36,657 bases of DNA from Desulfobacteraceae bacterium (GTDB lineage: Bacteria > Desulfobacterota > Desulfobacteria > Desulfobacterales > JAABTS01). A program made the position numbers and the translations under genes. The notes beneath the pieces were generated by a model. The model did not search any database and was not told the DNA's origin. It worked only from the letters and a program-made list of their open reading frames with translations. Of the stretch, positions 1-36,657 are shown piece by piece (position 1 is the stretch's first letter; each line of letters starts with the position of its first letter). The DNA is taken from positions 1 to 36,657 of the forward strand of contig JAABTS010000043.1 in assembly GCA_011389735.1 (NCBI GenBank), in the 5' to 3' direction.

Positions 1-451
1 TTTCTTATACAAAATCCTTGTAGCTTTTTTCTTTCGATTGAATGCCTGTATTCGCTTTTCATGTGCAGCGATTTTTTAAATCACGATCCCACGGAATAAA
101 AATGGGATCATTTTAGCAATCTCTTTTGTAAGGATTTTCATCAGCCCAGTATTTCCCCACGGAGACGGGCCTCGCTCCAAGGGGATTTGCAATCCCCGTT
201 GGCCACGAATCGACGGCGACCTGAATTCGTTTTCCTTTTTTAATTGACATGCAGGCGTCTTTTTCCTTATACTCCTCTCAAAATGATTGGGATAATATTT
301 TTTTATTATCTGCGGCGCCGATGTAATAAACACGGATTATAATATCTGTTTGCTTTTAGGATGCAATCCATAGGTTTAAAAAACATAGGTAATACGGCGA
401 TTAACGGCGGCGGCCTACAAACCGGTGGATCGGAATCGACGGAATGGTATC
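1..451. other. Intergenic region upstream of the EAL-HDOD gene
   Basis: I find no convincing gene in this stretch. Open frames on the minus strand here lack a ribosome binding site and any recognisable motif. The region contains a fragment of repeat family 2 near 171-209. A TATAAT hexamer at 338-343 could be a -10 box for the downstream gene, but no good -35 box sits 17 bp before it, so I do not call a promoter. Confidence 0.5.
171..209 (+). repeat. Repeat family 2, core fragment
   Basis: The core is the palindrome GGGGATTTGCAATCCCC followed by GTTGGCC. The same core occurs at 11139-11256 (opposite strand) and 17592-17709. The terminal GCCTGAACGAAAA sequences of the full element are not present here, so this is a partial copy. 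Confidence 0.7.
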
Positions 452-1663
452 ATGGAAATATTTGTAGCAAGACAACCCATTTTCAATAAAAAGAAAAAAA
501 TCTTCGGATACGAATTGCTCTTCCGGGACAGCATGATCAATTTTGTTCCTGAAATCGACGGCGATATCGCCACATCCAAGCTCCTTTCCAACAGTTTTTT
601 CACTATCGGGCTGGAAGCGCTCACCGGCGGCCGGAAAGCGTTTATCAATTATACGCAGAATCTGCTGTTAAAAGGGATTCCGCTCATGTTTCCCAGGGAA
701 AATATTGTGATTGAAATTCTCGAGGATGTCGAACCCACCGAGGAAATAATCAGTATTTGCCGGACAATACACAAAAAGGGTTACACCATTGCTCTGGACG
801 ACTTTCTTTACAGTTCTAAAATGCACCCTCTGATGGAACTGGCGGACATTATCAAGATTGACTTGAAAACAGTTCCGAAAGGGGAGATGAAAGAATACCT
901 GAAGCCTATTGTTCGCTATAAAGCGAAACTACTCGCTGAGAAAGTGGAAACCTACGCCGAATTCAAAGAGATGAAAGCGCTAGGCTTCGAATATTTTCAG
1001 GGATATTTTTTCTGTAAACCCGAAATCATACGGGGCAAAGATATTCCAGGATCTCAATTAACCTTGCTTAGAATCATGTCCGAGGCCAACAAGACGGAAA
1101 TCGATTTCAACGGAATCGAAAAAATGATAGAACACGACATCGCCATTTCTTATAAATTGTTGCGCTATATCAATTCAGCATTTTTCAGGAGAACCCGGGA
1201 TATTTCCTCGATCAAGCAGGCGCTTGTTTTCATGGGTGAAAAAGAGATACGGCGATTCGTTTCCATGGTGGCGGTGACGAACCTCGCTGAAGGAAAACCC
1301 AATGAACTGATTGTCACCTCCTGCATCCGGGCGAAATTTTGCGAACTGGTCGGCGGGATCAGCAATGAAGGGATCGATACGTCCGAATTGTTCACATTGG
1401 GTTTGTTTTCACTAATCGACGCGATACTCGATCAACCCATGAAAGAAATCATGAAAGAACTCCCTTTGACTCAAAATATTCGGGACACCCTGGTCAGCGG
1501 CGATGGGGCAATGGCGAAATATCTGCATCTTGCCGAGCATTATGAGCGCGGGGAATGGAACCAGGTCTTTAAATTCTCTTCAATGATAGGCCCTATCGAA
1601 GAACAACTCCCCACCCTTTTCATGGAGGCGTGCGATTGGAGCTATAATTTCACCAACCTCTAA
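452..1663 (+). CDS. EAL-HDOD (YuxH-like) signalling protein
   Basis: The product is 403 residues. It opens with MEIFVARQPIF and GYELLFR, the usual start of bacterial proteins that join an EAL-type domain to an HDOD domain, so I chose the ATG at 452 over an upstream GTG at 425. Residues 1 to about 200 form the EAL-like half, with LDDF and IKIDLK in the positions of the EAL metal and base motifs. Family members are often degenerate c-di-GMP phosphodiesterases that bind rather than cut. Residues from about 205 form the HDOD half (EHDIAISYKLLRYINSAFF), a phosphohydrolase-like fold usually lacking catalytic residues and used for protein contacts. The likely role is cytoplasmic regulation of motility or second-messenger output; the partner is unknown. 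The gene converges on sbcC with a 4-bp overlap at the stop codons. Confidence 0.88.
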   Translation: MEIFVARQPIFNKKKKIFGYELLFRDSMINFVPEIDGDIATSKLLSNSFFTIGLEALTGGRKAFINYTQNLLLKGIPLMFPRENIVIEILEDVEPTEEIISICRTIHKKGYTIALDDFLYSSKMHPLMELADIIKIDLKTVPKGEMKEYLKPIVRYKAKLLAEKVETYAEFKEMKALGFEYFQGYFFCKPEIIRGKDIPGSQLTLLRIMSEANKTEIDFNGIEKMIEHDIAISYKLLRYINSAFFRRTRDISSIKQALVFMGEKEIRRFVSMVAVTNLAEGKPNELIVTSCIRAKFCELVGGISNEGIDTSELFTLGLFSLIDAILDQPMKEIMKELPLTQNIRDTLVSGDGAMAKYLHLAEHYERGEWNQVFKFSSMIGPIEEQLPTLFMEACDWSYNFTNL

Positions 1664-4600
1664 GGATTGATGATCCTGCTCGCCCCTGGTTCGTCGATAC
1701 GCTTTTCAAGCCTGATGTGCGGATGAATTTTGCTTTGCAGATACTCCAGATGGGTTATCACGCCGATCTGCCTGCCGCCCCCGCCCAGCTTCATCAAGGA
1801 ATTCAGGACGATTCTAAGCGACTCTTCGTCGAGCAATCCAAAATTCTCATCGAGAAATAAAGAATCGATTCGGGATTGTTTCGCTGATATCTCCGAAAGC
1901 CCCAAAGCCATGGAAAAGCTGACCAGAAAACGTTCCCCGCCTGACAGGTTGCTCAACGAACGGCGAACGCCGGACTGATAAATATCCACCAGCTCCATTT
2001 CCAATAATCGATCCTCATGCCTCACGATTTCATAACGGCCGTTGAGCTGTTTTAAATAATGATTTCCGAAATTGAGCAATCTGTCCAATGTCAGGCTTTG
2101 AACCGCTTTTCTGAACTCATAGCCCTCGGGAGCGGCGCTGAGCGTTTTTAACGTGCGCCATCTTTGACGTTGCTTGTCCCGGGCGTCGATTTGAGCCGAA
2201 ATTCGTTCCCGTTCTTTTCGAAGCCCGGCCTGACGGTTCAATTTTTCCCGGTTTCGCTGAATCTCCTGCTCTATCTTTTCCCGGCTGTTTTTTACGGAGT
2301 TCAAGATCTCGAAAAGCGTTTCCCTGGAACGGGGAGTCCCGACGTCGGCTTTGGCCGCTTCGTATTGTCTTCTCGCCGCCTCGTAACGATAACCGGCTTT
2401 TTTGACCCGCTCAGCGGCTTCCGCTTTCTTTTCTTCGATTCGCTTCATTTCCGTATGGGACATCATTTTACTGTTCAAGGCGTCGGGGCCGGAAAAGCCG
2501 GCGGCGGCCATTTTTTCCGTAACGGCGCGTTCCTGATGATTCGCCTCGCTCATCATTTTTTCAGCCTCGATCCGCCGAATCTTCAACATCTCTCTTTTGC
2601 CGGTCAATTTTTTATGCGCTTTATTGAATTCCAGGCTGCTTTTATACCAGGCTTCCCTGCGTTCCTGTTCGGTTTGCCGCATTTTTTTAAGTTCGGCTAT
2701 GGGATTGAGGCCGCCGTAAAGGGACGCCCGGCTGCGTTTCGCTTCGGAAATCAACGTTTCCGATTCCGAGATCTGCTTTTCAAGCGACTCGATCCGGTCG
2801 CTCGTCTTCGCCGAGGTCTCCTCCAAATGGGTCATCTTTTCCTGAAGCGACTGACGCCGTTCGTCCAAACTCTCATTTCGCTCCTCATAATATAGAAGGG
2901 TTTTCAAACGGTCGTCGAGATTTTTGATCAAATCCCGTTCTTTGCCTTTATCGGGAACCTTTTCATTGTAAGGCGTTAAAAGAAGCTGAATATCGGTTCT
3001 CAACCCATTTTCGGCGTCGATCATCCAGTTCAGCTCTTTTTCAATAACAGCGTACTCGTTTTCCAGGTTTTTGACCATTGTTTCCAGATGATCGGCGTCC
3101 TCCCGAACTTTGCGGGGCTGGTCTTTTAGTTTCAACCATTTCATTTTGATCCGGGCGTGTTTTTTTCGAAGCTTCCGGATATGGGCTATGGAGTTCTTCC
3201 GTTTCCGGTTCTCCGCTTTCAAACGCTTTATATCCGCGTGAAGAGACTGCACATTCCATATGGACAGTGAATCTCCGGTTTTTTTACATAATTCATCCCA
3301 TTGGGAACTGAGCATCGCCGTTTTCTGATCGATTTCAACAAGTTGTTTACGGCTGTGACTGTATTTGAACTGTGTGCGGGCTTTTTTCCTATCCACTTTT
3401 TTAAGAGTTGTTTGAATCGATTTTACTTTTCTTTTCTCCGCTTCCAATTCCTTCGAAGCGTTACCCAGGTTGGGCGTCCCATGTTCCACAAACGGATGAT
3501 CCTCAGCGCCGCAAAGCGGACAATGGGCGCCGGGCTTTAGTTCTTTTCGGTTTTTTTCAAAATACAAGATCTTATTTTCACGGGCCGCAGTTTTGTTGAT
3601 TCCATTCAAGCGCTGTTTTTCCTGTTCAAGGGTTTGAACAAGCCGCGCCCGTTCTTTAATGAAATCGGTCAGAATCTTTCCGGATTCCTCGTGAACTTTT
3701 TGCACTTTTTTTCGTTTTTCGAGATAACCGGCGTATTTTTCAGCCGTTCGCAACAAATCGTGATACAATTCGGTGCGAAGTACGTCAGCTTTGTATCGTT
3801 GCTCGAATTTTTCAACGGAGGTGTCGCCTGCAAGGGCCGCCATTGAAATCTCCAGATCATCTTTCCGGGCGGCCAGTTCCTCGATATCATGGCGAAGGCG
3901 GTTGATCTGATCCCGGGTTTTTTTCAACTCCGCTTTTTTAGTCTTTATTTTCTCGGCGGTCCGTTTTTTCAGTTTTTCAGCATTTTCCCTTTTACTTCGA
4001 AGATCGGCGTATCGGGTCAACAAATCTTTTATCCGGGGAATATCGCCGGCCAGAGATTTATCTCGAGCCCGTTTTGACAGTTTGCGGGAAACTTCCTGCT
4101 TTGACGAGGTATTTTCTTCGAGCGCCTTTGTCAGGTCCCTCTTCGTGCGTCCCTGGCTTTCCCTATCCTTTTTAAGGCTTTGGAGCCTGTCTTTGGATTC
4201 CGCCAGTTGTTTCTCCTGGGTTTTGATACGCCTGTCCAGCACCAGTGCTTTTTCAGCCGACTTTTCATTGGCTGCCCGGTTTTGCGCCGCTTCATCCATA
4301 GCCGCTTTATCGTTATCCAGGCTTTTTTGCAGGCTTGCAGTTTGAGCTTCGAGCGCTTCGGTTTCCGACTTAATCGATTTATATCGCCGGTCCGCTTCGA
4401 GTGCGGCTTTTTTCAGGGTTTCCGCACGATCAAGTTCCGCTTTTATTCTAAACGCCGTTTTTGCGATTTCTAGCTTCGAAGCCTCGGCGTCAACGGCCTC
4501 CTGATTGGCCTGCTCTATTTTAAGCGTGTTCAAACACTCTTCATATTGGCTTTCAATACGATTATAGTGCTCCAGTTGTTTAATTTCCCATCGGGTTCCG

Positions 4601-5316
4601 GAATCCCGTTTTTCAAGTTCCCGCAACGATTCGGCCCGGGCGTTGATTTCAGATTCGGTGCGGCTCACTTCTTCCGGGGTCAGCAAAACGATTTCATCAA
4701 GCTTCCGGTTCAATTCCGCAATAGCTTTTTCTTCTTGTTCATAACGGTTTTCCGCGCTTTGAGCGATTTCGGCGTACAACTGAGAACCGGTGATGTTTTC
4801 GAATATTTCAAACCGTTCGCCTTCTTTTGCGTTAATAAAAGCGGCGAAATCGCCCTGAGCCAGAAGAACGGTGCGGGTGAACCGTTGAAAATCGAGGCCG
4901 GTCAACGACGAAATACTGCTTCTCACGGCATTCATCCCGTCACCGATGACTTTTTCGCCTCCGTTCAACTCGGACAATTCCATGAATGGAGCCGACAATT
5001 TGCCGGTCGCCTCTCCGTCCGCCCGCCGAAGCCCCCATCGGGAACGATACTTTGAATCGTTTACGACGAACTCGATCTGGGAATAACAATCCCTGGCGTT
5101 TTTGGTCATCACCTCGCCGACTTCATTTTCGTTGACACGGGAGGTTTTTCCGAACAAGGCAAGGGTAATCGCGTCCAGAATGCTCGTTTTTCCTGATCCC
5201 ACCGGTCCGGTAATGGCGAATATGTTGGAATCGGCAAGAGCTTTTTCGTCAAAATGAACTTCCCAATCTCCCTTCAACGAATTGATATTCCGAAATTGCA
5301 GGTTTAAAATCTTCAC
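1660..5316 (-). CDS. sbcC: SbcC-like exonuclease ATPase subunit (SMC/Rad50 family)
   Basis: The product is 1218 residues from a GTG at 5316, preceded by GGGAGG at good spacing; a longer frame to 5388 has no such site, and KILNLQFRN is the family start. Walker A GPVGSGKTS lies at residues 37-45. Two very long coiled-coil arms flank a zinc hook, CPLC, at residues 599-602. The C-terminal lobe has the ABC signature LSGGERF, then Walker B FLDENFGLLDEES. This is the Rad50-like ATPase of the SbcCD nuclease, which cleaves hairpin and blocked DNA ends. Its nuclease partner SbcD, normally encoded directly upstream, is absent here: the upstream 400 bp hold only a short ORF and a repeat. The partner is presumably elsewhere. 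Confidence 0.93.
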   Translation of the reverse strand: MKILNLQFRNINSLKGDWEVHFDEKALADSNIFAITGPVGSGKTSILDAITLALFGKTSRVNENEVGEVMTKNARDCYSQIEFVVNDSKYRSRWGLRRADGEATGKLSAPFMELSELNGGEKVIGDGMNAVRSSISSLTGLDFQRFTRTVLLAQGDFAAFINAKEGERFEIFENITGSQLYAEIAQSAENRYEQEEKAIAELNRKLDEIVLLTPEEVSRTESEINARAESLRELEKRDSGTRWEIKQLEHYNRIESQYEECLNTLKIEQANQEAVDAEASKLEIAKTAFRIKAELDRAETLKKAALEADRRYKSIKSETEALEAQTASLQKSLDNDKAAMDEAAQNRAANEKSAEKALVLDRRIKTQEKQLAESKDRLQSLKKDRESQGRTKRDLTKALEENTSSKQEVSRKLSKRARDKSLAGDIPRIKDLLTRYADLRSKRENAEKLKKRTAEKIKTKKAELKKTRDQINRLRHDIEELAARKDDLEISMAALAGDTSVEKFEQRYKADVLRTELYHDLLRTAEKYAGYLEKRKKVQKVHEESGKILTDFIKERARLVQTLEQEKQRLNGINKTAARENKILYFEKNRKELKPGAHCPLCGAEDHPFVEHGTPNLGNASKELEAEKRKVKSIQTTLKKVDRKKARTQFKYSHSRKQLVEIDQKTAMLSSQWDELCKKTGDSLSIWNVQSLHADIKRLKAENRKRKNSIAHIRKLRKKHARIKMKWLKLKDQPRKVREDADHLETMVKNLENEYAVIEKELNWMIDAENGLRTDIQLLLTPYNEKVPDKGKERDLIKNLDDRLKTLLYYEERNESLDERRQSLQEKMTHLEETSAKTSDRIESLEKQISESETLISEAKRSRASLYGGLNPIAELKKMRQTEQERREAWYKSSLEFNKAHKKLTGKREMLKIRRIEAEKMMSEANHQERAVTEKMAAAGFSGPDALNSKMMSHTEMKRIEEKKAEAAERVKKAGYRYEAARRQYEAAKADVGTPRSRETLFEILNSVKNSREKIEQEIQRNREKLNRQAGLRKERERISAQIDARDKQRQRWRTLKTLSAAPEGYEFRKAVQSLTLDRLLNFGNHYLKQLNGRYEIVRHEDRLLEMELVDIYQSGVRRSLSNLSGGERFLVSFSMALGLSEISAKQSRIDSLFLDENFGLLDEESLRIVLNSLMKLGGGGRQIGVITHLEYLQSKIHPHIRLEKRIDEPGASRIINP

Positions 5317-5394
5317 CTCGTACCTCCCTATTAAGGCCTTCACTTCATGGTTCGCTGGTTTACGGCCTGATCGCCTAATACGATACATAAACGA

Positions 5395-5547
5395 TCAGAC
5401 ATTAAACTCGAGCGCGGCGTCGGTTGACGAGACGACGGATTGCGGACTTTCAGGCGCCGTCTCGCTCACCGCGCCGTTTGAAATCGAACATGACATTTCC
5501 GAAATAAAACTTCGCTCCGTTGCCGGTCGGAAATATGCGACTTGTAT
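5395..5547 (-). CDS. Possible 50-codon small ORF upstream of sbcC (ATA start)
   Basis: A strong ribosome binding site, GGGAGGAGG, sits just before an ATA codon on the minus strand. From it a 50-codon frame runs open to TGA, starting IQVAYFRPATERSF and ending SSTDAALEFNV. No ATG, GTG or TTG lies at the right distance; an internal ATG would leave 33 residues. The frame is open between a repeat end and the sbcC leader, about 78 nt upstream of the sbcC start. It may be a real short peptide using a rare start, a gene whose ATG mutated to ATA, or chance. I recognise no family. Confidence 0.28.
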   Translation of the reverse strand: MQVAYFRPATERSFISEMSCSISNGAVSETAPESPQSVVSSTDAALEFNV

Positions 5548-5559
5548 GACCTCCTCCCT

Positions 5560-5668
5560 TACAGGTTTTCAAAAATTGATTTCACGTAAGCCGGCTAGCC
5601 CGGGATCATACGATTGTAGTATATCCAGGGCCGACAACACAATGAAATTTGATTTCCGGAAGGCTGTA
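5560..5668 (-). repeat. Repeat family 1, full copy
   Basis: This copy reads ACAGGTTTTC at its left, a central inverted GC block (AGCCCGGGATCATACG and ATATCCAGGGCCGAC), and TTTCCGGAAGGCTGTA at its right. It matches the reverse complement of the copies at 10645-10750 and 30308-30413. It lies between the sbcC region and the ArsA pair, and the small ORF's ribosome binding site begins right at its edge. There is no coding content. Confidence 0.8.
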
Positions 5669-5795
5669 TCATTAAAAAAATTTTACTTTCCAAAAAGTTA
5701 TAGATACATGGCTTGTAAATTAAAATCAACGGTTTTATGGTCTTTGGCGGCTGGAAACGGACAATCATCGGCTTTCCCGGATCAGGCGGGCCTCG

Positions 5796-6911
5796 TTATG
5801 TTTCCAGTAAATGCTCATAAATACGGTAAAGTCCTGTAAAATCGAATACATCGACTTCAAAATAGGGAATGGTTTGAATTTTGACCCCGGGACCGGCCGT
5901 TTTAGCGAGCTGCCGGACCGACAGGGCGTCGCTGATTCCAAGAGCTTGAAAATTCCTGTAATTCTTGATCAGTTTGTCGAGCAGATCCGGATCGAATTCC
6001 ATTTCATCGAAGGCCGGGGTTTGAAAAATATCCGGCAATAATGGATGAACACGGTTAATGATAAATCCGCCGAAAGGCAAATCCGATTCTTTCAAGCGTT
6101 GATGCAAAAACATGGCCTCGTTCATCGGCGCCGCATTGGGACCGGCCGCAGCCAGAAACAGCGTGTCAGATCCGGAAAGAATGCTTTTCATCGCATCGGC
6201 CCGGCTCCTGAAACCGTCAAGAAACGTATCGTCGCCCAAATGAAAAAAGTCGAAAAGATCGTCCATCACCCGCCCGCCGAACATTTTACGGATCATATGC
6301 TGGAACGGCGATGCAAAAAGCCTGAACATTTTCATGCCCGCCTTGCCTGCGTCCATATAGGGTCTCAAAATTTTTCTAAACAGGTTATTTCCGAACAGAT
6401 TCGATATTCGATTCGGAGCCTCGATAAAATCAAGCGCATTACGACTGGGCGGCGTATCGAGTATAATGAGATCATACCTTTTTTCATTATAGATTTCAAA
6501 CATTTTCTCCATGGCCATATACTCGTATGAACCGGCCAGGGTGCTTGACAGATGCTGGTAATACCGGTTTTCGAGGATGGACTCCCGCATGGCCTCCGAT
6601 ATGGCGTATTTTGATATCAGGCGGTCAAAAGTTCTCGCCGTATCGAGCATCATGGCGTAGAGTTCGCCCGACGGACGGAGTCCGATACTATGGAATTTCT
6701 CCTCCGGAATACGCTGCTCCTCGTGCTCGAATGCGCCGACGCCCAGGGAATCGGCGAGCCTGTTGGCGGGGTCGATTGTAAGAACCAATGTTTTTCTGCC
6801 CGTCAACGCCCCGTGAATCCCCAACGCCGCCGAGATGGTCGTTTTCCCCACTCCGCCGCTGCCGCAGCAAATCACAATCCCTACCTTATCCAATTGTTCA
6901 AGAAAAGTCAT
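5796..6911 (-). CDS. ArsA/Get3-like ATPase, Ser-variant P-loop
   Basis: The product is 371 residues with P-loop GSGGVGKT at residues 17-24. TIDPANRLADSLG and LDTPPSRNALDF match the A-box and switch regions of the ArsA/Get3 ATPase family. The lysine that usually follows the first glycine of the deviant P-loop (GKGGVGKT) is serine here. Family members are arsenite-pump ATPases or tail-anchored protein chaperones; no arsB or arsR is nearby, so an arsenite role is unsupported. It overlaps the upstream ATPase gene by 4 nt, so the two are probably co-translated and likely form a heterodimer. Similar tandem pairs, one normal and one Ser variant, occur in actinobacteria (Rv3679/Rv3680 type). The substrate is unknown. 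Confidence 0.87.
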   Translation of the reverse strand: MTFLEQLDKVGIVICCGSGGVGKTTISAALGIHGALTGRKTLVLTIDPANRLADSLGVGAFEHEEQRIPEEKFHSIGLRPSGELYAMMLDTARTFDRLISKYAISEAMRESILENRYYQHLSSTLAGSYEYMAMEKMFEIYNEKRYDLIILDTPPSRNALDFIEAPNRISNLFGNNLFRKILRPYMDAGKAGMKMFRLFASPFQHMIRKMFGGRVMDDLFDFFHLGDDTFLDGFRSRADAMKSILSGSDTLFLAAAGPNAAPMNEAMFLHQRLKESDLPFGGFIINRVHPLLPDIFQTPAFDEMEFDPDLLDKLIKNYRNFQALGISDALSVRQLAKTAGPGVKIQTIPYFEVDVFDFTGLYRIYEHLLET

Positions 6912-7846
6912 GATGGTTCCCTTTGCCGCAACAACCCGGAAATAGCGTCGATTTCCAGCTCAGAAAGGGCGTTGGTGAAAAAATACGGAATTCGGAGAAG
7001 TTCCTGGCCAATGGATTGCTGAAGACGGTCCACATGGTAATTCTGGGTGCGTTTACGAGAAATATACGTTTTAGCCGAATCAATGATTATATCATACGCT
7101 TTTTTTTCGGGGTTCGGGCCGTTTTCCGGTATCTTGTCAATCATTACAATTTCTTCCGGGGAAAACAATTCAGAATACAGCCCGTTCACGACTATACGTC
7201 CGATCTCCATATTCAATTCCTCTTCCGCAACGCGAATGAATTGAACAGCTTCATTGACGGGGAGTTCTTCCGGCGCGGTAACGAGAAAAAGAGCGGTTTT
7301 GTCTTTGTTTTGAAGCATCTCCTGAACCGCGCGGGTCTGGCCGGCGATAGGGCCGAATCTGAGCATTTCGACCAGCGTCCGCGGCTGTTTAAGCAGGCTG
7401 ATCCCATGCCCCGTGGCCGGCGTATCCACCACGATCATATCGTAAATATATTCGTCCTGCTCGTCTTTACGCTTTTCCCATCGCCATATCTGGCCCAGGG
7501 TCATAATTTCCCGCAATCCGGGAGTCGCTTCCGCCAGATGCTCGAACAGTTCGGCCCGGATAATCCGGTTGGCGATAAACCCGATACTAATATATTTTTG
7601 AATGTATTCTTCAAGAACTTTTTTGGGGTTTATTCGAACGCCCTGGATATTCGAGTCCAAATCGACGGGCTCGGACAAAAGAGCGCCCCTGGAAAAAAGC
7701 GTTCCCAGGGCGCCTCCTTCGGACGTATCCACCACCAAAACGCGCTTCCCCATTTTCGACGCCGCTTTCCCGATGGCCGCGCTTAACGTGGTCTTCCCTG
7801 TTCCGCCTTTTCCGGTGACAAATATAAGCCGTTTATCAAAAAGCAT
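6908..7846 (-). CDS. ArsA/Get3-like ATPase, canonical P-loop
   Basis: The product is 312 residues. It starts MLFDKRLIFVTGKGGTGKTT, giving the deviant Walker A with its signature lysine (K13) and P-loop lysine (K18). VVDTSEGGALG and VVDTPATGHG follow as the nucleotide-sensing motifs. It is shorter than Get3 and I see no CxxC zinc motif. It is the first gene of a two-gene minus-strand unit, with a 4-nt stop/start overlap onto the second ATPase. A weak ribosome binding site precedes the ATG. The pairing suggests an asymmetric ATPase dimer acting at the membrane or on a protein client; this is inference from the family. Confidence 0.87.
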   Translation of the reverse strand: MLFDKRLIFVTGKGGTGKTTLSAAIGKAASKMGKRVLVVDTSEGGALGTLFSRGALLSEPVDLDSNIQGVRINPKKVLEEYIQKYISIGFIANRIIRAELFEHLAEATPGLREIMTLGQIWRWEKRKDEQDEYIYDMIVVDTPATGHGISLLKQPRTLVEMLRFGPIAGQTRAVQEMLQNKDKTALFLVTAPEELPVNEAVQFIRVAEEELNMEIGRIVVNGLYSELFSPEEIVMIDKIPENGPNPEKKAYDIIIDSAKTYISRKRTQNYHVDRLQQSIGQELLRIPYFFTNALSELEIDAISGLLRQREPS

Positions 7847-7878
7847 AATGGAGCTTGTCGCGTCTTCCTTTCTACGAA

Positions 7879-7910
7879 TTTTTCAGAAATAAAATTTCCG
7901 AAAGGCTATA
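7879..7910 (-). repeat. Repeat family 1, short form
   Basis: The sequence TTTTTCAGAAATAAAATTT runs straight into CCGAAAGGCTATA, joining the two ends of family 1 with the central hairpin absent. The same fused form occurs at 23223-23258. Confidence 0.65.
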
Positions 7911-7998
7911 AAATTAACGACCGATTTTCCCTTTATAATCCGAGCGGCTGCGTTTTTCAATAGCCTGAATGAAAAAAGACAAAATTTATTAAATTCGA

Positions 7999-8027
7999 TT
8001 TACTTTTGTTCCATAAAAATATATAAA
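7999..8027 (+). promoter_or_regulatory. Candidate sigma-70 promoter upstream of the chemoreceptor
   Basis: TTTACT and TATAAA are separated by exactly 17 bp in the AT-rich divergent gap. It lies about 190 bp upstream of the chemoreceptor ATG. The hexamers are a fair but not perfect match, and AT-rich DNA gives such matches by chance. Confidence 0.3.
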
Positions 8028-8216
8028 TTGAAACTTTGAGAATTTGTTCGTTCGTATTTATTCAGACGTTTACAGTAATAGTAAATTATTGGTTTTTTTC
8101 GTCATTGAAGCTTATAAACGTTAGGGGTCGTCATTTGCGCAATGGATTCATGATTGCGTACATGATGAATTTTTAATGATCCCGATTTTTTTCAATCAGC
8201 CGCTTTGGAGGTAAAT

Positions 8217-10634
8217 ATGAAAAATTTAAGAATGAGTGTAAAAATTGGACTGGGTTTCGGTATATTGATCGGCATTGCAGCGGTTTTGGGGGGACTGGCG
8301 GTATGGAACATGAAAAATGTGGAAAACAAATCGATCATTCTGGATGAGGAATACATTCCGGAAGTCGAGATCTCCAACAGTATCGAACGGAATTCTCTTG
8401 AAACCTTGATGGCCATGCGAGATTTTGAACTGACCGGAGAAAACGAATATATCGAAGAAGGCAGGAACAGCCTTGGGCATGTAAAAACCGCCATCGGCGA
8501 CGCAAAGGAACTGGCGTCAAAGGCGAAACATCTTGAAATACTCAAATCATCCATCGCCGAAATCGAAAAGGAAGTCAATTCATTTGAACTGCTGGCCGAA
8601 GAAACTGTGGAAAAATATAAGGACATCGATACGAACAGAAACAATCTGGACACCGCCGCGAAGGCATATATGAAGGATTGCTATGATTTTTTAAACGGGC
8701 AGAATGAAAAATTCAAGCAGGATTTGGAAAACGGACAGAAAAAAATTCAACTCGTAACCCGGCTCTTTGAAATCGGATCAGAAGTGAGGGTTATGAATTT
8801 CAAGGCTCAGGCGTTGAATGATGACCAACTGATGGAATCGGCCATTGAAAAAATATCCGAAACGACTTCGCTTGCCGCAGAGCTTAAAGGGATTATAAAC
8901 GACGCTGAGGACATTGGGCGTATAGATGAGATTGTCTCCGCCGCCGAAGGGTATCGCCGGAGCATGTCCACTTATCTGAAAGCGTCCCGAAAAATGACGG
9001 CTGACGCATCCGGTGAAACGCTTACAGAACACAGGGAAGGCATGGACGCCGCCGCCGCCGATTATGTCAGGTATTGCAATGAATTACTCAAAGAACGGCA
9101 GGACAAACTGGCGCAAGACATGACTGAACGACACGCAAAAATATCTCTTGTCAACGATATCATCGATATTGGAAACGACACACGGATCAAAGTGTTCAGG
9201 TCCCAGGCGTTGCGAGATTTGCAGCTTATCCGGGACGCATTGAAAAATTTCGACCGAATGTATGAATTGTTCGATGAATTGAAAGCCTACACCCGGCTGT
9301 CCGAGAATCTCAAGCGAATCGACGGGGTGAGAAACAGCGCCGACCAGTATCAAAACTCTATGAATCGTATTCTCGACAGCAGAATCGTCATTGAAAAACG
9401 AGTGAAGGAACGGAAAGCCATCGGCGCCGCAGTGGAGAAGCTTGCGAATGAAACCGCTTTGCAAGGCATGAATGAAATGAAAGCCATCGCCAAGGAATCA
9501 GTCGATTCGTTGTCAAACGCATCGGTAATAATGATTATCGGCCTTATTGCGGCCTTGATCATCGGCGTCATTGTCGCGGTCGTAATTACGCGCGGCATTG
9601 TCACACCGTTATCGAAGGGTGTGGAATTCGCCAAGCTCGTTGCTAAAGGCGATTTGACGGCCACGGTGGATGTCAACCAGAAAGACGAAATCGGAAATCT
9701 GGCGGACGCTTTGAGAAACATGATCGCCAGCATTCGAGATATCGCGGCCGATGTCATGAACGCCGCCAACAACGTGGCGTCAGGCAGCCAGGAATTGAGC
9801 GCCAGCGCCGAAGAAATGTCCCAGGGGGCGTCCGAACAGTCTTCTTCGGCCGAACAGGTGTCTTCATCGATGGAACAGATGGCCGCCAATATTCGATTGA
9901 ACACGGAAAACGCCATGGAAACCGAAAAAATCGCCATAAAAGCGACGGAGAACGCAAAGGAAGGCGGCAAATCGGTCACGGAAACAGTTGCAGCCATGAA
10001 ACAGATCGCCGATAAAATATCGGTGATTGAAGAAATTGCACGGCAAACCGATCTGCTCGCCCTGAACGCCGCCATTGAAGCGGCCCGGGCCGGCGAACAC
10101 GGCAGAGGATTCGCCGTGGTGGCGTCCGAAGTGCGAAAACTGGCCGAACGAAGCCAGGTTTCCGCCAACGAAATCAACAAACTGTCCGTCAGCAGTGTGG
10201 CGGTGGCTGAAAAAGCGGGTGAAATGCTCACCGCTATCGTCCCGGACATTCAAAAAACATCCGATCTGGTTCAGGAAATCAGCGCGGCAAGCAAGGAACA
10301 GAATATCGGCGCCGATCAAATCAGCAAGGCCATGCAGCAGTTGGATCAAATCATTCAACAAAATGCGACCATTTCCGAGGAGATGGCCTCCACTTCCGAA
10401 GAACTTGCAGCCCAATCGGAACACCTCCAAAGCGCAATGGAATTCTTCAAACTGGACCATCTTCAAAAAGACCAAAAAGCCAAAAGCGCGGCCAACAAAC
10501 AGCAGCATTTCGCATTTCAAAAAGACGCACGGGAATCAAAAGAAAAATACAGGAAAACCGGCGCCGCCTCCGATGAAAAAAAAGCCGTCATCGATCTGGA
10601 CGATAAATGGGATGAGGAGTATGAAAAGTATTGA
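8217..10634 (+). CDS. Methyl-accepting chemotaxis protein with large helical sensor domain
   Basis: The product is 805 residues from the ATG at 8217, which has GGAGG five bases before it. TM1 is near residues 10-30. A long helical extracytoplasmic sensor fills about 35-430 and contains an internal duplication (about 146-215 and 280-348), like the helical bimodular (HBM) type but longer. TM2 is at about 435-460, then HAMP (about 461-515) and the cytoplasmic signalling coiled coil. The kinase-contacting tip, [20 protein letters not shown], is near residues 605-625. The C-terminus is a charged tail ([11 protein letters not shown]) without an NWETF-like CheR/CheB tether. It should signal through CheA/CheW, which are not in this window. 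The ligand is unknown. A family 1 repeat starts about 10 bp after the stop. Confidence 0.95.
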
Positions 10635-10644
10635 TTATCGGCGA

Positions 10645-10750
10645 TATAGCCTTCCATAAATGAAATTTCACTACTTTGTCGGCCCGGGATATCCGATCGT
10701 TATTATCCCGGGCCCGCCGCCTTGTGAAATTTAATTTTTGAAAACCTGTA
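10645..10750 (+). repeat. Repeat family 1, full copy after the chemoreceptor gene
   Basis: The copy starts TATAGCCTTCC and ends GAAAACCTGTA. Its centre has GGCCCGGGATA pairing with TATCCCGGGCC. Sitting 10 bp after the stop codon, its hairpin could end or protect the chemoreceptor transcript, but there is no clear T-run. Confidence 0.85.
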
Positions 10751-10815
10751 TTAAATCACATTTCACCGTCTTCCCCATTTGGAGAACGTGATTTCCAAAA
10801 CGCGGAAATTAAAAT

Positions 10816-11109
10816 TTGAACCGGAAAATTTTCATATCAGGGACTGCCGCCTTAATTTACTGGATTGCTTTCTGGATCGATTTTTTTCTGGATCTGCACC
10901 TTGACCATTACGGATTCGGCTTTGCGTTGAAAGCTTTGTTTCCCGTCGCCGTTTTAACCAACCTGGCCGGGGCGATCTTTGCTATTTCCATATATCGGCG
11001 AAAAGCTACAAAGCCCTCCCTGGCGATATCCGGACTTGCATTGAATTTGATTCCGATTCTGGCGGTTTTGAGTGTTTTTCTCTGGTTTATTTTCTTTTTC
11101 GCCATTTAG
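10816..11109 (+). CDS. Small membrane protein of unknown function
   Basis: A 97-residue frame opens at a TTG and has three hydrophobic segments: about residues 7-26, 37-60 (including KALFPVAVLTNLAGAIFAI) and 70-97, with a basic loop IYRRKATKP between the last two. An in-frame stop lies just upstream, and no ATG or GTG and no strong ribosome binding site is available, so the start is weak. It lies between two repeats. I recognise no family. The membrane character and length support a real gene, but the start codon makes this uncertain. Confidence 0.5.
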   Translation: MNRKIFISGTAALIYWIAFWIDFFLDLHLDHYGFGFALKALFPVAVLTNLAGAIFAISIYRRKATKPSLAISGLALNLIPILAVLSVFLWFIFFFAI

Positions 11110-11138
11110 CAGCGTTCAGGCTCGTTTCATATATGTAC

Positions 11139-11256
11139 TGCTTGAACGAAAAGTTTCAAAATACTGCTCTGAGCGGGGTTGTAACCCGCGTGTCCCTTCT
11201 CGCGGCCAACGGGGATTGCAAATCCCCTGAGAGCGGGAGGAGGTTTTCGTTCAGCC
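11139..11256 (-). repeat. Repeat family 2, full copy
   Basis: The ends are CTTGAACGAAAAG and TTTTCGTTCAG, inverted to each other. Inside are two palindromes, GCGGGGTTGTAACCCGC and GGGGATTGCAAATCCCC. It is the reverse complement of the copy at 17592-17709 over its whole length and lies just upstream of the trypsin-like gene. There is no coding content. Confidence 0.8.
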
Positions 11257-11296
11257 GCTATGTAATTTTTGTAAGACGATGAATGAAAGGTGTTTT

Positions 11297-12499
11297 GTGA
11301 AAAAAATCAGCCGGACCGTTCTATCAAAAGTTTTTCAAGGAATTGATTTCCGAAAGGTTGTAGCGGCGGCCGCCGTTTTACCGGTTTTCATGGTATGGTT
11401 TGCGTTTGAAACGCCGGCGTGGTGTAAAAATCCGCAAAAACGCATCTCGCCCCGGATAATCGGCGGTATGGACGCGGAAACAGGCACATGGCCGTGGATA
11501 GCCGCCATCATCGATGCTAATGACACTGATCCTTACTCAGGCCACTTTTGCGGCGGAACCTTGATTCACCCCAAATGGGTGCTTACCGCCTGCCATTGCA
11601 TGGAAAATGAAACCGCCCAAAGCGTCGATGTCCTGCTCAATACGGTTGATTTAAAATCAGATACGGGTGAACGAATCGATGTCGCGCAAATCATTCAACA
11701 TCCATCCTACAACTCCGTCACGATGGACAACGATATCGCACTGATCGAACTGGCGTCGCCGTCTTCGGCCATACCGTTGAATATCCATCGAACCGCGGAT
11801 CTGATCGAAGGGGAAAATTCAATCACAATGGGTTGGGGACTGCTTCAACCGGACGGCTGGATCTATCCTTCCATACTTCAGCAGGTAAATCTCCCAATCG
11901 TTTCCAATGCGACATGTATAGACAGTTTCATGAACAAAGGATTTCCCGAAGATTATATTACGGAAAACATGCTCTGCGCCGGATTTGCCGAAGGGGGCAA
12001 GGACGCGTGCAGAGGAGACAGCGGCGGGCCTCTGGTGGTTCAAAGATCGGACGGTTACAAACTTTCAGGAATCGTCAGTTGGGGCGAAGGATGCGCGGAG
12101 GAAGGGCTCTACGGCGTATACACAAGAGTATCTCTATTTGCATCCTTTATTGACGCTTATGTGGATTCTTCTTATATCGGCGGTAAAATTCTGGCTGACG
12201 CCGCAGGCCATGTTTCATTGCCCGTAGCCGATGCAACCATAAAAATAAACGAATTTGAAACCCGCACCGATTCGCGGGGATTCTTTTTTATTGATACGGA
12301 TCCGGGCGTTTATGAAATCACCATAAGCGCTCCGTTGTTCGTCCCGATCGTTCAATCCGTCAACGTATCGGGCGACGGAATCGTTTACCTGGAGAAAAAA
12401 ATGACGCCCTGCCCTCCCGGCGACATCAACTGCGACGGACGGGTCGGTATTGAAGACGCCATCGGGATTCTAAAAATTCTGACGGGATTGACGGATTGA
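11297..12499 (+). CDS. Secreted trypsin-like serine protease (S1A) with dockerin-like C-terminus
   Basis: I start at the GTG at 11297, preceded by AAAGG at good spacing; an in-frame ATG at 11279 is the alternative. The 400-residue product has a long basic N-region, a hydrophobic signal core and likely cleavage near PAWC. RIIGG is the zymogen activation site. The catalytic triad is His100 (LTACHC), Asp146 (DNDIAL) and Ser242 (GDSGGP). Asp at the S1 pocket position, six residues before the serine (DACRGDS), predicts cleavage after Arg or Lys. After about residue 290 comes a carboxypeptidase-regulatory-like beta domain, then GDINCDGRVGIEDAIGI near the end, a dockerin type I-like calcium repeat (one copy). 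Export and attachment to a cohesin or cell surface is inferred. The short repeat at 11329-11363 is read in frame. Confidence 0.93.
   Translation: MKKISRTVLSKVFQGIDFRKVVAAAAVLPVFMVWFAFETPAWCKNPQKRISPRIIGGMDAETGTWPWIAAIIDANDTDPYSGHFCGGTLIHPKWVLTACHCMENETAQSVDVLLNTVDLKSDTGERIDVAQIIQHPSYNSVTMDNDIALIELASPSSAIPLNIHRTADLIEGENSITMGWGLLQPDGWIYPSILQQVNLPIVSNATCIDSFMNKGFPEDYITENMLCAGFAEGGKDACRGDSGGPLVVQRSDGYKLSGIVSWGEGCAEEGLYGVYTRVSLFASFIDAYVDSSYIGGKILADAAGHVSLPVADATIKINEFETRTDSRGFFFIDTDPGVYEITISAPLFVPIVQSVNVSGDGIVYLEKKMTPCPPGDINCDGRVGIEDAIGILKILTGLTD
11329..11363 (-). repeat. Repeat family 1, short form inside the protease signal region
   Basis: TTTTTCAAGGAATTGATTT followed by CCGAAAGGTTGTAG matches the fused-end short form of family 1 (compare 23223-23258) with a few differences. 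It falls inside the protease reading frame and encodes VFQGIDFRKVV of the N-region. Confidence 0.45.
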
Positions 12500-12532
12500 A
12501 GGGGGCCTTGAAAAACCTGATTGCGTTATATT

Positions 12533-12638
12533 GGTTTTTCAGAAATTAAATTTCACAATGCGGCTAACCTGGGGCGATATTGCCCGTACAGCCCAGGCCG
12601 ACAACGCAGTTAAAATTTTTAATTCCGGAAGACTGTAT
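12533..12638 (-). repeat. Repeat family 1, diverged copy after the protease gene
   Basis: It begins GGTTTTTCAGAAATTAAAT and ends ATTCCGGAAGACTGTA, with GCCGACAACGCAGT in the right half as in other copies. It starts about 33 bp after the protease stop codon. Confidence 0.75.
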
Positions 12639-12644
12639 TCAGGG

Positions 12645-12793
12645 CTTGGTTCTACCTTCGGCCATTTTCATTTATCGGGATCGGGATCGGGATCGAAATT
12701 GAATCCTTCGATAACGATAACGATCCCGATCCCGATTTGGATTCAAAAACTTCAAGCCCAATCACTAAACTGATGGCCGAAGTTAGAACCAAT
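12645..12793. repeat. Repeat family 3/4: inverted element with GGGATC hairpin
   Basis: The outer inverted arms are TTGGTTCTACCTTCGGCCAT and ATGGCCGAAGTTAGAACCAA. Between them, repeated TCGGGA units (12674-12695) pair with CGATCCCGATCCCGAT (12721-12736). The left arm resembles the left end of the elements at 19752 and 20882. It lies between the convergent protease and cheD genes, so it could act as a bidirectional transcript end. The repeat units are too short and too uniform for CRISPR. Confidence 0.75.
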
Positions 12794-12802
12794 CCCCTGT
12801 AG

Positions 12803-13393
12803 TCAGGCGCGTAACCCCGGCGCCGGCCCGTCCGATTCCCTCATTTGTCCGGGCAACCTGTGTTTGGACTGAAGCCGCTTGAGGAAAACATCGCCGGTGT
12901 CGGAATAGAAAAGAATCCGTCGGCCTTGTTTCCCGCCGACATCGACCGACTTCAACCTCAGTTTTTCCTCTTTGATAATCCGCTTCGCGGTTTCCACATT
13001 CCACCAGGCGGCGGAGCGAATCTGCACATCCCCTTTGATCCGCCAGTTGATTTCAGCGCCTCCGAATAATTTCACATTGATCTCCCGGCGTTTTATTCCG
13101 AGCTTTTTCAATTGCTCCGTCATATACGGAAGCACCACGTCCACATATTTAAAGGGTTCTTCCGAATCGCGGGCGTATCCGGTTTCGCCGTCTCGCCGAT
13201 GAGGCAAGAGGGCGTGGCAAATCATTCCGATCTTTCGTTTTGGGCTGTGCATGGTAACAGCCACGCACGATCCTAAAACGGTTCGAACAAGCGTCGGGGT
13301 TTCGCACAAACAAACTTCGGCGCTTTTCAAATAAATCGACGCGTGTTCACTTTCGGCGGCGACCGGGAATATCGGCAGGGGCTGCATACTCAT
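12803..13393 (-). CDS. cheD: Chemoreceptor glutamine deamidase CheD
   Basis: The product is 196 residues from the ATG at 13393; a GTG at 13423 would add 10 residues. VLGSCVAVTMHSPKRKIG then MICHALLP is the CheD catalytic core, with Cys43 and His60 at the family's 17-residue spacing. CheD deamidates glutamines in chemoreceptors so they can be methylated, and can interact with CheC. The C-terminal half (FGGAEINWRIKGDVQIRSAA, then GGKQGRRILFYSDTGDVFLK) also follows the family, with a short extra tail. No cheC, cheA or cheW is adjacent. The chemoreceptor at 8217 and cheR at 19942 are the only other chemotaxis genes here. Confidence 0.92.
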   Translation of the reverse strand: MSMQPLPIFPVAAESEHASIYLKSAEVCLCETPTLVRTVLGSCVAVTMHSPKRKIGMICHALLPHRRDGETGYARDSEEPFKYVDVVLPYMTEQLKKLGIKRREINVKLFGGAEINWRIKGDVQIRSAAWWNVETAKRIIKEEKLRLKSVDVGGKQGRRILFYSDTGDVFLKRLQSKHRLPGQMRESDGPAPGLRA

Positions 13394-13455
13394 TATTGAA
13401 AAAACTCTCTTTGCATCGATCACTGATTTCAGGCAACGAAGCCGACCGGATTCAT

Positions 13456-13611
13456 TATAGCCTTCCGGATATCTGAAACCCTATTCCAACCCGGCGAACA
13501 ACGAATATAGTCTTCCGGAAATTCGATCTCGCAATGTTATTGGGAACGAATGGCGTCATCCCGGATTCGCCGTTTTTCGAAATTAAATTTCTGAAATGCT
13601 ATAACGCTGGA
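13456..13611. repeat. Degenerate repeat family 1 cluster
   Basis: TATAGCCTTCCGGAT at 13456 and TATAGTCTTCCGGAAATTC at 13506 are two left ends. TTTTTCGAAATTAAATTTC then TGAAATGCTATA near 13574-13602 is like a fused short form. The central hairpin is lost. It fills the gap between cheD and the end of the peptide transporter operon. Confidence 0.55.
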
Positions 13612-13664
13612 AATTAAAAAAATCAATAAATTTCGGGGATGGGAATTCTTTCGCCGGTGAAACG

Positions 13665-14678
13665 TTAAATGCGGCCTTCCAGGACAGCGTGGCAGGCGAC
13701 ATGGGTTCCGTCGTCGAGCCGGGTCAGCCTGGGTATTTCGTTTTTGCACCGATCGTTGGTATGAATACACCGTTGATGAAACACGCACCCCGGCGGCAGA
13801 TTGATCGGCGTCGGGACTTCCCCCCGTAGCTTTACATGCCGGGGTTTGGCGACGCCAAGTCGCGGGATGGCGGTGAGCAGAGCCTGGGTGTATGGATGCC
13901 GGGGGGAATGGAACAACTTTTGAGTATCGGCGAGTTCGCAAACGCATCCCAGATACATAACGGCGACACGGGAACTGATATGGGATACGACGGATAAATC
14001 ATGAGTGATGAACATGTAGGTCAACCCCAGCTTTTCCTGGGCGTCCATCAGCAGGTTTAAAATTTGCGCCTGGATTGATACGTCGAGGGCGGAAATCGGT
14101 TCATCGGCGATAATGAATTCCGGATCGACCATCAATGCTCTGGCGATGCTGATTCGCTGGCGTTGTCCGCCTGAAAATTCATGGGGATACCGGGTCGCCC
14201 AACCGGGATCTACGCCCACCTGAGCCATCACTTCTGCCACCTTGTTTCGCACTGATTGCCTGGAAACGCCTCGCTGATGAAACATCACAGGCTCCTCGAG
14301 GATTGACCGAACAGTCATCCGAGGATTCAAAGACGCATAGGGATCTTGAAAAATCATCTGCATTCTCGCCCGGTAGGGAAGCATCCGCTTGGGCGGCAAA
14401 TGGTCGATCCGTTCGCCTTTGTATCTGACTTCTCCGCTGTTCGGCGGATACAGGCCGATCACTGTTCTGGCTAGCGTCGATTTTCCGCAGCCGCTTTCGC
14501 CGACCACGCTGAAGGTTTCACCCCTTTTGATGGCGAAACTGACATCGTTGACCGCTTTGACCACGACTTTTTTGAGTTTAAACCGGCCGTTTTCGATACG
14601 CAGTTGGTCCAGTACGCCGCCCGAAATATCAAAATGTTTAACCACGCCGTTTATGGCCAGCAATTCCGAATCGCTCAT
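13665..14678 (-). CDS. dppF: Peptide ABC transporter ATP-binding protein (DppF/OppF-like)
   Basis: The product is 337 residues from the ATG at 14678, which overlaps the stop of the upstream ATPase gene as ATGA. Walker A is GESGCGKSTL, the signature is SGGQRQR, and Walker B is FIIADEP followed by SALDVS. The C-terminal oligopeptide-transporter extension has GCVFHQRCIHTNDRC, the cysteine motif typical of Dpp/Opp ATPases. It is the last gene of the minus-strand operon and pairs with the preceding ATPase to power the permeases. The peptide specificity cannot be read from this subunit. Confidence 0.93.
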   Translation of the reverse strand: MSDSELLAINGVVKHFDISGGVLDQLRIENGRFKLKKVVVKAVNDVSFAIKRGETFSVVGESGCGKSTLARTVIGLYPPNSGEVRYKGERIDHLPPKRMLPYRARMQMIFQDPYASLNPRMTVRSILEEPVMFHQRGVSRQSVRNKVAEVMAQVGVDPGWATRYPHEFSGGQRQRISIARALMVDPEFIIADEPISALDVSIQAQILNLLMDAQEKLGLTYMFITHDLSVVSHISSRVAVMYLGCVCELADTQKLFHSPRHPYTQALLTAIPRLGVAKPRHVKLRGEVPTPINLPPGCVFHQRCIHTNDRCKNEIPRLTRLDDGTHVACHAVLEGRI

Positions 14679-15646
14679 TTGTTTTTCCAATAGTGGCAAC
14701 TCACGCGTCTCTTGTTGTTTTCCAAATAAATAAACTCGGGATCTTCGGTTTCGCAGACATCCAGCCTGTAATCGCACCTTGGATGAAACGAGCATCCTTT
14801 CGGTATGCTCGTCAATGTCGGCATCATGCCGGGAATCTGGTTGAGTCTTGTCCCTGGTTCCGCCACTTCGGGCAGCGCATTGATCAATCCTCTGGTGTAC
14901 GGATGCAACGGATCGTTGATAATTCGTTCAGTCGGTCCCGATTCCACGATTTTCCCGGCGTACATGACCGCGATTTTTTCCGTCACCTGAGACACCACGG
15001 CCAGGTCATGGGTAATCAGTATCAGGCCCATATTTTCGGACTCGCATAACCCAAGCAGCAAATCCATGATTTCCGCCTGAATGGTGACATCCAAGGCCGT
15101 GGTCGGTTCGTCGGCGATGATCAGCTCTGGACCGGTCAGCAATGCAATGGCGATCACAATCCGCTGGCGCATGCCGCCTGAGAATTCATGAGGGTATTGT
15201 TTGAGCCTCTGTTCGGGAGATGAGATTTGAACTTTCTTCAGTTTTTCAATGCTGACGGCTTCGGCGTCCCTGACGGTCATATTTCTATGGGCGAGAAGGG
15301 TTTCGATCATTTGGGTTCCGACGGTCAACACCGGATTCAAAGTCATCATCGGGTCCTGAAAAATCATGCTGATCCGGTCTCCCCGGATTTGACGCACGCC
15401 TTCGTAGCTCATTTTGGTCAAATCCCGGCCCTGAAACAATATACGGCCTCCGGAGATATACCCCGGCTTGCTGATCAGATTGATAATAGCGAACCCGGTC
15501 ACCGATTTGCCTGCGCCGCTTTCTCCTACGAGCCCCAGCCGTTCGCCTTTGTCCAGCGTGAAGCTGACCCCGTTAATGGCGGTTAAATCGCCGAACCGGA
15601 GCGCGAATTTTATTTCCAGATTATCGACTTCGAGCAGACGGCCCAT
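14675..15646 (-). CDS. dppD: Peptide ABC transporter ATP-binding protein (DppD/OppD-like)
   Basis: The product is 323 residues. Walker A is [11 protein letters not shown], signature SGGMRQR, Walker B LIIADEP then TTALDVT. The C-terminal extension [15 protein letters not shown] carries the family's cysteine motif. The ATG at 15646 follows the permease stop by 14 bp, and the gene ends in a 4-nt overlap with the second ATPase. The two ATPases share the DppDF arrangement of heterodimeric nucleotide-binding subunits at the inner face of the membrane. Confidence 0.93.
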
Positions 15647-15660
15647 AGGTTACACCATCG

Positions 15661-16581
15661 TTATCCTTTGTACAGCTTGGGGTTCAGCACATCTCTCAGC
15701 CAGTCCCCTAGAAGGTTGATCACCAGAACCAGAAGCACCAGGAGAATTCCCGGAAAAAAGGTGATCCACCATGATCCGCTGAAAATGTATTCAAACCCCG
15801 AATTGATCAACGATCCCAAAGACGGCTTGGTGACCGGCATCCCCAGCCCCAGAAAAGACAACGCCGCCTCGCTCATGACCGCGTTGGCCACCTGAACCGT
15901 GGAAATAACGAGTACAGGCGATAAAGTGTTCGGCAAAATATGGCGGATCATGATCCGAATCGCGCTGAACCCTGAAACTCTGGCCGCCTCCACATATTCC
16001 TTGCTTTTTTCTCCCAACACCGACGCCCTTACCGTTCTGGCGTATTGAGGCCATTCCGCAAACCCGATAATGACTATCAGGAGCGGCACCGCCATGTCTT
16101 CATATTTCCCCACGCCGAAAGCGACTTGAAATACGGCGCTGACGATAATGGCCACCATGAGTGTTGAAAAAGACAACTGGACATCCGCCATGCGCATGAG
16201 CAGGCTATCAATCCTGCCGCCGACGTATCCGGAAATCAGCCCGATTAAAATCCCCAGCACCGCCTGCATGAATACGGCGCCGATACCGATAAGCACGGAA
16301 ATACGCATGCCGTATAACATGGTGCTCAGAAGATCACGCCCCTGTATATCGGTTCCCAAAAAGAAGCTTTTATCGCCGCCGTCCATCCACATGGGCGGGA
16401 TTTCCGCGTTCATGATATCGATCGTCGCCGTATCATAAGGATCGTGGGGCGAAATCAGGGGGGCCAGAAGGCTGCATCCGACCAGCGCCATAAGAATGGA
16501 AAAACTGACAACCGCCACAGGATCGCGCTTGAAACTGAAAAACAGATAGGAGGCTCTGAATCGCCGTAAAGCTCTTTTCAT
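15661..16581 (-). CDS. dppC: Peptide ABC transporter permease (DppC/OppC-like)
   Basis: The product is 306 residues. It begins with a basic cytoplasmic tail and TM1 near residues 25-47, followed by the OppC_N-type periplasmic loop (SPHDPYDTATIDI) and GTDIQGRDLLSTMLYGMR. The core has five further TM segments. The EAA loop EYVEAARVSGFSAIRIMIRH contacts the ATPases. It overlaps the DppB gene by 4 nt. Length and motif order match the family. Confidence 0.93.
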   Translation of the reverse strand: MKRALRRFRASYLFFSFKRDPVAVVSFSILMALVGCSLLAPLISPHDPYDTATIDIMNAEIPPMWMDGGDKSFFLGTDIQGRDLLSTMLYGMRISVLIGIGAVFMQAVLGILIGLISGYVGGRIDSLLMRMADVQLSFSTLMVAIIVSAVFQVAFGVGKYEDMAVPLLIVIIGFAEWPQYARTVRASVLGEKSKEYVEAARVSGFSAIRIMIRHILPNTLSPVLVISTVQVANAVMSEAALSFLGLGMPVTKPSLGSLINSGFEYIFSGSWWITFFPGILLVLLVLVINLLGDWLRDVLNPKLYKG

Positions 16582-17552
16582 TTTCGCCCCGTAATTCTGA
16601 CCATGGGATTCACCAGACCGTAAATAATGTCAACCACAGTATTCACAACGACAAACAACACCCCGACGAACACCATATAAGCAACCAGCAGGGACGTGTC
16701 CGATCGTTCAACCGCCTCCAGAAACATAAATCCCATTCCCTGCCATTGAAAAACCGTTTCGGTCAGTATGGTATAGGCGATCATGATGCCGAGCTGTACG
16801 CCGCCGACCGTAATAACCGGCAACAACGTATTCTTGAACGCATGAAGCAACCAGATCCGCCCCGGCTTCAATCCCTTGGCCCAGGCGTATTTGATGTAAT
16901 CCGTTTCCAGAACTTCCATCATTTCAGACCGAATCAATCGGATAAAGAGAGGAAGCATGATCGAAGAAAGAGCGATTCCCGGCAGAATCAAATGAATAAG
17001 CCCGTCAATCGTCAAAAACCCGGTTTGCCAGCCTCCGATATTGACCGTCTCCCCCCGCCCGTAGGACGGAAGCCAGTTCAATTCCACCGAAAACACGAAA
17101 ATGAGCAAAATAGCCGTTAAAAAAACGGGAATGGACACTCCGACGATACTGGTTCCCATCATGAACCTGGAAAACCAGTGCCTGGGGCGGATGGCCGCGA
17201 ATATCCCGGCGGGAATCGAAAAAATGATTATAAACAGGCTGCTTACCAGCACCAGTTCTATGGTGGCGGGCGCTTTGGCCAGGATCACTTCAAGGGCGGG
17301 CTTTTTAAAAAAATAGGATAGACCGAGATCCCCCTGGGCCGCGTTTTTCAAGAACCTGCCGAATTGAATCATAAACGGATCGTTGAGGCCGAGTTCTTCT
17401 CTAAGAGCCTCCCGTTCTTCGGCGGATACGGATATCCCGACGATATCCCGGACCGGGTCGCCGATCTGATGTTTGATACAGAATCCAATAAACGCAATGA
17501 CAATCATTACGAATATGGACTGAACAACACGCTTTACGATAAAAGCGAACAT
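16578..17552 (-). CDS. dppB: Peptide ABC transporter permease (DppB/OppB-like)
   Basis: The product is 324 residues. TM1 is near residues 8-25, followed by a periplasmic region with DPVRDIVG and ELGLNDPFMIQFGRFL, both typical of DppB/OppB. The EAA loop is DYIKYAWAKGLKPGRIWLLH. It is the first permease gene and is separated from the substrate-binding protein gene by 276 bp holding a repeat and a hairpin. This is the only large gap in the operon. Confidence 0.93.
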   Translation of the reverse strand: MFAFIVKRVVQSIFVMIVIAFIGFCIKHQIGDPVRDIVGISVSAEEREALREELGLNDPFMIQFGRFLKNAAQGDLGLSYFFKKPALEVILAKAPATIELVLVSSLFIIIFSIPAGIFAAIRPRHWFSRFMMGTSIVGVSIPVFLTAILLIFVFSVELNWLPSYGRGETVNIGGWQTGFLTIDGLIHLILPGIALSSIMLPLFIRLIRSEMMEVLETDYIKYAWAKGLKPGRIWLLHAFKNTLLPVITVGGVQLGIMIAYTILTETVFQWQGMGFMFLEAVERSDTSLLVAYMVFVGVLFVVVNTVVDIIYGLVNPMVRITGRK

Positions 17553-17591
17553 AATTCTTACTCTGATTATGGGTCCCGGAAATCAATCAGC

Positions 17592-17709
17592 GCCTGAACG
17601 AAAACCTCCTCGTACTCCAAGGGGATTTGCAATCCCCGTTGGCCGCGAGAGGGAAGACGCGAGTTACAAACCCCGCTTAGAGCCGAATTTTAAGACTTTT
17701 CGTTCAGGC
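17592..17709 (+). repeat. Repeat family 2, full copy between SBP and permease genes
   Basis: The element is bounded by a perfect 13-nt inverted repeat, GCCTGAACGAAAA and TTTTCGTTCAGGC. Inside are the palindrome GGGGATTTGCAATCCCC and GAGTTACAAACCCCGC. It matches 11139-11256 in reverse and the fragment at 171-209. It lies inside the peptide transporter operon. Confidence 0.85.
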
Positions 17710-17726
17710 CCCAATTACATAAGACG

Positions 17727-17766
17727 GCGGGCCCGGGATCATACCGTTCTCATTTCCCGGGCCCGC
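17727..17766. promoter_or_regulatory. Strong hairpin downstream of the substrate-binding protein gene
   Basis: GCGGGCCCGGGA at 17727-17738 pairs perfectly with TCCCGGGCCCGC at 17755-17766, with a 16-nt loop. It resembles the central hairpin of repeat family 1. In the direction of the dpp operon no T-run follows, so it looks more like an mRNA 3'-end stabiliser or partial terminator than an intrinsic terminator. A T6 run follows it on the plus strand, where no gene ends. Confidence 0.55.
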
Positions 17767-17828
17767 GCATTTTTTGGCCGGCGGTTGCCCGTGTTTCAAC
17801 TCGAACCGGCCAATCGATACCGCGCCGG

Positions 17829-19382
17829 TCAGTGAACGACCAGATCTCCGAAATATGGAAAATTCTGAACATTGACGATCTGTTCGATCTCGACATTCTG
17901 TTTTCCCGCCCATGACAGGTTTTGCCAGTGGAGTGGAATAAAAGCGGCGTCATCATAGAGAATCTGCTCGACTTCCTGAAGCATGGTCGCTCTTTTATCC
18001 TGATCAGTCTCTGTTTGAGAGGCCAGAATGAGCCGATCAACTTTGGGGTTGCAATAATTGCCGCTGTTGTACTGGCCGTAACCGGTTTCCTTGTTGGGGC
18101 ACATCAGCAGAAATTCGGTGTAATTGGCGGAATCCTCAGTGTCCGGATGCCATCCGATCATCTGGATGTCGGCCGTCTGGGCGTCGAATTGATCCCAGTA
18201 TTGCGCTTTGGGCATGGTCTTGAGGTTCACCTTGATGTTGATTTTGGAAAGCATGGACGCCGCGGCCTCCGCAATTTTTTCGTCATTGACGTATCGGTTG
18301 TTCGGCGCGATCATTGTGCATTCAAACCCTTTTTCGAGTCCGGCCGCTTTCATCAATTGCATGGCCTTTTCCAGATCGTAGCGAGGAACAAGGTTTTCCT
18401 TGAATCCGGCGAACCCTTCGGGGCCTTGCTGGCCCGCCGTCGTGGCCGTGCCTTTCATAATCTTCTCGACAATTCCTTGATTGTTGACGGCATAGACCAT
18501 CGCCATCCGAACCCGTTTATCCTGGAATTCCGGCTTTCGTTTTTGATTCAACTGGAACGTGATGATCCGGCTTCCGGACATTGTGACCAGCTTACTTTTG
18601 GCGTCTCGCTCGATACGGGCGTAATCCTGAGGCGGAACCGGCATGATGAAATCCACATCGCCGGACAGCATCGCCGCCACCCGAGTGGCGTCGCTTTTAA
18701 TAGGCGTCAAAATAATGGTGTCGACATTTCCGGGAGATTTTTTATCCCAATAATCCGCAAAGGCCTTAAATTCCGTCTTTACGCCCTGTTCCCGGTAACC
18801 CACCGTGTATTTGCCGGTTCCGGATTCATGGGATAACGCGAACGAAGGGCCGGTTTTGGCGATCAGATCCTTGGGCTGTCCGTTTTCATCGGTTCCGGTG
18901 TAAAACTTGCGATCCAGGGGAAAGATATACGTGGCCATGTTCATCAACAACGCATAAGGCTTTTTGGTGACCAGATCAACCGTGTAGTCATCGATCACTT
19001 TAGCGCCCTCAAAAGGTTCGAACAATCCCTTGAAATCCTGGCTTCTTTTTAAACGTTCAAGGGTCCATTCCACATCTTTCGCCGTGAACGGGTTGCCGCT
19101 ATGGAATTTCACGTTTTTGCGAAGATAAAACCGCATGGTCAAATCATCCACCCGTTCCCATTTTTCAGCCAGACGAGGTTCGAAATTCATGTTCTTGTCC
19201 CATCGGACCAGCGGATCAAAGACCATATGGGAATATTGCAGCATTCCTCCGGACAACTGAACATGAGGGTCAAGGGACACCGGATCCGCGTCCATAGCCA
19301 GTTTCAAAGTTTTAGCCCCTGCGGAAACCCCTAAACAGAGAAAAAAAACGCATACCAGACACACCGCCAATTTCTTCTTCAT
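17829..19382 (-). CDS. dppA: Periplasmic peptide-binding protein (SBP family 5, DppA-like)
   Basis: The product is 517 residues from the ATG at 19382, which has AAGGAG six bases upstream; an upstream in-frame ATG lacks this. A signal peptide (MKKKLAVCLVCVFFLCLGVS, then AGA) is followed by DADPVSLDPHVQ, the start of family 5 binding proteins. WERVDDLTMRFYLRKNVKF and LIAKTGPSFALSHESGTGKY are further family segments. It captures peptides or similar solutes in the periplasm and delivers them to DppBC. The ligand cannot be inferred from sequence alone. It heads the operon, separated from dppB by a repeat and a hairpin. Confidence 0.93.
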   Translation of the reverse strand: MKKKLAVCLVCVFFLCLGVSAGAKTLKLAMDADPVSLDPHVQLSGGMLQYSHMVFDPLVRWDKNMNFEPRLAEKWERVDDLTMRFYLRKNVKFHSGNPFTAKDVEWTLERLKRSQDFKGLFEPFEGAKVIDDYTVDLVTKKPYALLMNMATYIFPLDRKFYTGTDENGQPKDLIAKTGPSFALSHESGTGKYTVGYREQGVKTEFKAFADYWDKKSPGNVDTIILTPIKSDATRVAAMLSGDVDFIMPVPPQDYARIERDAKSKLVTMSGSRIITFQLNQKRKPEFQDKRVRMAMVYAVNNQGIVEKIMKGTATTAGQQGPEGFAGFKENLVPRYDLEKAMQLMKAAGLEKGFECTMIAPNNRYVNDEKIAEAAASMLSKINIKVNLKTMPKAQYWDQFDAQTADIQMIGWHPDTEDSANYTEFLLMCPNKETGYGQYNSGNYCNPKVDRLILASQTETDQDKRATMLQEVEQILYDDAAFIPLHWQNLSWAGKQNVEIEQIVNVQNFPYFGDLVVH

Positions 19383-19541
19383 TGCATTCTCCTTTGTAAT
19401 GTTGTGATTGTCAATGACCACCCGACTTCCGATTGAACCGGCGCGCCATGATTCCGAATCAGGCGCTCCCGGTAACGAAATTACATCCCCGGAACGGTTA
19501 TCGGGAAATTCCGTTCGAAACTCTCGAGTCGGGATCGATCA

Positions 19542-19648
19542 ACAGGTTTTCAGAAATTGTATTTCACGAGCCGGCAGGATTGGGATCACACGATTCGCAT
19601 ATCTCAAGCCTGCAACACAGTGAAATTTGATTTCTGGAAGGCTATATA
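19542..19648 (-). repeat. Repeat family 1, full copy upstream of dppA
   Basis: It reads AACAGGTTTTCAGAAATTG at the left and TTTCTGGAAGGCTATA at the right, with AGCCTGCAACACAGTG in the right half. The central hairpin is diverged. It lies about 160 bp upstream of the dppA start. Confidence 0.8.
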
Positions 19649-19751
19649 AAGGATCATAGCGCTTCGGTCAAGTATGAAAATGTTTCTTTCTCCCGAACCC
19701 TGCTTTCCGGTTTCGAATTCAGTCCTTCAAAACTAATCTTTCTGAAATTTT

Positions 19752-19896
19752 TGGGCCTGGTTCCAATTTCGGCCATATGAGAAGAACCACGAAATACACA
19801 AAAAAACACGAAAACAATTTTATAAACATTTTTCGTAGATTTCGTGGGGCCGTTTTGAAATATAAGCGGCCGGTTTTTGAACCAAACTGAAATTTT
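19752..19896. repeat. Repeat family 3 copy
   Basis: The left end is CCTGGTTCCAATTTCGGCCAT and is followed by ACCACGAAATACACA; the right half has TTCGTAGATTTCGTGG then ATATAAGCGGCCGG. The inner ACCACGAAAT and ATTTCGTGG are inverted. The same ends bound the copy at 20882-21183. Confidence 0.65.
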
Positions 19897-19941
19897 TCAT
19901 AGGCTCGAGGACGTCAATGAAAACCCATAGGATAAACTGGG

Positions 19942-20793
19942 TCAATTTTTTTTAAATACCGCGTGCGTGACCTGGACGAGATTCCTGTTAAAGCCGTTCA
20001 GCCCCTCGGAATGGCCTGTAAACAGGTATCCGCCCGGTATTAATTGCCGGCAGAGCTTGTCAAGAACGGCTTTTTGTGTCGGCCGGTCAAAATAGATAAA
20101 CACGTTGCGGCAAAAAATGATGTCCATTTTATCCGCAAAATAATAACTCTCGGCCATCAGGTTCATTTTCCGGAACGTAACCAGAGATCGGATTTCAGGA
20201 GACATCCTAATTAGCCGTTTTTTATGATCCTTGCTTTTCAGTAAATATTTATTCCTTAAATTAGCCGGAATGGCGTCGGCGTCCTCCATGTCATAAATAC
20301 CGGTTTTGGCCTGTTCAAGCACTCTTGTCGAAATGTCCGTGCCTGCGACGCTGAAACGAAACCTGTGGCGGTTTTGGCTGTAATCCGCAAGCACCATGGC
20401 CAGGGTGTAAACCTCTTTACCCGTGGAACAGCCGGCGCTCCAAATCCGGGCGGCCCTTTGTACGCCTGCGCCTTGATTGGCGATCAGGTCGGGCAAGGCC
20501 GTTTCGGTAAGAAACGTAAAATGCTTGGGCTCCCGAAAAAAATCGGTCTTGTTGGTGGTCACGGCGTTCAGCAGATTCTGAAGTTCCCCTTTCCTCCCCT
20601 GAGGGCTGAATACATATTCACAATATTCATCAAAGGAATTCATTCCGACGATCCTTAGCCGCTTTAAAAGCCGGGACTGAAGCATCACTTTCTTTCCTTC
20701 ATGCATCCGGATACCCAGCTCCTCTCCGATAAATTCGGATAAGCGGGCAAATACTTTCTCGGACATGACAAATTGCTCGCCGCTATAGGTCAT
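19942..20793 (-). CDS. cheR: Chemotaxis protein methyltransferase CheR
   Basis: The product is 283 residues from the ATG at 20793, ten bases after AGGAG; another ATG at 20802 is too close to that site. An N-terminal helical domain (residues 1-70) is followed by NAVTTNKTDFFREPKHF, the CheR hallmark, and the SAM-binding loop IWSAGCSTGKEVYTLAM, where most CheRs have TGEEPYS. DIIFCRNVFIYFD is the conserved acidic/NV motif near the active site. It methylates chemoreceptor glutamates using S-adenosylmethionine. No che operon surrounds it. The C-terminus (FTGHSEGLNG) is standard. Confidence 0.94.
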   Translation of the reverse strand: MTYSGEQFVMSEKVFARLSEFIGEELGIRMHEGKKVMLQSRLLKRLRIVGMNSFDEYCEYVFSPQGRKGELQNLLNAVTTNKTDFFREPKHFTFLTETALPDLIANQGAGVQRAARIWSAGCSTGKEVYTLAMVLADYSQNRHRFRFSVAGTDISTRVLEQAKTGIYDMEDADAIPANLRNKYLLKSKDHKKRLIRMSPEIRSLVTFRKMNLMAESYYFADKMDIIFCRNVFIYFDRPTQKAVLDKLCRQLIPGGYLFTGHSEGLNGFNRNLVQVTHAVFKKN

Positions 20794-20813
20794 CTCTTTC
20801 ATTCTCCTGAATA

Positions 20814-20845
20814 TGGGCTTTCAGAAATTAAGTTTCTGAAAAACG
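20814..20845 (-). repeat. Repeat family 1, short partial
   Basis: GGGCTTTCAGAAATTAAGT then TTCTGAAAAAC is a fused-end fragment of family 1 lying upstream of cheR. Confidence 0.45.
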
Positions 20846-20881
20846 ACAGCCTGTTGGAAATTTCGGGGTTAAAAAAAAATC

Positions 20882-21183
20882 GGGCCGGGTTCTATTTTCG
20901 GCCATTTTAATAAAACCACGAAATAAACGAAACACACCAAAAAAATTTCATCAATATTTTGGCATCCTTCATAAACCCAGGAAAGTGGTTGACACTTTCC
21001 AAGTCGGGATCGGGATCGGGATCGAAACAATTCGCTCTCGATAGCGATCCCGATAGCGATAGCGATCCCGATCCCGATTTCAAAGTGTAAACTGACAGAT
21101 GAAGGATGCCAATATTTTCGTTTATTTCGTTTATTTCGTGGTAGTATCCAAAAATATAAGCGGCCGGTTTTTAAACTAAATCC
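20882..21183. repeat. Repeat family 3 copy interrupted by a family 4 hairpin element
   Basis: The outer ends (GGGTTCTATTTTCGGCCAT and ATATAAGCGGCCGGTTTTT) and the inverted ACCACGAAATAAACGAAA and TTTATTTCGTGG match family 3. The middle, 20961-21110, is a separate palindromic unit bounded by GGCATCCTTCAT and ATGAAGGATGCC. Inside this, GACACTTTCCAAGTCGGGAT pairs broadly with the CCCGATTTCAAAGTGT region, with GGGATC-type units and CGATAG units between. Confidence 0.75.
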
Positions 21184-21189
21184 AAAAAA

Positions 21190-22746
21190 TCATCCGACAA
21201 CTTCAGCCAACGTAAGCTCAAAGTCTTTAAGGCTGCAAGGCTTCGATATGGATGAACAAAAGCCGTAACGCCCATAATCGGACATGACCGGATCGCTGGA
21301 ATAACCGCTTGTGACGATTCCCTTGACGTGAGGATCGATTTCCTTGAGTATTTTTATGGCGTCTCGCCCTCCCATGCCATTTTTTACCGTCAAATCAAGA
21401 ATGACGGCGTCGAAAGGTTCCCCGGACGACCGTTCCGCCTGAAACATACGTATCGCTTCTTCCCCGTTTTCGGAGAGCGCAGCGTCGTACCCGAGGCGTT
21501 TGAGCATTCGGGCCAGCAGTTTTCTGACATCGGGTTCGTCGTCCATCACAAGTATTTTTTTAGTTCCAGCGTTGCTTCCAGTCCCGGCTTGCGGCTCGCC
21601 AAATACGCCTTCCGCTTTACCGGAAACGGCGGCCGAAGGGCCGGGGTCATAAGCAGGCAAATAGATACGGACGGACGCTCCCGCCCCCTTCTCAGACTTT
21701 ACCTTGATCTCGCCGCCGTGTTTTTTTATGATGGAATATGCGGTGGCCAGGCCCAATCCCATCCCGCGTCCGCCTCTTCGCTGTTTGGTCGAAAAATAGG
21801 GATCGAAAATTCTGGGCAAATCTTTTTCCGAAATGCCTTTGCCGCTATCCGTGACAGTGATTTCTATGCGGTTTTCCAGCCCTGCCCCGTACGGATTCGC
21901 CTTTTTATCCGGATCGCCGTCGATGTTTCTCGTCCGGATGACAACCCGGCCCGGCCCGACTGCGGCCTCGGCCGCGTTGATAAGGATATTTCGAATCACG
22001 TGCGCCATCTGATCCCTGTCGAATTCAACGAGCCGCAGATCGTTCGCCGGATCGAATTCAACCTTTATGTTCGATCCTGATTCAAAAGCGGCGGCCGTTT
22101 CATAAATCAAACGGTTAATCTCTCCTTGCTTTCTCAAAGGCCTGCCGCCGCTTGAAAAGGTGATCAGTTGTCGAGTCAATTCCCTCGCACTGAGACAGGC
22201 GTTTTGGGCCTCACTGATAAATTCCCGGACTTCCTCCGCGCCAGGGGCCTTTTCCTTGATCAGCTCGATATTGCCCAGGATTACGTACAACAAATTGTTA
22301 AAATCATGAGCGATCCCGCCGGCCAGAATTCCAAGGGATTCCAGTTTGCTGATTCTTAACAGCTCCTCTTCCCTGCCGTGCTTGTAAAGGGCGATTTCAA
22401 TCGCGGCCCGCAGTTCGGACATGTCCTTGAGAGGCTTTGACAGGTAGCCGAAAGGTTCGGTGCGGGAGGCTCGTTCAATGGTTTTATCATCTCCATAGGA
22501 CGTCAGAAATATGACAGGGATCGAAAATCGCTTTTTAATCAGCGCGGCGGTTTCAATTCCGTCGATTTCCCCTTCTAATTTGATATCCATCAAAATAACG
22601 TCCGGCGTGGTTTCTTCCAGGTTCAGCAGGGCTTCTTCACCGGAGGTCGCCATGACGGGGACGGAATACCCAAGCTTTTGAAGATGCTCGCGCATATCCA
22701 TCGCCACAATGACTTCATCTTCAACGATCATTATCTGTTTTTGCAA
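21190..22746 (-). CDS. Hybrid sensor kinase: REC - HisKA/HATPase - REC
   Basis: The product is 518 residues from a TTG at 22746, with AAGGAA eight bases upstream; an ATG five codons later lacks a ribosome site. REC1 starts IMIVEDEVIVAMD with phosphoacceptor Asp54 (LMDIKLEG). The kinase part has H-box GGIAHDFNNLL with His147, an N-box (IRNILINAAEA), and G-boxes TDSGKGIS and RGMGLGLATAY. REC2 (KKILVMDDEPDVRKLL) has phosphoacceptor Asp451 (ILDLTVKNG). All catalytic residues look intact. There is no membrane segment, so it is cytoplasmic and is probably driven by phosphorylation of REC1. It has no cognate regulator next to it. The input and output partners are unknown. Confidence 0.92.
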   Translation of the reverse strand: MQKQIMIVEDEVIVAMDMREHLQKLGYSVPVMATSGEEALLNLEETTPDVILMDIKLEGEIDGIETAALIKKRFSIPVIFLTSYGDDKTIERASRTEPFGYLSKPLKDMSELRAAIEIALYKHGREEELLRISKLESLGILAGGIAHDFNNLLYVILGNIELIKEKAPGAEEVREFISEAQNACLSARELTRQLITFSSGGRPLRKQGEINRLIYETAAAFESGSNIKVEFDPANDLRLVEFDRDQMAHVIRNILINAAEAAVGPGRVVIRTRNIDGDPDKKANPYGAGLENRIEITVTDSGKGISEKDLPRIFDPYFSTKQRRGGRGMGLGLATAYSIIKKHGGEIKVKSEKGAGASVRIYLPAYDPGPSAAVSGKAEGVFGEPQAGTGSNAGTKKILVMDDEPDVRKLLARMLKRLGYDAALSENGEEAIRMFQAERSSGEPFDAVILDLTVKNGMGGRDAIKILKEIDPHVKGIVTSGYSSDPVMSDYGRYGFCSSISKPCSLKDFELTLAEVVG

Positions 22747-22910
22747 AATTCTATTTCCTTGATCGAATCCGGTTTTTTGAATTCCGAACTTCCGGAGGTT
22801 CGATTGAAACGACGCGACGCGCCAATGAAAACTGTTTATAAATTCGATTTTACAAAAGGAGGTTCCGCAAAAATCCAACGGACGTCGTCCCTGCATGGCC
22901 GTCAATTATC

Positions 22911-23012
22911 TATAGCCCTCCGGAAATTCAATTTCACTGCGTTGCCGGCCCAGGATATACGACAGTATTATCCCAGGCCCGCCCTCTTGTGCAATTAATT
23001 CTGAAAATCTGA
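22911..23012 (+). repeat. Repeat family 1, full copy
   Basis: It starts TATAGCCCTCCGGAAATTC and continues GTTGCCGGCCCAGGATATAC, with ATTATCCCAGGCCCGCC in the right half. The right end is slightly diverged. Confidence 0.8.
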
Positions 23013-23143
23013 ATAAACTTTTTTATTTTAACGATTAAAACAAATCGGGTCAATATTTTTATCCGTCCTTGATGGATTTCAGCAAATGCAAGGTGAAACG
23101 CGCCCGATTATGTGAAAATGGCAAACATAAAAGTACTTTAGGC

Positions 23144-23172
23144 TTGCAATTACATTATTGACAGGTTATATG
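23144..23172 (+). promoter_or_regulatory. Candidate sigma-70 promoter upstream of the lipoprotein cluster
   Basis: TTGCAA and TATATG are 17 bp apart, about 170 bp before the first gene of the 23338-27506 cluster. A TTGACA also sits within the spacer, so the exact -35 is ambiguous. The short family 1 repeat would lie in the leader. Confidence 0.3.
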
Positions 23173-23222
23173 AACTGTATTTCGGTTTATGAATCGTGGA
23201 TCGATCCTTAGCTCCTTTCTTT

Positions 23223-23258
23223 ACAGGTTCTCAGAAATTAAATTTCTGGAAGGCTATA
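23223..23258 (-). repeat. Repeat family 1, clean short form
   Basis: ACAGGTTCTCAGAAATTAAA leads directly into TTTCTGGAAGGCTATA. Both family 1 ends are present, joined at their shared GAAATTAAATTTC, and the central hairpin is missing. Confidence 0.7.
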
Positions 23259-23337
23259 TGCAGATTCAAGGCCGGCTTTATCGAGCAGGGATCGGCTCCG
23301 CATGTCATTCGGGAGTTAACCAATAGTTGGAGGTATC

Positions 23338-24219
23338 ATGATGTACAAAGCAATTTTTACCCGAAAATCCGTATTTCTCCTGATCTTGTCAATCGCATTT
23401 CTGTCGGCGGGATGTTCTCCGTCGGTATATAGGAAGCCGATCAAGGAATTCAGTTCGACGGTGGCTGCAAGCGGCCAGTTGCTGGAAACCTATGTGGAAA
23501 AGAACCGCCTTGCCGTAATAGACGCCACTGTCGAAAAAATCGCCCAGGAAAGAAGGCGGCTGTCTTATACAAATGAAGACGGTACAGTTAAAGTGATCGG
23601 CGCTGAAAGATATGACCTCGATCCGGACACCGGCCGGAACGCCGTTCAAATGATGAACAAAATCGTTGAGTACGCTGAATCGCTTAGAGCCGTGATTGAA
23701 GCGGAAACGCGAGAACAGCTTGAAAATGATATCCAGGGACTGGAATCATCCATCAATAGCCTTCCCGGAAAAAATTCAAACGAAACCACAAGTCAAATCG
23801 GCGCCGCTCTTAAGAACATCGCCGGGGCTTTGATCGACAATAAAAAGCACAACGCCATTAAAGCCGCCGTGGCCGAAGCCCACCCGGTGATCGAGGACGC
23901 CGGGGGATTGTTGAAGGGGATGATCCGCGGAGCGAAAAAAAACGCCGTGCTTATCCAGCGCAAAAATTTGGACAGTCTTATACGCCAGTATAACGATGTA
24001 AAAACTTCAGACACCAACAACGAATTGCTCCTTAAAAAAATCAGCTCTGATATTCGCGACCTGAAGAAGGATATGACTTTCGATCCCAGCCGAATCATCG
24101 ACCGGATGGTCTCCGCCCACCAGGCTTTGAAAGATGCGTCCGAAGAAAAAATCACCCAATCGGAATTGTTGAATGAAATTCATCAATTTCAAGATGCTTT
24201 AATCAAAGCTCAAAATTAA
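23338..24219 (+). CDS. Coiled-coil lipoprotein of unknown function
   Basis: The product is 293 residues. GGAGG lies just before two adjacent ATGs (23338 and 23341); the second has the better spacing. A signal peptide ends in the lipobox LSAGC, with the lipidated cysteine at residue 26. The mature part is almost entirely helical and charged, with heptad-like stretches (ETREQLENDIQGLESSINS; NELLLKKISSDIRDLKKDM). I recognise no enzymatic motif or family. It starts a plus-strand run of four envelope genes and may scaffold or tether the others, which is inference. Confidence 0.82.
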   Translation: MMYKAIFTRKSVFLLILSIAFLSAGCSPSVYRKPIKEFSSTVAASGQLLETYVEKNRLAVIDATVEKIAQERRRLSYTNEDGTVKVIGAERYDLDPDTGRNAVQMMNKIVEYAESLRAVIEAETREQLENDIQGLESSINSLPGKNSNETTSQIGAALKNIAGALIDNKKHNAIKAAVAEAHPVIEDAGGLLKGMIRGAKKNAVLIQRKNLDSLIRQYNDVKTSDTNNELLLKKISSDIRDLKKDMTFDPSRIIDRMVSAHQALKDASEEKITQSELLNEIHQFQDALIKAQN

Positions 24220-24371
24220 CCGGTAAAACCGCCTTAGATCTGTTTGCGGACGCCGGCCGCAGCAACAACGGAGCTTCCGGGAAAACAGGCCGCGCCCTAA
24301 ATTTCCGTAAGGGAACATGTGAATCGATCGATGGAGAACTTGATCAACCTTAATGAATTACAGGGGGGATA

Positions 24372-24707
24372 ATGAGAGAGATTGAAACGAAGCTTAATTT
24401 TTTGGATCGGGAAATCAACGCCTTGAGGCAGGCGAGAAATGAAGCGGCCGAAGCTGGAAAGTTCCAGGAGGAAAACGACTTGTCGGATAAAATCGATATG
24501 TTGGTCAACGATTACGTGCTTTTGAACGACAAAGCGATGCAGCTTCTTGATTCATCGGAAAAAATGCGAAACGTAATCAGCAAGTTCAATGAGATGGAGA
24601 CCAGGATTGAGCAGGAATCAGAAGAACTGGATAAATATTCAAAAGCGGTCAACCGGGCTACCGTTCTTGTCGGATTTCTATCGGATATGGTTAGATTGGT
24701 TGTTTGA
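24372..24707 (+). CDS. Small coiled-coil protein of unknown function
   Basis: The product is 111 residues with an excellent ribosome site (GGGGGG, then ATA before the ATG). There is no signal peptide, so it is probably cytoplasmic. Residues 1-95 are a near-continuous amphipathic helix (TKLNFLDREINALRQARNEA), ending in a more hydrophobic segment, RATVLVGFLSDMVRLVV, that might touch the membrane. I recognise no family. It is 152 bp downstream of the coiled-coil lipoprotein gene and is followed by a nested repeat. Confidence 0.72.
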   Translation: MREIETKLNFLDREINALRQARNEAAEAGKFQEENDLSDKIDMLVNDYVLLNDKAMQLLDSSEKMRNVISKFNEMETRIEQESEELDKYSKAVNRATVLVGFLSDMVRLVV

Positions 24708-24728
24708 AAAATCTAATAAACACATGAG

Positions 24729-25016
24729 GCTTTTCAGATATTCAAATTCACAAAGCGGCGGGCCTGGGATAATACTGTTTCTATATCGTTTCAGATAATT
24801 AATTTCACTGCGTTCCCGGCCCGGGGGGTATACTAATTTTATCATGTTGAATGTTGAATGTTGGATAATGTTGGATGTTGAAAGCGAGTCCCTCCATTCA
24901 GCATTCAACACAAAATGCAACAATCCCGGACCTGCCGCCTTGTGAAATTTAATTCCTGAAAAATTATATATCCCAGGCCGACAAAACAGTGGAAATTGAT
25001 TTCCGGAAGGCTATAC
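24729..25016. repeat. Nested repeat: family 1 within family 1, itself interrupted
   Basis: The outer copy is split: its first half (TTTTCAGATATTCAAATTCAC, then GCGGCGGGCCTGGGATAAT) is at 24733-24773, and its second half (ATATCCCAGGCCGAC, then TTTCCGGAAGGCTATA) at 24967-25016. Between lies an inverse-oriented inner copy (24785-24966). The inner copy is itself split at its centre by a run of GTTGAATGTT/GTTGGAT units and their inverse, CATTCAGCATTCAACA (about 24842-24923). Confidence 0.75.
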
Positions 25017-25090
25017 GCAAATGTAATGAAACATTTGAACGGTAACGGGATGGATCTTGAGTCATCAATACGAAAACCGCCGAGGTAATC

Positions 25091-25897
25091 ATGAGCCGTA
25101 AAACAAATCGAAAAAATATTGCAGGATTAGCGTTTTTTTATATGATTTTGAGCATTTCGATGCTTTTATGCCAGGCGTGCAAGCACGGAGGGGGGGGCGG
25201 CGCATCCTATCCAACGGGCGTTTGGACGGAGAAAAAAGCCGAACTCGAAAGTCGTTTCGGAGTTCCCATTTTTTTGGACAATGTCCGGTTTCCGTCCCAT
25301 TGGAGCGCCAATAATCCTGAATATACGCCTGTTCCCGATGAAAAGAGATATTACGCCATGCTCCAGCTTGAAATCGACCTCTCCAAATATTCACACGGAT
25401 TTTTGAAAAAGTTCTGCTCGGGCGTGTTTATCGTCAATTCCTTGAAATTCGACGGCCAGCCTTACGGCGGCACCAACGACAGCACAAACAAATGGGTTTA
25501 CCTCATTCTATCGACGGTCGGAGACGAAGGCCATCTGGATGCAGTCGGGTTCCATCACGAATTCAGCAGCATTTTATATAAGCGGAACAAGTCCATATTT
25601 CCGGAATCCGCATGGCGATCCGCGAATCCGTCGGATTTTAACTATGTCTTTGAAATGTCTTCATCCCGAAATATCGCATCCCGAAAAACCAATACGAGAG
25701 GAAATTCGTCAACGTACTCCAGGGGTTTTATATGTGAATACGGGGAGCTGACGCTCGAAGACGATATCAACACTTTTTCCCAATACCTCGTAGGGAAACC
25801 CGATAAACTGGCTAAAATATCCGACGAATATTCGAAGATTCAAAGAAAAACAGAGATTCTGAATCAATTTTTCAAGGCGATAGGATACGACGGATAA
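25091..25897 (+). CDS. Putative lipoprotein resembling a zinc metallopeptidase with a lost ligand
   Basis: The product is 268 residues. GAGGT precedes the ATG by four bases. A hydrophobic N-terminus (about 10-26) ends at CQAC, a weak lipobox with Cys30, followed by a GGGGG linker. Residues 153-163 read GFHHEFSSILY. This has the look of the HExxH helix of gluzincin-type lipoproteins (HEFGHIL), but the second zinc histidine is Ser160. A downstream EDDINTFSQYLV and a final helical segment QRKTEILNQFFKAIGYD also resemble those proteins' third-ligand and C-terminal parts. The assignment is by motif pattern only. If right, it is either inactive or uses another ligand. Confidence 0.7.
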   Translation: MSRKTNRKNIAGLAFFYMILSISMLLCQACKHGGGGGASYPTGVWTEKKAELESRFGVPIFLDNVRFPSHWSANNPEYTPVPDEKRYYAMLQLEIDLSKYSHGFLKKFCSGVFIVNSLKFDGQPYGGTNDSTNKWVYLILSTVGDEGHLDAVGFHHEFSSILYKRNKSIFPESAWRSANPSDFNYVFEMSSSRNIASRKTNTRGNSSTYSRGFICEYGELTLEDDINTFSQYLVGKPDKLAKISDEYSKIQRKTEILNQFFKAIGYDG

Positions 25898-25946
25898 TCA
25901 CACCCCCGGACCTCGCGAAGCCACCTGATTCGAATTGTTGTTTCCA

Positions 25947-27506
25947 ATGATACGAGCCTGTTTTCATATCAAGATCTTGAACTGTTTCCAAATGCTGCTC
26001 CTTGCGGTTTTTTTGGCCGCCGGATGCAAAGAGCCTGATCCGCCGATCGAAAAGTTGCAGCGCACCCTTAAAAGTAGTCCCGAATATTCCATCATTCTCG
26101 AAGATATGAAAACGCAGGGAGACTTTTTCAGGCAATATTTCCATCGTTACCGAATAATCAAGGACAACGAAGACCGAACAACGGGCTGGCTTCGGGTTCC
26201 TAAAGCATTTTACCGGGAGAACCGGCCGTTTTTAGGCATGGTGATCGCCGGAAAAATCGAAGACCGGGAGACCCGAATCGTTGCGCCGCCGGGGTATCAA
26301 TACGCCGGAAACCGGAGATACGGTTCCTGGCGGGAAACATCGGAGGGGGGATTATACTGGGAGTTTTACGATCGTTACGCTCTGTTTGGCAACGTATTCG
26401 GAGCGATCGAGGATATCAATTCAGACGACTATAAACTTTACAAGGCGGCAGTTTATAGCAAAACTCCATTTTTCGGAAGCAATAATCAATACGGAACAAA
26501 TGGATCACGCACCCGCCTTTATAAACCCCGCTTTTATGAACGAAAACGGAACGTGGACACCCTCAAAAGGGCTTCGTTCTCGGACAGGGTGAAGCAGCGG
26601 TTCATATGGACTAAAACTAATTCTCCGCCTTCCGCTGAAAATGAGACGACCAACAGTATCGCCGTATTGGACCGGGTATTTAAATCCCTGACCCTCACCG
26701 GCCTGTTTTTCCTCATCTTTCTGGCCGGCGGAACGGCTACCAGGCTGACTCGTCGGGAATACAAGCTCACCTCTGAAAAGATCAGACACGACAACACCGC
26801 TGTCTGCCTGGCTGCGGCGGGCAATTACATAGGACTTGCGATATGTATCGGCGCGGCTTTGAGCAGGCCGGACAAAGGCATTGTCGAAGAATCCATCGAC
26901 CTTGTCGTATACGGATTGTTAGGGGTTGTTTTATTGAACGTTTCCTGGTTTCTGTGCGATAAACTGATCCTGAGATACTTCATCCGCGTGGACAAACCGG
27001 TCAGGGATCAGGGTTCCGGCGCCGGATTCATCATCGCCGGCGTCAATATCGGTTCCGGACTTATCATTTACGGCGCCGTGGCCGGGGAAGGCGGCAATGT
27101 ATGGACATCGGCGGCTTTCTGGGCGATCGCCCAGACCGTGCTGATCATCTCCGGCAACATCTATCATCTGATCACGCCTTACCATGTTCATGATGACATT
27201 GAACGGGACGACACCGCGGCCGGCGTGGTTTTCGCCGGCGCATTCATTGCGATGGGAGTCGCAGCCGGGCCTGTGGCTAAACGGATCTATTCTTCCTGGA
27301 TCGACGTTCCGGGCGGATTCGCTCTGGCGGCCGCATCAGGGCTTTTACTCCTTCCCCTGGTCCGCCTGATTACCCAAAAACTGTTTTTACCGGCGATAAA
27401 CCTCTCCGATGAAATTATAGCTCACGAGTCTCCCACTCTGAGCGCCGCGTATATCGAAGCATCCATTTTTATAACCGCTTCCCTGATCGTTTACTGGTGT
27501 GTGTAA
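25947..27506 (+). CDS. Lipoprotein fused to DUF350-like membrane repeats
   Basis: The product is 519 residues from the ATG at 25947; a TTG at 25935 and an ATG at 25992 are alternatives and no ribosome site decides. The signal peptide ends in LAAGC (Cys27). Residues about 30-235 are a soluble domain of unknown type (TGWLRVPKAFYRENRPFLG). A TM near 240-262 leads into about 260 residues of membrane segments with four similar units: RHDNTAVCLAAAGNYIGLA, VRDQGSGAGFIIAGVNIGSG, ERDDTAAGVVFAGAFIAMG and HESPTLSAAYIEASIFITA. The repeated acidic-x-x-small pattern before a helix is like DUF350 (E. coli YjfL), present here as two tandem DUF350-like pairs. Its role is unknown. It converges on the kinase gene with a 16-bp overlap. 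Confidence 0.8.
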   Translation: MIRACFHIKILNCFQMLLLAVFLAAGCKEPDPPIEKLQRTLKSSPEYSIILEDMKTQGDFFRQYFHRYRIIKDNEDRTTGWLRVPKAFYRENRPFLGMVIAGKIEDRETRIVAPPGYQYAGNRRYGSWRETSEGGLYWEFYDRYALFGNVFGAIEDINSDDYKLYKAAVYSKTPFFGSNNQYGTNGSRTRLYKPRFYERKRNVDTLKRASFSDRVKQRFIWTKTNSPPSAENETTNSIAVLDRVFKSLTLTGLFFLIFLAGGTATRLTRREYKLTSEKIRHDNTAVCLAAAGNYIGLAICIGAALSRPDKGIVEESIDLVVYGLLGVVLLNVSWFLCDKLILRYFIRVDKPVRDQGSGAGFIIAGVNIGSGLIIYGAVAGEGGNVWTSAAFWAIAQTVLIISGNIYHLITPYHVHDDIERDDTAAGVVFAGAFIAMGVAAGPVAKRIYSSWIDVPGGFALAAASGLLLLPLVRLITQKLFLPAINLSDEIIAHESPTLSAAYIEASIFITASLIVYWCV

Positions 27507-30226
27507 TAACACCTCGAATCCCAGGGGACATCGGAATTAACGCCGGAGGACGCCCTGAAGGAAAGAGCCGGTTCACCGGGAGTGATTTCAAACCACAGGT
27601 TGTTGCCGTATCCCGGCCTGCTTTCGATATGGAGTTCACCGCCCATGAGCCGGATCAACTTCCAGGCGATTGTAAGTTCGAGCCCGCTTGCGCCGGCCTT
27701 CAACGGCGATTCGGATTCAATATCCGCGGGCGGGAATTCCAAGGGTTCGGATTGCACCGGTATATCGGCGCCGGTGTCATGAATGTAGAATCGGATCTTC
27801 CCGTTCGATTGCGTGTCCCGGACGGCGGAGAACCGGATTTCCCCGTTATCGGTCCGGCTGAATGCATTATTGAGCAGATTGAAAAGGGCCTGACGCAAAC
27901 ATTTACGATCAAAGTTGATAATTTCAGGCAAATTACCGGATAAAACCGAACTAAAGACCAGGCCCTTTTCATCGGCCCGGATTGCGGCCGATTCCGTAAA
28001 GCCGTTCAGAAATTCGATCAAATGGAAATCGACCGGCGACCATTCGATTTTATTGGATTCGATTTTCGAAAGATCGAGAATGTCGCCTATCAAGGTTTGC
28101 AGGTAAAGGCCTGACTCCAGAATGGACTCGACGAATAAGGCGTGGCTTTCGTGAAGACCCGGAGACGATTTTAGACGTCCGGCGTACTCGATCACGGCTT
28201 TAAGCGGCGTAAGCAGTTCATTGCTCACGCCGGCCAAAAATTCACTTTTGGCTCGATTTGCCGATTCCGCCAGTTGTTTTGCTTGCTTGAGTTCCGCCAC
28301 AACATTTTTACGCTCGGAAATGTCCGTATGCGTCCATACAAATCCGATCATTTCATCCATTTCGTCCTTGATTGTATTGGCGCGAACGTAAACCGGAATC
28401 ACACCGCCGTTTTTGGATCTAATTTCGACTTCGCCTTTCCACCCGAATCCGCGTTTCATGCCCTGCAGAATCTTCAGCCCTTCATCCGGATGAACGAACA
28501 GGGACAGCAAATCCCCGGGCTGATTCAATTCTTCGGCGGTATAAGCGAATAAATTGAAAAAGGCCTCATTGCAATAATAAAATCCGCCTTCGTCCGACGT
28601 GATTGAAATAGCGTCCGACGAACACGCGACCGCTTTTCGAATACGAACCATTTCTTCTTCTATACGTTTGCGGTTGTGGATATCGAGATGCGTTCCGGTG
28701 GCCCTGTCGGGTCTGCCCTCCTTGTCTTTTTCGACCACTTTGCCTCTTGCGAGAACCCATTTCCATCCGCCGGTCTTGGTCTGCAAACGATGCTCCGAAA
28801 CGTAAAACGAAATTTTTCCTTCAATGTGCGCTTTCAGCGCTCCCATCACTTCTTCATAATCCTCCGGGTGAATCAACCTTTCCCAGAAATCGATGGTTGG
28901 TTCGATTTCATCGATCGTATATCCGATAATTTCGGCGAACCTTGCGTTGACAATCAATTCTCCGGTTTTGATGTTCCAGTCCCATAGGCCCAGGTTCGCC
29001 CCTTCGAGCGCCAGTTGCATTCGCCGCTCGCTCTGGCGGAGCGCATGTTCGACTTTCTTTCGTTCGACGATTTCCTGCCTCAAGGCTTTGGTGCGCTCAT
29101 AAACCCGGGTTTCCAGATGATCCATGTCCTTCCGAAGGGAATTCTCACGCTTGATGATCTTGTCCACCATGATATTGATCGTCTGCCCCAGAAGGCCGAT
29201 TTCCCTGATTTTATCATTTGCCGGAAATTTTACGGCCGTCGCGCCATGGGCCAGCGCTGCGGTTAAAATTCGAGATTGAATCAAAGGCAGGGCGAAAAAC
29301 CGCTTGCCCATAAAAAAGGCGACGGAGACGGCAAGAATGGACAACCCCAATAAAATGGCGCTCAATTTAAACATGAATCCCCGATACAACCGTGCGATTG
29401 TACTTTGATCCGCCCTGTACCGCATGACCACTCCAACAGCGGGAAGGTTAAATTCTTCCCAGGGAGCGTCAATATCTTTACCAAAGGTCGCGATGACCGA
29501 ATCATCCATTAAAAACTGCACCTGGCTGCCCGATAGAATCAGGCTGAAATCCCGGTCCGCATCAATGGCCTCCACCGGGATTTCAGCGACCAGAAATCCG
29601 CCGATGACGCCGTCGGCAATAACGGGAACCGCCAATCGCCAGAAATAACTGTCGGACAGACGGCTCACCCCCATATATTGTTTGTATCCCCCGTCGTGCA
29701 TCTTCCCAATCCAGGAGGCGTCAATATAATTGAATATAGGCCGCTGCATAGTTGAATGAACCGTCCGCCCGCTTTCCGTCAGCAGGCTGAGTTGATATTT
29801 GCCCCCCAAAAGAGAAAGGGTTCTCATGAAGTCGTTTAGCGATGAATTTCTATGATCAGGGTGTTTAACCGCCTGTATGATTTTAGGAAACCCGGCGTGA
29901 TCATGAAGAATCTTTATCCGGTTATCCAGAAAAGATAGGGTGCTGTTCCGGATGGATAGCATATCCCGCATAAAGAATTCATCCAGCCCGTCTGAAAAAA
30001 AACGGTTCAGATTTATATTGACCAGGATAATGACCGAAACACTAAACACCGCCGTTACTGCGACCAGATAAAAAATCATGGCCCCCACAATCGAAACTCC
30101 CGGCCTGGTTACGGTTTCATCCGGCCGGCCCTCTGTATCTTTTTGCGGAGTCCGATTTCGGTCTATGAATTCGGAGCTTGTTCGGCGCATTTTTTCTTTT
30201 GAATCATTCATTTGCAAGTTTACCAT
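27491..30226 (-). CDS. Membrane PAS sensor kinase homologue, probable pseudokinase
   Basis: The product is up to 911 residues; an ATG five codons in (30211) is an equal choice. TM1 is at about 44-70, an extracytoplasmic sensor at about 70-283, TM2 at about 284-310, then a HAMP-like linker and a coiled coil. PAS 1 starts near residue 400 and PAS 2 near 525, each followed by a PAC-like segment. The dimerisation helix reads SEFLAGVSNELLTPLKAVI: the phosphoacceptor His is Asn669, with codon AAT in the sequence. The ATPase domain keeps an N-box (NLLNNAFSRTD), but G1 is IHDTGADIP, where DTGxGI is usual, and G2 is SGLELTIAW, where TGLGLAI is usual. It probably cannot autophosphorylate and may work as a sensor that modulates another kinase. 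It has no adjacent response regulator. Confidence 0.9.
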   Translation of the reverse strand: MVNLQMNDSKEKMRRTSSEFIDRNRTPQKDTEGRPDETVTRPGVSIVGAMIFYLVAVTAVFSVSVIILVNINLNRFFSDGLDEFFMRDMLSIRNSTLSFLDNRIKILHDHAGFPKIIQAVKHPDHRNSSLNDFMRTLSLLGGKYQLSLLTESGRTVHSTMQRPIFNYIDASWIGKMHDGGYKQYMGVSRLSDSYFWRLAVPVIADGVIGGFLVAEIPVEAIDADRDFSLILSGSQVQFLMDDSVIATFGKDIDAPWEEFNLPAVGVVMRYRADQSTIARLYRGFMFKLSAILLGLSILAVSVAFFMGKRFFALPLIQSRILTAALAHGATAVKFPANDKIREIGLLGQTINIMVDKIIKRENSLRKDMDHLETRVYERTKALRQEIVERKKVEHALRQSERRMQLALEGANLGLWDWNIKTGELIVNARFAEIIGYTIDEIEPTIDFWERLIHPEDYEEVMGALKAHIEGKISFYVSEHRLQTKTGGWKWVLARGKVVEKDKEGRPDRATGTHLDIHNRKRIEEEMVRIRKAVACSSDAISITSDEGGFYYCNEAFFNLFAYTAEELNQPGDLLSLFVHPDEGLKILQGMKRGFGWKGEVEIRSKNGGVIPVYVRANTIKDEMDEMIGFVWTHTDISERKNVVAELKQAKQLAESANRAKSEFLAGVSNELLTPLKAVIEYAGRLKSSPGLHESHALFVESILESGLYLQTLIGDILDLSKIESNKIEWSPVDFHLIEFLNGFTESAAIRADEKGLVFSSVLSGNLPEIINFDRKCLRQALFNLLNNAFSRTDNGEIRFSAVRDTQSNGKIRFYIHDTGADIPVQSEPLEFPPADIESESPLKAGASGLELTIAWKLIRLMGGELHIESRPGYGNNLWFEITPGEPALSFRASSGVNSDVPWDSRCYYTHQ

Positions 30227-30307
30227 AAATCATGGTTATAATTGGTTTTTGAAATTGAACCGGCGTCAACAAATCCATTTGCGGAGCATTACGCGGATGA
30301 TGTGAGG

Positions 30308-30413
30308 TTATAGCCTTCCGGAAATAAAATTTCACTATATTGTCGGTCTGGGATATATACTTTGTATGATCCCGGGCCGGCCGCTTTGTGAAATGTAATT
30401 TCTGAAAACCTGT
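30308..30413 (+). repeat. Repeat family 1, full copy
   Basis: It starts TTATAGCCTTCCGGAAAT and ends TCTGAAAACCTGTAG. The centre has GTCGGTCTGGGATATATAC and ATGATCCCGGGCCGGCCG. Confidence 0.85.
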
Positions 30414-30667
30414 AGCCCGATGATATACGGATCTTGCATGTTTCAGATTTAATGAGGCCCTCTGTTTCGGCGATCGTATTCAAATTGGGAAGAAATTGCG
30501 GGAACGCAACCGGCGCCGCTTTTTCGTTCCACGATGTACTTTATTGTTTTGACATTATTTGAACTTCAATATCAATGGGGCTATAGCGGTAATAAGCGGT
30601 GGGATAATCCTACTTTTCAAGTTTTCCCGCGTAATGCGATAGTCAAGGGTTTGCGGCGACAATTCGC

Positions 30668-30774
30668 TATAGTCTTTCATATTTTTTAGATTTCAGTGCG
30701 TTATCGGTCGGCGATATACGATAACCTCCTGATCTTCTCAAAACAACGCCTCTTGAAATTTAACGTGATTTAAA
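30668..30774 (+). repeat. Repeat family 1, degenerate copy
   Basis: CTATAGTCTTTCAT, TTTCAGTGCGTTATCGGTCG and GCCTCTTGAAATTTAACG keep the order and spacing of family 1, but the central hairpin is lost. Confidence 0.6.
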
Positions 30775-30787
30775 CATTAAAATATGG

Positions 30788-30892
30788 TATGGTCTTCCGG
30801 AAATTAAATCTTACTGCTTTCCGAGCCCGGTATACAAGAATCGTATGATCCCGGACCCGACGCCTTGTGATATTTTTCTCTTAAAATGTATA
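30788..30892 (+). repeat. Repeat family 1, full but diverged copy
   Basis: TATGGTCTTCCGGAAATTA opens the copy, followed by GAGCCCGGTATAC and ATGATCCCGGACCCGACG, then a GCCTTGTGATAT right arm. It ends about 30 bp before the pqiA start. Confidence 0.75.
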
Positions 30893-30923
30893 GTATGCGT
30901 TGCATAGCGGAGCAATTCATGTC

Positions 30924-31508
30924 ATGAATCTTTCAAGCTGCCATTGTTGCGGGCTTATACATCGTATCCCGGAACTCGATTCCGGAATGAAGCCTGTTTG
31001 CACAAGATGCGGAACCGGTCTGGCGCATTCAACGAAAAATCGGAAGACCCTGACATTGGCGCTCACCCTGTCCGCGTTGATATTTTACGCGCCTGCGATG
31101 ATTCTGCCGATGATGCAAATCGAACGGCTGGGGCATCGCCATGAAGACAGCCTCATTTCGGGCCTGGTGTCCCTGTTCGCCGGAGGCTATTGGTTTATCG
31201 GAACGATTGTATTACTTTTTTCAGTGCTTTTGCCGTTTTGCAAACTTGTTTTACTGCTGTTTTTGGTTTCGCCGATATCCGCCGGGAAAAAACATCGAGC
31301 GGTCATTTACCGACTGGTGGAGACCGCCGGGCGATGGGGGATGATGGACGTGATGCTTATGTCCATTTTGGTGGCTTTCGTCAAGCTGGGCGATCTGGTG
31401 CAAATCCACGCCGGTTCAGGGTTAATCGCATTTACGGCGCTGGTGGTCATGAGTCTTTTAGCCGGATTGACATTCAATCCGCATTTGATGTGGGAACAAA
31501 AACAATGA
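30924..31508 (+). CDS. pqiA: PqiA-like membrane protein, single-domain form
   Basis: The product is 194 residues from the ATG at 30924, with GGAG upstream; a TTG at 30900 is less likely. A zinc-ribbon-like start has C6xxC9 and C26xxC29. Four TM segments follow, with YAPAMILPMMQIERLGH and MMDVMLMSILVAFVKLGDL typical of PqiA domains. E. coli PqiA is about twice this length with two such domains; here there is one. PqiA is the inner-membrane partner of the MCE protein PqiB, implicated in envelope lipid transport. Its stop overlaps the pqiB start as ATGA. Confidence 0.92.
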   Translation: MNLSSCHCCGLIHRIPELDSGMKPVCTRCGTGLAHSTKNRKTLTLALTLSALIFYAPAMILPMMQIERLGHRHEDSLISGLVSLFAGGYWFIGTIVLLFSVLLPFCKLVLLLFLVSPISAGKKHRAVIYRLVETAGRWGMMDVMLMSILVAFVKLGDLVQIHAGSGLIAFTALVVMSLLAGLTFNPHLMWEQKQ

Positions 31509-32917
31509 TTACGAATCAAAAATTACCGGAAACGATTCCGGAGGCGAACATACGGCGCAAACGTAAAATTCCCTGGATCTGGATGATCCCATTCCTGTCT
31601 CTGGCCGTCATTATTGCTTTGGTTGTTATTTCTTACCAGAACCGGGGCGTCCTGGTTCATATCGCCTTTCAAAACGGGCATGGACTTAAAGAGGGAGATG
31701 CGGTCAAATACAGAGGGATTGAAATCGGGTTTATCCGGAAAATCCATCTTTCCCGGGATTTAAAATCGATCCAAACGGAGGTTATTCTCGATAAGTCGGC
31801 CCGTGAAATAGCCGGAAAGGGCAGCCGGTTCTGGATTGTGCGCCCCCGGCTGGGGCTCTCCGGGGCCGACGGCCTGGACACTGTAATCGGGGCCAATTAT
31901 ATTACAGTGTTGCCTGGCGACGGCGAATTCAAGGAGCATTTTATGGGTTTGGAAACGCCGCCGTTCATGGATGTGCTTGAGAGCGGCGGACTTGAAATTA
32001 CCCTTTGGACTTCCGCCAAAGGGAGTCTCAGCGCCGGCGCGCCGGTAAGCTATCGGCAAATCGTGATTGGAACCGTCATGACGGTCGATCTGTCAAGAGA
32101 CGCCGGCTCCGTGGAAGCGTCACTATACATACTTCCGGATTATGCGCCTTTGATTTGCGAAAACACCAGATTCTGGAAAACCGGCGGGGCTAGTTGGAAC
32201 GCAGGTTTGAAAGGTTTTTCCTTTCAGCTCGATTCGCTCAGAAGCCTCGTGGAGGGCGGAGTCAATGCAGCGATTCCGCCTGATCCGGGACGGCCGGCGA
32301 ACGACGGCCATCGTTTTACGCTCCATGACGCCCCCGATCCTGAATGGCTGGCATGGAAGCCGTTCCTGGACATCAACCCTCCGGCCACGGAAAACAGCCG
32401 CCCTGCAATGGTTCGAGCGAAATTATCCTGGGTTCGGCTTTTTCAGCAAAAAGAACGCACCGCCTGGGTTTTGCCTTTTTCCAGAGGCTTTTTAGGCCCT
32501 AAAAACGTATTTGACACTTCCATCGGTGATGATTCGAAAAAACTCAGGATTTGGATCGACGGAAAGTTGATAGACGTTATATCGGAACCAAAATCTCTTA
32601 GCCCGAATCTGGCCGTAATTCTCCGCCGCCACGACCTGCCGATCTGGCCGGACACCCGGTTCAGGCGGCCCAGAATCCCGGAAAACACTGTAATCACGAC
32701 CGGTGGTAAAATGGCGGATCGTTATGTGGAAAAGACGCATTATACTGAAAAAGACGGATACTGGGATATCGACGATGGAATAGAGTTCGATTCCAAATGG
32801 AACGGCGCATGTGTTCTGTCGGATCGGGATTCCAGGCTGATCGGCATATTAATCGTAGAGAACGATTCGGCAATAGTGGCGCCGGCCGAGCTCCCGGCTC
32901 AAACCCTCAACCTTTAA
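31505..32917 (+). CDS. pqiB: PqiB-like MCE protein with an unusual C-terminal domain
   Basis: The product is 470 residues from the ATG at 31505, which overlaps the pqiA stop. A cytoplasmic basic tail leads to one TM at about 27-45. Two MCE domains follow: VHIAFQNGHGLKEGDAVKYR with GIEIGFIRKIHL, and ITLWTSAKGSLSAGAPVSYR with QIVIGTVMTVDL. E. coli PqiB has three MCE domains and a long helical needle. Here the region after about residue 280 has neither; it is beta-rich (KLRIWIDGKLIDVI; WNGACVLSDRDSRLIGILIV), the last part resembling the C-terminal strand pair of trypsin-like folds. It should span the periplasm only partly. No pqiC follows; the next gene is murE. Confidence 0.88.
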   Translation: MITNQKLPETIPEANIRRKRKIPWIWMIPFLSLAVIIALVVISYQNRGVLVHIAFQNGHGLKEGDAVKYRGIEIGFIRKIHLSRDLKSIQTEVILDKSAREIAGKGSRFWIVRPRLGLSGADGLDTVIGANYITVLPGDGEFKEHFMGLETPPFMDVLESGGLEITLWTSAKGSLSAGAPVSYRQIVIGTVMTVDLSRDAGSVEASLYILPDYAPLICENTRFWKTGGASWNAGLKGFSFQLDSLRSLVEGGVNAAIPPDPGRPANDGHRFTLHDAPDPEWLAWKPFLDINPPATENSRPAMVRAKLSWVRLFQQKERTAWVLPFSRGFLGPKNVFDTSIGDDSKKLRIWIDGKLIDVISEPKSLSPNLAVILRRHDLPIWPDTRFRRPRIPENTVITTGGKMADRYVEKTHYTEKDGYWDIDDGIEFDSKWNGACVLSDRDSRLIGILIVENDSAIVAPAELPAQTLNL

Positions 32918-32933
32918 CATAACATATTAAAAA

Positions 32934-34433
32934 ATGAGTAAATCAGACTACGAAAATACAATCCCTGCTTTAAAACAAATTCCATTGACGGAACTGGCGG
33001 GGGCGATTTCGCCCATTCAAACAATTAATTTCAAGGATATTCCGGTTTCTGGTATTGCATGTACGCCGGAGACCTTGAAATCAGGCGATTTATATTTCTG
33101 CATCGATGAATTTTTACAATACGGCCGTTGGATCGAAGGCGAATCGCAACTGAAACAGGCGATGTTGAAAACCCCGGCCGCCCTTGTCACGGAAAAGCCT
33201 GTTTCCGGTTGCCCTTTCCCGCAGATCGTGGTGGAAAATTCCATTCTGGCGATGGCGGCGGCGGCTCGTTATTTTTACGGCTATCCGGATAAACGGATAA
33301 AGGTAATCGGCGTGACCGGCACTAACGGCAAAACCACGATCACGCATCTTATCCGGCGTCTCCTGAATCGAACCGGGCGCCGGGCGCTTTGCACGGGCAC
33401 CATCGGCCTGTACGGCGACGCCGGCAAGATAAGCGAGGCCGTTTACACGACACCTTTATCCTGTGAGATTTACCGCATGTTGAATCAGAGCGCCTCGGAC
33501 GGGTACGAATTCATCGCCATGGAAATTTCATCCCACGCCTTAAAACTCGGCCGCGTTTACGGCCTGACCCTCCAATCCGGCGTTTTTACGAATATTACGC
33601 GGGATCACCTCGATTTCCACAAAACCCTCGAAGATTACACTCAATCAAAAACAAAACTTTTTCATATGATCGATCCGGCCGGAACCGCCGTGATCAACAT
33701 GGACGATCCTTACGGCCCGGTCATGGCGGACGCCGCTTCATGCCGGGTCATAGGGTATTCACTAAAAAACCGGACGGAACTTCAAGCGGTCGATATCCGA
33801 TACAAACCGGCGGGTGCTGAATTTACGGTGGTTGCGGAAGGAAAGGCCGTTGATTTCAAAGCCATGACCCCGGGCCGGTTTAACGTTTACAATATGCTTG
33901 CCGCCATAGGCGTTTTAAGAGGGCTGGGCGTTGATATCGAACAGCTTGTGGAGCCTGTGGCCGAATTTCGGAGCGTCCCCGGAAGAATGGAAGTAGTTAA
34001 ACTTCCCGGCGGCCGCGTGGGCGTGGTGGATTATGCGCATACGCCGGACGCTCTGGAAAATGTGTTGACCACAACCCGCGAAACCGCAACAGGAAGAATA
34101 ATCACTGTGTTTGGATGCGGAGGCGACCGCGACAGAGGAAAACGCTCCATTATGGGAGGCCTCGCCGAAAAATTGTCGGATCTGTGCGTGGTCACATCGG
34201 ACAATCCCAGAACGGAAGATCCTGACAAAATTATCGGAGATATCCTGGATGGCATGTGTGAAACCGCTCACATCGTAGAACCGGACCGAAGGCGGGCTAT
34301 TCGAAAAGCGTTTGACATCAGCCGTGAAAACGACATAATTCTCGTGGTGGGAAAAGGCCACGAAGATTATCAAATCATCGGAGTTGAAAAAACGCATTTC
34401 AGTGATGTGGAGGAGTTAGGGTGTCTGGAATGA
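32934..34433 (+). CDS. murE: UDP-MurNAc-tripeptide synthetase (MurE-like, meso-DAP type)
   Basis: The product is 499 residues. The ATP-binding loop is GVTGTNGKTT at residues 126-135. The middle domain has MEISSHAL and FTNITRDHLDFH, both MurE hallmarks. DNPR at 423-426 is the motif that selects meso-diaminopimelate in this family. The N-terminal domain is recognisable (SGIACTPETLKSGDLYF) but diverged, with an unusual YCKNS-like stretch in place of the usual GxxxDGHDFI. The gene lies 16 bp after pqiB, not in a division/cell-wall cluster, so it may be a second MurE copy. Its 3' end overlaps pgeF. No good ribosome site precedes its ATG, which suggests coupling to pqiB or a weak start. Confidence 0.88.
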   Translation: MSKSDYENTIPALKQIPLTELAGAISPIQTINFKDIPVSGIACTPETLKSGDLYFCIDEFLQYGRWIEGESQLKQAMLKTPAALVTEKPVSGCPFPQIVVENSILAMAAAARYFYGYPDKRIKVIGVTGTNGKTTITHLIRRLLNRTGRRALCTGTIGLYGDAGKISEAVYTTPLSCEIYRMLNQSASDGYEFIAMEISSHALKLGRVYGLTLQSGVFTNITRDHLDFHKTLEDYTQSKTKLFHMIDPAGTAVINMDDPYGPVMADAASCRVIGYSLKNRTELQAVDIRYKPAGAEFTVVAEGKAVDFKAMTPGRFNVYNMLAAIGVLRGLGVDIEQLVEPVAEFRSVPGRMEVVKLPGGRVGVVDYAHTPDALENVLTTTRETATGRIITVFGCGGDRDRGKRSIMGGLAEKLSDLCVVTSDNPRTEDPDKIIGDILDGMCETAHIVEPDRRRAIRKAFDISRENDIILVVGKGHEDYQIIGVEKTHFSDVEELGCLE

Positions 34434-35242
34434 TTTCCGGATCTGAAATCCGGCGAAAGCGTATAGGGGGTTTGTCATATTTTTACTTTCCCGGTTTTCC
34501 GGCGGCTCACGCTTTTTTCACCCGACGCGGCGGAATCAGCGAACCGCCCTACGATACGCTGAACACAGCCTATAAAACCGGAGATCCCCGCTCTTATGAA
34601 AACCGTCGAATCCTGATCGAAACATTGAATCTCCCGAATCATTCGCTGTATGTGCTCAACCCTTGCCACGGGGATCATATCGCTCACATCGAAACGAGAG
34701 ACGTTCAAATGATCGGCGAAACAGTGCTCATAAACACTGAAGGAGCTTTTACAAACGTTCCGGATACGTATTTCTTGATCAGTTCCGCTGATTGTATCAT
34801 CCTGTTGATCACGGCGTCCGATGCGTCTTTTATCGGCGTGGTTCATCTGGGATGGCGGAATCTGGTCGACGGATTGGCGGAAAAAACGGTTCGGGAAGCC
34901 GCGTCCAGATATCAAACAACCGTTTCGGACTTAAAAATCGCCGTCAGTCCCTGTATTTATCCGTGTTGTTACATTTTTGATTCGCCCTCGCAGATAGATG
35001 ATCCGTTCTGGAAACCTTTCCTGAATCGGACCGAAGCCGGCGGATACGCCGTCGATCTTGTGTCGGCTCTCAAATCACAGCTCCGGGCGACGGGAGTCCG
35101 ATCCGGCGACATATTTGAATCAGGGCTTTGCACAGGCTGCAACAAAGATTTATTTTTTTCCGTATACCGGAACGGGTACGTTTCAGGCCGGTTTCCATCC
35201 TTGATCGGACTTCGAGCCGGGTCGCCGTCCGGCATGGAATAA
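34421..35242 (+). CDS. pgeF: Peptidoglycan editing factor PgeF (YfiH/laccase-domain family)
   Basis: The product is 273 residues from a GTG at 34421 with GGAGGAG five bases upstream. An ATG at 34430 would give an ATGA overlap with murE and is also plausible. The start AHAFFTRRGGISEPPYDTLN is the family opening. Zinc-site residues are His83 (NPCHGDH), Cys125 (SADC) and His142 (VVHLGWRN). The 17-residue Cys-His spacing matches E. coli YfiH (Cys107/His124). The usual HAGWRG reads HLGWRN here. YfiH removes mis-incorporated L-Ser or Gly from peptidoglycan precursors; older annotations call it polyphenol oxidase. Overlap with murE fits a role in precursor quality control. Confidence 0.9.
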   Translation: MSGMISGSEIRRKRIGGLSYFYFPGFPAAHAFFTRRGGISEPPYDTLNTAYKTGDPRSYENRRILIETLNLPNHSLYVLNPCHGDHIAHIETRDVQMIGETVLINTEGAFTNVPDTYFLISSADCIILLITASDASFIGVVHLGWRNLVDGLAEKTVREAASRYQTTVSDLKIAVSPCIYPCCYIFDSPSQIDDPFWKPFLNRTEAGGYAVDLVSALKSQLRATGVRSGDIFESGLCTGCNKDLFFSVYRNGYVSGRFPSLIGLRAGSPSGME

Positions 35243-35281
35243 ACGAATTTTATAAAACACCGCAAACCGGGAGAAACCGTC

Positions 35282-36430
35282 ATGGAACATATTCGCAAAT
35301 CGATCATCAACTGTTTATACGAATTTTCGGAAAATGACGACACACTCATTATTGAATTGAACCGGCTTATCGAGAATCACGGAAAATGCGTATATCCGTC
35401 GATATTCCAGGTGTTGACCCATCTGGATCTCGAGGTGGACCGGGCCAGGGCGCACTGGCTGGACATCATCGAACACAGAAAAAAAGTTTCCCGGTTGATC
35501 GGCAGGGATATTTCGCTCAGGACAGCTATCTGCGACTATTTCTGTTCGGTCCATAAAACTCTGAACAACCCTGTAGTAGTTGAAATACAGGTTTTTGAAG
35601 CAAAAACCCATTCCGCGAAATACGATAATCTGACCGGACTTTTTAACCGGCAGTATTTCGACGAAGCCCTGGAACGTGAAATTTCCAGAGCCAAACGACA
35701 CAAAAACAATGTTTCCCTTCTTTTTCTGGATATCGACGATTTTAAAAAGGTAAACGACACCTACGGACATCTGGCGGGCGATCTGGTGTTAAAACAAGTC
35801 GCAGCCATTGTGCAAGGAGAAATTCGCAATGAAGATATCGCGGCGCGTTACGGCGGAGAGGAAATCGTGGCGATTCTGCCGGAAACGGAAAAAGCGAGAG
35901 CCTTTATTGTGGGAGAACGGATACGAAAAAAAATTTTTGAAACGCCTTTGTTCTACGAATGTAACCACGTAAAAATAACGATCAGCGGCGGCCTGGCGTC
36001 TTTTCCCATCGATGCTGAAGAAAAGTCCGAATTGATTAAAAACGCGGATCTGGCCCTTTACAGAGCCAAGGGCGGCGGGAAAAACGCGATTGTGTTTCAT
36101 TCCGCGGAAAAACGGCGCTTTATCCGCATCAATATCAATAACGGCGTGGCTATTCGAACGTTGGGCGTCGGCAGTATCGATGAAGTCCGGGGGCTTGCGA
36201 AAAATTTGAGCCTGAACGGCATCCTGGTGGAAATCGATTCCCCTATCCCGATCGGCAACCGTGTTCAACTTGAAATCAGCGTGGAAGGGGTCGATTCAAC
36301 CATGCTCATTATAGGATTAGTGGTCCGTCTGGAAATTTATGAATCAAAACGATATGATATCGGTATAGCTTTTGTCGAAATGGACGATTCGACGCAAAAC
36401 GAAATATATCGATACATTTTCGATTCATAG
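35282..36430 (+). CDS. Diguanylate cyclase (GGDEF) with C-terminal PilZ domain
   Basis: The product is 382 residues; GGAG precedes the ATG. Residues 1-115 are a helical region of unknown type with no membrane segment. The GGDEF domain starts near 120 (YDNLTGLFNRQYFDEAL). The active-site motif is GGEEI at 191-195 and an inhibitory RxxD site, RNED, is at 182-185, five residues before it. The C-terminal PilZ domain has RRFIR near 278-282 and NLSLNG at 308-313, the two c-di-GMP-contacting motifs. It should make c-di-GMP and bind it at two sites, so it is probably self-regulating. It follows pgeF by 39 bp. Confidence 0.94.
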   Translation: MEHIRKSIINCLYEFSENDDTLIIELNRLIENHGKCVYPSIFQVLTHLDLEVDRARAHWLDIIEHRKKVSRLIGRDISLRTAICDYFCSVHKTLNNPVVVEIQVFEAKTHSAKYDNLTGLFNRQYFDEALEREISRAKRHKNNVSLLFLDIDDFKKVNDTYGHLAGDLVLKQVAAIVQGEIRNEDIAARYGGEEIVAILPETEKARAFIVGERIRKKIFETPLFYECNHVKITISGGLASFPIDAEEKSELIKNADLALYRAKGGGKNAIVFHSAEKRRFIRININNGVAIRTLGVGSIDEVRGLAKNLSLNGILVEIDSPIPIGNRVQLEISVEGVDSTMLIIGLVVRLEIYESKRYDIGIAFVEMDDSTQNEIYRYIFDS

Positions 36431-36485
36431 GAAAATGTTGGGGACTATGGTTCTCCTTGCGCCAAAGTTATTTATACATCCAAGG

Positions 36486-36590
36486 GCATCCTTCATTTCT
36501 TGTTTACAGTTTCATCAAAATCGGGATCAAAATCGGGATCGGGATCGTAATAATTCGATACTGATTTGGGAAGTGTAAACTCAGAATTCT
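36486..36590. repeat. Repeat family 4 copy
   Basis: GGGCATCCTTCATTTCTTG, TTTACAG, repeated TCGGGATC units (36522-36547) and AAGTGTAAACTCAG match the inner element of 20961-21110, including its order. The right end is diverged and the pairing arm of the GGGATC run is missing. Confidence 0.65.
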
Positions 36591-36609
36591 TGATCCCTGG
36601 GAAGATTCA

Positions 36610-36657
36610 ATGACACCATCTTCACAATTTCAGCCGGTTCTGGGTCACCAGCTCATA
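36610..36657 (+). CDS. Possible 5' end of a gene cut by the window edge
   Basis: An ATG at 36610, with GGGAAG about seven bases upstream, opens a frame of 16 codons to the end of the window (MTPSSQFQPVLGHQLI). The short length gives no family. It is listed because the start context is good. Confidence 0.35.
   Translation, partial: MTPSSQFQPVLGHQLI

Follow-up and report, generated by a model that had tools for sequence, protein, structure and literature searches.

Nested insertion within a MITE-like repeat family at a central TA in a Desulfobacteraceae genome

Introduction

Correia and ERIC elements have TATAG-type ends and TA targets, and in both respects the repeat studied here (hereafter family 1) resembles them. 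IS630/Tc1 elements leave flanking TA and near-symmetric ends of the TAG..CTA type. For REP elements, a Y1 (HUH) transposase that reads a folded hairpin has been proposed. The self-nesting of short hairpin elements is a known kind of event. According to the passages of PMC3049150 that describe it, the RUP element of Streptococcus pneumoniae is 107 bp long, and has ends like those of IS630-Spn1, and repeats of its host genome have become inserted in each other. Family 1 shares with RUP, as characterized in those passages (PMC3049150), a comparable size, inverted termini, duplication of the target, a large number of intergenic copies, and mutual insertion. The two differ in that RUP has a resident insertion sequence with similar ends and about 110 copies (PMC3049150, same passages), whereas no such insertion sequence was found for family 1, which has roughly a thousand copies. 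This likeness is one of description.

Correia and ERIC elements also share with family 1 the properties of palindromic, intergenic, high-copy MITEs, as outlined in parts of PMC10969869, which gives ERIC estimates of up to 711 copies in Photorhabdus luminescens and a case of a MITE serving as an IS1111 target. They belong to other hosts than family 1, and here too the likeness is one of description. Finally, the BrickBuilt element of Porphyromonas gingivalis has a minisatellite within a MITE (23-bp units, 19 copies), as reported in the relevant part of PMC4596501, and is comparable in this respect to the long form of family 1 described below. However, the long form has 7-bp units and lies within an otherwise separate short MITE family.

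The locus analyzed here is located in an assembly of a Desulfobacteraceae bacterium (GCA_011389735.1). "The window" refers to the whole stretch of DNA analyzed, with a length of 36,657 nucleotides. An original prediction made from the letters of the window had proposed three nested layers at 24729-25016, namely an outer family 1 copy, an inner copy, and an independent GTTGAATG-type element within the latter.

Results

The family 1 element, about 106 bp long, is imperfectly palindromic and reads TAG...CTA (consensus TATAGCCTTCC..CACTGCGTTGTCGGCCCGGGATATACGAATAGTATGATCCCGGGCC..CCTTGTGAAATTTAATTTCTGAAAACCTATA), with TA on both sides. The family 1 model was built from 30 copies of the same genome (6.5 Mb in 477 contigs, one of which, C342, is the window), and was applied to a sample consisting of the window and 40 other stretches (801,357 bases in 41 stretches). 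This sample contains 266 fragments of family 1, of which 112 are full, 65 are left halves, 56 are right halves, and 33 are other pieces, compared with none when the same 801 kb were reversed as a control. A looser cut-off combined with chaining gave 158 elements, including 126 near full and 32 split. Family 1 makes up 2.7% of the sample and 21,810 of the 150,082 noncoding bases sampled (14.5%), densities that may run somewhat high given that the sample contigs were chosen by earlier family 1 matches. The window was not chosen for family 1 and has 10 of the 158 elements, which is a similar density. Scaling up led to a genome-wide estimate of roughly 1,300 elements, and first-look candidate counts were 794 and 1,028.

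Among 22 clean-ended copies, TA is present on the left in 20, on the right in 18, and on both sides in 17, compared with a background TA frequency of 4.0%. Based on a crude gene call, 118 of the 126 near-full copies are located outside ORFs of at least 100 codons and the other eight overlap such ORFs. Relative to tandem neighbors, 36 copies have the same orientation and 24 the opposite one, and 11 of 105 copies are found between convergent genes. This setting is consistent with a mobile repeat that is tolerated in intergenic DNA; a terminator role is unsupported by the orientation and convergent-gene counts. Family 1 has the features of a MITE in being short and noncoding, with terminal inverted repeats, many dispersed copies, and a TA duplication (to which unduplicated entry is formally equivalent). 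For the remaining feature, ends that match an autonomous transposon, a non-exhaustive search of the same genome and the inspected loci of relatives found none. The prediction that the element is noncoding and has no transposase is borne out. Since family 1 is noncoding, the enzyme that mobilizes it must be encoded elsewhere, and mobilization in trans, also part of the prediction, would follow. Rfam 15 gave no match in the window at the gathering score, the plasmid, phage, and viral collections gave no family matches, and a genome-collection scan with one window protein found no relatives.

Mini-forms of about 37 bp, in which both ends are kept and the center is absent, occur in the window at 7874-7910, 20812-20848, and 23222-23258. 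They look as if deleted between GAAATTWAATTTC repeats of both arms. In the sample there are 18 such matches in 15 distinct places, some of which may belong to larger copies, and none in the reversed control.

The nest at 24726-25015 has two layers, with a complete inner element located at the central TA of an outer copy. Its components are as follows.

24726-24783, minus strand: right-arm half of the outer family 1 element up to the central TA, with the outermost TATAG decayed (model 109-50 and letters)
24782-24783: TA, putative first copy of the target duplication (single TA in uninterrupted copies)
24784-24966, plus strand: inner element, a complete long-form copy of 183 bp (profile matches, long-form alignment, and letters)
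24845-24921, plus strand: long-form core of GTTGAATG type, made up of 7-bp units plus an inverted tail; part of the inner element and not an insertion of its own
24967-24968: TA, putative second copy of the target duplication (single TA in uninterrupted copies)
24969-25015, minus strand: left-arm half of the outer family 1 element (model 58-6), with the CTA end at 25013 and the flanking TA at 25014-25015

The nhmmer matches place the two outer halves on the minus strand (24728-24787, model 109-50, E 6.1e-13; 24964-25016, model 58-6, E 4.1e-12) and the two inner halves on the plus strand (24781-24844, model 6-67, E 6.2e-6; 24922-24969, model 66-113, E 4.8e-10). These four halves have the order and strands expected from the prediction that an inner copy in opposite orientation lies at the center of the outer one. 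When the insert and one TA are removed, the outer flanks form a single contiguous family 1 match (100.2 bits, E 1.7e-30), and the window site is the strongest nest among the 157 elements tested by joined flanks. The prediction that the outer halves are recognizable and in the right order is therefore confirmed, and the possibility that they belong to unrelated repeats is disfavored. Tandem duplication as the source of the order is likewise disfavored, given that the inner copy is inverted and that the sample has nine further strong nests.

In a BLAST search with the joined flanks of the window site, 83 matches elsewhere in the 801-kb sample cross the joint. The best pair aligns GGGATAATACTGTTTC-TA-inner element-TA-TATCCCAGG with GGGATCATACTATTCG-TA-TATCCCAGG, which has one TA instead of two; the comparison involves uninterrupted copies at other loci, with no orthologous empty site for 24726-25015. 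Judged from these letters, the pattern suggests a TA target duplication at the nest, and the letters would look identical if the element had TA at its ends and entered beside a TA without duplicating it. TA on both sides of the insert is what the prediction had guessed for an IS630-like source. No transposase was found among the ten window proteins scanned. The neighbors of the nest are a 111-aa frame without a match and a weak, below-cut-off match to a leptospiral lipoprotein family.

The proposed third layer was examined through 12 long-form copies, chosen by eye from 31 split pairs. All 12 have the same arms and the same core junctions, with differing flanks and a varying count of 7-bp units. 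The junctions (slash) are TTAT/GTTGAATG on the left and GCAACA/ATCC on the right, with a letter changed in a few copies. One of the 12 has a family 2 element inside the core. The first 434,657 bases contain 19 array loci, and 16 of these have a family 1 match no more than 200 bp away, including one (L062 9138) where the array overlaps that match and may itself be false. The remaining three are L063:11511, which carries a long-form left arm, L075:2524, with an apparent remnant, and L064:10921, where no arm was seen. For the 168 scorable left arms, an array follows in 19 of 39 long-type arms, seven of 110 short-type arms, and none of 19 unclear arms. Moreover, several nests hold a whole long form as the insert. 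The most plausible reading of the GTTGAATG array is that of an inherited variable core, i.e., an internal minisatellite, of a long-form subfamily. Because the junction is constant among the aligned long forms, the third insertion layer is rejected, and the core at 24845-24921 arrived with the inner element. Of the successive insertions originally proposed, the entry of the inner copy into the outer copy stands and the cutting of the inner copy by an independent element does not. This case is a caution that a minisatellite within a MITE can mimic a later insertion.

Other repeats are found in the same surroundings. Family 2 is another MITE (GGGCTTGGTTCTAA..TTAGAACCAAGCCC, often about 170 bp) and is present in the window at 12642-12796. 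Among its 25 paired-end hits in the sample, 15 have a duplication of 8 or 9 bp. Family 1 was considered as a hotspot for family 2; by the joined-flank test four of the 25 paired-end hits (some overlapping) lie in family 1, which is no clear excess, and one further hit lies inside a long-form core. Another small repeat, the third in this setting, has an end resembling TAGTGSCTGAACGAAAAC and adjoins or lies within family 1 copies at five loci (L008, L016, L282, L285, and L289), in the same genome and in G186, another genome of the order. Arrays of GATCGGGATCGGGATCG-type units form inverted repeats in the window at 12674-12742, 20990-21097, and 36514-36557.

To find other nests, the flanks of each element were joined with one TA and searched for family 1 across the joint, which covered 157 of the 158 elements (one being near a stretch end). 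A match across the joint was found for 11 of the 157, of which 10 are strong (34-100 bits) and one is weak (12.7 bits). With BLAST, matches that cross the joint were obtained for 13 of the 158 elements, though some of these are imperfect. In nine of the 10 strong nests, the insert is inverted relative to the outer copy. The clearest TA duplication is at L067 9339-9823, where a long form is inverted in a short one and emptying the site restores the exact 24-nt consensus spacer. L061 and L073 19261 are less clean, as one of their joints has a base change or an end that has decayed. A second nest of the window, at 5496-5673, has a full minus-strand copy in the right part of an older, diverged plus-strand copy (34.4 bits, E 3.9e-10). 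Four direct-orientation clusters (L068 17366, L069 5974, L071 11320, and L073 1615) have the order left half, left half, right half and no outer right half, and were excluded from the strong-nest count; L103 4111-4316 is a full direct-orientation nest.

The insertion points are concentrated at the center of the outer copies. Seven of the 10 strong nests lie in the 16-column central spacer, which accounts for 16.5% of the interior (p 2.5e-4 by length). Nevertheless, this spacer also holds 383 of the 729 interior TA dinucleotides (52.5%), and measured against this share the seven nests are unremarkable (p 0.35). The predicted preference for the AT-rich central loop thus holds by length and fits the TA share, such that the bias is kept here as a consequence of TA availability. 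Self-targeting was also evaluated, and 11 of 157 elements in family 1 compared with 14.5% of noncoding bases is no excess. In other genomes of the order, two versions of the family, a 104-nt type (L155) and a 125-nt type (L141), share one insertion point, the central TA of TATACCTCGAAAGG..CCTTCCGAGGTATA, a palindromic repeat unrelated to family 1 that has a single TA at that point when uninterrupted (L119 and L111); one L155 flank reads TG instead of TA. This arrangement provides independent support for insertion at TA, and may hint that palindrome centers are favored as targets. Family 1 centers of G186 contain other small insertions as well (L282, L283, and L286), but these loci were picked through their intact arms and cannot measure a center preference.

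The family extends across the order. A DNA search of 40 genomes found matches in six, namely the same genome and five relatives with 1-27 matches each. A scan of named genomes for one conserved stretch matched at least 95 stretches, and the 80 loci listed are from Desulfobacterales-type or deltaproteobacterial assemblies, with one titled only Proteobacteria; the stretch had no match in viral contigs. With a covariance model, the family was found in 54 of 194 genomes of the order (own genome included), representing 36 of 120 genera, and in seven of 247 genomes of a phylum sample, four of these being outside the order. Given this patchy spread, the family must often be lost or move horizontally. 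The copies of G067 and G186 include near-identical ones, which points to recent activity. A search for the letters of family 1 and for descriptions in this group found no matching literature among the entries listed, with subscription journals mostly outside its coverage, and the order-wide family is apparently undescribed.

The arms of the element are conserved as a structure. In an alignment of 35 copies, they are 87.6% paired over 27 positions and 12 pairs have changed on both sides, with an arm covariation of 0.201 (shuffling gave 0.088, and sliding no more than 0.056). Twenty-five of these copies were picked by the conserved stretch and are conserved there by construction; the core is also kept in copies not picked in this way (L033, L034, L035, L040, and L041). 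Two other loci (L280 and L281), found with a model built partly from stretch-picked copies, have the core with small changes and an inner stem TTTCAC/GTGAAA shifted toward TTTTGG/CCAAAA. The inner core is asymmetric (left TGCGTTATCRGTC, right CCYTCTRKCCTTG) and persists in copies with an altered flanking stem, and the distal hairpin occurs in at least three versions across the family. The window copy at 30309-30414 folds strongly as RNA (z -7.3); folds of stretches from L266, which covered little of the element, and from L270, which lacked its right end, were set aside.

For the mobilizer, DDE_3 (the IS630-type transposase catalytic domain) was found once in the same genome, in an element with the ends CTAGTGTCGCGTTTTGAAAGTTCTGCG; these differ from family 1 and this element was rejected as the source. 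An IS630 subgroup in the same order (L212, L241, L245, and others) encodes a DDE_3 transposase of about 420-445 aa and resembles family 1 in ends that begin with TATAG, but the inverted repeats differ past this motif (..ATGAATTGATAC vs ..CAGATAA.TAATTTCAC). The ends of the DDE_3 loci fetched from relatives, including this subgroup, do not match family 1, and these loci were also rejected. The full transposon with matching ends that the prediction had called for was found neither in the same genome nor at the inspected IS630-type loci of relatives. In G186, no end pair at transposon distance was present among the matches listed, of 150 ends found. DDE_3 is present in 82 of 194 genomes of the order, with 28 of 54 carriers and 54 of 140 non-carriers and hence no clear association (p 0.11), and was not found in six of the 16 carriers with at least 20 family matches, including G045 (listed as 100% complete) and G048 (two contigs). 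The TATAG-ended subgroup is present in 14 of 194 genomes, seven of which are carriers (p 0.07). As for the features of MITEs derived from IS630/Tc1-mariner elements, the TA duplication is present, and a shared inverted repeat is limited to the TATAG common to family 1 and the subgroup in relatives. In comparison with REP/REPIN-RAYT systems, family 1 has 106 nt instead of a palindrome of 20-40 nt, and 174 of the 194 genomes sampled from the order have Y1_Tnp.

Discussion

The best explanation, to which we assign a probability of about 0.82, is that family 1 is a MITE-like nonautonomous element and that an inverted long-form copy entered an older copy at a TA in the central spacer of the latter, probably through an IS630/Tc1-like mobilizer. 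Entry in opposite orientation would have produced the order of half, inner element, and half, and the long form and its 7-bp minisatellite center would have moved together in one step. The mover would be an enzyme encoded elsewhere, most likely a TA-targeting transposase of the IS630/Tc1 type that was lost from this genome or is unrecognized in it; judged by the TA target alone, this type is the best guess.

A history of three successive insertions, the last of them bringing an independent element (the GTTGAATG stretch) into the inner copy, is improbable. It gains from the presence of arrays on both long-type and short-type left arms and from the one array locus among 19 without a family 1 arm in sight, whereas the identical junction in all 12 aligned copies, the proximity of most array loci to family 1 (with a long-form arm or remnant at two of the other three), and the nests that carry an entire long form as insert all argue against it. 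A single old capture of the core by an ancestor would be compatible with these data and makes a separate insertion at this locus needless. Even less credible is that recombination or slippage between neighboring copies, instead of transposition, made the order. The copies are dense, and deletion between adjacent halves would explain the four direct clusters without an outer right half. However, the outer halves at the window nest rejoin at one TA without loss, the inner copy is complete and of another subfamily, other strong nests follow the same logic at other places, and insertion at TA is also found within an unrelated repeat.

The identity of the enzyme leaves more room for alternatives. 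That the mobilizer is not of the IS630/Tc1 type, but for example a Y1 (HUH) transposase reading the folded hairpin, is unlikely without being far-fetched, as it would accommodate the covarying arms, the kept asymmetric inner core, the element-rich genomes in which DDE_3 was not found, and the wide presence of Y1_Tnp. Nevertheless, Y1_Tnp is too common to be informative, G095 has 18 family matches and no Y1_Tnp at the threshold used, and TA on both sides together with near-symmetric TAG..CTA ends are IS630/Tc1 traces. A structured repeat of use to the host, such as an RNA element, a terminator, or a site for protein binding, whose spread owes more to selection than to its own mobility, could account for the covariation, the strong RNA fold of the copy at 30309-30414, and a core kept across the order. 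This is hardly probable when set against the lack of orientation bias, the few copies between convergent genes, the patchy distribution among genomes, the nests, and the bursts of near-identical copies. We also regard as doubtful, and quite unlikely on present comparisons, a broader reading of the order-wide family as a folded hairpin, in which it would be a transposon recognized by shape, moved by an uncharacterized enzyme, and prone to land in palindrome centers.

Under the preferred explanation of an inverted long form inserted at a central TA, the nest gives the relative order of insertions in a genome that is heavily loaded with MITEs. The part worth following is the order-wide family, with its covarying arms, its kept asymmetric core, and no mobilizer found, and a search for the enzyme is made practical by those genomes whose copies are near-identical.
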